From Candidatus Poribacteria bacterium (GTDB taxonomy: Bacteria > Poribacteria > WGA-4E > PCPOR2b): a stretch of DNA of 64,000 nucleotides. Positions 1 through 64,000 of this stretch are shown here, piece by piece. The notes beneath the pieces were generated by a model. It had not been told where the DNA came from. It ran no database searches and worked only from the letters and a program-made list of their open reading frames with translations. A program made the position numbers and the translations under genes. The number at the start of each line of letters is the position of its first letter. The stretch's first letter is position 1. The DNA lies in the NCBI GenBank assembly GCA_022822005.1, contig JAJECO010000046.1:1-64000 (forward strand), in the 5' to 3' direction.

Positions 1-1315
1 GTAGAGATCCCAAGAGGAGTGCCCAAAACGCTGCTGTCGGCGTGAAACGGACCCAGAGGACACCCATAAGTAGGACAACAATCAGTGATGGCAGTATCGT
101 CGTGAAGAACTTTGAGTGAGCCGTATAGATCTGATCGTCCAGTTCAAAGATGGGCACCAACACCACCCCCAGAAGCGTTGCGCCGACAGCTGCTAAGCGA
201 GCAGCATGGAGGTAGTATTTGTCGTCTTTTCCGGGGACAACGGTTTTCCAGATATCATTGACACCTACGGCAGAAACAGCGTTGATAAGTGTATCGAGCG
301 TAGACATCAGTGCCGCGAGCAGCGCCGCGACGACCAGACCAAATACTCCCGGCTGGGTGATAATTTTCATCACCATGATGAAAACACTCTTCGCCTTTTC
401 AGGAGCTTCGGGCCATCCGTAGGTCTCCATCGCCTTGCCAACCCAACCTCCGTTGCTAACAACGATCGCTGCAATAGGCATCAGGACAAGCACCATAACA
501 ATCATGGCTTTGCGACCATCATGGACAGACTTGACCGACAGGAATCGCAGAATAATCCCCTGATTAATAAAAAAGAACGCCACCGTTCCTGAAAGTGCGT
601 CGCCCCAGAACGTGCCGATGAAGTGAAAGTTTGCAGGTTCGTTGAATTGAGGGAAGGGAACTTTGTGGGTCGCTGGCAGTCCGTTCCAAAACGCGTCCCA
701 GCCGCCAACGTGATTGATGCCGAGGATGAAGATACCGATACCAGCGACGAACAGGATCATACTCTGGAACAGATCGGTCATGAGCACCGACATTTGCCCC
801 CCGCTATGCATATAGGCGAGCGAAATGATCGCTACCACCACAGCCCCTATCATTATGGGCATCCCTATGACACGGTTCAGAACGACCGCGATCGTCTGTA
901 AGTTCATACCGATATAACCGACGAGATATAGCACAATCAGAATCAGAACCATGAACCGTGTTCGTCGATCGAACCGGCGCTCAAAATACTCAGGGATAGT
1001 GCTTATACGGTTGAAGTAGATTATGGGGAACCAGCCGAGCAGGAACAGCGGCATGATGAACCAGTCGTTCGTGTAGTACGTCATACTGGCAAGCCCGCTG
1101 TCGTAGCCGAGGTCAGAGTAGTTGATAAAGCTGTAGGATCCGACGAGGGTGGCAATACATGACGCAGCAATCAACCACCAGACGAAGCGTTGACCGCCGA
1201 AGAAGAAGTCCGCCGTAGACTTTGTGTATCGCCCGAAATAGATACCGCAAGCCACAATAGCTGCGAAATAGAGAACAATGACAGTGTAATCAAGTGTATG
1301 GAGTGAATCGCTCAT
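1..1315 (-). CDS. Sodium:solute symporter (SSS family), C-terminus cut by window edge
   Basis: About 438 codons run leftward from the ATG at 1315 with no stop before base 1. The product is a hydrophobic multi-helix protein. Its N-terminus (MSDSLHTLDYTVIVLYFAAI) leads into the motif around FFFGGQRFVWWLIAAS, typical of SSS-family Na+/solute symporters, followed by a helix ending in a YFNRISTIPEYFERRFDRR-type loop. The family norm is about 480-550 residues, so the last helices lie outside the window. The ATG overlaps the stop of the upstream 82-residue gene as ATGA, implying translational coupling. The substrate (sugar, organic acid or osmolyte) cannot be told from sequence. The family call is firm. 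Confidence 0.9.
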   Translation of the reverse strand, partial: MSDSLHTLDYTVIVLYFAAIVACGIYFGRYTKSTADFFFGGQRFVWWLIAASCIATLVGSYSFINYSDLGYDSGLASMTYYTNDWFIMPLFLLGWFPIIYFNRISTIPEYFERRFDRRTRFMVLILIVLYLVGYIGMNLQTIAVVLNRVIGMPIMIGAVVVAIISLAYMHSGGQMSVLMTDLFQSMILFVAGIGIFILGINHVGGWDAFWNGLPATHKVPFPQFNEPANFHFIGTFWGDALSGTVAFFFINQGIILRFLSVKSVHDGRKAMIVMVLVLMPIAAIVVSNGGWVGKAMETYGWPEAPEKAKSVFIMVMKIITQPGVFGLVVAALLAALMSTLDTLINAVSAVGVNDIWKTVVPGKDDKYYLHAARLAAVGATLLGVVLVPIFELDDQIYTAHSKFFTTILPSLIVVLLMGVLWVRFTPTAAFWALLLGSL

Positions 1316-1560
1316 TTGCCGGGTGGTCCCTCCACAGAATAGATCCAGATCAAGTGGATGCCAGCGAACAGGAAGAAGCCAATGACAAGTATCCAGATGA
1401 TTCGTCGGTCAGCACGTAGCCCTTTGTATATCGTACCGGCACGGAACGTAAGCCAGAGCGAGAAAAAGAAGAACACTCCGCCGAATAGGTACTGATAGAA
1501 CCACGCGAACCAATTGTCCGACAGAATACTTCGAGCAAATGCAACAAATTGATCTATCAT
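1312..1560 (-). CDS. Small two-helix membrane protein coupled to the SSS symporter
   Basis: An 82-residue protein with two predicted membrane helices, about residues 19-40 (aromatic-rich, with FFFF) and 52-73, separated by a short basic loop (KGLRADRR). Its TGA overlaps the symporter ATG by four bases, so the two are almost certainly co-translated. Several SSS carriers have a small helper of this shape encoded just upstream (YhdT with PanF, YjcH with ActP). This protein resembles them in size and placement, but I do not recognise it as a member of either family. A role as accessory subunit is inference from position. Confidence 0.7.
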   Translation of the reverse strand: MIDQFVAFARSILSDNWFAWFYQYLFGGVFFFFSLWLTFRAGTIYKGLRADRRIIWILVIGFFLFAGIHLIWIYSVEGPPGK

Positions 1561-1870
1561 GAAGCGATTCCCAAAAATATGATACCTTTTTATAGTTTGC
1601 CAAAACCCTTAAGAAGAGTTACTTGGCAACCAACTTAGTTTGGCATTATAGCACAATTCAAAAAATCGGTCAACACCCTTTTCGTCTTCACAATTACCGG
1701 ATCAAAACATCGTCTGTAATTCTATTTGGCACTCTATTTTGTCCCTATTGACTTTTTGTATTCTCAACTCTTCAGAATTCTGTTATAATTGTAGGAGGGA
1801 TAGTTTGCTTCCACATAACCTGTCCTATCGGAAGCAATTGGATACAATCTACACAAAGGAAGGTAACAAG
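1561..1870. other. Intergenic region between the divergent SSS operon and PhyH gene
   Basis: About 310 bases separate two divergent transcription units. It holds the leftward promoter at 1645-1673. It also holds a probable rightward one: TATAAT at 1784-1789 with a weak -35 (TTCTCA, 1761-1766) 17 bp upstream, which would give a leader of about 75 nt to the PhyH start. I see no gene in it. Confidence 0.5.
1645..1673 (-). promoter_or_regulatory. Sigma70-type promoter of the SSS operon
   Basis: On the minus strand, TTGACC (1668-1673) and TATAAT (1645-1650) are separated by 17 bp, close to consensus. The predicted start of transcription is near 1638, leaving a leader of about 80 nt before the 82-residue gene. 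Confidence 0.7.
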
Positions 1871-2863
1871 ATGGCGCATCTTACCGAATCTCAAGTGGCA
1901 CACTTTAAGGAAGAGGGGTATCTGGTCGTTGAAGACGTGCTGGACCCCGAACAAGATATAGATCCAGTTATTGAAGAGTACGCAGGCGTTTTGGAGCAGC
2001 TTGCCCAAGATTTGTATGCTGAAGGTGAGATATCTTCGACGTATGATGACCTGCCGTTTGGCGATCGATTGACGAAAATTTACGCTGAATCTGGCAGAGT
2101 ACATGCACAGTATTTCGACTTTTCATTGCCCCAGCAGAATGTGCAGCCGGACACACCGATGTGGGTGGGACCTCAGGTTTTCGGCCTTCTCCGAAACGAG
2201 AAACTTCTCGATGCTATCGAATCGTTAATCGGACCCGAAATTTACTCAAACCCGGTGCAGCATGTACGGCTGAAGCCACCGGAACACCTCTGTCCCGTCA
2301 ACGAGGACACCGGACGTCCCCAGATAGGGGCAACCCCATGGCATCAGGATAACGGGGTTGTCACAGAAGAGGCTGATGAAACCGATATGTTGACAGTTTG
2401 GTTCGGCTTGTGGGATGCAACCATTGAAAATGGCTGTCTCGAAGTGATTCCCAAAAGCCACCGTGAGGGATTGCTGCAGCACTGCATCACGAGCACCGAC
2501 CTGTCCAGAGGATTTGGTCGCCACATTCCGGGCAAATTTCTGCGTGAGCCAGATAGCGTGCCGATTCCGCTCAAACGTGGCGGCGTCCTATTTTTCCACC
2601 GCCTCAACTGTCATAGCTCGCTGCCGAATAACAGCGACAATATTCGCTGGAGCTTTGACCTACGCTATAACCCAACGGGTCAGCCAACCGGGCGCAGTGC
2701 GTTTCCGGGCTTCGTTGCGCGCAGTCGTTCCAATCCGGAGAGTGAATTGCACGATCCCGAGGAGTGGGCAAATAGGTGGTATGAGACGCGCAGCCGACTC
2801 TCGGGGAGTGATGACAATCCCACCTTCCACCGCTGGAAGACGGACGATCCTCGCTGTGCTTGA
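1871..2863 (+). CDS. Phytanoyl-CoA dioxygenase (PhyH) family protein
   Basis: 330 residues; an Fe(II)/2-oxoglutarate-dependent oxygenase of the PhyH superfamily. The metal triad is visible as H158 and D160 in WHQD and H248 in the NCHSSLPN segment, with R259 placed to bind 2-oxoglutarate. The reading frame stays open upstream to 1739, but ATG 1871 is preferred: it has AAAGGAAGG just upstream and gives the usual N-terminus (LTESQVAHFKEEGYLVVEDVL). It is followed by a TPP-dependent enzyme on the same strand, with a hairpin between them. The substrate is unknown; members of this family oxidise many small molecules besides phytanoyl-CoA. Confidence 0.9.
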   Translation: MAHLTESQVAHFKEEGYLVVEDVLDPEQDIDPVIEEYAGVLEQLAQDLYAEGEISSTYDDLPFGDRLTKIYAESGRVHAQYFDFSLPQQNVQPDTPMWVGPQVFGLLRNEKLLDAIESLIGPEIYSNPVQHVRLKPPEHLCPVNEDTGRPQIGATPWHQDNGVVTEEADETDMLTVWFGLWDATIENGCLEVIPKSHREGLLQHCITSTDLSRGFGRHIPGKFLREPDSVPIPLKRGGVLFFHRLNCHSSLPNNSDNIRWSFDLRYNPTGQPTGRSAFPGFVARSRSNPESELHDPEEWANRWYETRSRLSGSDDNPTFHRWKTDDPRCA

Positions 2864-2897
2864 GCACAGGTATACGAGAGCAGAAGTATAGGGAAGC

Positions 2898-2927
2898 GGG
2901 GCAGCAAGGAAAACACTTCGTTGCCCC
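2898..2927 (+). terminator. Possible rho-independent terminator after the PhyH gene
   Basis: Inverted arms GGGGCAGC (2898-2905) and GTTGCCCC (2920-2927) are followed by ACTTT. The T tract is short, so this may only attenuate read-through into the next gene. Confidence 0.4.
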
Positions 2928-2975
2928 ACTTTCCTTTGTAATCAAGCCCCCCAAGATGCTCAAGGAGACTGGTTG

Positions 2976-4628
2976 GTGAAAGTTCTCGACGTCATAGCAC
3001 ATATTTTGAAAAAGGAGGGCGTTGAGTACCTCAGTGCCTACCCCACAACCGCCCTGATCGAGTCTACCGCAGAGGTCGGCATAAAACCAATCATCTGCCG
3101 TCAAGAACGGGTAGGTGTCGGTATCGCAGACGGCTATGCGCGGGTGACCAATGGGAATTCTCCGGGAGTGTTCGCCATGCAGAACGGGCCCGGCGCGGAG
3201 AACGCCTTCGCCGGCGTTGCCACCGCCTACTCAGACGCTGTGCCTATCCTGTTACTCCCGTTAGGCCATCCCAGAGAGCGCGATGGCGTATTTCCCCAGT
3301 TTAGTTCGGTACGCAGCTTTTCAGATATCACCAAATTCGTCGAGCAGATCAGCACCGCTTCACAAGTGGGTGAGACAATGCGCCGGGCGTTCGCCAGGCT
3401 CAAGATGGGGAGACCGGGACCTGTCATGGTTGAGATCCCCTCTGACATCGCAGATACAGAGGTGGACGCATCGATTCTTGAGAATTACAGACCCGTCAAA
3501 GCCACCCTCTCCAAAGCGGATTCTGGGGCTGTCCAATTCGCAGCGCGTGCGCTGCTCAACGCAAAATCCCCTATCATCTACGCCGGACAGGGCGTGCTAT
3601 ACGCCGACGCCTCTGAGGAGTTAGTAGAACTGGCGGAACTTTTACAGGTACCCGTCATGACCACCTTGGCAGGAAAAAGCGCCTTCCCCGAAAAGCACCC
3701 CTTGGCTCTGGGAAGCGGTTCAAGCGTCATGAACGGCTGCGTCTACCATTTCCTGCGTCAAGCTGATGTCGTATTCGGGATCGGCACCTCCTTCACAAAG
3801 CACAGCATGACCACCACCATCCCTTCGGGCAAGGTCTTTATCCACGCGACAAATGATCCGATAGACATAGATAAAGACTATTACACCGACTATCCGATTA
3901 TCGGGGATGCCAAGTTGGTGCTGCAGCAGTTCATAGAGGCTTGCAAAGACCTCCAAAACCCAAGCACGGACCAAGGCAACAGCAACGTTGTAGGAGAGAT
4001 CGCAGCTGTTAGGAAAGCATGTTTGAAGGAGTGGACACCTAAGCTCACATCGGATGAGGTTCCCATCACTCCCTATCGTGTGATCTGGGAGTTCATGAAC
4101 AATGTGGACCCGGGGGAAGCTATTGTTACCCACGACTCTGGCAGTCCACGCGATCAACTTATGCCGTTTTATCAATCGGGAGGTCCGCGAACCTACTTAG
4201 GTTGGGGCAAATCGCATGGGCTTGGCACCGGCCTCGGACTTAACATCGGGGCGAAACTCGCTGCGCCCGATAAATTCGTGGTCAACTTCATGGGGGACGC
4301 TGCGTTCGGTATGACAGGGTTAGATTTCGAGACAGCCGCCCGAAACAGTATACCGATCCTCACCATAGTGTTGAACAACTCCACCATGGCTATAGAGACA
4401 ACGCACATGGCAAGATCTCATGAACTATACGGGACGCGGGACATCGGCGGGAACTACGCGGATATGGCGTTGGCTATGGGAGGCTGGGCGGAACGGGTAG
4501 ATGATCCCGCTGATGTCGGACCAGCGATTCTGCGGGCTCGGAAAGCCACCGAGGATGGACAAGCGGCACTGCTTGAGTTTATAACCAGCGAAGAAACTGC
4601 CTTTTCATACAGACGTCCCTTCTCGTAG
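2976..4628 (+). CDS. Thiamine-pyrophosphate-dependent enzyme, acetolactate synthase-like
   Basis: About 550 residues with the three-domain plan of the acetolactate synthase/benzoylformate decarboxylase family. The N-terminal pyrimidine-binding domain carries the catalytic-type glutamate in CRQERVGVGIADGYAR (about residue 44). A central domain follows, and the C-terminal PP-binding domain has GDAAFG at about 440 leading to VLNNS. GTG 2976 is chosen over TTG 2973 because AAGGAG at 2962-2967 lies eight bases away and the protein then starts MKVLDVIA. It converges on the MFS gene with only 16 bases between the stops. No small regulatory subunit is adjacent, so it is probably not the biosynthetic IlvB; a decarboxylase or oxidase role is equally possible. 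Confidence 0.85.
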   Translation: MKVLDVIAHILKKEGVEYLSAYPTTALIESTAEVGIKPIICRQERVGVGIADGYARVTNGNSPGVFAMQNGPGAENAFAGVATAYSDAVPILLLPLGHPRERDGVFPQFSSVRSFSDITKFVEQISTASQVGETMRRAFARLKMGRPGPVMVEIPSDIADTEVDASILENYRPVKATLSKADSGAVQFAARALLNAKSPIIYAGQGVLYADASEELVELAELLQVPVMTTLAGKSAFPEKHPLALGSGSSVMNGCVYHFLRQADVVFGIGTSFTKHSMTTTIPSGKVFIHATNDPIDIDKDYYTDYPIIGDAKLVLQQFIEACKDLQNPSTDQGNSNVVGEIAAVRKACLKEWTPKLTSDEVPITPYRVIWEFMNNVDPGEAIVTHDSGSPRDQLMPFYQSGGPRTYLGWGKSHGLGTGLGLNIGAKLAAPDKFVVNFMGDAAFGMTGLDFETAARNSIPILTIVLNNSTMAIETTHMARSHELYGTRDIGGNYADMALAMGGWAERVDDPADVGPAILRARKATEDGQAALLEFITSEETAFSYRRPFS

Positions 4629-4644
4629 CAAGCCCCACTCAATA

Positions 4645-5907
4645 CTACGACCCCGCTTGGGGAACTTGCTCGTCTGAAGCCATTGGTTGTCGCCACAACG
4701 ACGGCATCAGCACGGCTATCAGCGAAAGCGACGCAATTCCCAGCACCGCGTCAACTCCGATGGCAAATGGTGTACTACTCATCGACGCGATTGCCCCAAT
4801 CATCAGCGCACCTATCGGACCCGCACCGATGGCGAGACTGATGACGCCCAGCGCACGTCCGCGCATCTCCTCCGTAGCTCGCAGCATCACAAGGGTGGAT
4901 TGCATCGTTGAGAACCCCGATGTCCCGAACCCCAAAACAAATAGGATCGGAAGGGCAGCATAGTACCACCGCACCATCGAAAAACATAAGAGCATAACCA
5001 GCCCAAGCATCGACCCGCCGACGTACAACCGTCCATGGAACCGGATAACCCTTATTGAAGCAACGCAGATCGCACCAAAAAGCGCGCCTAATCCTTCGGC
5101 TGCGAGGAGGGTGCCCATCAACCCAGGTCCAATCCCAAGCACGTCACGAGCGATGACCGGGATCATCTGTGCATAGGGAAAAAGCAGCAAATTCATTAGG
5201 ATGGTGATAAGGACCGTTGCCACCAGCACATTGTCGCGCCTTACATACCGGAACCCCTCGGCTAAGTTACCAAGGACATTCACCAAGCCAAGACGACTCC
5301 GGTCAGTGGGTGGCAGCTTCACCGCTGAAATCAACGCGACCGCCACGACGTAGATTGCACTGACGACGATGTATCCTCCCACCACGTCAACCGTGGTTAT
5401 CAGCGCACCCGCCAACGCCGGACCGATCATACGGCTCCCCTGCATGCCGACCGAGTCCATTGCGATCGCGTTGGTCACTCCTGCCCGCCCCACAAGGTCG
5501 TGTATTGCTGAACGACGAGATGGCATGTCCAGTGCCCAACCGATGCCGGTGCACCCCATCACAACGTAGGCGTGCCAGAACCGTACCGTTTCTGTCTTTA
5601 GCAGCAGCACCATTGCAAAGGCAGCCACACAGCTGACCACCTGCGTCATAATGAGGACACGGTGCTTATTGACTCTGTCAGCCAATACACCGCCCACCAT
5701 ACCAAGTATTAGGAGCGGTAGCATTCCGAAGAAACCGACCAGAGCTACTGAAAATGGTGAGTCTGTTAACTCGAGGACCAGCCATCCGAGCAGCGTTAAC
5801 TGCATCCATCGGCAGGTGTAGGCGAAAAAGTTTGCGGGCCAGAGTAACCGGTAACTGCGGTTGCCAAAAGCCTCAAAAGTACGCAAGGAGTACCCCCTGC
5901 GCATCAT
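4645..5907 (-). CDS. MFS transporter (EntS/MFS_3-like)
   Basis: 420 residues with about 12 hydrophobic segments. The loop GVLADRVNKHRVLIMTQ after the second helix is the MFS motif-A region (GxLaDRxxrrxxl), and a second related loop follows in the C-terminal half. The N-terminus (FEAFGNRSYRLLWPANFFAY) is typical of the enterobactin-exporter-like MFS_3 group. Two ATGs sit in tandem (5907 and 5904) with no clear ribosome site, so the exact start is uncertain by one codon. Substrate unknown. Confidence 0.85.
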   Translation of the reverse strand: MMRRGYSLRTFEAFGNRSYRLLWPANFFAYTCRWMQLTLLGWLVLELTDSPFSVALVGFFGMLPLLILGMVGGVLADRVNKHRVLIMTQVVSCVAAFAMVLLLKTETVRFWHAYVVMGCTGIGWALDMPSRRSAIHDLVGRAGVTNAIAMDSVGMQGSRMIGPALAGALITTVDVVGGYIVVSAIYVVAVALISAVKLPPTDRSRLGLVNVLGNLAEGFRYVRRDNVLVATVLITILMNLLLFPYAQMIPVIARDVLGIGPGLMGTLLAAEGLGALFGAICVASIRVIRFHGRLYVGGSMLGLVMLLCFSMVRWYYAALPILFVLGFGTSGFSTMQSTLVMLRATEEMRGRALGVISLAIGAGPIGALMIGAIASMSSTPFAIGVDAVLGIASLSLIAVLMPSLWRQPMASDEQVPQAGS

Positions 5908-6026
5908 CAGTCGTGAGATATCTGCCGTTCAATGTTGAGGATTACCTTATAGAAATCTGCTTATAGTCCTTGCGAAGGTCGCTCAGCGTAGATTAAGAGA
6001 CCCATAGCACATCGTTGAGAAATGTG

Positions 6027-7523
6027 CTACTGCCCACCACCGAAGATTTTGCCGGCTAAACTCCAGATACTAACCCCTGCAAAAGCAATCTGAATTAGCG
6101 CAGATATAAATCCACCGATCCACATTACACGGTGCGTCCGATAGGGGTGAGGGAGTTTAGCATTTAAGCGCAACGCAAGAACCATTACAAATGAAACCGC
6201 GAAGTTTCCCAAAGTGCCCGCAATTTGCGTAAGAATATCAAACTTTAGATCAGTCCAGATGACAATAAAGGTGGAGACGAAAAAATAGGAACAGATGAAA
6301 CGCTGGAGTTTAGCGTAATTCCATTCGCGGGAGGGCCACAGCGCCTCTAAAAATTCGTGCGATACACGGGTGAGGACTTCGGGCACCGCTTGTAGGGTTC
6401 CCCAAAGTGCGGCAATAATACAGACGTAGTAAACCCAAACCAGTGAGGGGTGAATATTACTCCAGACGTGAGCCTGCTCGGTGAGTAGACTCCATCCCTC
6501 AAATCGGCTTTCCAGTGGGTACAAAACAGCAGCACCAGATATCATAAATGCCGCCGTTACAATAAACAGAACGACTGCGCCCATGCCAGCATCCCACCGT
6601 AACGGCGCGACAAGTTGTCGTAATCGGCTGACCTGATCGGGTGCGTCGGGCAGGTAGTCAATCTCATCATGCTTAAAAGCATAGTCGCGGATGGCGTTAA
6701 TATTTTGATGTCCTGTCAACCCCCAGCGGTGTAGTCCAATCCAATTGGCGTAGACGATATAGCCCATCGCCCCGCCGCCGACGTAAGCAAATGTTGTTGC
6801 CATTGTCAGCAACGGATTCTGAAGCGCATCGTCAGGTGTCCACTCCGGAAACGCTGGCAGGTGCCCTACATTTACGGATCCGATGAAGGCTTGCCAGAGA
6901 TCCGGACGTACCATCAGGGTTCCGATAATCGTTCCAGTTACAAGGATCAGGCAGATGATGACCTGCTGCTTCTCCAACCTGTTATATGACATCTTCAGAC
7001 TGAGTAGCAAAGCGAGACCAATGAAGGCAGAGGTGAAGATATTTTCCCAAATCGGTTCAGGGATCGATTGGGGCACACCGTTGAGTAAAAAGTGAAACAG
7101 ATCCGCACACGGTTTAGCAATCGGCACCCAAGCCATCGGGCCGCCGATTAATTCAACTAACATAATCATAAGCAACAGCCAGCCGCGTGGCCCCGGCAAT
7201 CTTACCAGACGATGTCCAAGATATTCACCGCTAACAGCGGTGTAACGCCCGAGCAGGTAGGTAAGAAAAACGCCTTTGACAATGCAGCTTATAAGCACGA
7301 GCCATAGGAGATCGTAGCGTGCCCAAGCACCGGTACGGACGACGACAATCGTTTCACCGGCACCGATACTGACCGAGGCTACAATTGCAGCGGGTCCAAA
7401 GACGGCCATTAACCCAAGCAGTTTCCGCATCGACCACGGCTGGCCAAATACGCCAGTAGCAGGTGGTATCTCGACGGTACCTATCTCCCCTTGATCTTCA
7501 TCAATTGTTTGTTGTTCCTCCAT
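6027..7523 (-). CDS. Nramp-family (NRAMP/SLC11-like) transporter
   Basis: 498 residues, about 11 membrane segments, with the first-helix region FGPAAIVASVSIGAGETIV that marks the Nramp family. GGAGGAG lies just before ATG 7523. In metal-transporting Nramp proteins the first helix carries DPGN, whose Asp and Asn bind Mn/Fe; here the equivalent stretch reads GPAA, so the canonical transition-metal site is not conserved. The family is clear but the substrate is not. A near-perfect promoter lies 190 bases upstream. Confidence 0.85.
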   Translation of the reverse strand: MEEQQTIDEDQGEIGTVEIPPATGVFGQPWSMRKLLGLMAVFGPAAIVASVSIGAGETIVVVRTGAWARYDLLWLVLISCIVKGVFLTYLLGRYTAVSGEYLGHRLVRLPGPRGWLLLMIMLVELIGGPMAWVPIAKPCADLFHFLLNGVPQSIPEPIWENIFTSAFIGLALLLSLKMSYNRLEKQQVIICLILVTGTIIGTLMVRPDLWQAFIGSVNVGHLPAFPEWTPDDALQNPLLTMATTFAYVGGGAMGYIVYANWIGLHRWGLTGHQNINAIRDYAFKHDEIDYLPDAPDQVSRLRQLVAPLRWDAGMGAVVLFIVTAAFMISGAAVLYPLESRFEGWSLLTEQAHVWSNIHPSLVWVYYVCIIAALWGTLQAVPEVLTRVSHEFLEALWPSREWNYAKLQRFICSYFFVSTFIVIWTDLKFDILTQIAGTLGNFAVSFVMVLALRLNAKLPHPYRTHRVMWIGGFISALIQIAFAGVSIWSLAGKIFGGGQ

Positions 7524-7720
7524 AGCTCCTCCTATTAGTCAGGGACGAAACGTAACCCGGATAATTTTCCCTCGGCATCCCAACGAAATTAACGAACCGC
7601 TTAGTATCGGAGCAAATTCTGTTTCTTCATCATAACCCCTTAAATTGTGTTTCGACGCAATTTTGGCAGCCAATTCGTCATAGCAATGGACCTATCGCAT
7701 GGCGAATTGGACGCATCAAC

Positions 7721-7748
7721 ATTATAACGACATCATAGAAAGTGTCAA
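7721..7748 (-). promoter_or_regulatory. Consensus sigma70-type promoter of the Nramp-like gene
   Basis: On the minus strand, TTGACA (7743-7748) and TATAAT (7721-7726) are both exact matches, with a 16-bp spacer. The leader to ATG 7523 would be about 190 nt. No riboswitch fold was recognised in it. Confidence 0.75.
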
Positions 7749-7794
7749 CAGAAAATGGATTGGTGGAGGTCCTATTATCCAGCGAAACAGGTCT

Positions 7795-8940
7795 TCACTG
7801 CGATATAATCTCCGCCACATCCACCAGATAGATCTGCCGTGAACCTTCGTGCACCGAATCGAACGTTATTACTCTCCCATCGGACGACCAACGTGGATGT
7901 AGGTCACACCGGATGTCGCCTGTGAATATCTCTTCGGAATAAAACTGTCCCAGCATAACCTTCTTTCCTCGCCTGATGTCATAGAGTATTAGATCTGCGA
8001 GACGTTGCGGGTTTTTCGGATAGGTATCACACACAACCCAATTTCTGTCCGGCGAAAAACTCGCATGACCGTCCTGTGGGAGAATCCCTGCCCCGAACGG
8101 CTTGAAATCCCCCTTGCCGTCCGTAACTTCCAAGAACTGCATCTCGCCCATTACGTCGCTGGAGATTAAGATGCTACTTTCGTTCCGCCAATCAAAGTGG
8201 GAAACTTTATTTCCAAATGGGATCTGACAGATCAGATTTGAACCATCAGGATTCACCGTCCAGAGCGATGATAAGAAACCATCTCCATATCTGAGACGGC
8301 CGAAAAACAGAACCCGCGTTCCATCCGTGTTAAAGAGAACATGATTAAACCAAGCTAACCCGTCTGGTATATTCATGTTCCGACTTTCTCGAATCACATC
8401 GGCAACCGATAAAATCAGATTTGCACTCCCATCTCTTAAATCCAGCAGGAATAAGCCATCGTCTGTGGGACGGGGTTGAATACTGTTTGGATCCATTTCG
8501 TTTGCATATCCAACGACAGCGCGACAATGCGCCATGCGGGCGAAATTCAATCCAACTGCAACCGGTTGGGTCGGTGAGAGTGCAGCAATCGCACCGTGAA
8601 TGGTTCGGGTTTCTCTTGTGTGGAAGTTCATTGCCCTCGAAACCAGTCCTTCATCTTCCCAATCGTTAAACGTAAACTCATCACCAAAACCGACATCAAC
8701 CCAGTGCATCATGCTTCCTTGCTGTAGGTTGAAGGCACCGGTAGAAGCGTATGGAATAAAGGCATGGGTCTCCCGGTCTATCAACCCTACCGATGCAACA
8801 TCCCCAACCGCCGGTCTATGTTCGTGGAAATTCGTTTCGAGTGAGAGGTGGTATTGTCGTGATGGATCCCACGCTTCAATGCCGTAGTATCCGTAGAAAT
8901 GATGTTTCGGGGGCGATGAAAGCCGATCAATAGTCATCAT
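7795..8940 (-). CDS. Beta-propeller protein, WD40-like/oligogalacturonate-lyase-like
   Basis: 381 residues from ATG 8940, which has GGAGG five bases upstream; the open frame extends further to 9018 but without a ribosome site. Repeated blades end in PD40-type motifs, for example SFSPDRNWVVCDT (about 313-325) and HPRWSSDGRVITFDS near the C-terminus, as in TolB and oligogalacturonate lyases. There is no obvious signal peptide. The histidine-rich start (KHHFYGYYG) and the terminal blade IYLVDV fit the lyase-like group, but catalysis is not established. It is divergently oriented from the RNase Z-like gene. Confidence 0.65.
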   Translation of the reverse strand: MMTIDRLSSPPKHHFYGYYGIEAWDPSRQYHLSLETNFHEHRPAVGDVASVGLIDRETHAFIPYASTGAFNLQQGSMMHWVDVGFGDEFTFNDWEDEGLVSRAMNFHTRETRTIHGAIAALSPTQPVAVGLNFARMAHCRAVVGYANEMDPNSIQPRPTDDGLFLLDLRDGSANLILSVADVIRESRNMNIPDGLAWFNHVLFNTDGTRVLFFGRLRYGDGFLSSLWTVNPDGSNLICQIPFGNKVSHFDWRNESSILISSDVMGEMQFLEVTDGKGDFKPFGAGILPQDGHASFSPDRNWVVCDTYPKNPQRLADLILYDIRRGKKVMLGQFYSEEIFTGDIRCDLHPRWSSDGRVITFDSVHEGSRQIYLVDVAEIISQ

Positions 8941-9083
8941 AGATTCCTCCGCATGTCTGAAAAGAGGTTGAAGGCTAAGATAATACATGATAACATCAAA
9001 AGCAACGATATTCACCACCTGTTCAGCAATTCAACAACTCAGAAAATGACATAAATACCCCCGATTCAAAGGAGCAACTGCCT

Positions 9084-9974
9084 ATGTCAATCCGCTTAAC
9101 CCTTCTCGGAACCGGTACACCAACACCACTCCTCCATCGTGCGGGTTCCAGTTATTTGGTATCATTAGATAAAGAGATGTTGCTCTTTGATTGTGGTCCC
9201 GGTTGCGTTCGACGACTACTGGAAAAAGGTGTCTTGCCAACCCATATCACACACCTATTTTTAACCCACCTACATTACGACCACTGTGTCGATTACGGCT
9301 ATCTGGTGTTGTCGCGCTGGGACCAAGGTGTCGGCAAGATTCCAGAACTAAGCGTGTACGGTCCCCCAAACACGGAATGGATGACCCAACTGCTCTTCGG
9401 TGAAACCGGTGTATTCGGACCGGATCTGGCAGGGAGAACCGAGCATCCCGGCAGCCATTTCATCTATGAAAAACGGGGTGGTGTATTGCCACGCGAGCGG
9501 CCAAACCCGACTGCGACCGAGGTCGCTGACGGGATGGTGGTGGAATCTGCGAATTGGCGCATAAAAGTTGCAGAAGTCGTCCACTGCCAACCCCAGCTTA
9601 CCTGTCTCGCCTACCGCTTGGAGGCACATGAATGTTCCATTGTCTTTGGCGGAGATACGGGGCCAACAGAAAAACTCACCGAACTCGCAGCGGGTGCGGA
9701 TGTGCTGGTGCACATGTGTCACTTCATCAATGGGGTTGTTACAGATCCCAGATTGACAAGCTGTTGTTCAGGGCATCTGGACGCAGCACGCACAGCGCGT
9801 GATGCCCAAGTTAGCACACTGGTTCTGGTCCACCTAACGGAACAGGTTGCACGCCCGGGGACGCGTGAACGTTTGTTGTATGAGGCAGGGCAAATTTTTG
9901 ATGGGCATATTATCTTTGGTGAGGATTTGCTTGACGTACCGATCGACGGGATAGAGCCAGAATTGATTCAATAG
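9084..9974 (+). CDS. Metallo-beta-lactamase-fold hydrolase, RNase Z-like
   Basis: 296 residues. The N-terminal strand LTLLGTGTPTP and the motif HLHYDH (H62, H64, D66, H67) are those of the RNase Z/ElaC group of the metallo-beta-lactamase fold. A later FGGDTGPTE segment supplies a bridging Asp, and a distal HLTEQ supplies the late His. It lacks the tRNA-binding exosite expected of a true RNase Z, so a small-molecule hydrolase is as likely. AAAGGAG lies just upstream of ATG 9084. Confidence 0.8.
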   Translation: MSIRLTLLGTGTPTPLLHRAGSSYLVSLDKEMLLFDCGPGCVRRLLEKGVLPTHITHLFLTHLHYDHCVDYGYLVLSRWDQGVGKIPELSVYGPPNTEWMTQLLFGETGVFGPDLAGRTEHPGSHFIYEKRGGVLPRERPNPTATEVADGMVVESANWRIKVAEVVHCQPQLTCLAYRLEAHECSIVFGGDTGPTEKLTELAAGADVLVHMCHFINGVVTDPRLTSCCSGHLDAARTARDAQVSTLVLVHLTEQVARPGTRERLLYEAGQIFDGHIIFGEDLLDVPIDGIEPELIQ

Positions 9975-10065
9975 GTGCTGGTATAGTTCTATAGCAAGAG
10001 GAAAAAGAGAGCGCGTTGGAGTCCGAGCCTCGATAAATCGGGATTTCGCTACGCTCAACCTGTAG

Positions 10066-10085
10066 GTCGAGATTCACATCTCGAC
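10066..10085. terminator. Hairpin between convergent genes
   Basis: Arms GTCGAGA (10066-10072) and TCTCGAC (10079-10085) form a small stem between the convergent RNase Z-like and PhyH genes. A CGATAAATCGGGAT repeat fragment precedes it. There is no T run, so it may be a repeat rather than a terminator. Confidence 0.3.
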
Positions 10086-10160
10086 ACCTGCTTATAGATT
10101 GAGCCCCTACGACACATAAATGTCAACGGGACCTAGTTAATCGGCACGGTTCGGAGGGGG

Positions 10161-10997
10161 TCAGATTCTGGGGAAGAAGGGATCTGTGCATGGATCCCCG
10201 TGCTTCACATAGGGTCCAAGTTGGGCACCGATCAGGTTATTCCTACCATGCCTGTTATAGGTCGTTCCGCCGGGCATCATGTTAAGTGCGATAGAGAGAC
10301 GCGGTGCAGCCGTCCGATTGGGACCCGAACCGTGAAAGGTCAGTCCCGTGTGAAAACTAACCTGACCCGCTTTGAGCACACAAGGCATCTCTACCCACCG
10401 ACGGTCACCTTGGGAAAATCTTTTTGCTGCAGCGTGTAGGTCCTTATTCGCGAAACCGGCGGCCTCTTTGATTAGTCCCCATTTATGCGATCCCTGAACA
10501 AAACACATACCCCCATTGGAGAGGTCGGTGTCCTGCAGCGCAATCCAAGCCGTGCAGAAGGTGGTAGTGTTGAACATGGTCCAGTGGGCGGCATCCTGAT
10601 GCCAACCAACATTACCGTCCGGAACTTCGTTCGTATCGGAACTAATCCCCGGTTTGTAGAGGATTTGGTCGTGAACCAGACGCACCTCTGCCGTCTCCAT
10701 TAATTGGGAGGCAAGGTAACCAATCTCGTTGGAACGAATCAATTCACGGATTCTGGCGTTTACCCACCAGCCGTTGACCACATGTGCCAATTTTGAACTC
10801 TGCGGATCAAACTTGGGGGGCTGTCCCCAGTGCATCGAATCGAAATCTCGCTCGCCACGGATGGTGCGGCAGACCGCATCACGCAGCTCCCCCACCGCTT
10901 TGTCGTCGAATAACTGAGGACCAATCCAAAATCCCTGATCGCGATATGCCCGTCGATCTCCTGCCCGTAGTTCAACTCCTACCGTCCGAGTTTTCAT
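10161..10997 (-). CDS. Phytanoyl-CoA dioxygenase (PhyH) family protein
   Basis: 278 residues with the complete Fe(II)/2-oxoglutarate site: H133 and D135 in WHQD, H222 in LTFHGSGPNRT and R233. A tryptophan-rich stretch (VNGWWVN, about 74-80) and the NGGMCFVQGSHKWG turn are typical of small-molecule PhyH enzymes. It is the second gene of a probable two-gene unit behind the cyclase, 37 bases downstream, which suggests the two act on related substrates. It is only distantly similar to the PhyH protein at 1871 and to the HEAT-fused pair downstream. Confidence 0.88.
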   Translation of the reverse strand: MKTRTVGVELRAGDRRAYRDQGFWIGPQLFDDKAVGELRDAVCRTIRGERDFDSMHWGQPPKFDPQSSKLAHVVNGWWVNARIRELIRSNEIGYLASQLMETAEVRLVHDQILYKPGISSDTNEVPDGNVGWHQDAAHWTMFNTTTFCTAWIALQDTDLSNGGMCFVQGSHKWGLIKEAAGFANKDLHAAAKRFSQGDRRWVEMPCVLKAGQVSFHTGLTFHGSGPNRTAAPRLSIALNMMPGGTTYNRHGRNNLIGAQLGPYVKHGDPCTDPFFPRI

Positions 10998-11034
10998 GTA
11001 TCTGCTTTAGCCGTTTTTGGGTGAGCGGTTACAC

Positions 11035-11715
11035 TTACACAAACGCGAAGACGCGCGTCGGAGCACCGGAACTTCGCGCTAACTTGAGCGGTGCAATCGC
11101 TACGTGAAAGTTTGTCGGCAGCTGGCTCAGATTACAGAGATCTTCGACCTGCGGAATACCAGCACCCAGAAAAACGAGATGGGCGGGCGGCAAACCGTCA
11201 TGCTGCGGCGGGTGTCCCGCCATCGAGTCGATGCTGCAGGCATCCGTTCCAATCGTTTTGATCTCTTTCTGAACAAGCAGCCTCGCCGCATCTTCGCTGA
11301 AACCGATCCATTTGCGGTTGAAACTATCCTGGTACGCATACCGATCCATGCCGGTCCGTATAAAAACGATGCTGTCCGGGGGAATATCGCCGTTCTCGGC
11401 AATCCACTTTTCGATGTCTTCCGCAGTTACGGCATCACCCGGCTGCTTCAACTCCGAGAGATCTATTAACACCGCAGCTCCGGTTAATTTTTCCTGCGGG
11501 ATTTCAGCAACTGTGAATCCTTCGGCATACATCAGGCAGGGCACGTCGATATGTGTCGCGCAATGCCCGGATAAATCTACCCGGCTCTCAAAGTAGCCAT
11601 CATTTTCGATTGTTGCTGTATCGTAGATATTGACCGGATCGATAGGAAGTTCACGCGGACTGTTCTCATCAACCGTGTAAGAGAGATCTATTACCTTTTG
11701 GACATTGATTTGCAT
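11035..11715 (-). CDS. Putative cyclase, kynurenine-formamidase-like (PF04199)
   Basis: 226 residues. ATG 11715 is preferred over ATG 11721 because AAAGGA abuts the upstream ATG directly and is six bases from the downstream one. The fold signature of the cyclase/KynB family (HxGTHxDxPxH) is present in altered form as H51-CAT-H55-I-D57-V-P-C-L61. The last metal-binding His is replaced by Leu and the Gly by Ala. Later conserved pieces (GTDACSID, LPPAHLVFLGAGI) are intact. Family members hydrolyse amides or lactones with one or two divalent metals. The PhyH gene follows on the same strand. Confidence 0.8.
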   Translation of the reverse strand: MQINVQKVIDLSYTVDENSPRELPIDPVNIYDTATIENDGYFESRVDLSGHCATHIDVPCLMYAEGFTVAEIPQEKLTGAAVLIDLSELKQPGDAVTAEDIEKWIAENGDIPPDSIVFIRTGMDRYAYQDSFNRKWIGFSEDAARLLVQKEIKTIGTDACSIDSMAGHPPQHDGLPPAHLVFLGAGIPQVEDLCNLSQLPTNFHVAIAPLKLARSSGAPTRVFAFV

Positions 11716-11866
11716 TGTCATTCCTTTGTTTATATGTTAGCCGTTCGGCAAAGTAGAAAATTGAGTGTCGTCAACTTTTCTTTCACTTTATTCCAAGAAA
11801 CTTGACGATTTTGGTTTTGTGACGTTACAAAATAAGTTCAGGTTTATTTCTTAGAACAACCGTCGC

Positions 11867-13249
11867 TTAAGATCTACTCGCTCGGTCAGTCACGGAGCAC
11901 CACCGAGTCCGCATCAGAAAATGAAGCAAAGTCTCCTTTGCTTCTGGCGTACCGATGCGATACAAGGCATGGACTGCATCGCCGCGTACATACATGTTTC
12001 CATCAGAAAACACCGCTTCCAACGCACTAACGGCATCCGCTGCGTGGGGACCAATCCGCGCCAATGCAAGGGCTGCATCCTGCCGAACCCGTTCATTCTC
12101 ATCTCGCAGCGCTGCGCTTAATGCAGGGATGGCTGCTGACTCCCCCTGACTGACTGTCCCTAACGCTTCCGCTGCATGGTAACGAACCGTCTCCGATTCA
12201 TCTTTTAACGCCGCCACCAATGCGGGGACAGCGGCTTGTGCGGGAGAACCAATATCCCCTAACGTCTCCGCTGCGGTCTCACGAACCTGCGAATTTGGAT
12301 GTCCCAAACTGCCGATGAGCGGGTCAACCGCAGGGGCACCTATCGCACTTAACGCATAATACGCATTTCGGCGTATCGCCTCCGATTCGTCCTCGAACGC
12401 TTCCATCAACGCAGGTATTACCGACGCTCCAAATTCGCTTAGCGCATAAGCGGCGGTGAGACCTATTGACTCAGAATCATTTCCCAGCCCTTCGATAAGT
12501 TCCGGTACAGATTCGATCAATTGACCGTTACTTGGTGTATTCCCGTTCGCCTTCCCACAGTGCCAATCCCAAACGTGCTCAAACATCTTTTGATGCTCAC
12601 CGTTACCAATCGGCTTACTTTGCTCCCAATCGGTGGTTTCGCTGTTCCATGAAGGGGATTGCGGCTCTGACATGCGGGCAAACAGGAACTTCATCATATA
12701 ACGATTCTTGTCGGTACGATTTGGCATGGCACGATGCCAAAGATCATAATTCGCAATCGCCACCGTGCCGGCTTTGCCACAGATCGGGAATTCATCACTG
12801 ACCATTGCACCGTCAGGGGTATTATAGTAGTGGCTCCCCGGAGTGATTGCAGTGGGACCTAGCATCACAGGCGTATCCTGTGGATAGTAGAAGACCAGCA
12901 GTCTGCGCGTGTGATGCGACCATTCTTTGCCGCTATCTTGGTGCATCCGCTGTCCATCACTCTTTGGTTGATTGAAATGGGCATGGCGGTGGGGCTGCAT
13001 ATAGTAATCCTCGCCCAAAACGCTGATCAACCCACCGGCAACTTGCTTATCATCAAAGACTGCTTGAATCTCAGGGATTCTGGGTAATAAATTATTACCC
13101 GGATTGCCCTCATCCTCAAATATTATTTCGGTCTGATTGTAAATGAAATCGTGAAAACTTGCCGGAAGATCTGTGTTGACGATCACATAACCGTTAACAA
13201 TGAAGCGACGCATCTGGTCGTCAGTGAGCAGGTATGTTTTATCTACCAC
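11867..13249 (-). CDS. PhyH-type dioxygenase fused to C-terminal HEAT repeats (copy 1)
   Basis: 460 residues. Residues 1 to about 240 are a PhyH-like domain with H103 and D105 in MHQD, H172 in DLWHRAMPNR and an arginine at 178 or 183. Residues about 248-455 are five or six HEAT-like repeats of roughly 30 residues (units such as VPALVAALKDESETVRYHAAEALG). GTG 13249 is chosen: AAAGGAG precedes it, and it aligns with the ATG of the paralogue at 15887 (MVDxxYLLTDxQMRxF). The HEAT part probably mediates protein binding. No signal peptide is seen. Confidence 0.85.
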   Translation of the reverse strand: MVDKTYLLTDDQMRRFIVNGYVIVNTDLPASFHDFIYNQTEIIFEDEGNPGNNLLPRIPEIQAVFDDKQVAGGLISVLGEDYYMQPHRHAHFNQPKSDGQRMHQDSGKEWSHHTRRLLVFYYPQDTPVMLGPTAITPGSHYYNTPDGAMVSDEFPICGKAGTVAIANYDLWHRAMPNRTDKNRYMMKFLFARMSEPQSPSWNSETTDWEQSKPIGNGEHQKMFEHVWDWHCGKANGNTPSNGQLIESVPELIEGLGNDSESIGLTAAYALSEFGASVIPALMEAFEDESEAIRRNAYYALSAIGAPAVDPLIGSLGHPNSQVRETAAETLGDIGSPAQAAVPALVAALKDESETVRYHAAEALGTVSQGESAAIPALSAALRDENERVRQDAALALARIGPHAADAVSALEAVFSDGNMYVRGDAVHALYRIGTPEAKETLLHFLMRTRWCSVTDRASRS

Positions 13250-13572
13250 TTTCTGCTTTCTCCTTTCGGAGGTGAATTTGTCCGATTTGCGATTCGATAG
13301 TAAAGGTATCAGAACTGAAGTTGTCACGTCAACTGGGAAAATGTCATTCGCTTAGTAACTGCTCAAGCTTACTTCACATACCGCTCCGCCCCGATAAAAT
13401 CGGGAGATTCAAAGTAATATGTCTACTACTACAGCATCGGTCGAGTTGAACAACACCGATAGCTTGCAACAATTCTAAAAGAATCAGAAATTTTTCCTGA
13501 ACAAAAAAGGAGGTTCAGCGTCTAACGATTCGACCGCAATTTTTTGCCTGATGCACCAGAGAGGAGAGCCAG
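13250..13572. other. Intergenic region between divergent genes
   Basis: 323 bases hold a CCCGATAAAATCGGG-type repeat fragment (about 13390-13405) and a small hairpin with arms ATCGGT (13436-13441) and ACCGAT (13455-13460). A GAGGAG ribosome site precedes ATG 13573. No gene is seen. Confidence 0.5.
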
Positions 13573-14295
13573 ATGAAACGTCAGCGCACTATTTTATTGA
13601 TGTGCTGTGCTATGAGCGTATTGTACTTCAGCTTGCAGCCCGCATACGCGCAGGTTGAAAACTCCAAGAACGGAGCTAAAAAGCGCGTGAATCGGCGGCA
13701 GCTTAAAGAACGAGACAGCGGTGCAGATTACTATCGCGTTATCATTGAAAACAACCTATTCCGTCCGTTAGGTTGGCAACGGCCAAACCGTAATCCCGAC
13801 TACGCGCTGATCGCCACATGGATCGGAACACGCGGAACCGTTGCAAAAGCCCTCGTCACGGAACGAAGATCCAACCAACTCTATTATGTCGCTAGAGGGG
13901 AAAAGGTTGGAGACGCAATTATCGAAAAAATTGAAGCGAACCAAGTCAGTCTCAAAGTTTCCGATGACATTGTAACCCTCAAAACAGAAGGAATGCAGTT
14001 CCTCAGCGGTTCAAGCCGTTCAGACGACAAACGGGGTGAAGGTGAAGAGTCCGCGGAGGGTGAAGAGCAATCCCATGATGAGCGCAGGGGTGAAAGCGCA
14101 GAACGACGCGGGGGAAACCGGGAGCGCGATGCGTTACGTGAGTGGTTGCGTACCGCTTCACCGGAGGAACGTCGTCGAAAACTCGAAGCAATCCGACGGG
14201 AGCGTGGTGGTGGCAGACGTGGTGGCGGCAGACGTGGCGGTGGCGATGATGCAAAAAAAGACGAAGAGAACTGGGACGAGATAAAAGGCAAATGA
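13573..14295 (+). CDS. Secreted protein with GspC-like core and charged RGG-rich tail
   Basis: 240 residues. Residues 1-27 are a signal peptide (hydrophobic stretch, cleavage near AYA-QV). Residues about 50-140 contain YYRVIIENNLFRPLGW and a small beta-rich segment with YYVARGEKVGDAIIEKI, resembling the periplasmic region of GspC/PilP-type secretion proteins. Residues 145-240 are low-complexity and highly charged, rich in E, R, D and G with repeated GGGRR units. It sits on the plus strand between two minus-strand PhyH-HEAT paralogues. No other secretion gene is adjacent, so function is open. Confidence 0.65.
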   Translation: MKRQRTILLMCCAMSVLYFSLQPAYAQVENSKNGAKKRVNRRQLKERDSGADYYRVIIENNLFRPLGWQRPNRNPDYALIATWIGTRGTVAKALVTERRSNQLYYVARGEKVGDAIIEKIEANQVSLKVSDDIVTLKTEGMQFLSGSSRSDDKRGEGEESAEGEEQSHDERRGESAERRGGNRERDALREWLRTASPEERRRKLEAIRRERGGGRRGGGRRGGGDDAKKDEENWDEIKGK

Positions 14296-14513
14296 TACAA
14301 GAACCGCCGTGGACAACCGTAGGAGTTATGCAGTGCAGCTTGCGAGGGCGCAGTATGAACGAAACGTGAAACGTAAAACGTGATTTATCCTACTGATGAA
14401 TCTCCCCCTTAACATCTATTCACCTACCTCTCAGCCAAGTCAATGCCTCCCATATGATAGTATCCTCTCAACCGACACAGTCAGATATTTCCCCACCAAC
14501 CAAGTAGTACTGG

Positions 14514-15887
14514 TTAATGCGTACTTTCTCGGTTCGTTATGGGGCACCACCGAGTCCGCATCAGAAAATGAAGCAAAGTCTCCTTTGCTTCCGGCGTACC
14601 GATGCGATACAAGGCATGAACCGCATCACCGCGCACATACCGGTTTTCATCAGAAAACATCCCACCCAACGCATCAACGGCATCGGTCGCGTGAGGACCA
14701 ATCCGTGCCAATGCAAATATGGCATCCCGTCGAACTCGTTCATCCTTATCCTGCAGCGCTGCGCTTAGCGCACGACCCGCTGTTGACTCCTGTTGACTGA
14801 CCGTTCCCAACGCTTCTGCTGCACGGGAACGGACTTCCTCTGACTCATCTTCCAAGGCATCCACCAATTCCGGCACGGCGGGTTGTGCGGGCTGACCAAT
14901 ATCCCCCAACGCTTCCGCTGCGGTCCCACGCACCTCTGAATTTAGATGCTTCAAACGACCGATGAGTGGATCAACCGCAGGTGGGCCTATCGCATTTAGC
15001 GCATAATACGCATATCGGCGTACCGCTTCCGATTCGTCCTCGAACGCTTCCATCAATGCAGGCACCACTGGCTCCCCAAATTCGCTTAATTCATAAGCGG
15101 CGCTGAGACCCGCCGATTCAGAATCATTTCCTATCGCTTCGATAAGTTCCGGTACGGATTCCGTAGACTGACCGTTGGTTGGGATATCCCCATTCGTCTT
15201 TCCATAGTGCCAATCCCAAACGTGCTCAAACATCTTTTGATGTGCAGCGTTACCAATCGGCTCCCAATCGGTGTTTTCACTGTTCCATGAAGGTGACTGC
15301 GGCTCTGACATGCGGGCAAAGAGGAATTTCATCATGTAACGGTTCTTATCAGTACGATTCGGCATACCACGGTGCCAAAGGTCATAGTTCACAATCGCTA
15401 CCGTGCCCGCTTTGCCGCAGACCGGAAGTTCGTCGCTGACCGTTGCACCGTCAGGGGTATTGTAGTAGTGGCTCCCCGGCACGATTCCGGTGGGACCGAG
15501 CTCTATCGGCGTATCCTGCGGATAGTAGAAAACCAACAACCTCCGAGTGTGATGCGACCATCGTCTGCCGCCATCTTGGTGCATCCGCTGTCCATCACTC
15601 TTTGGTCGATTAAAGTGGGGATGGCGGTGCGGCTGCATATAGTAATCCTCCCCCAACACACTGATCAATCCTCCGATAACCCACTTATCATCGAAAACCG
15701 CTTGAACTTCAGGGATTCGAGGCAACAGGTTATTCCCTGGATTGCCCTCCTTTTCAAACACCTCTTCCGTCCGCTCGTAAATGAAATCGTGAAAACTCCC
15801 TGAGAGATCTGTGTTGACGATTACATAGCCGTTGACAATGAAGTGCCGCATCTGCTCGTCAGTGAGCAGGTATTTCGTATCTACCAT
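14514..15887 (-). CDS. PhyH-type dioxygenase fused to C-terminal HEAT repeats (copy 2)
   Basis: 457 residues, closely related to the gene ending at 11867 along its whole length: the same MHQD site, WHRGMPNRTDKNRYMMKF segment and HEAT array (units such as VPELVDALEDESEEVRSRAAEALG). The DNA is also nearly identical in stretches, notably the last 100 bases, so this is a relatively recent duplication. ATG 15887 has AAAGGAG upstream; the frame stays open to 15914 but without a better start. Divergence is greatest in the HEAT part, for example HPNSQ versus HLNSE. Confidence 0.85.
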   Translation of the reverse strand: MVDTKYLLTDEQMRHFIVNGYVIVNTDLSGSFHDFIYERTEEVFEKEGNPGNNLLPRIPEVQAVFDDKWVIGGLISVLGEDYYMQPHRHPHFNRPKSDGQRMHQDGGRRWSHHTRRLLVFYYPQDTPIELGPTGIVPGSHYYNTPDGATVSDELPVCGKAGTVAIVNYDLWHRGMPNRTDKNRYMMKFLFARMSEPQSPSWNSENTDWEPIGNAAHQKMFEHVWDWHYGKTNGDIPTNGQSTESVPELIEAIGNDSESAGLSAAYELSEFGEPVVPALMEAFEDESEAVRRYAYYALNAIGPPAVDPLIGRLKHLNSEVRGTAAEALGDIGQPAQPAVPELVDALEDESEEVRSRAAEALGTVSQQESTAGRALSAALQDKDERVRRDAIFALARIGPHATDAVDALGGMFSDENRYVRGDAVHALYRIGTPEAKETLLHFLMRTRWCPITNRESTH

Positions 15888-15935
15888 TTTTCTGCTTCTC
15901 CTTTCGGCTGTCACTCATGTTAAGAAATCGTGCAA

Positions 15936-15969
15936 AGAAACCGAGTTTTTTCTTCAAAACTCGGTTTCT
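15936..15969. repeat. Inverted repeat GAAACCGAGTTTT / AAAACTCGGTTTC
   Basis: A perfect 13-bp inverted repeat with a short loop lies between the PhyH-HEAT copy 2 start and the HigA-like gene. A related copy lies at about 28310-28343. It could act as a bidirectional terminator for the HigA-like gene or be a dispersed repeat. Confidence 0.6.
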
Positions 15970-15970
15970 C

Positions 15971-16384
15971 TTAGTTAAACAAAAACCGCCGGAGAGACAT
16001 TGAATCTGTTGCTGAGTGCTTTGATCTGCTTAACAGTAAGGTTTTTTTGCCACTGAGGATGTCCGAAACAACTTCTTTATTACCCATTTCTGGTAGATCG
16101 CTGGGCTTTAAATTGTGCTCCTCCATCAGAAACCTCAGACAATCCACCGGATCGGCATCTGGTTCGGGGATATTTCTATCTTCGTAATCCTTGATTAAGG
16201 TGCCTACTGTATCTATCAATGACTCAATCAATGGGGCTTCATTTTCGCCCGCCTCATCTATCAATTCGTCGAGCCATCCGACAGCTTTGTTATACTGCTG
16301 TTCGGTTTCAAATGTTGACAGGACTTTTGATACGACGGGCCATACTTTAATGGTGTCGGCTAGTTCTTGATCTAAAACCTTCAT
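15971..16384 (-). pseudogene. HigA-like (COG5499) antitoxin, frameshifted in an A7 run
   Basis: 137 codons. The N-terminal helical part (YNKAVGWLDELIDEAGENE, DPVDCLRFLMEEHNLKPSDLPEMGNKEVVSDILSGKK split over about residues 35-112) matches COG5499 HTH antitoxins. After SGKK the frame changes to nonsense, TLLLSRSKHSATDS. The -1 frame continues the expected helix as NLTVKQIKALSNRF and NVSPAVFV and stops at 15975. The shift point is a run of seven T at 16042-16048 (A7 in the mRNA). Either the gene is inactivated by a one-base loss, or the A7 slips, or it is a sequencing error. No HigB toxin gene is adjacent. Confidence 0.7.
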
Positions 16385-16398
16385 GATTTATGCTTACC

Positions 16399-17241
16399 TC
16401 ACAGAGAAGCGAGTTCGACCGGTTCAACTTTTAGATCTTCGGTCAAGTAACCCGCTTTGATATCCGGCGAATGTTCAAAAATGAGTAGCCAATTTCCCGC
16501 CTGCGCCTGTTCCAATATCCGTTCCTTGTTTTTCATTGCGGTCGAAGCGTCGAGATCGAATCCCATGACATAATGTGTTTTTACGTGTGAAGGCGTCGGA
16601 ACCAAGTCCGCCAAAAAGCATGCGGTCAGTCCCCCCGACTCCACCTTAACAATCTGATGGTTTGGTGTGTGGCCCGGTGCGGGCAGTATTGTTACGCCGG
16701 GGACAACCTTTACTTCTCCAGAGATAAGCTCAATCTGGCCTCGTCTTTCAAGCGGCTCCCAAGTGTATGGGAGATAGCTGGGTTTGCTGCGGGGGTCGGG
16801 TTCCTTCGCATACGCCAACTCACCTTGATTGATGTAGTAGAGGGCGTTCGGAAATGTGGGTCTGAATTCTCCATTCTCGTCTTGAAAGCAATTCCCGCCA
16901 CCATGATCGAAATGCAGATGGGTTAAAATGACTCTGTTGATATCCGCTGCACCCACGCCTGCTGCTGCGAGGCTTTTCAACAAATCTACCCCCGACTTGT
17001 CAACACCATACAGAAAAGCGAATTTTTCATCGTAGGCGTTTCCAAGCCCGGTATCCACCAGAATATTCTCCGTGGGCGTCCGAATTAACAAACAATTTAG
17101 CCCCATCAAGATTCGGTTGCGGTCATCAGCAGGATTTGTGCGTTCCCACAGCACTTTCGGTATCGTGCCGAACATGGCACCTCCATCCAAGCGGAATGTA
17201 CCATCGCTCACCACAAAAAGTTCAAACTCACCAAATTTCAT
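16399..17241 (-). CDS. Metallo-beta-lactamase-fold hydrolase, lactonase-like
   Basis: 280 residues. HLHFDH (H108, H110, D112, H113) is followed by PGHTPNH (His at about 185) and FLADLVP, the motif order of AHL-lactonase-like and related MBL proteins. The N-terminus FELFVVSDGTFRLDGGAMFG is characteristic of this subfamily. It begins at 17241, downstream of a 750-base repeat-rich gap, and the antitoxin-like gene follows after 14 bases, so the two may be co-transcribed. The natural substrate is unknown; quorum-signal cleavage is only one possibility. Confidence 0.82.
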   Translation of the reverse strand: MKFGEFELFVVSDGTFRLDGGAMFGTIPKVLWERTNPADDRNRILMGLNCLLIRTPTENILVDTGLGNAYDEKFAFLYGVDKSGVDLLKSLAAAGVGAADINRVILTHLHFDHGGGNCFQDENGEFRPTFPNALYYINQGELAYAKEPDPRSKPSYLPYTWEPLERRGQIELISGEVKVVPGVTILPAPGHTPNHQIVKVESGGLTACFLADLVPTPSHVKTHYVMGFDLDASTAMKNKERILEQAQAGNWLLIFEHSPDIKAGYLTEDLKVEPVELASL

Positions 17242-17447
17242 CAGATAATTACCTTATAGTTGTATTATGGTAAAAATTATAATTACTGATACATTTGAAT
17301 AATAACCACTAGTGTTAGTTTGCAGCTGTTGATAACGTCAAACGTGATGCCCCGATAAATCCCCCGATAGGATCGGGGCAGGCCCGATGAATCGGGACAG
17401 GCGGGACAGGCTATGAAACATCAAAACTATTGGATCGTCGGTGCCTT

Positions 17448-17476
17448 TAGCCCCGGAGGGGCGACATGTTTATAGT
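17448..17476 (+). repeat. Hairpin-GACATGTTTATAG repeat, copy A
   Basis: A short GC stem (GCCCCGGAGGGGC) is followed directly by GACATGTTTATAG. At least five other copies lie in the window. Confidence 0.75.
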
Positions 17477-17496
17477 ATATGGATAAACAAATACCC

Positions 17497-17520
17497 CAAA
17501 GCCCCGGCGGGGCGACATGT
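17497..17520 (+). repeat. Hairpin-GACATGT repeat, copy B (tail shortened)
   Basis: The stem GCCCCGGCGGGGC is followed by GACATGT; the TTATAG tail is replaced by GCAGCC. Confidence 0.7.
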
Positions 17521-17635
17521 GCAGCCAAAGGGTAGAACCTAAGACGAATCAATGAACGCTTCAACAATGTGGGAAAGACCCTCTCACTAACTAGTACCAA
17601 AGGTTAATATGTATATTTATTTGTATTGTTCACCA

Positions 17636-17800
17636 TAAGTAGATGACACAGATTGCGCGGATTATTGTCTGAATCAGGATTTTCCCCGATAGATCGGGAC
17701 AGGCAGGATTTAAGGATTTTCAGGATAGTGTATGTCAACGGCTAGCATCAATCCTGTTAATTTATATTCAGACAGAATGTTGCAGGGATTTTGAAGGATA
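17636..17800 (+). repeat. Dispersed repeat, left copy
   Basis: It shares long near-identical stretches with about 18664-18827, including AGATGACACAGATTGC, CCCCGATAGATCGGGACAGG, CAGGATTTAAGGATTTTCAG and TTCAGACAGAATGT. The pair brackets the RipA-like gene. Confidence 0.7.
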
Positions 17801-17860
17801 GAGTATAATAATTCAAGCTGCTAGTCGTTGACAATCCATCGGTGGGTCGTTAGGGGTGTT

Positions 17861-17889
17861 TCGCTCCAGAGGAGCGAGATGTCTATAGC
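17861..17889 (+). repeat. Hairpin-ATGTTTATAG repeat, copy C (variant stem)
   Basis: The stem CGCTCCAGAGGAGCG is followed by AGATGTCTATAG. Its arms differ from copies A and B while keeping pairing, as expected if the hairpin is selected. Confidence 0.65.
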
Positions 17890-17910
17890 AATGGCGATAA
17901 AATCAATCCC

Positions 17911-17964
17911 CGCGCTCCAGTTTTGAATCCCGATTTATCGGGGAGGAGCGCAATGTGTATAGCA
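17911..17964 (+). repeat. Hairpin repeat, copy D, with a nested insertion in its loop
   Basis: The left arm GCGCTCCAG and right arm GGAGCGC are separated by an inserted TTTTGAATCCCGATTTATCGGGG element, which is itself palindromic. The usual tail (AATGTGTATAGC) follows the right arm. Confidence 0.65.
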
Positions 17965-17992
17965 GAGATGTCATTAGGGAGGTTTCACGAAC

Positions 17993-18445
17993 ATGGACGA
18001 AAAACAAGAATTACTAGAAATCTACAAGCTCCACGCGGGCCTCGCCGACAGCGTCAGCAGGCAACGAGGAACAACAAACCGTTTTTATATTTTACTCATG
18101 TCAGGATTATCTGTACTCTTTTCGGCACTATTACAACTCCGAAATGGAGTGCCGCTTGGCGGTCTGATGGTAGGTTTTGGGCTATTGGGCACATCACTCG
18201 CAGTCGCTTGGTACATCCACATCCGTTCCTACCGCCAGCTAAATTCGGGTAAATTTAAGCCTTTACATGAGTTAGAGGAGAAACTCGCTTACCCTTTTTT
18301 CAAGCGGGAATGGGAACTACTTGAAGAAGGAGAGAACCCGAACAAATATTGGAAACTGACCGTCGTTGAGACCTTTGTTCCTATCATCTTTTTCTCTCTC
18401 TTTGCGGTGGTATTGTTTATCGGAATTTACCTATTGCTGCGGTGA
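17993..18445 (+). CDS. RipA-like small integral membrane protein
   Basis: 150 residues. The N-terminal amphipathic part EIYKLHAGLADSVSRQRG leads into two adjacent membrane helices (about 31-49 and 56-78). A conserved-looking cytosolic loop follows (YRQLNSGKFKPLHELEEKL and YPFFKREWELL), and a third helix ends the protein (about 126-149). This layout and the loop wording match the RipA family of octameric bacterial membrane proteins and resemble SLATT-type proteins found with defence genes. It lies between two copies of a dispersed repeat and just upstream of the restriction locus. Function is not known. Confidence 0.55.
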   Translation: MDEKQELLEIYKLHAGLADSVSRQRGTTNRFYILLMSGLSVLFSALLQLRNGVPLGGLMVGFGLLGTSLAVAWYIHIRSYRQLNSGKFKPLHELEEKLAYPFFKREWELLEEGENPNKYWKLTVVETFVPIIFFSLFAVVLFIGIYLLLR

Positions 18446-18520
18446 AAGTCCATTGTCTGAATCACGGATTAACACGGATGAAACGATTACACGGATGAAA
18501 AACAAGACGATCAAATCTTT

Positions 18521-18550
18521 TAGCCCCAGCGGGGCGATATGTTTATAGAA
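18521..18550 (+). repeat. Hairpin-GATATGTTTATAG repeat, copy E
   Basis: The stem GCCCCAGCGGGGC is followed by GATATGTTTATAGAA. Confidence 0.75.
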
Positions 18551-18569
18551 CACCGGAGCCACCAAACAC

Positions 18570-18640
18570 CAAAGCCCCAGTTGCTTTGAATCCCGCCTGT
18601 CCCGATTCATCGGGGATTTATCGGGGCGGGGCGACATGTG
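18570..18640 (+). repeat. Hairpin repeat, copy F, with a nested insertion in its loop
   Basis: The left arm AAAGCCCCAG and right arm GGGGCGACATGTG are split by about 45 bases beginning TTGCTTTGAATCCCG and containing two ATCGGGG palindrome arms. The insertion begins at the same point in the loop as in copy D (after CCAG). Confidence 0.65.
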
Positions 18641-18663
18641 AATATTGTCTGAATCGCCGATTA

Positions 18664-18827
18664 AGCAGATGACACAGATTGCACGGATTATTGTCAGAAT
18701 CAAGATTCTCCCCGATAGATCGGGACAGGCAGGATTTAAGGATTTTCAGGATAATAGATGTCAACGGATAGGGTCAATCCTGTGAATCCTAAAATCCTGT
18801 AAATCCAGATTCAGACAGAATGTAGCG
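18664..18827 (+). repeat. Dispersed repeat, right copy
   Basis: Partner of the copy at 17636-17800. It ends about 20 bases before the hsdS start, so it supplies the immediate upstream region of the restriction locus. Confidence 0.7.
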
Positions 18828-18847
18828 AGAATTTTGGAGAACGTGGT

Positions 18848-20287
18848 ATGATGAATTCATGGACAGAAACAACTTTAGGTGAAGTAATTGAACTTTACGA
18901 TTACAAACGCATACCCTTGAGTACGCAGCAGAGAAGTCAAAGGCAGGGAGAATATCCGTATTACGGAGCAGCAAGAATTATTGATTCTATTGATGATTAC
19001 ATTTTCGATGGTAAATACTTGTTGATTGCAGAGGATGGCAGTGTTATCACCACAGAAGGAAAACCTGTCTTACAATTAGCGGAAGGGAAGTTTTGGGTAA
19101 GCAATCATGCCCATGTTATTCAAGCCAAATCACCAATTTCAACAGACTTTCTGTACTTTGCTATGTCCAACGTAGTGATTTCAGGCTACATCACGGGAAC
19201 TGCACAACCGAAACTATCGCAGAGAAATCTAAAAGCAATAAAATTATCGCTGCCTCCCCTTTCAACCCAACGCAAAATCGCTGCAGTCCTCAGCGCCTAC
19301 GACGACCTGATCGAAAACAACACCCGCCGCATCGAAATCCTTGAGGAGATAGTGGCTGCAATCTACCGAGAATGGTTTGTCGAGTTCCGCCTTCCGGGAC
19401 ATGAGGGGGTGGAGATGGTGGAGTCAGAGTTGGGCTTGATGCCGCAGGGGTGGGAGGTGGGAACGCTCGGAGATTTAGCGGAATCTGTTAGGCGAAATAT
19501 CAAACCAAGTGATATAAATCAGGAAACCCCCTATTTCGGTTTAGAACATTTGCCCCGGAAATCAATTGCCCTTTCAGATTGGGACGTTGTGGATTCAATT
19601 AACAGCGCAAAATTGGCATTCAAAAAAGGTGAGATTCTTTTCGGTAAGATTCGCCCCTATTTTCATAAGGTTGGTGTTGCACCACTAGACGGCATTTGTT
19701 CGTCAGACACAATCGTGATACGTTCTAAAAGAAACGAATACTTTGCCATGACCCTTTCCTGCGTTTCCAGTGAACGCTTTATTGAGTATGCAACGACGAC
19801 TTCTCAAGGTACAAAGATGCCAAGAGCCGATTGGAAGGTGCTAGTTAAGTATCCAGTCATAATCCCACCAGATCAAATCACCCAACGTTTCAGTAGTTTT
19901 GTTCGAGATATAGTTAACCAAATCCAGGGGCTAATTTTTCGGAACAGAAATCTCCGCCAAACCCGCGATTTGCTGCTCCCGAAACTCATCTCTGGCGAAA
20001 TTGACGTATCCAACCTTAAAATTGGCACTAACGGAATACAGCCGACGAAGGGAGGAGCGCACATCCCAGATTCGCTAAAAGATTGGTTGCACTCTGATGA
20101 GAATATCCTCGGAGGAAAACCTGTTATCAGAGGCACCCGCTTAGCTGTTGAATTTATCCTTGAACTGCTAGAGCATGGTTGGAGCAAGGAACAGATTCTC
20201 GAAAATTATCCAGATATTGAACGTAAGGACATTGTCGCATGTCTTGTGTATCAACAGAAAGCAACTGATGCGCTTGTTAGCGGATGA
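18848..20287 (+). CDS. hsdS: Type I restriction specificity subunit HsdS fused to a DUF433 antitoxin domain
   Basis: 479 residues. Residues 1 to about 395 are HsdS: target-recognition domain 1 with GEYPYYGAARIID and LSLPPLSTQRKIAAVLSAYDDLIENN as the first conserved helix. A second domain starts near GLMPQGWEVGTLGD and ends at LRQTRDLLLPKLISGEIDV. After a short linker, residues about 406-479 are DUF433 (HSDENILGGKPVIRGTRLAVEFILELLEHGW, split here as one domain), the antitoxin partner of DUF5615 toxins. The stop overlaps the DUF5615 ATG by 20 bases. No stop separates the two domains. No hsdM is adjacent. Confidence 0.88.
   Translation: MMNSWTETTLGEVIELYDYKRIPLSTQQRSQRQGEYPYYGAARIIDSIDDYIFDGKYLLIAEDGSVITTEGKPVLQLAEGKFWVSNHAHVIQAKSPISTDFLYFAMSNVVISGYITGTAQPKLSQRNLKAIKLSLPPLSTQRKIAAVLSAYDDLIENNTRRIEILEEIVAAIYREWFVEFRLPGHEGVEMVESELGLMPQGWEVGTLGDLAESVRRNIKPSDINQETPYFGLEHLPRKSIALSDWDVVDSINSAKLAFKKGEILFGKIRPYFHKVGVAPLDGICSSDTIVIRSKRNEYFAMTLSCVSSERFIEYATTTSQGTKMPRADWKVLVKYPVIIPPDQITQRFSSFVRDIVNQIQGLIFRNRNLRQTRDLLLPKLISGEIDVSNLKIGTNGIQPTKGGAHIPDSLKDWLHSDENILGGKPVIRGTRLAVEFILELLEHGWSKEQILENYPDIERKDIVACLVYQQKATDALVSG
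20048..20065 (+). promoter_or_regulatory. Internal ribosome site in the HsdS-DUF433 linker
   Basis: AAGGGAGGAG (20048-20057) lies five bases before an in-frame ATC codon (20063-20065), exactly where free-standing DUF433 proteins normally begin. It may be the relic of a separate antitoxin start, or a rare ATC start may still be used. Confidence 0.45.
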
Positions 20288-20639
20288 AAACTTGCCCCGT
20301 TTAGCGGTGCAGAGGCTGCGTTCACGCGGACATGACCTTGTCTGGGTAAAGGAGGAAAGACCCGGCATAACCGATCCGGAAGTGCTCTCTTTCGCTACAT
20401 CTGAAAAGAGGCTTCTTCTAACATTCGACAAAGGAGATTTTGGGAAGTTAATTTTTCAAGACAAACAGAAGGCCCCTTTTGGAGTTATTCTGTTTCGCAT
20501 CCGGAACGAGTGCTCACCATCAGAGATAGCACAAATCATAGTCAACATGGTGGAACAACAGTCGAACTGGGCAGGATACTTTTCTGTCGTCCACAATGAA
20601 AATCGTATGCGTATGATATCCCTTATTTCGAACGACTGA
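20268..20639 (+). CDS. DUF5615 (PIN-like, Mut7-C) toxin candidate
   Basis: 123 residues starting MRLLADENLPRLAVQRLRSRG, the hallmark of DUF5615 proteins, which adopt a PIN-like nuclease fold. Acidic positions D7, E8 and the D in LLTFDKGDFG (a second acidic cluster at about residues 54-58) are in the expected places. It overlaps the HsdS-DUF433 frame by 20 bases. This is the standard DUF433-DUF5615 toxin-antitoxin arrangement, except that the antitoxin is fused to HsdS. Presumed role: RNase held in check by the DUF433 domain. An 81-residue gene and hsdR follow. Confidence 0.8.
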   Translation: MRLLADENLPRLAVQRLRSRGHDLVWVKEERPGITDPEVLSFATSEKRLLLTFDKGDFGKLIFQDKQKAPFGVILFRIRNECSPSEIAQIIVNMVEQQSNWAGYFSVVHNENRMRMISLISND

Positions 20640-20710
20640 ATTATACGAATTCGCAGTATGCTTGATGTATCAGACTTGATATTGACACTGGCTGAAAAGA
20701 GTAGATACAA

Positions 20711-20956
20711 ATGATTCAAATTGCTGAACCGGTTACCCTCGAAAAACTGTTGCCACTGATCGAAAAACTGTCGAAAGTGGAGCGCGAACAACTGCGTAAA
20801 TCCCTTGAAACGGACTCGACAACATGGAAGGAAGAATGGGAAGGTATCGTCGCGCATTTCCACAACGCCTTTGCTGACACATCGGAGGATGAAGTGGAGA
20901 AAGACCTTGAAGCGACACTGGCAGAAATAAGACATACAGGACTTAAGCAAGTTTAG
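20711..20956 (+). CDS. Small antitoxin-like hypothetical protein
   Basis: 81 residues, acidic and helical: LEKLLPLIEKLSKVEREQLRKSL then a C-terminal DEVEKDLEATLAEIR. This composition resembles short antitoxins that precede PIN-type toxins, but no toxin follows; hsdR comes next after about 210 bases. No ribosome site is evident before ATG 20711. It could be a second immunity element of the locus or a remnant of another module. I do not recognise a named family. Confidence 0.55.
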   Translation: MIQIAEPVTLEKLLPLIEKLSKVEREQLRKSLETDSTTWKEEWEGIVAHFHNAFADTSEDEVEKDLEATLAEIRHTGLKQV

Positions 20957-20977
20957 CACACAGGGGGTAGATTTTTG

Positions 20978-21045
20978 TTTTTAACCCCCTAAATCCCCCA
21001 ACCCCCCTAGCCCCCCTTGTCAGGGGGGAAACTTGGCAGGGGGAC
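20978..21045. repeat. CCCCCTAAATCCCCC-type dispersed repeat
   Basis: A run of CCCCCT/AGGGGG words around TTGTCAGGGGGGAAA. A related but shorter copy in opposite orientation lies at 56752-56783. Similar repeats occur in many bacterial genomes. Confidence 0.6.
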
Positions 21046-21102
21046 TTATGAACCGCTGCGTAAGTCCTAACACAAACAAATCCATGACGGTAGTTTGTAG
21101 TA

Positions 21103-21118
21103 GCGCAATTTATTGCGC
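21103..21118. repeat. Palindrome GCGCAA-TTTA-TTGCGC before hsdR
   Basis: A perfect 6-bp inverted repeat with a 4-base loop is followed by a T-rich stretch (GTTCTTTTTCTTC). It may terminate transcription from the small gene, leaving hsdR to its own promoter. Confidence 0.5.
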
Positions 21119-21165
21119 GTTCTTTTTCTTCTTTGCGTTTTTGCCTTCTATCTACCGAAAACGTT

Positions 21166-24100
21166 ATGCAGAATCCATACAGTGAGGACCAGCTCGTTGA
21201 ACAACCCGCCATCGCGCTCCTCGCAGAAATGGGATGGGAGATACTTGACTGTTACGATGAATTTGAGGGGGGAAGCAGTCCACTCGGAAGGGCAAACAGG
21301 AGCGAAGTTGTTTTGACAGCGAGGTTACGTCCTGCTCTTGAGCATCTCAATCCCGACGTCTCCACCGAAGCGATCACCGCAGCGATTGACGAACTCACCC
21401 GTTCCCGTGCGGTGATGACCCCCGCCGAAGCCAACTGTGAAGTCTATACCCTACTGAAAGATGGTGTAAAAGTTACAATCACCGACCCCGACGACGAAGG
21501 CGAAACGGTCCTAGACCTGAAGGTGATTGATTGGGAGAATCCAGAGAACAACGATTTCTTCTTGGCGTCCCAGTTTTGGATCACCGGCGAGATGTATACC
21601 CGCCGCCCGGACGCAATCGGCTTTATCAACGGTTTGCCGTTGGTACTGATGGAATTCAAACGGATTGATGAGAATCTCCACGCCGCCTACCACGACAATC
21701 TTAGGGACTACAAGGACACGATCCCCCACCTATTCTGGTATAATGCCCTAATTATCCTCTCCAACGGCTCCGAGAGCAGATTTGGTAGCCTAACAGCCAA
21801 CTGGGAACATTTCACCGAGTGGAAACGGATTGAGGACGAAGCTGAGCCGAGCGAGGTCTCAATACAGACAATCCTGCGGGGCATCTGTGCCCATCGCCGG
21901 TTGTTAGATATCATTGAGAACTTCACGCTGTTTATGGAAGCTCAAGGCGGGCTAATTAAGCTGATCGCCAAGAACCATCAGTACCTCGGCGTCAACAACG
22001 CGGTCGAAGCCCTCCAAGACAGCGCATCGAATTTCGGGAAACTCGGTGTATTCTGGCATACGCAAGGCTCAGGCAAGAGCATCTCAATGATTTTCTTCGC
22101 CCAGAAGGTACTGAGAAAGATGCCGGGGGGTTGGCGGTTCGTTATCGTAACAGATCGCAAAGAGTTGGACGACCAGATTCACAAAAACTTCGCAGACAGC
22201 AGAGGCGTGATCACCCAACCGGATGTCCATGCGAAAGACATCCAGCACCTTCGCCAACTCCTGAGCGAAGATCATCGTTACATCTTCACCCTCATCCAGA
22301 AGTTCCAGACAAACAATGATGAAGAACATCCCGTCCTCTCGGATCGATCAAACATCATCGTCATCACCGATGAATCGCACCGCAGCCAGTACGACACGTT
22401 GGCGTTGAACATGCGGACGGCGCTCCCCAACGCTGCGTTCATCGCCTTCACCGGGACGCCGTTAATCGCCGGCGAGGAGCGGACCAGGGGGGTGTTCGGG
22501 GAGTATGTCTCGATTTACGATTTTAAGCAATCGATCGCAGACGGCGCGACCGTGCCGCTCTATTACGAGAACCGCGTCCCCACCGTGCAGTTGGACAACG
22601 AATACCTGAACGAAGACTTTGAGGGGATTCTGGAGGCAGCGGAACTTGATGAAACGCAGGAAAACCGAATTGAGCAAGAGTTCGCCAGACAATACCATCT
22701 GATCACGCGGGATGAACGGTTAGAAGCTGTCGCCGCGGATATTGTCTCGCACTTCATGGGACGAGGATATCGCGGCAAGGCGATGGTCATCTCGATAGAC
22801 AAAGCCACCGCCGTCAAGATGTATGATAAGGTGCGGGAACATTGGGAACGTTACCGTGAGGAGTTAGAGGCGGAATTGGAAAACACCGTCGTGGCGGGGG
22901 AAGCAGAAAAACTTCAGGCAACGATTGAGTACATGAGGAAAACCGATATGGCGGTGGTGGTCTCCCAGTCGCAGAACGAGATTGATGATCTGAGGGCAAA
23001 GGGTGTAGACATCCTCCCGCACAGGAGCCGTATAAACAGTGAGGATCTGGATACCAAATTCAAAGACCCCGACGATCCGTTTCGTATCGTCTTCGTCTGT
23101 GCGATGTGGATGACCGGTTTCGATGTGCCCTCCTGCTCAACAATCTATCTGGACAAGCCCCAGCGCAACCACACCCTGATGCAGACCATCGCCAGAGCGA
23201 ACCGCGTCTTTGGAGATAAGGTCAACGGCTTAATTGTCGATTACATCGGCATCTTCCGCAACCTTGAGCGGGCGTTGGCGATTTATGCGGAAGGCACTGA
23301 CCCAGAGGGCAGGAATCCAATTCGAGCTAAATCGGAACTGGTCGAGAATCTCAGAGAGACGGTTGCTGAGGTTAAAGCGTTCTGTGCGAACCTCGACGTT
23401 GACCTCGACCGGATTGACGCGGGGGATACAGAAACCTTTGAACGGATAGCGCGGATTGACGATGCGGTGGATAAGCTACTGGTCAACGATGAGACCAAAG
23501 GGGACTACCTACAACGTGCAAATCATATCTACAACCTGTATAAAGCGATCCTCCCCGACAACACCGCGAATGAGTTCAGCCGAATGTGTGCACTCATCAA
23601 CATCATCGCACAAAAGATTAAAAATTTGACCCCACCGCCCGACACCTCCGAGGTGACGGATGCAATCGAAGACCTGCTGGATAGGTCAATCGTGCCGACC
23701 GGTTACATCATAGAGGCAGCCGAGGATTATGAAACACATTCGATTGTCGATCTGAGCCGAATTGACTTCGACCAACTCCGGGAAAGGTTCAGGACGGGAC
23801 GCAAACAGATTGAAGCAGAAAAACTGAGAGGATCAATCAATCGGAAGCTATCGGAGATGATTCGGCTCAATAGATCCCGAATGGACTATCAGGAGAAATT
23901 CGAGCAGATGATCGCCGAGTACAATGACGCCGCGATAGATGTTGATGTATTGTTTGAACAACTCATCGCATTGACAGAAGCGCTCAACGAGGAGGAGCAG
24001 CGCACCATTGCCGAGCAGCTCACCGAGGAAGAACTCGCGGTGTTTGACCTCGTGACTCGTCCTCCCATCGACTTGACCGAATCGCAGCGGAACGAAGTGA

Positions 24101-24333
24101 AAGGTATATGCAGAAGGTTACTCACGATACTTAGAGATGAAAGGCTGGTTTTGGATTGGCGCAGACGGCAGCAATCACGCGCGGCGGTCATGGTTACTGT
24201 TCAAACGGTGCTCGATGAACTGCCAGAATGTTACACGCAGGAGATATACGATCAGACATGCGAGACGGTGTATCAACACATCTACGATTCCTATTACGGA
24301 GCCGGCAACAGCATTTATGGGGCTGCCGCATAG
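21166..24333 (+). CDS. hsdR: Type I restriction enzyme endonuclease/translocase subunit HsdR
   Basis: 1055 residues from ATG 21166; the frame is open back to 21133 but MQNPYSEDQLVEQPAI is the usual start. The N-terminal PD-(D/E)xK nuclease is visible as D149 and E163-F-K165 (RPDAIGF, LVLMEFKR). The SF2 translocase has the P-loop TQGSGKS (about 299-305), DESH (402-405), FTGTPL and a later MWMTGFDVP, IARANRVF. Length is normal for the family and no frame break is seen, so the motor and nuclease look intact. Cleavage should require HsdM and HsdS, yet no hsdM lies in the window. Confidence 0.93.
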   Translation: MQNPYSEDQLVEQPAIALLAEMGWEILDCYDEFEGGSSPLGRANRSEVVLTARLRPALEHLNPDVSTEAITAAIDELTRSRAVMTPAEANCEVYTLLKDGVKVTITDPDDEGETVLDLKVIDWENPENNDFFLASQFWITGEMYTRRPDAIGFINGLPLVLMEFKRIDENLHAAYHDNLRDYKDTIPHLFWYNALIILSNGSESRFGSLTANWEHFTEWKRIEDEAEPSEVSIQTILRGICAHRRLLDIIENFTLFMEAQGGLIKLIAKNHQYLGVNNAVEALQDSASNFGKLGVFWHTQGSGKSISMIFFAQKVLRKMPGGWRFVIVTDRKELDDQIHKNFADSRGVITQPDVHAKDIQHLRQLLSEDHRYIFTLIQKFQTNNDEEHPVLSDRSNIIVITDESHRSQYDTLALNMRTALPNAAFIAFTGTPLIAGEERTRGVFGEYVSIYDFKQSIADGATVPLYYENRVPTVQLDNEYLNEDFEGILEAAELDETQENRIEQEFARQYHLITRDERLEAVAADIVSHFMGRGYRGKAMVISIDKATAVKMYDKVREHWERYREELEAELENTVVAGEAEKLQATIEYMRKTDMAVVVSQSQNEIDDLRAKGVDILPHRSRINSEDLDTKFKDPDDPFRIVFVCAMWMTGFDVPSCSTIYLDKPQRNHTLMQTIARANRVFGDKVNGLIVDYIGIFRNLERALAIYAEGTDPEGRNPIRAKSELVENLRETVAEVKAFCANLDVDLDRIDAGDTETFERIARIDDAVDKLLVNDETKGDYLQRANHIYNLYKAILPDNTANEFSRMCALINIIAQKIKNLTPPPDTSEVTDAIEDLLDRSIVPTGYIIEAAEDYETHSIVDLSRIDFDQLRERFRTGRKQIEAEKLRGSINRKLSEMIRLNRSRMDYQEKFEQMIAEYNDAAIDVDVLFEQLIALTEALNEEEQRTIAEQLTEEELAVFDLVTRPPIDLTESQRNEVKGICRRLLTILRDERLVLDWRRRQQSRAAVMVTVQTVLDELPECYTQEIYDQTCETVYQHIYDSYYGAGNSIYGAAA

Positions 24334-24596
24334 TCGTTGAAATGGGGAGGATAGTCAAAGGGCATAGAAACGGTTGGATTGGCTTCCGGTTCAGACATTT
24401 ACAATACCTACCGTTCTTCCGTTTGGTAGGCGCTGTTTCCAACTGCGCCGGTGCGGTTGAAAACCGTACCTACCGGATTGGATTGAATATGGTTCGGTTT
24501 GGAGTGTTTCATTAATTCTAAGATCTACTATACAAAGCTGGGAGCACGCGCGATTTTTGTAAAAGTGTCAAATATTGTCAAATATTGTAAAGTTGT

Positions 24597-24630
24597 AGGG
24601 AACAACGTCCGAGAGTTGTTCCCTATTTTT
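24597..24630 (+). terminator. Rho-independent terminator
   Basis: Arms AGGGAACAAC (24597-24606) and GTTGTTCCCT (24615-24624) form a perfect 10-bp stem followed by ATTTTTATT. It lies about 260 bases downstream of hsdR. Confidence 0.8.
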
Positions 24631-24699
24631 ATTCTTTCTTTACCAAACTGGCAATTTCGGTTATAATAATTTGAGCTGCTAGTTGCTAGACCTGCTCGG

Positions 24700-24760
24700 C
24701 TTGGATAGGCATATCCAAGCCATCTTTGCGCGTGTGCAGTGGATTTGTCAATCCACTGCG
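24700..24760. repeat. Two consecutive hairpins
   Basis: GCTTGGATA/TATCCAAGC and GCAGTGGATT/AATCCACTGC each form stems of about nine to ten bp, spaced by about 15 bases. Confidence 0.55.
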
Positions 24761-24807
24761 AGCAGTGAGGAACTCGATTTCGTTTTCATGTTTCCGCTTC
24801 GCGACAT

Positions 24808-24844
24808 TTCACATCACTAGCAACTTGCGTTATAATAAATCCGA
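24808..24844 (+). promoter_or_regulatory. Promoter producing a likely leaderless mRNA
   Basis: TTCACA (24808-24813), a 17-bp spacer, and TATAAT (24831-24836), with the EamA ATG at 24844. Only seven bases separate the -10 box from the start codon, so transcription should begin at or next to the ATG. Confidence 0.65.
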
Positions 24845-25893
24845 TGACACAAAAACCCGAAATAGACCCCACCGAATCTCGAAAAGGAAAAATCTACCTG
24901 TGGCTCGCGATCCTGATATTCGGTGCCGCCTCAGCGGTGGTCGCCAAGTTGATAATAATCGGCGAAAACGCGCTACTTGATGGACGGAATCCGATAGCCT
25001 TCTGCAACCTACTGTTCGCCGGAAACGTCGTCGCTGGACTGACGCTGTTGGTCATCTTCCACAGAGACTGGAAGCCTTCTAAACTCAAAGAACTGACCCC
25101 CAAACAGTGGCTTATACAGCTTGCCTTAGCAGCGACATCCGGAGCGTTGGCGCCATCGTTGATGTTCCAAGCCATCGAGCGGACCTCGGTCACAAATATT
25201 GTGTTGATCGAAACAATTGAAATCCCACTCGGTCTGTTCCTTGCGTGGCTGCTCTACCGCGAGAAATCGAACTGGAGCGCAGTCATTGGAGCGGTTCTGG
25301 CTTTAGGCGGCGTTGCAACAACGCTCTGGTTAGAGATGGGTCAGCCCGATGAAATGATGCAGCAGGGCCAGATGCGCGGTGGTATTGGGCGCGGCGAAAT
25401 CTACGCGATGGCTGGCACATTTCTTCTGGTGCTTGGGGCAGAACTCGGGCGTAAGCAACTTCGATCGATCCCTTTGGGCGTCTTCAGCGTTTTCCGCAAT
25501 TTCGTCGGTTCAATCATCTTCCTCATCGTCGTGCTGATTATGCTCGGACCGGGACACTTTATGGATCTTTTCAGACCCGTCCTCTGGGGTTGGATGGCGT
25601 TGTACGGGAGCGTTATTGTGGTTGGCGGTCAACTCTGCTGGTTTTCGGGGATAAAGCGGGTAACACCGGCTGATATCTCATTGGCTTCCGCATTTTCACC
25701 GATCGCTGGGATCATCTTCGCATTTCTGATACTCGGCGAAATCCCAATGACCGCGCAGATCATCGGCGGGGCGGTGATACTCTGTGGCATTGGGGTCGGG
25801 CTTGCCGGAGACCTGAAGTTCCCACATAGGGAGGCAAAGCGGACCCGATCCATCAAATCGGAAGACAAACCCAAGGCGTTTACAGGCGTCTAA
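24844..25893 (+). CDS. EamA-family (DMT superfamily) transporter
   Basis: 349 residues with about ten membrane helices in two related halves, as in EamA proteins. A charged N-terminal tail of about 16 residues precedes helix 1 (IYLWLAILIFGAASAVVAKL). The second half ends with the typical LGEIPMTAQIIGGAVILCG, and a basic tail closes the protein. No ribosome site is seen before ATG 24844, consistent with leaderless expression. It is followed by an oxidoreductase 24 bases downstream. The substrate is unknown. Confidence 0.85.
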   Translation: MTQKPEIDPTESRKGKIYLWLAILIFGAASAVVAKLIIIGENALLDGRNPIAFCNLLFAGNVVAGLTLLVIFHRDWKPSKLKELTPKQWLIQLALAATSGALAPSLMFQAIERTSVTNIVLIETIEIPLGLFLAWLLYREKSNWSAVIGAVLALGGVATTLWLEMGQPDEMMQQGQMRGGIGRGEIYAMAGTFLLVLGAELGRKQLRSIPLGVFSVFRNFVGSIIFLIVVLIMLGPGHFMDLFRPVLWGWMALYGSVIVVGGQLCWFSGIKRVTPADISLASAFSPIAGIIFAFLILGEIPMTAQIIGGAVILCGIGVGLAGDLKFPHREAKRTRSIKSEDKPKAFTGV

Positions 25894-25917
25894 AACCGAG
25901 TTCACTAAGGAGAGAAT

Positions 25918-27066
25918 ATGCCCAACTCCAAAAATCCCAAATATCGCGTCGGCGTAATCGGCTGCGGGAGAGCGGGAACAGGTCGCGCCCGTGCCTTCGA
26001 CATGCACCCGTTGTGCGGGGTTGTCGCCATCGCTGACACCGATCCCGAAAACTTGGAATTAGGTTGTAAGCGTTTCGGCGTTCCGGGATACAACAACTTC
26101 GACGAAATGCTCAAGAACGAACAGATTGATATTGCGATGCCGGTGTTGCCGGTTCGACCGAACGCCGATGCCGTTGTCGCTTCAGCAGAAGCGGGTGTCA
26201 AGGCGATTTTCTGCGAAAAGCCGCTCACCGCCAGCCTCGCAGATGCCGACCGCATGGTGGAAGCGTGCCAATCGCGGGGTATCTACTTAGCCGCAGGGGT
26301 TGTCATATCGAGCCATCCAGACTACCAGAAAGCCTACGAATTGGTTGCAGCGGGCGAGATAGGTGCAATCCAGAGGATTAACCTGTACAGCGTCAACAAT
26401 CAGGGCGGGTGCCATGGACTTAACTTAGTCCGAAAGTTCGCAGGCAAGGCACCCGTCGATTGGGTAATCGGTTGGGTGGACGGCGACCCCTTCAGCGACC
26501 ACGAACATCCGTACGATGACGCTAAAACCGGATTTGGGAAGATCGGCGGCTATATCCGTTTCGCTAACGGGGTTGAGTGTTTCAGTAACTACAAAGATAT
26601 CGGGTGGAAAGGGATCGAGATAGTAGGCACTCAGGGAGTGATATATAACTGGAACAACACCGGCTTGGGACTACACCTTTTGAAGAACGATAACACAGAA
26701 CGGGGACCCGCCAAGCTTAGAGAGGTCGAAGGGGTGTTTGAGGAGTATGACGCGTCAGAACGGGGTTATGATGATGAAGGCTGGCGCGATCCGGGAATAC
26801 CGATGAAAGTAATTGCCCAATCGATTGTCGATTCACTGGAAACGGGTGTCCCGCTCAAGGTAACCACCGGGGACGACCTGCGCCATGCGTTAGAGATAGC
26901 CATCGGCTTGAGGGAATCTCATCGACGGGGGCACGCCCCTGTCAAGTTTCCCATCGAAGATCGAAGTCTGGTGATGCAGCCCCAGCAGTCGCGGTGGCAC
27001 TATAAGAAAGATGTTTTGGGCAGGGAGTGGTACATGGATCAGATGCGACAAATGAGGAGGGATTAA
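25918..27066 (+). CDS. Gfo/Idh/MocA-family oxidoreductase
   Basis: 382 residues. The Rossmann motif VGVIGCGRAGTGRARAF (G15-x-G17-x-x-G20) and E100-K101-P102 in FCEKPLTAS identify a Gfo/Idh/MocA NAD(P)-dependent dehydrogenase. The C-terminal domain includes a YDDAKTGFGKIGGYIRF segment. AAGGAGAG precedes ATG 25918. Its TAA overlaps the next ATG by one base (TAATG), so the M24 peptidase is translationally coupled. Substrates in this family are usually sugars or cyclitols; which one is unknown. Confidence 0.88.
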   Translation: MPNSKNPKYRVGVIGCGRAGTGRARAFDMHPLCGVVAIADTDPENLELGCKRFGVPGYNNFDEMLKNEQIDIAMPVLPVRPNADAVVASAEAGVKAIFCEKPLTASLADADRMVEACQSRGIYLAAGVVISSHPDYQKAYELVAAGEIGAIQRINLYSVNNQGGCHGLNLVRKFAGKAPVDWVIGWVDGDPFSDHEHPYDDAKTGFGKIGGYIRFANGVECFSNYKDIGWKGIEIVGTQGVIYNWNNTGLGLHLLKNDNTERGPAKLREVEGVFEEYDASERGYDDEGWRDPGIPMKVIAQSIVDSLETGVPLKVTTGDDLRHALEIAIGLRESHRRGHAPVKFPIEDRSLVMQPQQSRWHYKKDVLGREWYMDQMRQMRRD

Positions 27067-28304
27067 TGAATATTGATGAAATTCAACATTTCCTCACTGA
27101 GAAACGCGGCAAGTCCCAGCGGAATTCAAGGAACTCCCGACGCACAGACCGAGATTCCAAGCAACTTGACGGTTGGCTGCTGTGCGATTTCCGGGGATCA
27201 AATCCAATCGCACAAAGCGTCACCGGCATCAATGATCCCGGTATCACTCGACGTTGGTTCTGTTACGTTCCTTCAGAGGGTCCCCCGATATGGCTCGTCC
27301 ACCGCATTGAAGTTTCCCACTTTACCAATGCCCCCGGCGAAGTCAGGACCTATACCGATTGGGGCGAACTACACCGTGAAATGGAAGCTATCCTCGAAGG
27401 TAGTCATCGGGTTGCGATGGAGTATTCTCCCTTTGCCGCTATTCCTTACGTTTCGAGGGTGGACGCCGGCACAGTTGAGTTTATTCGTTCCTTGGGGGTT
27501 GAAGTGGTATCTTCAGCAGATCTGGTGCAGCTGTCTGAAGCGCGCTGGACCGCCGATCAGTTTGCTGGACATCAGGAATCAGCACGTTTAATCCTGGAGA
27601 TCAAAGACGAAGCGTTTGAGTGGTTGGGCGAGCGGCTGCGCCATAGCGTACCGGTCACGGAGTATGATGTACAACGCCTCATCATGGACCGCCTTGACGC
27701 CGAGGATTTGATACCGGGACATCCCCCAATTGTGGCGGTTAACGCGAAAGCCAGTGATCCGCACTACTACCCGACAGCGGATCAACATCAACCTATCCAA
27801 CCGGAGGATTGCATCCTGATCGACCTATGGGCAAAGCAGAAGTCGTCGGACGCCGTCTATGCGGACACGACTTGGGTTGCCTACGCAGGTAATAACCCTC
27901 CCCAACGTTATCTCGACGTATTCGAGATTGTTCGGGATGCACGGGATCTCGCTGTTGCGTTTATTCGTGAGAGCTTCGCAGCGGACGAACCGGTCTACGG
28001 CCACGCTGTCGATGATTTAGTGCGAAGTTACATAACGCAGAGGGGATATGGCGAGTTTTTCATCCACCGGACCGGGCATAGCATCGGCACGGAGATACAC
28101 GGCAACGGTGTCAATATCGACAATTTGGAAACGAGAGATGAACGTGCTTTGATTCCCGGCATCTGCTTCTCGATTGAACCGGGAATCTATCTTCCTAAGT
28201 TCGGTGTTAGGAGCGAAGTTAATGTTTTTATAGCAGATCCCACACCCAAGGGGGTCATTGTGACAACCCTCCCCGCTCAAGAAGAGGTCTTGATGCTGCA
28301 GTAA
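27066..28304 (+). CDS. M24 metallopeptidase (Xaa-Pro aminopeptidase-like)
   Basis: 412 residues from ATG 27066, with GAGGAGGG upstream. The five metal ligands of the pita-bread fold are visible: Asp in ILIDLWAK, Asp in VYADTTW, His in HRTGHSIGTEIHG, Glu in SIEPGIY and Glu in RSEVNVF. The N-terminal creatinase-like domain begins MNIDEIQHFLTEKR, but residues about 15-33 are an unusual polar, Arg/Ser-rich insertion before the expected LDGWLLCDFRGSNPIA. Family members cleave dipeptides or other C-N bonds. It is coupled to the upstream oxidoreductase. Confidence 0.88.
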   Translation: MNIDEIQHFLTEKRGKSQRNSRNSRRTDRDSKQLDGWLLCDFRGSNPIAQSVTGINDPGITRRWFCYVPSEGPPIWLVHRIEVSHFTNAPGEVRTYTDWGELHREMEAILEGSHRVAMEYSPFAAIPYVSRVDAGTVEFIRSLGVEVVSSADLVQLSEARWTADQFAGHQESARLILEIKDEAFEWLGERLRHSVPVTEYDVQRLIMDRLDAEDLIPGHPPIVAVNAKASDPHYYPTADQHQPIQPEDCILIDLWAKQKSSDAVYADTTWVAYAGNNPPQRYLDVFEIVRDARDLAVAFIRESFAADEPVYGHAVDDLVRSYITQRGYGEFFIHRTGHSIGTEIHGNGVNIDNLETRDERALIPGICFSIEPGIYLPKFGVRSEVNVFIADPTPKGVIVTTLPAQEEVLMLQ

Positions 28305-28309
28305 GGATA

Positions 28310-28343
28310 GAGAAATCGAGATTTTGGCAAAAACTCGGTTTCT
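28310..28343. terminator. Terminator-like hairpin of the GAAACCGAGTTTT repeat family
   Basis: Arms GAAATCGAGATTTT and AAAACTCGGTTTC flank a short GGC loop and follow the M24 gene. The same arms recur at 15936-15969. It may terminate the M24 unit. Confidence 0.55.
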
Positions 28344-28400
28344 GGCGTTTTGGTAAGCAAGACATAATAGAATGAAAAAGTGAGGAAAAGAGGGCAGAAA

Positions 28401-29411
28401 CTACTCCCCTCCTCCCGCCCCCTGTATCTGTATCTCGGAACCGCTTTCGCTGTCAGATTCTGGCACAGGGGTTTCCCCCTCCAGATCCACGGATTTTTTG
28501 AGAAGTTTGTCCACCCGCGTTTTGTTCAGTTCAAAGACCTGCGCCTTGTCCTCCCGTTTCACGTAATGTGACCCACTCTCCTCCGCCCCGATCAGGAGCG
28601 TTTGTGCTACCCCATCTTTGAGCGTAGCAGTGATGGACGCCATTGGCACCTCTAGTCCATACTCCGAGAGGTCCTTGGATTCTGGAAAATCGTCGGTCTC
28701 CAACGAACTCATTAGGTCCGTGATCTCCTCGACCTCTGTTCTATTGGCAGCAGAAACAAGTGGTTTGAGCATCTGCCATTCTCCCACAGCATCAACCTGA
28801 AGGTCGATCTCCTCCTCCTCCGATCTAATGGACAGGTGGGTCACATCCTCCTTGAGGAACGCGAAGATCGACCGATCCCGCCACGAGCGATAGCCTTTAT
28901 CGAAAGTCGATTTCAAGTGACCCGGGACGATATAGACATCGTCCGAGTCCGCGGCACGGACGTAGCTGTTGAAAATTCCTGGCGTCGTTTTTCCAGCGAA
29001 GAGATGTACGAGGAGGTTGCCACTCGCATCAGAGAGCTTAGCCTCGGTGCCGGAACTATCAACCTGAAAAACCGCTTGTTTCTCAGGGTTCGAGGAGACG
29101 CGTTGAACCGTTTTCATTTCGGCAACCTTGTCGAGCAATTCCCCAACAGCCTTCTGATCGGCAGGATAGTTATCCATCGATTCTACAAGCCACTGATCAT
29201 TCTGTTGAACAAGCGTCGTGGTTGTCAGCCCAAATGCAGCAATAATCTCAATTTTCGCCACAACCTCCTTATCAAAAAATGGAAACAGGAACTCCGCACG
29301 CTCAACTTTCTTCTGCTGCTCACTCTTGCCAAACGGGTTCTCAAAAATCAGGACCAATAAACCTAAGATGACAAGCACACCAACCAAGACTAAAAGTTGT
29401 TTCATTTTCAT
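28401..29411 (-). CDS. DUF4340 membrane-anchored protein of a Gld-type ABC system
   Basis: 336 residues from ATG 29411 (an open TTG start lies at 29423). One N-terminal membrane helix (QLLVLVGVLVILGLLVLIF) is followed by a long periplasmic-type region with the DUF4340 pattern (WLVESMDNYPADQKAVGELLDKV, SWRDRSIFAF). The C-terminal tail is Glu/Ser/Gly rich. It is the last gene of an operon with GldG-like, permease and ATPase genes. In such clusters DUF4340 proteins accompany the exporter; their role is unproven. Confidence 0.8.
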   Translation of the reverse strand: MKMKQLLVLVGVLVILGLLVLIFENPFGKSEQQKKVERAEFLFPFFDKEVVAKIEIIAAFGLTTTTLVQQNDQWLVESMDNYPADQKAVGELLDKVAEMKTVQRVSSNPEKQAVFQVDSSGTEAKLSDASGNLLVHLFAGKTTPGIFNSYVRAADSDDVYIVPGHLKSTFDKGYRSWRDRSIFAFLKEDVTHLSIRSEEEEIDLQVDAVGEWQMLKPLVSAANRTEVEEITDLMSSLETDDFPESKDLSEYGLEVPMASITATLKDGVAQTLLIGAEESGSHYVKREDKAQVFELNKTRVDKLLKKSVDLEGETPVPESDSESGSEIQIQGAGGGE

Positions 29412-29443
29412 AATATCACCCAAACTAAAGATGAAGCGGGACC

Positions 29444-31093
29444 CTATGAAACAGATCCGTATGCTTCAACCATCCGTTTTGCCCTCCTTCTCAAGATAAA
29501 TCGAACCAATCCAAAGGCTACGACGAGAATTGGCACACCGGCAATACTTATAAACTTGAGGAAGAATTTCTCACTCTCGGAAATCTCTTTCAATGGCCGC
29601 TCCGTAGCACCGTGAGATCTTATGTTGATTAGTTCTTCACCAAGGGTGAGCCAGTCCACCGTATTCAAGAAGAAGAGTTGACCGTCGCGCCGTCCTTGCT
29701 GCAAAAATTGGGAGTTCCCAACCACAACAATCTGGGTCGCTTCACTCTCAGTCTTTGTCGTTCGCTCCTCCTCGTCCGGTTGGGCTGTCATCCCTTCTTC
29801 GGGTTCGGTAGTTTCAGCGGGTGGGATAGCCTTACCCGCATAAAAACTCTTGAACACTCCTGAGAGCGATGCCGCAACGGTGTGAACCTGCTGCACAGAA
29901 GCTGGCGGTTGGAATTGGCGGTTCGTCGGATTGATGTTATAGGGGCTCTGAGCAGTCCATCCGCCTCTGCTGGTTTTAGCAAGCGCGATCGTTTCGATGG
30001 CGGAATCCCCTTGAGGCAGTATCTCAATCGAACCCGCCCACGGCAACATCAGACTCTCCAACTGGCTTGTAATGATACTGTCTTGCGACAATCCGTCTGA
30101 GGTCTCCCCTGTGCGGTATTGGTACTGCTTCATCAACTTGATGAAGTAGGCATAGCTTGTTGACACCGTCATGAAACCTTGTGAATAGGTGAGCTGCCCC
30201 ATGGAGACATCAAGCACAAGGTTATCGTTGAGTTTGACGCCGTAGTGTTCCAACAGATCGTTCAGCCCCGTTTGCAGGGGGCTTACATTCAGTCCCTCGT
30301 ATTGGATAAGGATTGGATCAATTAAAAAACAGACCCTTCCACCCCGCATAATAAACTGATCAATTTCATACTTTTCGCGCTCCGTCAACTCTTTTTTCGG
30401 TCCCGCGATAATTAGTGTCGCGACGTCAGCGTCAATCGCTTTGCCTCCATCAATCGGCACCTTTCTCACCTCATACTGCCTATTCAACTCTTGACGCAGC
30501 GGACCAAACGCCTGATCAGATACATCTATCTCATCGTGTCCGGAGAGGAAGCCGACCGTTTTAACCTCTTTGCTTGTTACTTTAAGAATAGCAGAGGTCA
30601 AGTCGTATTCAAGATTGTTAGTCGTTTGGACGACAGGCAAGACCTCTTTTTTATCCTCATAGAGAATCGCAATCCCCATGTAGACGTTCGCTAGTTCCGC
30701 TTTGTCCTTCTCGATGACATTCACTTGGATTTCAGGAATCCCCATAAACCGAAGTTTCTGCTTTTGAGCTTCATCGTCTGACGAAGGATCAATAAAGTTG
30801 ATCTCCAACTTTTTGGAGAAGGCACGGTACTCCTCAAGCATATCCCGGACAGATTGACGGATCTGGGCGACACGCGGTGGCTGTCGTGAGAAATAGACAT
30901 CGATTGTCACAATATCGTCCAACCGATCGAGGACATTTTTAGTTGATTGTGAGATTGTATATCGCTTGTCCGCTGTGAGGTCTGCGCGAATAAAACGACG
31001 ACTTGACAGGAAGTTTATTAATGCGACAATGCCGAATACGACAAGAATAAAGGCGAGTGTATTGCCGCCATATTTCAGTGTTTTTGCAGCCAT
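29444..31093 (-). CDS. GldG-like ABC transporter auxiliary protein
   Basis: 549 residues. A membrane helix near the N-terminus (about 13-29) is followed by a conserved SSRRFIRADLTADKRYTIS start and a large extracytoplasmic domain with FLSGHDEIDV and GGRVCFLIDP. Another helix lies near the C-terminus, ahead of the basic RRRAKRMVEAYG. This is the organisation of GldG and the ABC_transp_aux family. It begins four bases after the upstream permease stop. A proline/glutamate-rich linker (about 425-460) separates the main domain from the C-terminus. Confidence 0.85.
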   Translation of the reverse strand: MAAKTLKYGGNTLAFILVVFGIVALINFLSSRRFIRADLTADKRYTISQSTKNVLDRLDDIVTIDVYFSRQPPRVAQIRQSVRDMLEEYRAFSKKLEINFIDPSSDDEAQKQKLRFMGIPEIQVNVIEKDKAELANVYMGIAILYEDKKEVLPVVQTTNNLEYDLTSAILKVTSKEVKTVGFLSGHDEIDVSDQAFGPLRQELNRQYEVRKVPIDGGKAIDADVATLIIAGPKKELTEREKYEIDQFIMRGGRVCFLIDPILIQYEGLNVSPLQTGLNDLLEHYGVKLNDNLVLDVSMGQLTYSQGFMTVSTSYAYFIKLMKQYQYRTGETSDGLSQDSIITSQLESLMLPWAGSIEILPQGDSAIETIALAKTSRGGWTAQSPYNINPTNRQFQPPASVQQVHTVAASLSGVFKSFYAGKAIPPAETTEPEEGMTAQPDEEERTTKTESEATQIVVVGNSQFLQQGRRDGQLFFLNTVDWLTLGEELINIRSHGATERPLKEISESEKFFLKFISIAGVPILVVAFGLVRFILRRRAKRMVEAYGSVS

Positions 31094-31097
31094 AGAT

Positions 31098-31814
31098 CTA
31101 TCTCCATTTCTGAACGGTAATCATCAGAACACTCAAATAAAGGAAAAATCCGATAACGGAAAAGTAGTAGATGAGATCTCGTGAGTCAATGACACCCCTC
31201 AGAATGCTGCTGAAATGGGCACCCAAGCCGAGATAACTGAAAATCGGGACAATCCAGTTCGGCGCATTAAAAAGCACGATATCTTCACCGATGATTAGTA
31301 GTCCAAAACACATCACAATGCCCAAGATAAAGGCGACAATCTGGTTTTCCGTGATGGTGGATGCGAACATCCCAATGGCGAGATAAGCCCCGCCCATCAG
31401 GCAAAGACCGATATAGCCGCCGAGGATGGGACCTCCATCTGGCTCCCCAAGGTAGGCGACAGTGATGGGTATGGATAGGGAGAGCAGGATGGTTACCCCA
31501 AGTAGGCAAAAACTGGCGAGATATTTTCCGATGACCACCTCATAATCCTTGATGGGAAGGGTCATCAGGATTTCAACCGTGCCTATCTTCTTTTCTTCCG
31601 CCCAAAGTTTCATAGTGACCGCCGGTATGAACAGAAGGAATATCCACGGCACCCAGCTGAAGAAACCTCTCATTACAGCTTGCCCCACGAGGAAAAAACC
31701 TCGAAAGAAAAACCAAGCGGAAAGTGCCAGGAAAAATGTGATAAAGATATAGGCGATAGGTGAATTAAAGTAACTTCTAAACTCTTTCTTGAAAATTGCT
31801 GCGATGTTGTTCAT
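31098..31814 (-). CDS. ABC-2 type permease (GldF-like)
   Basis: 238 residues with six membrane helices. It starts AAIFKKEFRSYFNSPIAYIF, the typical opening of GldF/ABC-2 permeases, and contains MKLWAEEKKIGTVEILMTLPI, a conserved cytoplasmic loop. Together with the ATPase at 32666 it should form the membrane core of an exporter, with the GldG-like and DUF4340 proteins as partners. The ATPase is separated from it by a SprT-like gene on the same strand. Confidence 0.88.
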   Translation of the reverse strand: MNNIAAIFKKEFRSYFNSPIAYIFITFFLALSAWFFFRGFFLVGQAVMRGFFSWVPWIFLLFIPAVTMKLWAEEKKIGTVEILMTLPIKDYEVVIGKYLASFCLLGVTILLSLSIPITVAYLGEPDGGPILGGYIGLCLMGGAYLAIGMFASTITENQIVAFILGIVMCFGLLIIGEDIVLFNAPNWIVPIFSYLGLGAHFSSILRGVIDSRDLIYYFSVIGFFLYLSVLMITVQKWR

Positions 31815-31937
31815 TTTCTTCTTTCTGGTGTTACCTCCTTGAAAATCGCCACAGTTTAATTCGATAGCAAGATTTTCAATCTTTGCTTTACTTTGGATGA
31901 CCGAGACAATCGAAGGATAAATTTGCTGGCGCGTAGA

Positions 31938-32600
31938 TTATGTTTGGTAGTTCATCCCCACTCGCTTCCATTCGATATGCTTCTTGCATTTCGAACATCT
32001 CGATGTTCTGGTACGTCGTGTCAACCGCTGTCGTTTCCATTCCTGACCACACCCACACCTTCCATGCCAGCGCGGGGGCGTATGCTGGACGTGGTGGCAC
32101 CGTTCGGCGGTGCATCCAATCCGCTGTGCTGCTGCCTTCCATGTTGCATCGTGTCCGTGCTTCGGTCCGACAATCGCATGCGCAATCTCATGCAGAATCG
32201 TATCAACAATTTCTCCCTTAGACGCTTTTAGGCAGTACGTAACAGAGAGCGTGATCTGCTTCTTCTCGTACCGGCATGATCCCGCGCGCTCCGGTGCGAG
32301 ATCAAACGCAAGCTGCCAACCCGTTTTGAGTCCACTCTTGGCTTCGTGTGTTTGAATTAAGCGTTCCCCTATCGTTTCGACCTCAATGAGCGACATCGCG
32401 GACGCTTCCATAGAATCTGTCACCGTCAAAACACCGTACGGAACGTTCCACAGCGTTCCCTGCTTCGTTGCCACCTGTGCACGCCGAGACATCAATCTTT
32501 GAACGGTGCCGTGCAGCGTATCACCCGTCTGGATTGGAAAAGATACTTCCGTACCGGGTGGATACGCCGCCCCTACAAAATCGGCTTTCACGATCCTCAC
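31938..32600 (-). CDS. SprT-like zinc metalloprotease
   Basis: 220 residues. HEIAH at 137-141 with a nearby HGHD (148-151) forms the zinc site of SprT/Spartan-like proteases. The C-terminus has a zinc ribbon, C182-G-C184 with C202-x-x-C205. Residues 1 to about 65 form a separate small beta-rich region of unknown function (VSFPIQTGDTLHGTVQRL, WNVPYGVLTV). SprT-type proteins act on DNA-protein crosslinks in eukaryotes; bacterial members are poorly understood. It is embedded between the ATPase and permease of an ABC operon, an unusual position. Confidence 0.8.
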   Translation of the reverse strand: MRIVKADFVGAAYPPGTEVSFPIQTGDTLHGTVQRLMSRRAQVATKQGTLWNVPYGVLTVTDSMEASAMSLIEVETIGERLIQTHEAKSGLKTGWQLAFDLAPERAGSCRYEKKQITLSVTYCLKASKGEIVDTILHEIAHAIVGPKHGHDATWKAAAQRIGCTAERCHHVQHTPPRWHGRCGCGQEWKRQRLTRRTRTSRCSKCKKHIEWKRVGMNYQT

Positions 32601-32665
32601 TGTTAGCGTCCTCCTACATCGGGGAACCGTGTATTGTATAAAGGCGAGACAGGAGCGGATTGACT

Positions 32666-33622
32666 TTACACGTCGGTCGGTTGGGTTGCAGATTCGTTGC
32701 CGGTCAGTTTCAGGAAGACATCTTCAAGGCTAATCGCTTCTTGACGCAACTCTGTCAAACTCCAGTGATTCTGCACCACAAAATGGAAGAGTTCCTCTGC
32801 AGTGTTCTGCCCTTTTTGGGATACAATCTGATAAGCACACGCGTCATCATCGGATTTCACCCGTTTGAAGTCTGAGACGAGGCTTAACTCTTCAAGTTTC
32901 GCTTCGATATCTTCGCGTGGGCCTCGGATGGATATATGGACAACCTCTTCGCCTCGCGCTCGCCCCGCTAGCTCGTCCGGTGTGCCGTTTGCAACAATTT
33001 CTCCATCATTAATAATCAGAATCCGGCTACAGGTTGCGGAGACTTCAGACAGGATATGGGTACTGAAGATAACCATCTTCTCCTTGCCGATCTCCCGGAT
33101 GAGATTCCGAATTTCGATAATCTGGTTGGGGTCAAGCCCGGAGGTAGGCTCATCAAGCACAAGGATCGGCGGATCATGAATTAAACTTTGCGCCAAACCG
33201 AGGCGTTGGCGATAGCCTTTGGAGAGTTCCCCGACATCCTTTTGGATCATCTTCTCAAGTCCACAGATATCGACAACATCTTTAATACGCTGGGAGCGCT
33301 GACTCTTTGGAATGTCCCGGACTTGGGCGATAAATTTAAGATAGTCGATAACGCCCATATCCGTATAGAGGGGCGCGCTTTCAGGCAGATAGCCAATCCG
33401 CTTACGGACTTCGACGGAATCCTCAAAAACGTCATATCCATCGACTTTCGCAGTTCCCCCATCCGCTGAGAGGTAGCAGGTCAAGATACGCATTGTTGTG
33501 GTTTTGCCCGCTCCGTTTGGACCTAAGAAACCCAGGACCTCTCCCGCTTTCGCATCGAAGGAGACGTTATCCACCGCAACAGTTGCGCCATACCGTTTTG
33601 TCAAATTTATCACTTCAATCAT
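32666..33622 (-). CDS. ABC transporter ATPase (GldA-like)
   Basis: 318 residues from ATG 33622. Walker A GPNGAGKT (34-41), the signature LSKGYRQR, Walker B ILVLDEP and the switch-like STHIL are intact, and the C-terminal part extends to about 318 residues as in GldA/CcmA/NatA-type exporters. AGGTGA lies upstream. It would pair with the permease at 31098. The extracytoplasmic partners suggest export or gliding-type surface functions rather than uptake. Confidence 0.9.
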   Translation of the reverse strand: MIEVINLTKRYGATVAVDNVSFDAKAGEVLGFLGPNGAGKTTTMRILTCYLSADGGTAKVDGYDVFEDSVEVRKRIGYLPESAPLYTDMGVIDYLKFIAQVRDIPKSQRSQRIKDVVDICGLEKMIQKDVGELSKGYRQRLGLAQSLIHDPPILVLDEPTSGLDPNQIIEIRNLIREIGKEKMVIFSTHILSEVSATCSRILIINDGEIVANGTPDELAGRARGEEVVHISIRGPREDIEAKLEELSLVSDFKRVKSDDDACAYQIVSQKGQNTAEELFHFVVQNHWSLTELRQEAISLEDVFLKLTGNESATQPTDV

Positions 33623-33778
33623 GCTCAACAATCACCTCTATCCATCTGAATTACCAGGATTGACAATAGAAAAACAAGCACAAATAATAGCATCTCAAGT
33701 GAGAAAGCGTCAAGCGAAAATTGGGGTATTTGCTATACACACAGCACTTCTTTGGGCGCGGTTGTATTCGCATTGCGC

Positions 33779-33808
33779 TTCTATATACATAACGCTCCGC
33801 TGGAGCAA
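33779..33808 (-). repeat. Hairpin-ATGTATATAG repeat, copy G (reverse orientation)
   Basis: Read on the minus strand, GCTCCAGCGGAGC is followed by GTTATGTATATAG. It matches the family seen at 17.4-18.6 kb, 15 kb away. Confidence 0.6.
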
Positions 33809-33954
33809 AAGGTTGAACGCACTCAGCTTAAGGAAAATTCGACGGATTTTCAATGGTTAGGCTCTGCGGAGGTAGGGAAGGTGGGACTTTGCAACTTCGG
33901 CAGGGGAAGCGAGATCGATGGGCAGACGATGAATTGGCACAATGGGCACAAATA

Positions 33955-33994
33955 TAGGGGGCAACTCCCTCTCTAATCAAGGAACTGCCCCCTA
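33955..33994 (-). terminator. Terminator downstream of glnB
   Basis: Arms TAGGGGGCA (33955-33963) and TGCCCCCTA (33986-33994) form a 9-bp stem. Read leftward, a T-rich TATTTGTG follows. Confidence 0.65.
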
Positions 33995-34027
33995 CAATTG
34001 TGTTTTCGCATGAATTGGGGTTTGGGG

Positions 34028-34369
<342 letters not shown>

Positions 34370-34426
34370 TTATCTCTCCTTTGTTCAAACTCTGATGGTC
34401 ACAACCCTTCAATCCTGTGAACTATA

Positions 34427-34480
34427 GTAAAGCGTAAGAACGTAGGAAACCTGCTTAACAGTTTACGTTTTACGCTTTAC
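34427..34480. repeat. Long inverted repeat between glnA and glnB
   Basis: Arms GTAAAGCGTAAGAACGTA (34427-34444) and TACGTTTTACGCTTTAC (34464-34480) pair over about 17 bp with one bulge. There is no long T run. It may attenuate read-through from glnA into glnB. Confidence 0.6.
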
Positions 34481-34516
34481 CCTTATCGTTATCTACTGGA
34501 AAAGAAATCTAACTGG

Positions 34517-35932
34517 TTAAATATCATAGTAGAGATGGAATTCGTGTGGATGCGGACGTAGGTTGACTGCATCGACCTCGTTTTCACGTTTATACTCTAT
34601 CCATGTATCAACCACGTCTTGCGTGATTACATCACCTTCGAGCAGGTAGTCATGGTCGTCCTCTAAGGCATCAAGTGCCTCAGCTAAGGAGGCTGGCGTT
34701 GATTCAATTTCTTCCAGTTCCTCTGGCTCCAGATCGTACAGATCTTTATCAAATGGCTCACCGGGGTGGATCTGATTCCGAATACCGTCAAGACCCGCCA
34801 TCAACATTGCGCTAAAGGCAAGATATGCGTTACAGGAAGGATCTGGTGTACGCAGTTCCAGTCGTTTTGCTCTTTCGCTTTGGGAATAGGTAGGAATGCG
34901 GACACACGCACTTCGGTTTCTCTGCGAGTACGCAAGATTGACCGGTGCCTCGTAACCCGGCACCAACCGCTTGTAAGAATTGGTTGTCGGTGCAATGATA
35001 GCACACAACGACGGCAAGTGCTTAAGGAGACCACCCGCGTAGTATAGGGCAGCTTCACTTAACCCAGCATATCCCTGCGGATCATAGAAGATATTCTTCC
35101 CATCTTTCCACAAACTCTGATGGCAGTGCATACCTGAACCGTTGTCTTCAAAGAGTGGTTTCGGCATAAAGGTGGCCGTCATGTTGTGTGCACGGGCGGT
35201 ATTCTTGATGATGTACTTGTACAGCGCGAGTTTATCGCCTATGGTGGTCATAGTATCAAACCGAAGATCGATCTCGCCCTGACCACCGGTACCAACCTCA
35301 TGGTGGTGAACTTCTACATCAACTCCGCAATCGATCATCTTGAGAATCATTTCAGATCGAATATCTTGCAGGGTGTCCGACGGTGGAACGGGGAAATATC
35401 CTTCCTTATAACGTGGCTTGTACCCGAGGTTCGGTCCTTCATCGGTACCGGTGTTCCAGCTTCCCTCAACAGAATCAACTGAATAGAACGCCGAATGCTG
35501 ATTTTGGTAATAGCGAACATCGTTGAACACGAAAAATTCAGCTTCAGGTCCCCAATAGCTGGTATCGGCTATTCCGGTGCTCTTCAGATACGCTTCCGCT
35601 TTTTGAGCGATGTATCGCACGTCTCGGCTATAGCTTTCCAGAGTAATCGGATCCTTAATGTTGCAGATAAGACTGAGTGTCGGTATCTTGCAAACCGGAT
35701 CGACAATGGCGGTATCCGGATCAGGGAAAAGAAGCATATCGCTTTCATTAATCGCTTGGAATCCGCGGATACTCGATCCGTCAAAGCCGAGCCCATCTTC
35801 GAACAGATCTTCCTCGAACTCTGTCGATGGAATCGAAAAGTGATGCCACATGCCAGGCAGATCTGTGAATTTAAAGTCAACGATCTTGACCTCTTTCTCT
35901 TTTGCAAACGCAACAACTTCACTTGGTGTCAT
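34517..35932 (-). CDS. glnA: Glutamine synthetase type I
   Basis: 471 residues, the usual GSI length. Landmarks include [12 protein letters not shown] at the N-terminus, EAEFFVF in the active site, the metal/ATP region [12 protein letters not shown], and NRSACVRIP. The adenylylation-loop tyrosine is present in [14 protein letters not shown], so control by an adenylyltransferase is possible. It makes glutamine from glutamate and ammonia. A roughly 450-base gap upstream may carry its control region. glnB follows downstream after a hairpin. Confidence 0.95.
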
Positions 35933-36378
35933 CTAAACTCTCCTTAAGGATTTAAAATATTAAGCTAGGAAAATGACGATCAAACTTAAGCAGGGTTAGC
36001 ACTGCCCAGCAGTCGCACTAAGAGGATTCCCGAAAGACCTCTCTCAAAGGGAGACATTTTACCATTTTTCATACACCCTACTCAACATATTACTGGAAAC
36101 AATGGAATGTGAAAACGGATCACTTCAGAAATATAAGCAAACGATATGCCAATAGTCACATTGCTCTTGAAATGAAAAATTAGCACCCAATTTTCTCCAC
36201 ACGGTCTTTTGCTGATATTCAGTAGAGATTTGGCTCTGATGGGTAGTGTACTCTTGATTTTCTTAACTGTATGGGGTGCTTTTTCAGTCAAAAAGTAGCA
36301 GTATAATACAAACCCATTCACTCACAGATGCTGAATTATTGGGCATATAACTGCCAAAGTTTTTAGCAATGGAACTGC
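35933..36378. other. Intergenic region upstream of glnA
   Basis: 446 bases. On the minus strand the 140 bases nearest glnA contain several stem-forming words: AGAGG/CCTCT around 36021-36044, and CTGC/GCAG around 36003-36013. I could not match them to a known riboswitch and found no clear sigma54 site. The rest is AT-rich, with a short unconvincing open frame (36082-36321). Confidence 0.45.
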
Positions 36379-36954
36379 TTACTGATTTAGATCTTCCACA
36401 AAACGGCTGGCTTCTGGTTCAACCTGCCCCGCATACTTGTTCCCCGGCTTTCGACGATAGGGCACTTCTGCAGGAGAGGATAACTCTTCAAATGTAAATG
36501 CACAGATTCGCATTCCGGGATAGAGTTTAACGGGCATACGACCGAGATTTCCCAGTTCCAGTGTAGCTGTCCCAACCCATCCCGGATCAAAAAGCCCCGC
36601 CGTGCTGTGGACGATGATACCAAGTCTGCCGAGACTACTACGACCTTCAAGACGTGCCATCACATCGTCGGCAAGTTCAAGCGTTTCGAGGGTCGCAGCG
36701 AGGACAAATTCCCCCGGCTGCATGGTAAACGCTTCACCGTCGGGCACTTCCATTTTGTGCATCAGTTCATTGGGATCAATATCTTCACGAAGATCGATAT
36801 AGGGATACTTACTGTGCTCAAATAACCGGAAGGTATTCCCTAACCGGAAATCAATGGAACAGGAACCGAGCTGCTTGGTAAGATCTGGGGCAGGAGTGAT
36901 TTTGATTTTCCCCATTTCCTGGTAACGAACAATATCCCGATCTGATAAAACCAT
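36379..36954 (-). CDS. dcd: dCTP deaminase
   Basis: 191 residues from ATG 36954, with AAGGGAAGG upstream. The dUTPase-fold signature EGRSSLGRLGIIVHSTAGLF (two motif blocks) leads into DPGWVGTATLEL, which holds the catalytic Glu. Substrate-binding pieces CSIDFRLGNTFRLF and YRRKPGNKYAGQ are also intact. It converts dCTP to dUTP, feeding dTMP synthesis. A bifunctional dCTP deaminase/dUTPase cannot be excluded. It follows the SDR gene after 147 bases. Confidence 0.9.
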   Translation of the reverse strand: MVLSDRDIVRYQEMGKIKITPAPDLTKQLGSCSIDFRLGNTFRLFEHSKYPYIDLREDIDPNELMHKMEVPDGEAFTMQPGEFVLAATLETLELADDVMARLEGRSSLGRLGIIVHSTAGLFDPGWVGTATLELGNLGRMPVKLYPGMRICAFTFEELSSPAEVPYRRKPGNKYAGQVEPEASRFVEDLNQ

Positions 36955-37101
36955 CCGCCTTCCCTTTTCATTACTGTTCAATCTGATCTATCTCGTGGCA
37001 GTGCGTTATCCATTATATACTAAAATCATCAAAAATGTAAAGATTTATTTCCCACAGTAGAAATTTACAACAAGTGAGTCGAACGCAGCCGACAGCTTAG
37101 A

Positions 37102-37848
37102 CTACTTTGTGAATACGAGTTCGTCGGCATTCGCTCCCGCATCAGAAGCAAGATCTGTCAGTACCTTGGCGACCTCTTCTGGCTTAAATAGAGTGGATTG
37201 TGCGTCAGCAACAGCCGCTTCAGGAGACTCCCCGCCCCTTTCTGCAATTTCAGCGATCGCCCTGAGCTTCAGAGGCGTATTGAGGTTGCCCGGACAAACG
37301 ACATGCACACGGATACCTAACGGTTCGACCTGGTTTTTCAAAGTAAATCCCAAACCTCGCACACCGCCTTTGCTGGCACCGTAGGCAACCGATGCACTAG
37401 GACCTGTGACCCCAGCTCCCGATGCGATTAGCACAATCACCCCACCACCACACTCTTCCATCAATGGAACAGCATGTTTAGTGCACAGGAACGTCCCCCT
37501 CAAGTTGACCCTGATTACCGCATCCCAATCGTCCACGTCAAACTGATCGATACGGACAGCTGCGCCCAGCAGGATTCCAGCACAGGTTACCAGCACATCA
37601 AGCCGACCAAAGCGCTGTTTCATCCCCTCCATCAGTGCAGCAACGTCCGCCTCTTGAGACACATCGGCTCGTACAAACTGGGCGGTACCGCCCTCCGCTT
37701 CAATAGACTGAGCGGTTGCCTTGCCAGCCGTCTCATTCAGATCAGCGATGATAACTTTCGCTCCTTCTCGCGCATACATTACGGCTGTTGCAGCACCGAT
37801 GCCGGTCGCCCCACCGGTAACGAGGGCAACTTTATTCTGTAATCGCAT
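37102..37848 (-). CDS. Short-chain dehydrogenase/reductase
   Basis: 248 residues, a classical SDR. TGGATGIG (11-18) binds NAD(P), an Asp at about 36 (IIADLNE) favours NAD+, and N115, S143, Y156 and K160 form the catalytic set. The VCPGN segment is intact. It starts 25 bases after the mraY stop on the same strand, so it is probably read together with the murein genes, which is not its usual location. The substrate is unknown; it is similar to many 3-oxoacyl or sugar-alcohol dehydrogenases. Confidence 0.88.
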   Translation of the reverse strand: MRLQNKVALVTGGATGIGAATAVMYAREGAKVIIADLNETAGKATAQSIEAEGGTAQFVRADVSQEADVAALMEGMKQRFGRLDVLVTCAGILLGAAVRIDQFDVDDWDAVIRVNLRGTFLCTKHAVPLMEECGGGVIVLIASGAGVTGPSASVAYGASKGGVRGLGFTLKNQVEPLGIRVHVVCPGNLNTPLKLRAIAEIAERGGESPEAAVADAQSTLFKPEEVAKVLTDLASDAGANADELVFTK

Positions 37849-37873
37849 GGTTCTCCCCTTATCTCTTTTTCCG

Positions 37874-38977
37874 CTATCGTAGTTTGAGGGTACTCAGTGC
37901 AACAAGCATCAAAATCAATCCAATAATCCAGAAACGGAGGACTATCTTCGGTTCGGGCCAGCCGAGTTGCTCAAAATGGTGATGTAGTGGTGACATTCTG
38001 AACACCCGTTTTTTTCGCGTTTTATAGGAGGCAACTTGGATGATGACAGAGAGCGCTTCTGCAACAAAGATCCCACCGACAATCACAAGTAAAATCTCCT
38101 CTTTGATTAAAATGGAAATGGTTCCAAGTGCCGCACCGAGAGCTAACGATCCTGTATCTCCCATGAAGACCTGTGCGGGATGACAATTATACCATAAAAA
38201 GCCTACACCGGCGCCGATCAACGCAGCACAGAAAATAGTCGCAGCCTCTCCGCTGGCTGGAAGGTGAGCAATGTCGAGGTAATTTGCCAACTGTTGGTGG
38301 CTTGTCAGGTAGCCAAGCACACCAAATGTGGCTGCGACAAACAACGTGCAGCCAATTGCTAAGCCGTCAAGCCCGTCCGTAAGATTCACTGCGTTGGACG
38401 CACCGACAATGACAAACGCTGCAAATGGAATAAAGAATATACCGAGGTCTGGGCGAAGTTGCTTGAAAAAAGGAATAATAATCGATGTTCTTTCAGTCAA
38501 ACCATCTTTGGGAACGGGCCCCCATTGGTAGAGAAAGTAGGCGATGGCGACCGCCCCGACCGCTTGCAAGAAGATCTTGTGCCAACCCTTCAACCCCAGC
38601 GATTGCTGCTTAGTAATTTTTCGGTAATCGTCTAGAAAACCGAGTCCACCAAACCACACAAGACTAAAAGTGAGGATGAGAATATAGGGCTGATCGAGCC
38701 GTGCCCAGAGCAAAATTGAAATCAGTACGGACGAAATAATAAGTACGCCACCCATCGTCGGCGTACCTTCCTTGCTGAAGTGCGTTTCGGGACCATCATC
38801 CCGAACATGCTGCCCAATCTTCAATCGTCTCAGATGTCGAATAACGAACGGCCCCAAAATTAAGGCTATAAGTAGTGCCGTTACCGTTGCGTAAATGGAC
38901 CGAAAGCTGATGTAACGGAAGACATTCAGCGGCGAAAAAAACTCGGTCAACTGTTCAAAAAATAGGTAGTAGAGCAT
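37874..38977 (-). CDS. mraY: Phospho-N-acetylmuramoyl-pentapeptide transferase
   Basis: 367 residues and about ten membrane helices. Diagnostic loops are GPETHFSKEGTPTMGG, LDDYRK, NLTDGLDGLAIG and MSPLHHHFEQLGWPEPKIV. It makes lipid I from UDP-MurNAc-pentapeptide and undecaprenyl phosphate at the inner membrane face. It follows murF after about 125 bases. In most dcw clusters murD, ftsW and murG come next; here an SDR gene follows. Confidence 0.95.
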   Translation of the reverse strand: MLYYLFFEQLTEFFSPLNVFRYISFRSIYATVTALLIALILGPFVIRHLRRLKIGQHVRDDGPETHFSKEGTPTMGGVLIISSVLISILLWARLDQPYILILTFSLVWFGGLGFLDDYRKITKQQSLGLKGWHKIFLQAVGAVAIAYFLYQWGPVPKDGLTERTSIIIPFFKQLRPDLGIFFIPFAAFVIVGASNAVNLTDGLDGLAIGCTLFVAATFGVLGYLTSHQQLANYLDIAHLPASGEAATIFCAALIGAGVGFLWYNCHPAQVFMGDTGSLALGAALGTISILIKEEILLVIVGGIFVAEALSVIIQVASYKTRKKRVFRMSPLHHHFEQLGWPEPKIVLRFWIIGLILMLVALSTLKLR

Positions 38978-39101
38978 ATCTGGTATTAAGGTTTACCCTT
39001 TGAATTCATAACGATTTATAAAAGTTGGAAGTGACGAGAAGTAGGGAACGCTTAACCGACAAGTTCAAGCCTGATTTCCCCAAAGTGTTAAGCACCTGAT
39101 C

Positions 39102-40469
39102 TCAGGTGTCAGCCATCAGTTCTTCCAAGACCTGCTCCAATTTTATCCCGCGTGACCCTTTGATAAGCACCGCATCACCGGGTTGAGCGTATTTGGTTAG
39201 CTGCTGCGCCGCTTGCTTTGGCGTATCACAGGAGATGACGGATTCAACAATACCCTCCGCCCCGTCAGCAATTGCGGAGCTATGGGGGCCAACAGTAATC
39301 AATAGGTTGATATTGGTTGGAATAGCTTGTCCCGTTTTAAGGTGGAGCGCGTGAGAGTGTTCGCCAAGTTCAAGCATATCACCCAAGATTGCAATTCGCT
39401 TGCCAGTTGTTTCGATATCACTAAGAAATATCAGAGCGGACTTGAGGGATTCCGGGTTTGAGTTGTAGGCATCGTTGATGATACGCAGATCGTTGTGCAC
39501 AATCGGCTGCATCCGCATATCCGCCGGCTGAAAGCGCTCTAATCCAGTACAGATCTCCGTTGGCGTCAAGCCTACCCAGAGTCCAACACCGGCAGCAGCA
39601 AGTGCATTGTGGATGTTGTGTTTGCCCAGACACGGCAGATGCACTCGGTCAATTTCGTCTCCGCCAATCTTCAGCGTGAACGTGGGCTTTCCAATATTGT
39701 CGACTTCAACGTCGGCCGCAGACACATCCGCCTCATCCTGCCAACCAAATGTGGTGATTTGACCACACACACGAGCAGCAAGCGTCGATGTCATCGGATC
39801 GTCCGCGTTGAGGATGGCATGTTCGACATGCGTTAACAGTGCCCCCTTCTCTTCCGCAACCCCTTCGATTGAACCGAGCAACTCTAAGTGTGCCGGTCCT
39901 ATATTGGTAATCACACCGAGGGTCGGTGCCGTTATCTGTGAAAGTCGCTCGATCTCTCCGGGCCAACTGGTGCCAATCTCCAACACAGCAACCTCATCCC
40001 CTTCACCGAGCTGCATCAATCGCGTGGGAATACCGATCTGGTTATTATAGCTTTTCTCGGATTTGAAGACGGAAAACCGTTGCGCCAACACGGAACTTGT
40101 TATGTCCTTTGTCGTAGTTTTGCCGTTGCTGCCTGTGATGGCGACGATTGGCAGATCGAACTTGCGGCGATGACAGTTGGCTATATCTCCCAGGGCAACC
40201 AACGTATCACTTACTTGGATAATGATTGGTGATGTCAGTTGGGAAACATCAGTTACCGGCTTTGAGACAACCGCCCCAATCGCGCCTTGCTGACACACAC
40301 CGTCCAAGAAGTTATGCCCGTCGAATTTCTCGCCAACGAGTGCGATAAAAAGGTCGTCCTTTTTAAGGGTCCGTGAGTCTGTCGAGACGTGTGTTATTAC
40401 AGTGTTGGGATTGCCTTGGATGAGCTTGCCTTGCGTTACCTGTAGGATTTCAGCGATTGTGAGGTGCAT
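39102..40469 (-). CDS. murF: UDP-N-acetylmuramoyl-tripeptide--D-alanyl-D-alanine ligase
   Basis: 455 residues from ATG 40469; the frame is open to a GTG at 40490 and no clear ribosome site separates them. The ATP loop GSNGKTTTKDI, the Mur-ligase motif EIGTSWPGEIERL and NDAYNSNPESLKSAL mark MurF. It adds D-Ala-D-Ala to the UDP-MurNAc tripeptide in the cytoplasm. Two small membrane-protein genes lie directly upstream, separating it from murE. Confidence 0.94.
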   Translation of the reverse strand: MHLTIAEILQVTQGKLIQGNPNTVITHVSTDSRTLKKDDLFIALVGEKFDGHNFLDGVCQQGAIGAVVSKPVTDVSQLTSPIIIQVSDTLVALGDIANCHRRKFDLPIVAITGSNGKTTTKDITSSVLAQRFSVFKSEKSYNNQIGIPTRLMQLGEGDEVAVLEIGTSWPGEIERLSQITAPTLGVITNIGPAHLELLGSIEGVAEEKGALLTHVEHAILNADDPMTSTLAARVCGQITTFGWQDEADVSAADVEVDNIGKPTFTLKIGGDEIDRVHLPCLGKHNIHNALAAAGVGLWVGLTPTEICTGLERFQPADMRMQPIVHNDLRIINDAYNSNPESLKSALIFLSDIETTGKRIAILGDMLELGEHSHALHLKTGQAIPTNINLLITVGPHSSAIADGAEGIVESVISCDTPKQAAQQLTKYAQPGDAVLIKGSRGIKLEQVLEELMADT

Positions 40470-40557
40470 AATAATGGGAGGGTTGTACACAATTATCTTC
40501 TGTGCCCAACCTGCTGGGATGGGCAGTGATAGAAGAGCACTCTGGCTCTGTTTAGCC

Positions 40558-40707
40558 TTACTCTCTGGTATTCTCGTTGTCTGGAATTTGCTCGATTCTG
40601 TCTGCGATTCTTTCGATCGCGCGCACAGCTCGTAAGAGCAGCCAGATTGAAAGAATATAAAGTGGTGCCATCAATAAAAGTGGGAAGAAAGCGCCAATGA
40701 AGTCCAT
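40558..40707 (-). CDS. Single-helix microprotein (49 aa), paralogue of the adjacent one
   Basis: 49 residues from ATG 40707, with GCAGGAGGG upstream. One membrane helix (about 4-24) is followed by the amphipathic WLLLRAVRAIERIADRIEQI and a short polar end (PDNENTRE). It is clearly related to the 48-residue protein encoded immediately upstream (WLLWRAVRAIEKIANRMERI). The pair lies between murE and murF and is presumably co-transcribed with them. No family is recognised. A structural or regulatory membrane role is only a guess. Confidence 0.7.
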   Translation of the reverse strand: MDFIGAFFPLLLMAPLYILSIWLLLRAVRAIERIADRIEQIPDNENTRE

Positions 40708-40761
40708 ATTATTTTTTCCCTCCTGCCGCTGTAGTTGGCGACTCAACAGATCAATTTTATC

Positions 40762-40908
40762 CTACCCTCTGGCGTTCTTGTTATCTGTGATTCTCTCCAT
40801 CCTATTTGCAATCTTCTCGATTGCGCGAACAGCTCGCCAAAGAAGCCAGAGCGGAAGAATATAAAAGACTACCGCCAAAGATATACTGAAAAATTCAAGT
40901 ACTGGCAT
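40762..40908 (-). CDS. Single-helix microprotein (48 aa), paralogue of the adjacent one
   Basis: 48 residues from ATG 40908; GGGAGGTGAG seven bases upstream is a strong ribosome site. The N-terminal helix (MPVLEFFSISLAVVFYILPL) is followed by WLLWRAVRAIEKIANRMERI and the tail TDNKNARG. It aligns along its whole length with the 49-residue protein 54 bases downstream, with identical RAVRAIE and conserved spacing. The duplication and strong ribosome sites argue that both are real genes despite their size. Confidence 0.72.
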   Translation of the reverse strand: MPVLEFFSISLAVVFYILPLWLLWRAVRAIEKIANRMERITDNKNARG

Positions 40909-40960
40909 ATTGCGTCTCACCTCCCGCCGGTATGATTGAATGACATCGCCTTCATCAGCA

Positions 40961-42415
40961 CTACTTCAACTGCCCAAGAAATTCCGCTGCGACTTCCCGG
41001 TCATCAAAACCGTATCGGACGCCATTGATTTCCTGATACGGCTCATGCCCCTTGCCCGCAATGGTGACGAGATCACCCGCCTTTGCCAACCCAATCGCAT
41101 GGTCGATAGCAGTTCGGCGGTCCTGAATCAGATCGTAACTTGTGTTATCAGGCAAGCCTTCTACAATATCAGCGAGGATCGCGTCTGGTTCTTCGGTGCG
41201 CGGGTTGTCGGAGGTAATTACGCTGTGATCGGCAATGGTTGCAGAGATGTTGCCCATCTTCGGACGTTTGCCACGGTCTCGATCCCCGCCACAGCCAAAC
41301 ACTGAGATTAAATTGCCCTGCGTAATCTTTCGCGCCGCGGTCAACAGGTTTTCCAAACCGTCGGGTGTATGCGCATAGTCCACAACAACGGCGAAAGGCT
41401 GGCCCCTGTCGACCAGCTCAAATCGTCCCGGCACAACTGTGGATGCCAGCCCTGTCTGAATCGTTTCGATCGGGCAGTCATGGTGCAACCCTACTCCGAT
41501 CGCAGCGAGCGCGTTATACAGGTTGTAATCGCCCAACAGACGCAGATTCGCTGAAATCTTTCCCTTCGGGGTGTCAGCGACGAATGAGAGCCGTTTGAGC
41601 GTGGATTCGACGTTACTGACAGATAAATCCGCCGGTTGCGCAACGCCAAATGTAAGGTTTGGAGGATTGATTTTATCACGAATCGCGTCGGAGGCGGGAT
41701 CGTCTGCGTTAAGGACTGCCAGACCGCTGTCAGGATTGAGTTGCTGAAACAGCATCATCTTGGCATTCAGGTACTCCTCCATCGTTTCATGGTAATCGAG
41801 ATGGTCCTGTGTCAGGTTGGTGAAAACCGCCGTTTCAAAGGTAAGTCCAGCCAATCGGTGTTGCGCGAGTCCTTGCGATGAGGTTTCCATGATGACATAC
41901 TCCACACCCGAATCGGCGATTTCTCGGAACAGGTCGTGAAGTGTCAAAGGCTCAAGCGTCGTAATCGTCGGCTCCACAAAGACATCTGCGTAACTGGTTC
42001 CAACCGTGCCCATGAACCCCGACTTCAGTCCGGCAGCTTCAAAGATCGAATGTGCCAAATGCGCCGTTGAGGTTTTGCCGTTCGTGCCGGTGATACCAAT
42101 CAGCTTCAGCCGATCCGCTGGATTCCCATACCAGTTCGCCGCGATGAGCGAGAAAGCGATGCGTCCGTTTGACGTTTGGATATAGGTGACGCCGGGCGGC
42201 ATCGATTCCGGTCTCTCCCCAATAATTGTCGTTGCGCCATTTTGGATCGCTTGGGGAATAAAGGTGTGTCCATCAACGTTGACCCCTTCATAGCAGACAA
42301 AGGCGTATCCCGGCTCCACGGCTCGACTATCGCTCGCAACGCCGGTAATATCTTTATCGAGCGTCCCAGTTGATGAGAGGATGTCTACGCCTCGGAGTAT
42401 GCGATGTAGGTTCAC
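40961..42415 (-). CDS. murE: UDP-N-acetylmuramoyl-tripeptide synthetase
   Basis: 484 residues; GTG 42415 with GGAGGTGGG upstream. The P-loop is GITGTNGKTSTAH. The motif DNPRTEEP contains the DNPR signature that selects meso-diaminopimelate rather than lysine, so a diderm-type peptidoglycan is implied. The invariant lysine carbamylation region lies near GLTFETAVFTNLTQDHLDYH. It acts in the cytoplasm after MurD. It is followed by the two microproteins and preceded by an unassigned small gene. Confidence 0.95.
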   Translation of the reverse strand: MNLHRILRGVDILSSTGTLDKDITGVASDSRAVEPGYAFVCYEGVNVDGHTFIPQAIQNGATTIIGERPESMPPGVTYIQTSNGRIAFSLIAANWYGNPADRLKLIGITGTNGKTSTAHLAHSIFEAAGLKSGFMGTVGTSYADVFVEPTITTLEPLTLHDLFREIADSGVEYVIMETSSQGLAQHRLAGLTFETAVFTNLTQDHLDYHETMEEYLNAKMMLFQQLNPDSGLAVLNADDPASDAIRDKINPPNLTFGVAQPADLSVSNVESTLKRLSFVADTPKGKISANLRLLGDYNLYNALAAIGVGLHHDCPIETIQTGLASTVVPGRFELVDRGQPFAVVVDYAHTPDGLENLLTAARKITQGNLISVFGCGGDRDRGKRPKMGNISATIADHSVITSDNPRTEEPDAILADIVEGLPDNTSYDLIQDRRTAIDHAIGLAKAGDLVTIAGKGHEPYQEINGVRYGFDDREVAAEFLGQLK

Positions 42416-42523
42416 AATCTATCCCACCTCCAACCTTCAGAAAATCCTAAAACGAACGAAACCAGAAATGACACAATTACCATGCAGCAGAAGAACTGTG
42501 ATTTCATCTTAGTTGTTTCCTGC

Positions 42524-42868
42524 TTATAGGTCTAATTCCTCTTTAACGCGAGCAAGCTCTTTACGAGCATTTCTGATAATGAATGCTTCTAACCTACCGT
42601 CCCTTGCCAATTTGCGAACTGTTTTTTCCAAGCTTCTAAGTCGTTCATACTGAAATCTGATTTCTGCGGGTATATCTTCGGGAGCTTTCGGGTTTTGCAC
42701 CGGATTCCTAGAATCCACGGTAATCGCCATATTCATCACCGCTAAGACCCAATCGAGGGGCAATCCGATCTCCAACTCCTGATAACGGTCTCTATGTAAC
42801 CGCCTATTGCGTGATCGTTGGAATTGTGGGTTTACGATCCTGCGTTTCAGTCCAAACAGATACACCAT
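42524..42868 (-). CDS. Hypothetical protein between ftsI and murE
   Basis: Up to 114 residues from ATG 42868. The N-terminal 35 residues are strongly basic (RRIVNPQFQRSRNRRLHRDR); the rest is a likely helical region with FQYERLRSLEKTVRKLARD and a C-terminal ARKELARVKEELDL. The start is uncertain and an internal ATG would give about 70 residues. It lies in the murein cluster on the same strand. I do not recognise a family and no domain is evident. Confidence 0.45.
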   Translation of the reverse strand: MVYLFGLKRRIVNPQFQRSRNRRLHRDRYQELEIGLPLDWVLAVMNMAITVDSRNPVQNPKAPEDIPAEIRFQYERLRSLEKTVRKLARDGRLEAFIIRNARKELARVKEELDL

Positions 42869-42953
42869 GGGAACATCATCTTTTATTCTAATTGTATGCT
42901 TCCCATGGTCTCCCCCATAAACATCAAACGCTTATCTTCCGAAGATGTGCTAA

Positions 42954-44723
42954 TCACCGGAGTGCCGATTGCTTTTTCACATAACTTGCGATTGATTTCC
43001 GATCAAAGAGATCTTTTTGACTCAAATAACGCATCGCTTCGGTCGCAATCTTTTGGAACATTGGGGCAGTGACATGGCTGCTGAGCGGATCATCTATAGG
43101 CTCGTCAACGACAACGATAATTGAGAGTAGCGGCTCATCCGCCGGAAGGAACCCTGCAAAAGTAACAACCACTCTGCCTTTGACATACCCTTTACCTCGA
43201 TCCGCCTTCTGCGCTGTACCAGTTTTACCGGCGACAGTATACCCAGCCACACGCGCTCGTATTCCACCTCCGGTTTCCGTCACACCAACCATCATCTGTG
43301 TCATCGCCTCCGCAGTTTCTGCGGAAATGACACGACGAATCGGATTCGGATAGGATCGCTCTAACAGGATTCCTTCCTCATCGATAATTTGTCGAGTGAG
43401 GTACGGCTGCAGCAGAATACCGTTGGCAGCGATTACATTGATGGCGTTCAACATCTGTATCGGCGTCACAGAAATTCCTTGCCCAAAAGGAACAGCCGCA
43501 GTCGAGTATTCATCCCATCTTTGGATACCTCTCAAGCTACCGACCTGTTCGTAAGGCAGATCGATACCGGTCTTTTCACCAAATCCGAACCGGCGCGTGT
43601 AGGCTTCCAACTGCTCTTTGTCCAGACGCCTCGCAGCCTTAAGGATCCCAATATTACTAGACTTTGCGATAATCTCGCTGAGTGTCAGCCACCCATTCGG
43701 CTTAACGTCGTTAATGACATGCCCATTAGATAAAGGATACTCCCCCATCTCGCAATACTCAAGCGAGTCTGGAGACATGAGTTTCTCGTTCATAAGCACA
43801 GAAGCAGTAACGATCTTAAAGACGGAACCGGGTTCATATTGCGTCCAGATGGCGCGATTTCGTTTAGCTAATTCCTTGCTCCTTGAGTAGTGGTTAAGGT
43901 CATAGTTCGGATAATTTGCTAATGCCAAAATCTCGCCGGTTTTGGAGTGCATAACGATTGCAGTTCCCGCCTTCGCTTCCCACTGTTCGCAACCGGCAAT
44001 CAACTCTGTTTCTGTGATATGTTGAATATACTCATCAAGTGTGAGGACGACGCTACGACCGTATTGACTTCCTTGTTGATACAGCTGCGGCGGATAAATT
44101 GGGCGCCGCTTACCATCGGCAATGATGTGACTGTTTTTTGACTGTGATTCCGGGAGGTGGTTCGTATCACCCGTGCTTAGGTAGGCATCGTATTGATGCT
44201 CGATCCCGTCAATGCCTCTGTTTTCAAAGTTGGTATATCCAATGATGTGGCACGCTAGTTCGTCTTTTGGGTAAGCTCGTGTTTCATGGGTCCGGTATCT
44301 GACTCCATAAATACTGTTAACAACTTGGCGGATACCGCTAAGGCGTTCATACTCTATATTCCGTTTCAGCCAAACAAAACGTCTTTTCTTTTGCTTCAGC
44401 ACCGACAAAAGTCTACCCTCCGAAACGTTGAGTACCGGTGCAAGTTTACGTGCAACGTCATCAGGTTTTTCCTTCAACGCTTTTGGGTCCGCATAGACCG
44501 AGACCAAGTCCTGATTGATTGCGAAAACACTCCCATGCCGATCCAGAATCTTAGCACGCTTCGCCTGAGAGCCTACTTGTACGTTACGCTGACTCTCAGA
44601 ACGGTCGCGCAGCTCCGGACCGTGCACATACTGGATCAGAAACAGGCGTCCTACCAGTAATACTAAGCAAAGCTCCAAACCAATCCATACGATTGTAATT
44701 CGGGAAAAAGGCATATTCTTCAT
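42954..44723 (-). CDS. ftsI: Division-specific transpeptidase (class B PBP, FtsI-like)
   Basis: 589 residues with an N-terminal membrane anchor (about 11-31) and a PBP dimer domain (QRNVQVGSQAKRAKILDRHG). The penicillin-binding triad is complete: S300-V-F-K303, S355-S-N357 and K500-T-G502. There is no PASTA domain at the C-terminus. It crosslinks septal peptidoglycan. It follows ftsL, as in other dcw clusters. No clear ribosome site precedes ATG 44723. Confidence 0.94.
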   Translation of the reverse strand: MKNMPFSRITIVWIGLELCLVLLVGRLFLIQYVHGPELRDRSESQRNVQVGSQAKRAKILDRHGSVFAINQDLVSVYADPKALKEKPDDVARKLAPVLNVSEGRLLSVLKQKKRRFVWLKRNIEYERLSGIRQVVNSIYGVRYRTHETRAYPKDELACHIIGYTNFENRGIDGIEHQYDAYLSTGDTNHLPESQSKNSHIIADGKRRPIYPPQLYQQGSQYGRSVVLTLDEYIQHITETELIAGCEQWEAKAGTAIVMHSKTGEILALANYPNYDLNHYSRSKELAKRNRAIWTQYEPGSVFKIVTASVLMNEKLMSPDSLEYCEMGEYPLSNGHVINDVKPNGWLTLSEIIAKSSNIGILKAARRLDKEQLEAYTRRFGFGEKTGIDLPYEQVGSLRGIQRWDEYSTAAVPFGQGISVTPIQMLNAINVIAANGILLQPYLTRQIIDEEGILLERSYPNPIRRVISAETAEAMTQMMVGVTETGGGIRARVAGYTVAGKTGTAQKADRGKGYVKGRVVVTFAGFLPADEPLLSIIVVVDEPIDDPLSSHVTAPMFQKIATEAMRYLSQKDLFDRKSIASYVKKQSALR

Positions 44724-44900
44724 AGGGTGTTATTGCAGAAGTGAAACAGTGCGCAACATTGGTGAGGAATCCCACAAAGATCGAATTGCTTGCCCAAAAC
44801 GTTAAAGTATATCAGTTCTTACACTTTACGTTCAGAAATCACGCCTCAGGATATCCTAGCGGTGAAGGAATTGCACAATTAAGCGTTCGGTTCACAGATC

Positions 44901-45194
44901 TTAATCAGCGCGCAGCACATAGGCTGGCTCAGAGGGTTGAACCATCTGCAGATCTTTCGCGATTTCGTGAATCCGTTCAATCGAAGTGAGTTTTGTTTCC
45001 TGTATTTTGAGCTTATTAATTTCGTTGTGGAGCTGATCTCTTCGCTGCTCAAACTCCTCACGCATTTCCAGCGCAACCTTATGCTGGTTTGACGCAAACC
45101 ATGCACTCAGAAAAAAGATACAGACATAAACGGCAAGCGCGAGGTATGCAAAGGGATGGAATTTTGCTGGCTGAGTTGGTCTCTGGTATTTCAT
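44901..45194 (-). CDS. ftsL: FtsL-like cell division protein
   Basis: 97 residues from ATG 45194; an open TTG start at 45248 would add 18. One membrane helix (about 14-34) is followed by a coiled coil (ALEMREEFEQRRDQLHNEI, LKIQETKLTSIERIHEIA) and LQMVQPSEPAYV, the topology of FtsL/FtsB-type division proteins. Sequence conservation in this family is poor. The call rests on topology plus position between rsmH and ftsI. Confidence 0.75.
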   Translation of the reverse strand: MKYQRPTQPAKFHPFAYLALAVYVCIFFLSAWFASNQHKVALEMREEFEQRRDQLHNEINKLKIQETKLTSIERIHEIAKDLQMVQPSEPAYVLRAD

Positions 45195-45254
45195 AATTAT
45201 AAGGGTCTCTGAATGCTCCTTTGCAAACCACTTCGTTCGGTTAAACAAAAACGT

Positions 45255-46235
45255 TCAATTTGTCGTTTCAGATTCGTAGATCTTCATTGCAACCCGTAAT
45301 TTCGCGCTACGGGATCGAGGGTTGCGTCGAGTTTCATCGAAACTTGGAGCGATGGGACGTTTGGTCAGTATTTCAAGAGTAGGTGTGTGATCGCAAATAC
45401 AAACAGGGGTTTTCGGTGGGCAAACGCAGGTACGCGAGAGAGTGCGGAACTGCTCTTTAACAATACGATCTTCAAGAGAATGGAAAGAAATAATGCATAA
45501 GCGTCCACCGGGCTTCAAAGCAGCAGCGGCGCTACATATCCCAGAATGAAGGTTTTTGAGTTCATCGTTAATGTAGATCCGTAACGCCTGAAAAACTCGT
45601 GTCGCGGGATGAATGCGCCAACCCGTTGATTTGGGAGGAATCGCCTCCAGAACGATTTCAACCAGTTGAGAAGTCGTTGATATGGACTTGCGTTTTCGAG
45701 CGCGCACAATCTGACGTGCAATCCTTTTCGCCCAACGTTCTTCACCAAATTCCGTAAAAATCGTTGCGAGCGTGGCTTCTGGGTGGCGGTTCACAACGTA
45801 CGCCGCAGATAGCGGTTGGTTGCCGTCCATACGCATATCTAAGGGTCCGGAGTGATTGAAACTAAACCCTTTGCTCGGGGTGTCGAGTTGTAAAGACGAC
45901 ACTCCCAAGTCAAATAAAATTCCATCAGCCGGGGAGATCGCCGATTCCGCTTGCTCTGATTTCGGATATAATTGAGAAAGCCGACCCAAGTCAGCAAAAT
46001 TGCCACCAACGAGTGTCGCCCGCCCCTTGTATTCGGACAGCCTTTCCTTGGCAATAGCCAGCGCATCCGAATCCAAATCAATGCCCAAGAGGGACCCATG
46101 CGGCGCAGATTTTTGTAAAATGACAGCAGCATGCCCGCCTAACCCAACCGTCCCATCGACATAAAAACCGTGATTTTTCGGTTGTAAAAACTGAATCACT
46201 TCATCGACTAGGACAGGTGTATGTTCCCCACTCAT
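45255..46235 (-). CDS. rsmH: 16S rRNA (cytosine1402-N4)-methyltransferase
   Basis: 326 residues from ATG 46235, giving the standard MSGEHTPVLVDEVIQFL; an open TTG at 46271 exists upstream. The SAM-binding motif VDGTVGLGGHA, ILFDLGVSSLQLD and the RIHPATRVFQALRIYIN block are typical of RsmH (MraW). It methylates C1402 of 16S rRNA and usually heads the dcw operon after mraZ; mraZ is not present here. A consensus promoter lies about 100 bases upstream. Confidence 0.95.
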   Translation of the reverse strand: MSGEHTPVLVDEVIQFLQPKNHGFYVDGTVGLGGHAAVILQKSAPHGSLLGIDLDSDALAIAKERLSEYKGRATLVGGNFADLGRLSQLYPKSEQAESAISPADGILFDLGVSSLQLDTPSKGFSFNHSGPLDMRMDGNQPLSAAYVVNRHPEATLATIFTEFGEERWAKRIARQIVRARKRKSISTTSQLVEIVLEAIPPKSTGWRIHPATRVFQALRIYINDELKNLHSGICSAAAALKPGGRLCIISFHSLEDRIVKEQFRTLSRTCVCPPKTPVCICDHTPTLEILTKRPIAPSFDETRRNPRSRSAKLRVAMKIYESETTN

Positions 46236-46335
46236 CTCTTTCTGAGAACCCCCAGTTTTCGTTTCGCACAATCATGCCTACCCCTTTTCTTGCACGTATC
46301 TAGGGGTTTGCAGACCATTCACCCCAAATGGGGGC

Positions 46336-46363
46336 ATTATATCACAGGTGCATCCGGTGTCAA
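46336..46363 (-). promoter_or_regulatory. Consensus promoter of the murein/division cluster
   Basis: On the minus strand, TTGACA (46358-46363) and TATAAT (46336-46341) are exact, with a 16-bp spacer. Transcription would start near 46329, leaving a leader of about 95 nt to rsmH. Confidence 0.78.
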
Positions 46364-46441
46364 GGTCAAAGTCAGACATAACGCGTAGTGTGCAAAAATG
46401 CAGGCAGATACGCTTAAGAAACCCCTCACAAATTAGAGATA

Positions 46442-47008
46442 TTACGAGCTTTCCGTGAGGATGCGATGGAGGGCGACGTCCCACGTCTGCGGAAAGGTAT
46501 CTGCCACAATTTGCACATCGTAAGCCAACCCGATCCAAACTGCCTGAGGGCATCGCGGCAGGAACCGATCATAGAAGCCGGCACCGTATCCAATACGGTA
46601 ACATCGAGGATCAAAAGCAGCACCGGGAACAAAAATCAGATCAATTTGGTCTACAGGGAAAGGAGAGCAGGTTTCCCGGTTCGGCTGGTACATACCGTAC
46701 GGGTGAAGGAGAAGATCCTTCTTCGCATCTACAATCCGGTAGGGGGTAAGGGTGCGCCGCTTCATATCCATCACAGGAGCGAGCACAACTTTATTCTGAG
46801 TTAACAGGTAATCAAGCAAGTCGTCGGTCTCCACCTCACTCCGCATACTGAGGTAAATCAGCACCGTATGGGCTCGGTTCGTCTTGACCCAGTTGATTGC
46901 ACAGTCAACAATCTGTCGGCTCAAGTCAGCCCTCACATTTGGTGGGATACTATCCCGTTTGTGGAGGGCTTGCGTCCGAAGACGCTCGCGTTCCTGCTTA
47001 GCGTTCAT
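46442..47008 (-). CDS. 5-formyltetrahydrofolate cyclo-ligase
   Basis: 188 residues from ATG 47008; GGGGGAAGGG lies upstream. ATG 47044 is also open but overlaps the regulator gene and lacks a ribosome site. The family signature PGAAFDPRCYRIGYGAGFYD is complete and the N-terminal ERERLRTQALHKRDSI fits. It converts 5-formyl-THF to 5,10-methenyl-THF. It lies downstream of the two-component pair, possibly co-transcribed. Confidence 0.9.
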   Translation of the reverse strand: MNAKQERERLRTQALHKRDSIPPNVRADLSRQIVDCAINWVKTNRAHTVLIYLSMRSEVETDDLLDYLLTQNKVVLAPVMDMKRRTLTPYRIVDAKKDLLLHPYGMYQPNRETCSPFPVDQIDLIFVPGAAFDPRCYRIGYGAGFYDRFLPRCPQAVWIGLAYDVQIVADTFPQTWDVALHRILTESS

Positions 47009-47031
47009 CTGGGTTCGTATCCCTTCCCCCT

Positions 47032-48351
47032 TCACAGCTGCCATTCGATCTGGTCAATGTATTTAGCGAGGGTATCGCGGAAGGTTGAAGGTCTCATTTT
47101 GAGCAGTTTTGCGGCTTGCGTTTTGTTCCCCTTTGCCTTTTTCATTGCCCAGCTGATGAGTTCGCGCTCTGTCGATCGGATAATCTCTTGGAAGGAGATT
47201 TCACTCAACGTCTCGTCTAAGCTGACCTGTGTGGGCAGCTTCAACTCAAGCGGAATATCGTCGGTTGTAATCGCCGCACCATTGCCGACTGTTACAAGTC
47301 GTTCGATCACGTTCTCTAATTCCCGGACATTGGCGGGCCAAGAATAGGTTGTGAGCATCTCGACAGCTTCGGGAGCAACGTGGAGGGCAGTATCTGGTGA
47401 GAATAGATCTAAAAAATGGTTGATTAGGAGTGGGATATCTTCGACCCGTTCACGTAATGGCGGCAGAAAAATCGGGACAACATTCAGACGGTAGAAGAGA
47501 TCGTCTCGAAATTCTCCGTTCTGGACCTTCAACCGCAAATTCTTGGTCGTCGCAGCAATAAGTCGCACATCGTTTCTTTGTCCGCTTCTGTCCAAGCTCA
47601 GTTGCTGTCCTTCCAGTGCCCGTAGGAGCTTGAATTGTAGTGTGTCCGGAAGCGCATCAATATCTTTGAGAAAAAGCGTTCCTTTCTGCTCGAACTCGCC
47701 TTCTGCCTGCTTGTCTCCAAATAGCTCCTGATCTAACGCTTCAATAGGTACGCTTGAGCAGTTCACGATCCTAAAGGGCTGATATCGACGCGAGTTATTG
47801 AAATGAATTGACTTTGCAACGAGCGTTTTTCCTGTCCCATGCTCCCCATAGATTAACACCGTGCTGTGGGTATCAGAGATGTTTTCAAGCAGGTCAAAGA
47901 GATCTTGAATCGCTTGACTCTTCCCGATGATATGATGGTATGGAGAGCGTCCTCTCATAGGAACCTTGAGCTGCGATCGCTGTTTGCTCTTGCCGTGAAG
48001 CATTTTCAGCTTATCCAACATCTGAATGAGCTCTTCGCTGGAGAAGGGTTTCTTGATATAGTGGTACGCCCCAAATTTCATCGCTTCTACAGCAGTTTCA
48101 ACACTCGCATAAGCGGTCATGACAATCACAATGATATGAGGCTGTTCCCTCTGGACGCGCTTGAGAAATTCAATTCCGTGCATCTTCGGCAACCGTAGAT
48201 CGGTGACAAGAACATCGAAATGCTCGTTCTGCACAAGCTGCAATCCAATCGCTGGAGACTCGACCGCAATGGTATCGTAGTTCGCCTCACGCAAATCGTC
48301 TCGTAGTGTGATTAGTTTGATTTTTTCATCATCAACAACCAGTACTTTCAA
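47032..48351 (-). CDS. NtrC-type response regulator lacking the GAFTGA loop
   Basis: 439 residues. The receiver domain has D7/D8, phospho-acceptor D51, T79 and K101. The AAA+ domain has Walker A GEHGTGKT (169-176), a Walker B-like TLFLKDID (225-232) and the arginine-finger region DDLFYRLNVVPI, PPLRERVEDIP. A Fis-type HTH lies at about 397-430. ELFG (209-212) is followed after only 11 residues by GTLFL; the roughly 20-residue stretch with GAFTGA found in sigma54 activators is missing. The usual Walker B DE is KD. It probably regulates through a sigma54-independent mode. Its ATG overlaps the kinase stop as ATGA. Confidence 0.9.
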   Translation of the reverse strand: MKVLVVDDEKIKLITLRDDLREANYDTIAVESPAIGLQLVQNEHFDVLVTDLRLPKMHGIEFLKRVQREQPHIIVIVMTAYASVETAVEAMKFGAYHYIKKPFSSEELIQMLDKLKMLHGKSKQRSQLKVPMRGRSPYHHIIGKSQAIQDLFDLLENISDTHSTVLIYGEHGTGKTLVAKSIHFNNSRRYQPFRIVNCSSVPIEALDQELFGDKQAEGEFEQKGTLFLKDIDALPDTLQFKLLRALEGQQLSLDRSGQRNDVRLIAATTKNLRLKVQNGEFRDDLFYRLNVVPIFLPPLRERVEDIPLLINHFLDLFSPDTALHVAPEAVEMLTTYSWPANVRELENVIERLVTVGNGAAITTDDIPLELKLPTQVSLDETLSEISFQEIIRSTERELISWAMKKAKGNKTQAAKLLKMRPSTFRDTLAKYIDQIEWQL

Positions 48352-50090
48352 TCCTTTTCCACCCCTCCTCTAATCGGCAATTTAACGGTGAACACAGACC
48401 CCCGCTCAATCTTACTGTCGAATTCGATGACACCCTCATGTTGTCTGACGATGCGGTTGGATACCGAGAGTCCAAGTCCCGTGCCCTTCTCGGTAATCTT
48501 CGTCGTATAGAACGGATCGAAAATCCGATCTTGGACGGACTTGGGGATCCCAATTCCGGTATCCATTACCTGAACAAAAGCCGCCGTCTTCCCAAGTAGC
48601 ATATCAAATTCGATCTCCCCGGTCGTGAAAGTCAACACCCCGCCATCGGGCATCGCCGCGATCGCGTTTAGGGCAAGATTCAGGACAACCTGTTCCAGTA
48701 GGTGTTTGTCTCCCCGGATTAGGTCCAGTTCTTCCCGGAAATGTTTCTCAATCTGGATACCCTTTTCATCAGCACTGTAAGTGATAAGACTGACAACCTC
48801 GGTAACAACTTCGTTGAGGGAAACTGAAGTGAGCGCCAAATCACGTTGACGCGAGAAATTGAGAAGCTGTCCCACAGTCGATTCAATCCGGTGGAGTGCC
48901 TCCTCCATGAGTCCCAAGTACTCTTTGGTCTGTCGCTCGTTCTGCGGGTCACGTTTTATCCGAAGGATACAGTTCAGCAAACCATCAAGGGGATTATTGA
49001 TTTCATGTGCAACCCCTGACGCCAACTCACCTATCGCCGCCATCTTTTCTGATTGGACCATCTGCTGTTCCATCCGTTTCCGATCAGTCACGTCACGGCT
49101 AACCAGAACCGTACCTAAGTGGTTGTCATCTCTGTCACGCACAGCGGCATAAGTATTTTCAAAGAATTTGTCCTTAATCTGCAGGCTTTGCTGTTCAATC
49201 ACCGCGTGTCCCTTTGATAAATCCTCTGCAATTTGTAGGAGAACGCCGTTAGCCTCCGGGGATGCAATAGCCTCTGTATCGAGTCCAAACTGCTCTTTTT
49301 GGATCTGCTGTCCTGCTTTATTAAAGAGCGACACATGGTTCCTATCGTCGACAAAGATTACGCCCTCTTGCATACACTCAATAATTGATGTGAGCTTGTT
49401 TCGCTCGAAAAGCACCGCTCCTCTCGCCTCCTCCAACTCAACAACCTTTTCTTCAAGATTGTCTTTCAACTCACGGGTTTCCGCCTCACGCGCCCTGGCA
49501 GTATCCATAATCGATGTCGCTAAATACACGGAGAAAAACAGGGTACTGGTAAACACGAACAGCACACTTGAAATATAAATTGGATTGCGCCATAGCGCTT
49601 CGGGCAGAAAATTCTGTAGGTGGAAATGAGGCAGAACGTAGTAATACTCAAGGAGAATGAGAGCGCTTAAGAGGATTGTGTTTAGCGTGGCAAGGATGTA
49701 ACTTACTTTTTTGGAGAGGAGTATGCTCGCAATAACGAGATGAAAGATAAAGTAGAAAATAAAGGGGTTCTCGACGCCACCGCTAAAATGGATGAGTGCT
49801 GTCAAAGAGAACAGATCCAAAATAATATGCGTACCGGCATGTCGCTGAATTGATGCAAGCGGCTTCTCCGTAAGATGTCTCGGATAGATTTGTGGCTCAA
49901 AGTTGTAGAGCGTCATCAGCGCCGCGATAATATACAGCGGCATGGGATTGTCAATGATATGGAGTCCCCAACTCGCGATGCTTACAGTCAGTAAGACACC
50001 CGTTATGGCAATCCAGCGGAGATTGACAAGCCAGTGGATTCGCTTGATTAGTTCAATTTTAAGCGGTAAATTTGTTGAATTTGCAACCAT
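48348..50090 (-). CDS. RegB/PrrB-like sensor histidine kinase
   Basis: 580 residues from ATG 50090 (an open TTG at 50117 is less likely). About six membrane helices fill residues 20-195. The loop GGVENPF (104-110) is the heptapeptide that binds quinone in RegB-type redox sensors. A coiled coil and a PAS-like domain (about 230-340) lead to the H-box GVAHEINNPLDG with H362. The N, G1 (DTGIGIP) and G2 (GTGLGLS) boxes follow. It overlaps the response regulator by four bases, so the two form a pair. It may report the quinone-pool redox state. Confidence 0.88.
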   Translation of the reverse strand: MVANSTNLPLKIELIKRIHWLVNLRWIAITGVLLTVSIASWGLHIIDNPMPLYIIAALMTLYNFEPQIYPRHLTEKPLASIQRHAGTHIILDLFSLTALIHFSGGVENPFIFYFIFHLVIASILLSKKVSYILATLNTILLSALILLEYYYVLPHFHLQNFLPEALWRNPIYISSVLFVFTSTLFFSVYLATSIMDTARAREAETRELKDNLEEKVVELEEARGAVLFERNKLTSIIECMQEGVIFVDDRNHVSLFNKAGQQIQKEQFGLDTEAIASPEANGVLLQIAEDLSKGHAVIEQQSLQIKDKFFENTYAAVRDRDDNHLGTVLVSRDVTDRKRMEQQMVQSEKMAAIGELASGVAHEINNPLDGLLNCILRIKRDPQNERQTKEYLGLMEEALHRIESTVGQLLNFSRQRDLALTSVSLNEVVTEVVSLITYSADEKGIQIEKHFREELDLIRGDKHLLEQVVLNLALNAIAAMPDGGVLTFTTGEIEFDMLLGKTAAFVQVMDTGIGIPKSVQDRIFDPFYTTKITEKGTGLGLSVSNRIVRQHEGVIEFDSKIERGSVFTVKLPIRGGVEKD

Positions 50091-50133
50091 GTCGATATGA
50101 CCAACTGATGCCCCCAATGAAGCCTATCAATTG

Positions 50134-50421
50134 CTACTTCTGAAACTGGATCTCCCCATGCACCTCAATTGAATCGACAATCGCCATGATAACTGCATCA
50201 ACAGGCTTGTTCTTAGTGGCATCGGTTTGACGGGCAGAGCTTCCTGCTGCGGTGAGCACCAACTCGCCGACACCCGCACCAACAGCATCCACAGCAACCG
50301 TATATCGACTGAGGAGCGTTCCATCCAGCTCCGTATCCTGCACAATCAGCAACTTACTACCGATAAGTTTTTCATCTTTTCGTGTGGCAACAACTGTTCC
50401 CACAACTTTTCCAACCGTCAT
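50134..50421 (-). CDS. EutN/CcmL-family microcompartment vertex protein
   Basis: 95 residues from ATG 50421, the standard size. The start MTVGKVVGTVVATRKDEKL and later KLLIVQDTE, VDAVGAGVGELVLTAAGSSAR and AIVDSIEVHG are the EutN/CcmL (BMC-P) pattern, which forms pentamers capping microcompartment vertices. No BMC-H or BMC-T shell gene and no encapsulated enzyme lies nearby. It is upstream of the sensor kinase on the same strand. Either shell genes are elsewhere or this copy has another role. Confidence 0.85.
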   Translation of the reverse strand: MTVGKVVGTVVATRKDEKLIGSKLLIVQDTELDGTLLSRYTVAVDAVGAGVGELVLTAAGSSARQTDATKNKPVDAVIMAIVDSIEVHGEIQFQK

Positions 50422-50495
50422 GCGAAATCTTTCCCTGTCTGTTTTTAGGGCGAGAGCCACAAGCCGCGGGGGTATAATGCGCCGTCAGAACCTTA

Positions 50496-50525
50496 TTGAC
50501 AAAATCATATGACTATAGGTATATT
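50496..50525 (+). promoter_or_regulatory. Candidate promoter of the second Gfo/Idh/MocA gene
   Basis: TTGACA (50496-50501), an 18-bp spacer and TATATT (50520-50525), reading rightward. The leader to GTG 50599 would be about 65 nt. Confidence 0.5.
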
Positions 50526-50598
50526 AAACTGAAGTTATCGAAAAGTCAAGATTTTATTCCGATCCTATCAGGGGCGCATGAATCGTAGGGGGAAAGCT

Positions 50599-51801
50599 GT
50601 GTCAGATAAAGTTCGTTTAGCAGTCATTGGCTGTGGTGGAATCGCAAATGCACATCTGCGAGGCTATCAAGCACTCGTGGAAAAAGGGGTTAACACCTTT
50701 TCAATCGGCGCCACGTGTGATGTTCGCAAGGAAGCGGCGCAAAATTACGCAGAACAGGTTGCAGAATTGCAGGGGATCTTGCCCCGCGTTTACGATGATG
50801 TTGAAGAAATGCTAAAAGCAGAGGACCTCAACGGCGCGGATATCTGTACATCGCATGCCTATCACCATATCTCTGCCATCCCGTGCCTTGAATCGGGCGT
50901 CGATATTATGACGGAAAAACCGTTTGGGGTAACGGTCAAAGCAAGCCAAAAGATGATTGAAGTCGCGGAGAAGCATGGACGACTTACCGCTACGGCAGAG
51001 AATTGTCGCAGGACGCCCGGACAACGAACCGTCAGATGGGCGCTTAACGAAGGAAACATTATCGGAGCCCCTCGAATGTTCTTCGCACAATCTGCGGCTT
51101 GGAACGATCCGGCGAGTATAGGGGATTGGCATTGGCGGCTGGGAAAAGAGTTTAGCGGCGGCGGCATGGTGATGGATAGCGGCGCGCACATGATGGACAC
51201 GATCCGCTACTTCTTCGGTGATGTCGAAAAGGTATACGCTGAAGTCCGTCAAATTGATGGACGATTCGCCAATCACGCCGAGCAAGGGAAGATACCCAGT
51301 TGCCATGAAGATACTTGGGTAGCGATCATCACGTTCAAGAGCGGTGTTGTCGGAACATGGAGTTGGACAGTTGCTGCACCGTGCGCCAATCACCTAAATG
51401 TCGCCTTCCACGGTGCTGAAGGTGTCATCCGTGATAATGGTGATGTCTTTCATCCGTTCACAGTTAAGGATCGCGGGGAAGCAGAGAAGCTTGACGGGAC
51501 GAAATACAGTATGCAGGAACTCCGCGAGATGTACCTTGACACGTTAAGCGACGAAGAGGAAGCACGACTTTTCCCACATGGGCTGGAGGACGGTTTCGCG
51601 TTGGAGATCTACGACTTCATCGACGCAATCCAGAATCGGCGCCCACCGGAAGTGGACGGTTGGACAGGTTTGCAAGCCAAAGCCATCTCAATCGCGATTT
51701 ATGAGTCAGGATATTCCGGGGAGGTAGTAACTATCGCTGATGTGCTTAATGGAAAGGTCAACGGATACCAACAAGAGATCGATGAACAGTGGGGGCTTTA
51801 A
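50599..51801 (+). CDS. Gfo/Idh/MocA-family oxidoreductase
   Basis: 400 residues from GTG 50599, preferred over ATG 50578 because AGGGGG lies about six bases upstream of it. The Rossmann motif VIGCGGIANAHLRGY, ICTSHAYHH and MTEKPFGVTVKAS identify the family; GGGMVMDSGAHMMDTIRYFFG is a conserved substrate-domain region. It is not closely similar to the oxidoreductase at 25918, which differs in its C-terminal half. Expected to be NAD(P)-dependent on a sugar or cyclitol. It stands alone, divergent from the EutN gene. Confidence 0.88.
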   Translation: MSDKVRLAVIGCGGIANAHLRGYQALVEKGVNTFSIGATCDVRKEAAQNYAEQVAELQGILPRVYDDVEEMLKAEDLNGADICTSHAYHHISAIPCLESGVDIMTEKPFGVTVKASQKMIEVAEKHGRLTATAENCRRTPGQRTVRWALNEGNIIGAPRMFFAQSAAWNDPASIGDWHWRLGKEFSGGGMVMDSGAHMMDTIRYFFGDVEKVYAEVRQIDGRFANHAEQGKIPSCHEDTWVAIITFKSGVVGTWSWTVAAPCANHLNVAFHGAEGVIRDNGDVFHPFTVKDRGEAEKLDGTKYSMQELREMYLDTLSDEEEARLFPHGLEDGFALEIYDFIDAIQNRRPPEVDGWTGLQAKAISIAIYESGYSGEVVTIADVLNGKVNGYQQEIDEQWGL

Positions 51802-51909
51802 GCGGAAAGGGAGTTTACGGAGATAGGCCGCGGATTGTTGATGTTGGGAACACGGATTTGCGTTGCCTACTGACAGCATGTGTATAGCTGAGGGGCGAAT
51901 CAGCCACGA

Positions 51910-53514
51910 TTACCTAAGAACGGCATCCAGTTTGCGAAGAGCCGTGTTTTTTAAGTCGGCGTTCGCCTTGTACTGGTAGTATCCTTCGAGCACTTTACTT
52001 ACATGCCGTTCTGCTGAACGGGAGAGTTTTCCGTTTTTCCGCACGTTTCCTGGACCCACGTTATACGCGGCAAGTGCAAGACTGTAATCTCCATTATACC
52101 TTTCAAGCATCTCGTGCATATATTTGATTCCGGCATTTAGATTTTTAGTCGGGTGGAAACGTTCGTCGATACTGGGATCTGGTGTCGGCTTTCTTACATT
52201 CTCATAGGAAGGAACCTTGAGACCGAGCTCCCGCGCTGTCGGTGGCATTAATTGTAAGAGTCCAGCAGCACCATTACGGGAAATTGCTTTGGGATTGAAA
52301 GTTGACTCCCTTTTGACCAAGGCGAGGATAAGCTCAACCTCAACATCGTACTGCTCAACAATCCGCTTAGTTGGCGATTTCGTATCTTTCGCATCGCTGA
52401 CCACCCGCTTTGTTCCACTGGTACTAGGAGTTTCTATCCTCATAGAAGCCTTCCCGCTCTTCACGGAGGTTCCCCGCGCCTCGGTCAAGGTCGCCCTTGT
52501 CTTTATTAAAGTTTCTTTCCTCCCCGTAAGCGTTCCCCTTTTAGTCACGGAACCCGAAGCTGCCTGGTCGGATAAATCAAACGTCAAACCAACGGCGAGA
52601 AGATGTTTATATGCCAAGTCTGGCTGCCGCAGGTAGGCATAGTGGAGATGTTTACCAAAGATATCAACGGAAAATCCTACACTCCAGTCAGGTTCTGGCT
52701 GGCTCCCCATGAGATCGACGGCTGTGCCTAACCGGAGCGCAAGTCCATGCGCGCCCGCTTCAGCACCCACTCTAAGCTGCCACAACGCTGTATCCAACAC
52801 ACTGTTAAATTGAAGCAACTGAACGGGGGTCCACGCTAGCCCAACGGCAAATGTCTGATCGAATTGCTTTAGGAGTCTTCCCTCCCGGTCTGGAATGGTC
52901 ACGCCGGATATGTCTATCAATCTTGCACCCAAGATCAGATGCGGGGGCAGTTTTACAATAGCACCAAGGTCGTAACTTGGCGTCCATTGGCTATCAGGGT
53001 TAGGAGCGCGATTGTATCCAAGATTGCCGCCAAGCTGTAATCGGCTGCCAATGGATCGGGCATAAGACAGCAAGAATTGATTATAACCCCGTTCGAATGT
53101 CCCTACCGGGTTGTTCGGATGGTCATGGAAGAAGCGGTCCTCCCCATTCAGATCTAACGCACTGAAGCCAAGTGTTCCCAAATAATGGATCGGATACCCG
53201 AAAGAAACTGCGCCTTGGGACAGATCGTAAACCAAACTTCCGTACCGAAGGCTTGCAAGTCCTGCTGGATTCCAGAGGGCTCCTGCTGAGTCATCGGCAC
53301 TGCCAATGAACGCGCCACTCATACCGAGCGCCCTTGCACCAACCACCGGACGAAGGGCAGCCGAGGCAATCGAGATACACAAAAGCCAAAGTACCGCACT
53401 TCCAACGCAGAGTTGAAGCCAACGGTTACGATGTCTATATGTGGCCGGCAGGAGACGGACTCTTTTCTTTTTATTGGATTTCAAGACGCAGGCGGGGACG
53501 TGTTGCACTGCCAT
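51910..53514 (-). CDS. Outer-membrane beta-barrel fused to a lytic transglycosylase
   Basis: 534 residues from ATG 53514, which has GGAGAGG upstream. A long basic N-terminus leads to a signal-type hydrophobic segment (about 31-53). Residues about 58-330 resemble PorV/UPF0164-type outer-membrane barrels (GARALGMSGAFIGSADDSAGA, ALWNPAGLASLRYG). After a Ser/Thr/Lys-rich linker (about 330-385), residues 390-534 are an SLT lytic transglycosylase: catalytic E403 in LVKRESTFNP, GAAGLLQLMPPTA, and AYNVGPGNV. Joining a barrel to a murein-cleaving domain is unusual and suggests local wall remodelling around an outer-membrane protein. Confidence 0.85.
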   Translation of the reverse strand: MAVQHVPACVLKSNKKKRVRLLPATYRHRNRWLQLCVGSAVLWLLCISIASAALRPVVGARALGMSGAFIGSADDSAGALWNPAGLASLRYGSLVYDLSQGAVSFGYPIHYLGTLGFSALDLNGEDRFFHDHPNNPVGTFERGYNQFLLSYARSIGSRLQLGGNLGYNRAPNPDSQWTPSYDLGAIVKLPPHLILGARLIDISGVTIPDREGRLLKQFDQTFAVGLAWTPVQLLQFNSVLDTALWQLRVGAEAGAHGLALRLGTAVDLMGSQPEPDWSVGFSVDIFGKHLHYAYLRQPDLAYKHLLAVGLTFDLSDQAASGSVTKRGTLTGRKETLIKTRATLTEARGTSVKSGKASMRIETPSTSGTKRVVSDAKDTKSPTKRIVEQYDVEVELILALVKRESTFNPKAISRNGAAGLLQLMPPTARELGLKVPSYENVRKPTPDPSIDERFHPTKNLNAGIKYMHEMLERYNGDYSLALAAYNVGPGNVRKNGKLSRSAERHVSKVLEGYYQYKANADLKNTALRKLDAVLR

Positions 53515-53571
53515 TCCTCTCCAATGTTCAGGGTAAAAAATTTGGCTGTGACAAAGCAGGTTCACCCGTTG

Positions 53572-54057
53572 TCAATTGGCAACGGTGAGTAGTATGGTTT
53601 GGGTTGATGTCAAGACTTCAGTATCGGTATCGACACCTGACGATTGCACCGAAATCACTTGGTTAATTGCTGTAACAACAAGCTGGAGCACTTCGACTTT
53701 GACTGTGCCCTCCGACTTCTTTGGAGCAGACCAAATCGCTGTATTTTGATCCGTGGAGGTCAATATGCCGTAACCGGTTGTGTTGATCCAACTAAAAATG
53801 ATATTTGAGCCCGGAAGTTCGTCAACAGTTGCCGTCAGGTTCACTGTCTCACCAGCCTGAACAGTATCTTTGCTTACATCGACATTGACCTTAAGCGACT
53901 GATTTTCCACGTCTGTTTGTGTAACCGTAGCGTCGGTTTCTTCAGACTCTCGCAGGGGGTTTTCGACAGAACTCCCTCCACAACCGAGCAAGCATAAGGC
54001 AATGGTGGGTAAAACCATGCGTGACAGCACTGGCGCTATATCCAAGATTTTGATCAT
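53572..54057 (-). CDS. Lipoprotein with an Ig/PKD-like domain
   Basis: 161 residues. The signal ends in the lipobox LLGC with Cys26. After a short acidic linker, residues about 55-155 look like one immunoglobulin/PKD-type beta sandwich: VNVDVSKDTVQAGETVNLTATV then NIIFSWINTTGYG. It lies just upstream of the barrel-transglycosylase gene on the same strand, 57 bases away. It may be a partner at the outer membrane. No enzymatic motif is seen. Confidence 0.7.
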   Translation of the reverse strand: MIKILDIAPVLSRMVLPTIALCLLGCGGSSVENPLRESEETDATVTQTDVENQSLKVNVDVSKDTVQAGETVNLTATVDELPGSNIIFSWINTTGYGILTSTDQNTAIWSAPKKSEGTVKVEVLQLVVTAINQVISVQSSGVDTDTEVLTSTQTILLTVAN

Positions 54058-54178
54058 CGTCTTTGTCCTTTAGGTTGAGTTTTTGGGTGTATTCAGCCGA
54101 AACTGGCTGCAATAACAGAAACGCACAGTCGAATACACGGTTTCAGTCAATGGGTGATAACGATTTAATCGAACATGG

Positions 54179-55306
54179 TTAGAGTTTCGGATATTTGGGA
54201 ACGTCTTTATAGTGTCTCCAACTCTCAGCGTAGATCTTCCAAAGCCCGTCGGCGGGATCCACCATAAAAACCAACTCTTTCTTGCCGTAATCTGAGTAAG
54301 CAGGTTGACTGCCAGAAGCACGAGTACCGACAAATTCTTGGAAGAAATTGACATCCGCCACAGCATTATCCCCACTGATTTGCAGTTGAGAAATGTTCAC
54401 TCTAATTTTGCTATACACTGCATTAAGGGATTTCATCTTCTCACGCAACTGTTTTTTGTTCAATCGAGTCGCGTGTTCTCGTCCCTTGGTAATAGTAACC
54501 CTTGTAATCTCAGCATCCTCTGCATACTTAGACATATAAGTTTTAAGATTCTTGCCCTGCCAAGCCTGCTGCCATTCTCCCAAAACCTGACTCAATTTAA
54601 GCTGGGTATCGAGCGGCGTCTCACCAACAATCGGCGAGGTATCTTCTGGTGCAGCGGTTCGAGACGGTGTAACAACCTTGTTGGGAAGAACCGAAGGATT
54701 AAAAGGCTGCGACGGAGGATTTTCGGGGGTTGGATTGGCGGATTGTGCAACGATTTCTTCGTCATCTTGAACGATATATTCCTCGGTAATATCGGAATAT
54801 TCCAAGTCATCCTGAATTCTGTCATCTATCAGTTTCCAGCGTTGTAAGAGCCCCCGCTTTTCAACAATTATATCCCGATAAATTACAACTAAAACCTTGC
54901 CGTCTTGATAGAGTGTAACAGGGATGCGTTCAATCTGCTGCCGATTTGCGTTCTTAGGATCTGTCTGGGGACGGAGTCCAGCTATATCCACTTCAATCTT
55001 TTCTCTACTAAACAACTTCAATGCGCGTTCGTACTGACTCCGGTTTTTGATCTGTGCGGTCGAATCCCACAGCTGCTGATACAGCCCCGGTTGTTTTGAT
55101 TCGACAGCTTGCTTCCACTGTTGAAGGAAAGGTTCAATCGCTCCAGTTGTTTCAATAATCTGTAGTCCGAGTACCATTGCCAGGAGGATGACGGCTGCGC
55201 CGATAATACCGATCATACCAAAGAGGGTATTGGGATTTTGAAATGCGGTGGTAAATTCATTCTTACCGGACCGCATCATCTGTCTAGCGAAACGATTTGC
55301 TTGCAT
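54179..55306 (-). CDS. Membrane-anchored protein with NTF2/SnoaL-like domains
   Basis: 375 residues; ATG 55306 has GGGGGGTAG upstream. One membrane helix (about 29-51) is followed by an NTF2-like region (about 58-170), a proline/threonine-rich linker (about 190-235) and a second NTF2/SnoaL-like domain ending WKIYAESWRHYKDVPKYPKL. That ending closely matches the C-terminus of the neighbouring lipoprotein (WKIFRESWRIYEAVPRYG), so the domains are paralogous. It lies 12 bases downstream of that gene. Role unknown; a cell-envelope scaffold is plausible. Confidence 0.7.
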   Translation of the reverse strand: MQANRFARQMMRSGKNEFTTAFQNPNTLFGMIGIIGAAVILLAMVLGLQIIETTGAIEPFLQQWKQAVESKQPGLYQQLWDSTAQIKNRSQYERALKLFSREKIEVDIAGLRPQTDPKNANRQQIERIPVTLYQDGKVLVVIYRDIIVEKRGLLQRWKLIDDRIQDDLEYSDITEEYIVQDDEEIVAQSANPTPENPPSQPFNPSVLPNKVVTPSRTAAPEDTSPIVGETPLDTQLKLSQVLGEWQQAWQGKNLKTYMSKYAEDAEITRVTITKGREHATRLNKKQLREKMKSLNAVYSKIRVNISQLQISGDNAVADVNFFQEFVGTRASGSQPAYSDYGKKELVFMVDPADGLWKIYAESWRHYKDVPKYPKL

Positions 55307-55318
55307 CTGCCTACCCCC

Positions 55319-56659
55319 CTAATTAAACGTAGTACCGTACCTTGGAACAGCTTCGTAAATACGCCAACTCTCACGGAAAATCTTCCACTCAACCCCAACT
55401 TGACGCGCCCACACCTCTCGCGTCCACAAATCGTGCAGAGCGGGCACCCCTCCACTCGCCGTATTTCGCGAAAGACGACTGAACCGATAGGTAGCAATGA
55501 CGCTTTCTCCGTCCGCATCAAATCTGGAACCCGTTTCCTGCCATTCGGCATTCACCATCTGTTTCAAAGCATCAACCATCTGCAGACGGTCAAGATCGGT
55601 TTGTTCTTCATTGCTAGACCGAATAACTGTCTGGTTTAGCGTCGCGTCTTGGGTATACATTCCCAAGTGTTGGTGCATATCTTTTGTTGCCCATGCAAGA
55701 GCCCACCCACTGATCGCCGCTCTACCGCTATTAATCTGTTCATCAGTCAGTGACGTACTGTTAGTTCGAACCGGCTGTTTTTCGCGCTGCTGCTGAACAT
55801 ACGCCTTTGCTTCCTGTCTTCTTCGGGCCAGCGTCTCTGTTAACACATTAGACCGATCTAGTTGTTCAATGTGTTTTGAATAGCTCGCTACCTGCACTGC
55901 TGCCTTCTCTCGCGCTGCCGACGCCTCCTTCCGCACTTTCTCCACCAACGATTGAGCCGCCGATAGTTCACGCCGCAATTGACGGATCTGACGCTCATGT
56001 TTTTCGACTTGACTCTGTGCCTGGAGAAGCTGTGCCTGCACCGAGCCTAACTTTGATTGAAGATCCGCGGCCTGCGCTTTGGCGTTACTATAATTGCTCA
56101 ATATCTCCCGGTGCGCTTGTTCTGCCTTTTGGAGTTTCTCGCCCATATCTGCTTGCAACTGAGTCTTTTGCATGTCCAATTGCTGGGCGTCCGTTCGAGA
56201 TTTTTCGAGTGCGTCATCTATTGTTTTTAGATCCGCTTCAAGCGTAACGATTTCCGCCTCCTTGCGCTTAATGATGGCATTGAATCCACTCCCCTGCGAT
56301 TTATACATCGCTTCCTGTTCAGCAATTTGTGCTTGAGCCAAAGCGCTATATGCCAAGTGCATCGCTCGAAGCCCATCCTTCGCACTTGCGGCTTCCTTCG
56401 CACGTGCAAGGTCATCTTCTGCCCGCTGCAAGGCATCTGAAGCAAGATCCTGAGCGTTGGCGAAATGCGCCTGTTCGATAGCCGTTTCAGACTGTGTGAT
56501 AACGGCATTGACATTTTCCAACTGAATCTTCCCAAGGGAACCGCTGCAGGCAATGAGGAGCATCGGCAGAAGGCATATCCATAGATGATGGAGGCAAATT
56601 TTCCCCTGAGTTCTAAGCAATCCCTGTTTTCCGATGCTTTTGTCTCTGAACGATTTCAT
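55319..56659 (-). CDS. Coiled-coil lipoprotein with C-terminal NTF2/SnoaL-like domain
   Basis: 446 residues. The signal ends in LLIACSG with lipobox Cys38. Residues about 50-300 are largely coiled coil with a DUF4398-like opening (AIEQAHFANAQDLASDALQRA) and runs such as AQLLQAQSQVEKHERQIRQL. The C-terminal domain (about 315-446) is NTF2-like and shares its ending with the next gene. The size and plan suggest a periplasm-spanning scaffold anchored by lipid. No catalytic residues are evident. Confidence 0.72.
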   Translation of the reverse strand: MKSFRDKSIGKQGLLRTQGKICLHHLWICLLPMLLIACSGSLGKIQLENVNAVITQSETAIEQAHFANAQDLASDALQRAEDDLARAKEAASAKDGLRAMHLAYSALAQAQIAEQEAMYKSQGSGFNAIIKRKEAEIVTLEADLKTIDDALEKSRTDAQQLDMQKTQLQADMGEKLQKAEQAHREILSNYSNAKAQAADLQSKLGSVQAQLLQAQSQVEKHERQIRQLRRELSAAQSLVEKVRKEASAAREKAAVQVASYSKHIEQLDRSNVLTETLARRRQEAKAYVQQQREKQPVRTNSTSLTDEQINSGRAAISGWALAWATKDMHQHLGMYTQDATLNQTVIRSSNEEQTDLDRLQMVDALKQMVNAEWQETGSRFDADGESVIATYRFSRLSRNTASGGVPALHDLWTREVWARQVGVEWKIFRESWRIYEAVPRYGTTFN

Positions 56660-57160
56660 TTTTTCGAACCCCTGAGTACGATTACTGATTTATGGTGAAT
56701 TATAGAAATAAGTAAACATTACCCATAACTCCGACCTTTGAGAGGTTTCCAAAGTCCCCCTGACAAGGGGGATTTAGGGGGTTGGCTGTGCAGTGGGAAT
56801 GTCTAAGTAATTGTAAAATCTACCATAGATTAATTTTTCCAATCGTTGGGCAATCACAATCCCTAATCCAGTAACCTCTGATTCTTTTCGATTTTCAGCA
56901 ACAATTCGATAAAACATCAGACAATTAGTCAATAAAAACGGATAAAGTGAGTGAAAAGTTGCAATTTGAATAGATTGCAGCCTAATGTACAACGTGACTA
57001 TTGCCAATTTGGTTGCTTTTTTCTTAAGGGGATAGACATAAGAGTTTTTGACAGATGACATAAAATATGCTATCGTTCTAATGATTAAAATTTTATCATA
57101 GTGAGGATTTCAGGCACTCCGAAATCCGTAGAAAAAGGGTCGGGCAAAAAAGATTTTATT
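56660..57160. other. Intergenic region with dispersed repeat
   Basis: About 500 bases without a convincing gene; a 95-codon leftward frame (56774-57061) has no ribosome site or family match. It contains a CCCCCTGACAAGGGGGATTT repeat (56752-56783) related to the one at 20978-21045. A GTG start at 57101 is open but the GTG at 57161 is preferred for the next gene. Confidence 0.55.
56752..56783. repeat. CCCCCTGACAAGGGGG-type repeat
   Basis: Palindromic CCCCCT/AGGGGG words; related in reverse orientation to the repeat at 20978-21045. Confidence 0.55.
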
Positions 57161-58048
57161 GTGAGAAAAGCGTTTCGTGCTTACACTTTAGTGATAATAG
57201 GACTGCTCTCTGTCTTTATACAGGGTTGCGGCGGTGACAAGGAGTCCCCTGATCGTGTCAAACCCGTTTCTGCCGACCCCCTTCCTCTCGCTAAACCAAG
57301 GGGGATGGTACTGATTCCCGCAGGCGAATTTCAGATGGGCGGGCACGATCGAGAGGCGGAGGCCAATGAACTGCCGGTGCACACGGTCTATATTGATGCG
57401 TTCTATATGGACAAACATGAGGTGACCAATTCAGAGTTTCAAAAGTTCATTCTTGCCAAACCAAACTGGCAAAGAGGGTGGATTAAGGATAGGTTCCACG
57501 ATGGACGATACTTGGAACACTGGAACGGGAATAAATACCCCAGAGGGTACGCAAACCATCCTGTAAGATATGTGAGTTGGTATGCGGCGGTGGCTTATGC
57601 ACGGTGGGCGGGAAAGCGACTCCCGACAGAAGCAGAGTGGGAGTATGCGGCACGTGGTGGATTGCAGGGCAAAAAGTATCCGTGGGGCGATGTCCCTGAT
57701 ACGGGGAAGGCGAATTACACCAGCGGTAATCCTGGCGATACAACGCCAGTGGGCAAGTATCCGTCCAACGGGCACGGCTTGCATGACATGACAGGTAATG
57801 TAGCAGAATGGTGTCTTGATAAGTATGATAAGAATTTCTATTCTATATCTCCACGTGAGAATCCGCTTTCGGGTGCCGAGAATGTGAATTGGTTTATCGG
57901 TCATTTCACAAGGGTTGAAACCGATCGCGTGGTGCGCGACGGTTATTGGCACCACAGTCCAAAGGGGTTGCGCATCTCTATTCGCAGCCCAGGTTCGCCT
58001 TCGGACTGCTACGGCGGTGGCGGTTTTCGTTGTGCTCGGACTCAATAA
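57161..58048 (+). CDS. SUMF1/formylglycine-generating-enzyme-fold lipoprotein
   Basis: 295 residues from GTG 57161, which gives a clean lipoprotein signal (MRKAFRAYTLVIIGLLSVFI then QGC, lipid site C23). The domain begins PRGMVLIPAGEFQMGG and continues with DAFYMDKHEVTN, YVSWYAAVAYARWAGKRLP, EAEWEYAARGG and DMTGNVAEWCLDKY: the SUMF1 (DUF323) fold. The paired catalytic cysteines of true formylglycine-generating enzymes are not seen, so it is probably a binding or structural member. It ends GGGGFRCARTQ as expected. Confidence 0.85.
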   Translation: MRKAFRAYTLVIIGLLSVFIQGCGGDKESPDRVKPVSADPLPLAKPRGMVLIPAGEFQMGGHDREAEANELPVHTVYIDAFYMDKHEVTNSEFQKFILAKPNWQRGWIKDRFHDGRYLEHWNGNKYPRGYANHPVRYVSWYAAVAYARWAGKRLPTEAEWEYAARGGLQGKKYPWGDVPDTGKANYTSGNPGDTTPVGKYPSNGHGLHDMTGNVAEWCLDKYDKNFYSISPRENPLSGAENVNWFIGHFTRVETDRVVRDGYWHHSPKGLRISIRSPGSPSDCYGGGGFRCARTQ

Positions 58049-58118
58049 TCGCTTAAATTCTGACCGCTTTATCCCTTTTATCTCCGAGCAATTTCACCAC
58101 TCACTATGCACCAATATC

Positions 58119-58469
58119 TCAATCCAGTGTCACAAAAATGCTTTTCCGCGGTTGAGCATTGACTGCTCGGCTACGATGCCCCTTGCCGGTGGTATCCTCT
58201 GCCAAAAGGATATCCCCCGGACCGAAGCGCCGTATCGTGCCGTCGCCCACTTCAATGTCAACGCCACCGCTTAATGTGATGACATATTGCCTTTGTGGAA
58301 CGGTATGCCAATCATAGTCGTAGTCGGGTTCAGTTTCTCTGAAAATGATGCCAGTCACATTTTGAACCTGCGACATTCGACCGATATCACCGCTATCTTC
58401 AAGGGGAATCTCTATATCTTCAAAATGAGACTCGCCATCGGAACCAGTATAGAGACGAGTTATTTTCAT
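58119..58469 (-). CDS. Small cupin protein
   Basis: 116 residues, one cupin domain. The first motif region reads YDWHTVPQRQYVITLSGGVD, with H55 and Q59 positions suited to metal binding, and the second reads FGPGDILLAEDTTGKGHRSRAV with a late His. The N-terminus MKITRLYTGSDGESHFEDIEI is common in stand-alone cupins. Substrate unknown. It sits between the SUMF1-type lipoprotein (opposite strand) and the PaaK-like ligase (same strand). Confidence 0.8.
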   Translation of the reverse strand: MKITRLYTGSDGESHFEDIEIPLEDSGDIGRMSQVQNVTGIIFRETEPDYDYDWHTVPQRQYVITLSGGVDIEVGDGTIRRFGPGDILLAEDTTGKGHRSRAVNAQPRKSIFVTLD

Positions 58470-58540
58470 CGTTGTTCTAAAACCTCCTGTGACGGTTAAT
58501 ACATTGTCAATTTTGAAGGGTTGACTTCAACTGAAGCGCG

Positions 58541-59893
58541 CTATGACCGCTTCACAAACGCAGGTCTCTCCTCTATTATCCGTTTTGCCTTAAATGCCGT
58601 GCGCTCCAAAGTCCCTTGACGCACAAATTCTACCTCCGGTCGAAAACCTAATGCTTCGCGCAGGGCATTTGCAGTCTTTTCCTGAAGGGTCGACACGCGC
58701 GGCTGCGGCATTTCCTCCTGTTCCAATTCGACTGAAATGGTGCAGATGTCCCGATGAGCTGAAGCATCATGCGTCAACCGAATACGGTATTCGGGACTTA
58801 GTTCTTCAAAGGAACGCACCACCTGCTCCACCTGCATCGGATAGAAGTTGACCCCCATAAACACGATCATATCATCCGCTCTGCCCAAGATGCCTCCCGG
58901 GGACCGGGCATGGGTGCGTCCGCACGGACATGGCGATGGGTCCAGTCGCACAAGGTCGTTTGTCCAGTACCGGATCATCGGCGTAGCACTCCGCTCAAGG
59001 TGGGTGATAACCAAAATCCCTATCTCCCCATCCGGGACAGGTTCTTTCGTTTCAGGGTCAATGACCTCGATCAAATGGAGATCTTCGCTCCAATGTAACC
59101 CGGTTTTGTGAGCGCATTCGCTGGCAAAAGTAGGACCAATTTCGGCAAGCCCGTAGTAATCATAGGCGTCGATACCGAGACCATTCTCAATGGCTTGGCG
59201 TGTTGCTGGCACCTCTGTACCCGGCTCCCCACCGAAACAGCCAATCCGGATGCCGATATCCGATGTGCTGTAATTGTGTGCTTTCAGCTGTTCCGCGAGA
59301 TATATGGCATAAGAAGGAGTCGCAATAAGGACGGTGCTCTTGAGGCGTACCATATAATCAATCTGTCTTTCGGTCAACGCTGCACCTATTGGAATAACGA
59401 GGCAGCCAATTTTTGCACTGGCGTAGTGAACAGCCAAACCTGCCACCCAAAGCCCATAAGCAAACGCGTTCTGTAAGACGTCCCCCGGACGGACACCAAT
59501 ACTCCAGAGCGTCCTTGCTGTCACGTCTGTGATGTACTGCACATCCCTCGCACTCCAAATCGTATTGACAGGTGTACCTGTTGTTCCAGTGCTTGGATGG
59601 ACCTCCCGGAACTCCGCCTGGGGTGCAACGGTAAATCTTCCCAAAAACGGGTGCTGTGCCTGCTCCCCACGTAACTCCTCCTTATGGACAAAAGGAAACT
59701 TGCGGATATCATTCAGGGTTTTGATATCTGCCCGCGACACACCCGCTGCGTCGAAACGCTCACGATAGAATTCGCTCCGATGATAGCACCGATCAACCTG
59801 CCATTTGAGTTTTGCAAGCTGTAGCGCATCCAAATCGCCCCTCGACATGGTTTCGACTTTATAGTCGAAAAAGACCGAAGTATCACGTCCCAT
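58541..59893 (-). CDS. Phenylacetate-CoA ligase (PaaK)-like adenylate-forming enzyme
   Basis: 450 residues from ATG 59893, whose GGAGGAG ribosome site overlaps an upstream in-frame ATG at 59905. The ATP-binding motif is HPSTGTTGTP, with YYGLAEIGP, GEIGILVITHL and the hinge region SPGGILGRADDMIVFMGVNF following. These are PaaK-type AMP-forming ligases that make acyl- or aryl-CoA thioesters. No phenylacetate pathway gene is adjacent, so the acid used is unknown. Confidence 0.85.
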   Translation of the reverse strand: MGRDTSVFFDYKVETMSRGDLDALQLAKLKWQVDRCYHRSEFYRERFDAAGVSRADIKTLNDIRKFPFVHKEELRGEQAQHPFLGRFTVAPQAEFREVHPSTGTTGTPVNTIWSARDVQYITDVTARTLWSIGVRPGDVLQNAFAYGLWVAGLAVHYASAKIGCLVIPIGAALTERQIDYMVRLKSTVLIATPSYAIYLAEQLKAHNYSTSDIGIRIGCFGGEPGTEVPATRQAIENGLGIDAYDYYGLAEIGPTFASECAHKTGLHWSEDLHLIEVIDPETKEPVPDGEIGILVITHLERSATPMIRYWTNDLVRLDPSPCPCGRTHARSPGGILGRADDMIVFMGVNFYPMQVEQVVRSFEELSPEYRIRLTHDASAHRDICTISVELEQEEMPQPRVSTLQEKTANALREALGFRPEVEFVRQGTLERTAFKAKRIIEERPAFVKRS

Positions 59894-60221
59894 CTTCTCC
59901 TCCATAATGCAGTGCCCGTCAAATCAGTGCTGAGATTCACAATTTCCACAAGGTTAAAAACTATAAGGTGTGAAGGGTCTGCTTCGTAGTTCCAAGCTTT
60001 TGATTATAGCAAAGTATCAAGCGGGTTCACAAGTCAAAAGGCGCTTGACTTTATCGGTCTTGAGTGCAATAATCTTCCAAGACCAACACAGTTAAAAACC
60101 GATGAAGTCCGATCAGTAGTTGTTCACAGAGTCCTTATGACCACACAACGGATTAAAGGATTTATCCAACTCGGACGTAACCTCACGCACCAATCTGTAC
60201 CACACAACAGGAGTATAGACT
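59894..60221. other. Intergenic region between divergent genes
   Basis: 328 bases between the leftward PaaK-like gene and the rightward enolase-superfamily gene. No gene, strong promoter or clear repeat is seen. ACACAACAGGAG precedes ATG 60222. Confidence 0.5.
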
Positions 60222-61436
60222 ATGAAAATTACTGACATTGAACTTATCCCGATTTATCCACGTATCGCTGCACGTAATACGGATTACAAGGCTCGATTCA
60301 CCGCTATCAACCACCGCACGATTTTCAAAGTGCACACAGACAACGGATTGGTTGGCTACGGCGACTACCGCTGCTCTGCCCCTGATCAATCAAGTGTAGA
60401 ACCTCTCATTGGCCGCAATCCATTCGACTTTATCAACAACGATCTGAATATAGGGCTGTGCGGTGCCCTTTATGATGTGATGGGCAAACACCTAGAAGTC
60501 CCTGCCTATAAACTGATGGGACAGAAAGTACGAGATGCGATTTCCGTCGCCGCGTGGACGAGGCCCGCAGCACCGGAAGCGTTTCGTGACGAAATCCAGC
60601 GGGCAGCAGACCAAGGGTATATGACTTTCAAGATGCACACGTGCGAATATTACGACGTGATGGAGCAGACACGGTTAGCAGAGGAGGTAGCACCAGAGGG
60701 ATTCAAGATTCACTACGATTTCAACAGCAATCGCAGTTTGGCGGCGGTATTACCTATCGTGCGTGAGTTGGAGAATCATCCCATCGTGGGTTACATCGAG
60801 GATCCGATCGTACGGAACGATATAGAGGGTTGGCGGCAGATACGGGAACAGAGCCGTCTACCAATTGTCATGCACGCTCCACAACTCGGCGGTGTACAGG
60901 AAATCATCCATGGGCTTGCAGATGCCTATATGGTTGGAGAGAGCGGTATCGGTGACAGCCTAATCCGGGGGTTCGCGTGTGGAAAGGCAAATCTTCAGGT
61001 GATTATACAATTGACCGGCGGCACGCTTACCAAGGCGTTGGCACTACATATGGGCGCCGTTTTGCCCACGATGACAGGGCACATGGTAACTCTGGATGAT
61101 CAGTATGAGGAAGACATCGTTACAGAGCGAATTCCGATAATTGAAGGATTTTCGCCTGTTCCAGAGGCACCTGGGCTGGGAATTGAGGTGGACGAAGATG
61201 CCTTAGCGCGGGCAGCAGCAAATCAACCGACAGAAATTCCTAAGCATGTCGGCATTCTACACATGCCGGGTGGTCACAAGATTTACACACCGTCCTTCGC
61301 TTCGGTAAGCAGACTGACGGGACGAGAGGAAGGAACGATCCGGGGACTCAAGCAAGAACTTTGGGATGACGACGGCTCCGAGGAGTTCGCCCGAATCTAC
61401 GATCAAGTGCAGCAGGAAGGCTCGTTCGTCGAGTAG
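60222..61436 (+). CDS. Enolase-superfamily (mandelate racemase/muconate lactonizing-like) enzyme
   Basis: 404 residues. The capping domain occupies residues 1 to about 100; the barrel shows K137-M-H139 at the place of the KxK base, D166 in HYDFN and E193 in YIEDP as metal ligands. The third carboxylate normally comes next, but here the strand reads IVMHAPQLGG, so it is absent or replaced by H218. An extended C-terminal region (HMPGGHKIYTPSFASV) follows. Most relatives are sugar-acid dehydratases or racemases. Given the altered site, the reaction cannot be predicted. Confidence 0.8.
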   Translation: MKITDIELIPIYPRIAARNTDYKARFTAINHRTIFKVHTDNGLVGYGDYRCSAPDQSSVEPLIGRNPFDFINNDLNIGLCGALYDVMGKHLEVPAYKLMGQKVRDAISVAAWTRPAAPEAFRDEIQRAADQGYMTFKMHTCEYYDVMEQTRLAEEVAPEGFKIHYDFNSNRSLAAVLPIVRELENHPIVGYIEDPIVRNDIEGWRQIREQSRLPIVMHAPQLGGVQEIIHGLADAYMVGESGIGDSLIRGFACGKANLQVIIQLTGGTLTKALALHMGAVLPTMTGHMVTLDDQYEEDIVTERIPIIEGFSPVPEAPGLGIEVDEDALARAAANQPTEIPKHVGILHMPGGHKIYTPSFASVSRLTGREEGTIRGLKQELWDDDGSEEFARIYDQVQQEGSFVE

Positions 61437-61464
61437 CTATAGGGATTCCTGTACCAGCAAAGCG

Positions 61465-61506
61465 CGGTTCTGGAAACAGAGGTCTTCTCCTCGCTCTCCA
61501 GAACCG
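61465..61506 (+). terminator. Terminator-like hairpin after the enolase-superfamily gene
   Basis: Arms CGGTTCTGGA (61465-61474) and TCCAGAACCG (61497-61506) form a perfect 10-bp stem with a 22-base loop, about 30 bases after the stop. The T tract is short. Confidence 0.5.
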
Positions 61507-61582
61507 TTATCGGTACCCACCATTTCTTTGCGGAAACGTGTAGATATTGCAGAAGTCTACTTGCCGTTTTCTGACATGAGGG

Positions 61583-61882
61583 TTACTTTTCCAACGTACC
61601 CACAACCTCAAACCGTTCTGACTCAGTAGGCTTCGACCACAATTCCGATGCGTCACCCATGACGGCTGCGCGCTCTGGAGAAGCACGCCACACGTCGTAG
61701 ATCTCGTTACTCTCCCAAGTCACCAAGGAAGTTATCTTTGTCGGATCAGTGATGGAGACAAGCGTTACCCGATTAATGAACCCGGGAGCTTTGCTCTGTG
61801 CCAGTCCATTGCGGTCTAAGAGTTCACGAGCTTCATCAAATCGCTCCTCTTTTGCCCAATGGTGAGTTAATACGCCAATCAT
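61583..61882 (-). CDS. ABM-like (antibiotic biosynthesis monooxygenase fold) protein
   Basis: 99 residues from ATG 61882, with GGAGG five bases upstream (the ATG at 61885 is too close to it). The order of predicted strands and helices (MIGVLTHHWAKEERFDEARELL, APGFINRVTLVSI, TSLVTWESNEIYDVWRAS in sequence) matches the dimeric ferredoxin-like ABM fold. Such proteins are small oxygenases or simple binding proteins. It lies upstream of nothing obvious on its strand; the MFS gene further right is also leftward. Confidence 0.7.
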   Translation of the reverse strand: MIGVLTHHWAKEERFDEARELLDRNGLAQSKAPGFINRVTLVSITDPTKITSLVTWESNEIYDVWRASPERAAVMGDASELWSKPTESERFEVVGTLEK

Positions 61883-62011
61883 CATTTCCTCCGTTATATT
61901 GCCTGTTTCGCAATTCGGTCGAACCGCTCACACCGATTGCTGTAAGGTAAAGCCTATTTATTCAACATCGTCAGTAACGCGGGACTGTTGCCCATATCTA
62001 CAGATGTCATA

Positions 62012-63244
62012 TCATTTTGAGGTCAACAACCGCCATGTCGTTGCTACGATCAGTACCAGCGAAAAGGCAAGTCCTATCGCACTCACGGCCACAATCCCGG
62101 CTTCTGCAAACACCGCACCCGTTCCCAAACTACCTGCTCCTGCGGCCAGCGCCACCATCATTTCACCAGCTCCCTGTGCCCGCCCTCTCTCAGGAGGCAA
62201 AAGGCCACTGAAAAACAGCGCTGAGCCCGCGATAAAACAGAAATTCCATCCCAATCCCAGTAGGAACAGACTAAAGGCAAGCATGGGAACCTGACCGGAC
62301 ATTGGTGTAAGCACGGCAGAAGCACCCAGTATCAATGCGCCAAAAACTATGATTGTCACGTTACCCAAACGGTTTGACAGCCGACTCGTCAAACTCGAAA
62401 GCCCGTACATCCCCAATGTATGCGCCATTATCACCCACGAAATTGCCTGTTCACCATGGGCGTGGTGATTCATGTGCAGCGGTGTAATCACCATAATTAG
62501 CGTCATAACAAATTGACCAATTATCGTAGCCGCCAAACCAAGCCTCACCGTTCTGTCGACAAAGATTTGCCACAATTTTCGCCCGGTGTTCTTCTCCTCC
62601 GCGTCATTCAAATCTCCCGTCAGCGTTCGCCCAACCTTCATGGGATCCGGATATAGTAGGAGAAGGGTCAGCATCAGTGCAAGGGCAGCAAGCACTACTG
62701 ATATCAGATAAGGACCGGCGTGACCATGCAAGCCAAACGATGTCGCCACCCAAGTCGCAGGAGATACAAGGAGTGGCCCACCGACTGCGCCTATAGTCCC
62801 CGCAAACACAATAAGACCGATCACTCCTGCTCGCTTAATCGGGTGATAGACCTCAGCTGCAATAAAACGCGCCTGTTCGCTTACGCCGCGTCCCATACCC
62901 ATCAACAACACACCGCCGCAGAGCCATGGCAATGATTCCCACACGCTGATTGCTAGAACGCAGAGCACTGATCCGATTGCAGTAAATAGATACCCCAGCG
63001 ATAGACCTGGCCTCCGCCCGATGCGGTCCATGAGCCATCCGACAGGGTAGGCAGCGATAGCTCTGCCCAACATCATCATAGTGGGTGGTATTCCTGCGGC
63101 CCGGTCTGTCCCACCAAGGTGTGCAGAAATAATCGGCAAGAGTGTAAACGACAAAATCATTGATGCGCTGAACAGACTCTGCGATATGAACAGCGTGGCT
63201 GTTATCCGCTGCTGCACAGAACGCAGAGTCGCTGACATGGACAT
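62012..63244 (-). CDS. MFS transporter
   Basis: 410 residues and about 12 helices. The motif-A loop GWLMDRIGRRPGLSLGYLF after helix 2 is near-canonical, and the second half has LSNRLGNVTIIVFG in the equivalent loop. A polar central loop (DPMKVGRTLTGDLNDAEEKN) separates the halves. It is unlike the MFS protein at 4645. The substrate is unknown; the overall pattern is closer to the sugar/drug-type MFS_1 group. Confidence 0.88.
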   Translation of the reverse strand: MSMSATLRSVQQRITATLFISQSLFSASMILSFTLLPIISAHLGGTDRAAGIPPTMMMLGRAIAAYPVGWLMDRIGRRPGLSLGYLFTAIGSVLCVLAISVWESLPWLCGGVLLMGMGRGVSEQARFIAAEVYHPIKRAGVIGLIVFAGTIGAVGGPLLVSPATWVATSFGLHGHAGPYLISVVLAALALMLTLLLLYPDPMKVGRTLTGDLNDAEEKNTGRKLWQIFVDRTVRLGLAATIIGQFVMTLIMVITPLHMNHHAHGEQAISWVIMAHTLGMYGLSSLTSRLSNRLGNVTIIVFGALILGASAVLTPMSGQVPMLAFSLFLLGLGWNFCFIAGSALFFSGLLPPERGRAQGAGEMMVALAAGAGSLGTGAVFAEAGIVAVSAIGLAFSLVLIVATTWRLLTSK

Positions 63245-63734
63245 AGGCGTTTTCGCTAAGAACTAAAATTGGAGCAATCCAACCCGTGCTGCACTTTAGT
63301 GTTATGTAGCTGCATTTCAGCTGCGAACATTGTATGTGCATCTTCAAGCTCAGGTTATATCTTATCATTTACCAAATGTAGGGTCAAATCTAAAACATTT
63401 GGATTAAAACAATCTACAGCGGATTCCTTGTAACACCTCAATCCCAACCGCATTGGGGCGCGTGATCAAACCATCAGGTACTTTCCACTCAGGTAACGCC
63501 AATTCCGTTGACAACCGTTGACGGGATAATTATAATGAACATCGTTTACTAATGGCAGTCGAAATCAGACTTTTCCTTTGATGGCAAGAATGAGATTTGC
63601 CCGTATAAATCGGGATTTACCTCCACTCACGCCAAGTAGCCTCTTTTCATGGACGCAGCACGCTGCCAGACTCCCGTAGCAAACTGGTGCAAGAAGTTGC
63701 AGCGTGCTTTGATATAATTCAAAAGGATTCAAAA
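63245..63734. other. Intergenic region before the right-hand dehydrogenase
   Basis: 490 bases between divergent genes. It holds a TATAAATCGGGATTTACC repeat fragment (about 63603) and an extended -10 promoter (TGATATAAT, 63710-63718) with no good -35. No gene is seen. Confidence 0.5.
63710..63718 (+). promoter_or_regulatory. Extended -10 promoter of the MDR dehydrogenase
   Basis: TGATATAAT is a TGn-extended -10 element 16 bases before ATG 63735. The leader would be about ten nt long. Confidence 0.45.
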
Positions 63735-64000
63735 ATGCCCAGAGAACTTATTGCTATTGCGCCACGCACACCTGTGCTTCGCGAATATGAGGAACCATCA
63801 CTCAACCCCGGTGAAATACGGCTGCGAAGCATCTTTTCTGCCCCCAAACACGGATCAGAGCTTCGCGGCTATCGAGCCGAAACCAAGGACCACACCTCCC
63901 CTTTTGAGTGGGAGCGACGGATGCACGTCCCTCTGAATCCCGATGAAATCGAGGATGGAAAAGGAGGTGGTCAGAAATTTCCGACACGATTGGGGAATAT
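63735..64000 (+). CDS. Zinc-type alcohol dehydrogenase-like (MDR) protein, cut by window edge
   Basis: The first 88 codons of a gene that runs off the right edge. The start MPRELIAIAPRTPVLREYEE and PSLNPGEIRLRSIFSAPKHG resemble the N-terminal GroES-like domain of medium-chain dehydrogenases, with the usual PGE-I-R strand. AAAAGGA lies upstream of the ATG. The nucleotide-binding half is outside the window, so cofactor and substrate cannot be assessed. Confidence 0.65.
   Translation, partial: MPRELIAIAPRTPVLREYEEPSLNPGEIRLRSIFSAPKHGSELRGYRAETKDHTSPFEWERRMHVPLNPDEIEDGKGGGQKFPTRLGN

Follow-up and report, generated by a model that had tools for sequence, protein, structure and literature searches.

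The window analysed here is the whole stretch of 64,000 nucleotides at positions 1 to 64,000 of contig JAJECO010000046.1, taken from a Candidatus Poribacteria assembly (GCA_022822005.1) of 6.0 Mb in 97 contigs. Poribacteria are uncultured bacteria best known from sponges and, to our knowledge, their cell-envelope biology is almost unknown. The window carries a gene whose product joins a signal peptide, a PorV-family barrel region, a variable linker and an SLT lytic transglycosylase domain (Table 1). The initial annotation had placed the barrel and an SLT domain with an intact Glu403 in one chain, and this is the case, as both lie in a single reading frame and the catalytic motifs are intact. 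GGAGAGGA stands before the ATG of the gene, and the same open frame reaches an upstream GTG at 53565. Behind the basic leader, the hydrophobic core of the signal peptide is followed by the sequence ASA and, after the cleavage site, ALRP. This site has no lipobox cysteine of the kind seen in lipoprotein-type (Mlt-class) transglycosylases, the cysteine of WLLCIS having a leucine at position -1 and not being conserved among the aligned relatives. The lipoprotein gene upstream is presumably co-transcribed with the fusion, both being on the same strand with a short gap between them. The window also includes a gene for a microcompartment vertex protein of the EutN/CcmL type.

Table 1. Features of the fusion locus and of its surroundings, in positions of the window.
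Feature	Position	Strand	Basis or remark
Barrel-SLT fusion gene, 534 aa plus stop	51910..53514	minus	ATG at 53514
Basic leader and signal peptide, residues 1-52	53359..53514	minus	read from the sequence
PorV-family region, predicted outer-membrane barrel, residues 53-318	52561..53358	minus	NF033709, hhalign, PDB bridge, conservation, dN/dS
T/S/P/K-rich linker, residues 319-375, variable in length and sequence	52390..52560	minus	alignment, dN/dS
SLT lytic transglycosylase domain (PF01464), residues 386-502	52009..52359	minus	Pfam
Codon of catalytic Glu403 (ES motif)	52306..52308	minus	alignments
Relic of the C-terminal end of LysM-M23, 14 codons, -1 frame	53474..53515	minus	overlaps the fusion start
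Lipoprotein, 161 aa, lipobox LLGC, one Ig/PKD-like domain	53572..54057	minus	directly upstream of the fusion
Two envelope-type proteins with NTF2-like C-termini	54179-56659	minus	
FGE-sulfatase-domain protein, lipoprotein-like start	57101-58048	plus	
EutN/CcmL-type microcompartment vertex protein	50134-50460	minus	PF03319, E 2.9e-29

The PorV/PorQ model NF033709 matches residues 55-167 of the window protein with 41.6 bits (E 1.1e-10), below its curated cut-off of 90, and a match to this model is found in all 44 fusion members that were aligned. The profile of these 44 barrels was compared by hhalign with the eight PorV-family paralogues of the window's genome, namely the proteins that score over the NF033709 cut-off. 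The alignment (probability 99.7%, E 6e-26) covers 251 of 268 columns and reaches the last strand, which ends with AVGLTF and includes the conserved residues G309 and F312. The paralogue profile in turn matches the solved PorV chain 6h3i_F over nearly its whole length (E 2.3e-26), and the same chain is the sole match up to E 1, at a weak E of 0.068, when the fusion-barrel profile is compared directly with the PDB. Residues 53-318 are thus firmly assigned by profile comparison to a PorV homologue, and they are predicted to form a closed outer-membrane barrel. AlphaFold2, run on only five close sequences, yielded no confident model, with pLDDT values of 37.5 for the full-length mature protein and 27.4 for the barrel alone. 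The initial annotation had described the N-terminal part as a PorV/UPF0164-like barrel. The full-length homology to PorV supports a barrel and bears out the PorV/PorQ part of this description, whereas the UPF0164 part falls away, the fusion having no Pfam match to that family. A fold other than a barrel would have spoken against the initial annotation, and the homology gives no sign of one.

With PorV/PorQ proteins (NF033709; 6h3i), the fusion shares the signal peptide and the signature GAR..GMxGAF...WNPAGL, and it can be aligned with them over the whole barrel. Unlike PorV, it scores under the curated family value and continues C-terminally into a linker and an SLT domain. Compared with the PorV of type IX secretion systems (T9SS), its barrel is a divergent one and not the equivalog, as NF033710 is absent among the matches of the fusion up to E 0.1. 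The stretches YDLSQG, DRF and NPxGTFExGxNQ are strongly conserved within the barrel.

The enzyme half is recognized by PF01464 with 107.9 bits for a cut-off of 21.3 (E 3e-31), and the same model matches 44 of the 44 aligned order-level members. The window protein displays the SLT motifs E403-S404, G418-L419-Q421 (GLLQ) and A483-Y484-N485 (AYN). E403 aligns with the glutamate of the wild-type soluble lytic transglycosylase chains 6fbt and 5ohu, and with a position occupied by glutamine in 6fcq. Across the 44 order-level members, E403, S404, G418, L419, Q421, Y484 and G487 are invariant. These residues, together with N485, are also invariant in a set of 13 rows that spans up to class level and includes one sequence of another class. 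As its catalytic residues are intact and invariant, the SLT enzyme is predicted to be probably active. Known family-1 lytic transglycosylases are soluble or lipid-anchored, and lytic transglycosylases owe their location to lipids, to partner proteins or to the binding of substrate. The fusion has in common with Slt70 and MltC (PF01464) the SLT family, the glutamate of the ES motif, GLxQ and AYN, but its anchor is a predicted transmembrane barrel, and no lipobox is present.

Purifying selection acts on both folded parts and far less on the linker. Indeed, the mean dN/dS within the genus is 0.09 in the barrel and 0.22 in the SLT domain, compared with 0.66 in the linker (residues 319-375), so that the folded parts are kept while their connection is loose. 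A Ser/Thr/Lys-rich linker able to cross part of the periplasm had been proposed. Its composition is confirmed, the linker being rich in T, S, P, K and Q, whereas the crossing length is not a conserved property, since it ranges from 9 to 70 residues among the 44 members. The higher conservation of the barrel relative to the enzyme suggests a role beyond anchoring.

The fusion is found in one reading frame in all 59 genomes of the order that were searched, i.e. the window's genome and 58 relatives, and in eight genomes of the same class outside the order (G061, G062, G063, G065, G066, G067, G069 and G070), belonging to four families. Two other genomes of this class carry the barrel and SLT parts either adjacent in different frames (G064) or at the ends of two contigs (G068). 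For the other classes of the phylum, represented by two genomes, the SLT part lies at a contig end in one (G060), and the other has only a separate SLT protein (G059). Judged by this distribution, the fusion is of ancient origin and has been kept throughout the main class of Poribacteria, and its absence from relatives, which would have spoken against the initial annotation, is encountered in none of the order relatives examined. The window's assembly is fragmented and the named relatives are metagenome-assembled, which might point to an artefact of assembly or gene calling, or else to a functionless accident of the lineage. The comparative data rule out such an origin, leaving it a negligible probability: 58 other genomes of the order and eight more at class level have the frame open, and both halves evolve under purifying selection.

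Outside the phylum, no barrel-covering match was present among the matches listed at E 1e-25 in a sample of 387 genomes, of which about 300 belong to other phyla, a search in which at most three candidates per genome were scored and which could miss rare fusions elsewhere. Among phage and plasmid records, none had one place covering 80% of the query, and the best places listed fall in its C-terminal part. No barrel-transglycosylase fusion was found by title or abstract in the literature searched, a body of texts that mostly excludes subscription papers. As far as this literature shows, a transmembrane barrel as the built-in anchor of a transglycosylase is apparently undescribed.

The neighbourhood of the fusion displays a conserved core, beyond which gene content differs between families. 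An Ig-like lipoprotein of about 155-200 residues is encoded upstream of the fusion at 41 of 43 loci, and the two loci where none was found start within 1 kb upstream of the fusion. In most relatives, a gene for a protein with a signal peptide, two LysM domains and an M23 peptidase domain stands between the lipoprotein and the fusion, and its 3' end overlaps the fusion start by tens of bases in many loci. This gene is present in order families f1 (in part), f3 and f4, and in class families f5, f6 and f8. The M23 domain was matched at E 3.5e-35 or better in the six order members tested, and the zinc-site motifs HxGxD and HLH are found in 53 LysM-M23 open reading frames at fusion loci.

A search of the locus gave no M23 match for families f2 and f7 or for any member of the window's genus. 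Read from these sequences, the gene has been lost in the window's genus, where the relic of its C-terminal end reads NGSATRPRLRLEIQ up to its stop, whereas the relative L042 has GHATGPHLHFEIRW. Another locus of the same family, L044, retains a longer decaying piece of the M23 gene. Elsewhere in the window's genome, the best-matching M23 sequence is similar in the catalytic part only, with 42% identity and no LysM match, and there is therefore no sign that the gene has moved. The M23 partner is not obligatory, since this genus has lost it and two further families lack it at the locus. In the window's genus, two envelope-type proteins with NTF2-like C-termini are encoded upstream of the lipoprotein, one with a Cds6_C domain and the other with DUF4398 and a coiled coil. 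No homologue of this pair was found at the fusion locus in other families, and its presence coincides with the absence of the M23 gene.

The simplest reading is a wall-remodelling module at the outer membrane, since an endopeptidase and a lipoprotein stand beside the fusion in most relatives. From its domain order, catalytic residues, selection on both domains, gene neighbourhood and class-wide distribution, the fusion is thus probably an outer-membrane-tethered family-1 lytic transglycosylase belonging to a small wall-remodelling operon module. Barrels of this kind insert into the membrane with their ends in the periplasm. The PorV-type barrel would accordingly span the outer membrane, its two ends on the periplasmic side, and the disordered linker would hold the SLT domain a few nanometres beneath it, next to the outer face of the wall. 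From there, the enzyme would cleave the glycan strands of peptidoglycan, while in most relatives the LysM-M23 peptidase would cut peptide cross-links, with the Ig-like lipoprotein as a putative operon partner. Such a module may serve growth, cell separation or local wall opening. It would offer a case in which one can test how bacteria keep a dangerous wall-cutting enzyme at the outer membrane, and it suggests that a wall-remodelling operon is widespread in Poribacteria.

The predicted general layout of the fusion is that of OmpA, namely an N-terminal outer-membrane barrel, a linker and a periplasmic C-terminal domain directed to the wall. However, the barrel belongs to another family, and an enzyme predicted to cut glycan strands replaces the wall-binding domain. 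The OmpA-like domain PF00691 is absent among the Pfam matches of the fusion, and three separate OmpA-domain proteins are encoded in the window's genome. A second likeness is offered by DipM and related LysM-LytM factors. DipM is reported to interact with the lytic transglycosylases SdpA and SdpB in Caulobacter (PMC10336132). The poribacterial LysM-M23 protein is similarly encoded beside, and presumably works with, a lytic transglycosylase. Whereas the domain of DipM is catalytically inactive (PMC10336132), the poribacterial M23 domain has intact catalytic motifs. Moreover, its transglycosylase partner is predicted to be membrane-tethered, and the window's genus does without the M23 protein.

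Other roles can be considered for a barrel of this family. In type IX secretion, PorV is a cargo shuttle that binds to the lateral opening of SprA (PMC7463736), and the fusion could be a part of a type IX-like system, with its barrel docking at the SprA/Sov translocon or at the attachment complex and its SLT domain opening the wall there to let the system or its cargo through. The window's genome does encode a SprA/Sov homologue of 2170 residues (L118:1870-8382, G000:C44; TIGR04189 E 1.5e-43, 148 bits for a cut-off of 200), and it includes 41 C-terminal sorting-domain matches in addition to the eight PorV-family proteins over the family cut-off. Such a role is nevertheless unlikely, as the barrel of the fusion diverges from the T9SS equivalog, NF033710 not being among its matches, and the genes conserved beside it encode a wall enzyme and a lipoprotein, with no recognisable T9SS genes among them. 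Furthermore, this genome encodes a large and diverse set of PorV-family barrels. As an observation in its own right, the SprA/Sov-like translocon and the 41 sorting-domain matches across the genome point to a type IX-like secretion system in Poribacteria. The FGE-sulfatase-domain protein of the window has GldK as its best NCBIfam match (E 4e-41, below cut-off), and it may be an ordinary FGE-domain protein.

Alternatively, the barrel could be a pore for wall turnover products or a small ligand, fed with anhydro-muropeptides by the SLT domain, its anchoring function being secondary. This would suit a barrel that is the most constrained part of the protein (dN/dS 0.09), with strongly conserved stretches, and that looks like more than a passive anchor; weak matches to FadL/TodX (PF03349, best E 0.0077) were also obtained in five members. 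Nonetheless, those PorV-type barrels whose function is known act as shuttles or anchors (PMC7463736), and the variable linker speaks against a tight coupling of enzyme and channel, making a pore quite improbable. The SLT part also matches BB0259, which hints at a flagellar role. This role was rejected for the window's genome, in which no Flg_bb_rod (flagellar rod) protein was found, and it is unlikely for the fusion. The assembly of an envelope-spanning machine, suggested by the initial annotation, is not supported either, as the conserved neighbours are the lipoprotein and the LysM-M23 protein rather than parts of a machine, and the genome yielded no flagellar rod protein.

Besides the SLT fusion, the window's genome encodes a second PorV-barrel fusion composed of the barrel, an Ig/FlgD-like region and a C-terminal SPOR domain (E 1.5e-10; L114:1044-3083, G000:C83:38543-40579). 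Its homologues are found in 58 of the 59 genomes of the order that were searched, and in several of them the match ends before the SPOR region. Because this conserved fusion exists in addition to the SLT fusion, it suggests that PorV-type barrels recur as anchors for wall-directed domains in Poribacteria. A further step, for now a doubtful one, would be to regard PorV-type barrels as a general anchor set, carrying SLT or SPOR domains, in which the SLT fusion opens the wall at type IX-like translocons. If true, a barrel family of secretion systems would have been turned into a targeted wall-cutting device. The same genome also encodes a PorV-family barrel protein of 715 residues (L116:1405-3552, G000:C89) with a long C-terminal extension, which has no Pfam match and looks transglutaminase-like by eye (GDCDDST).
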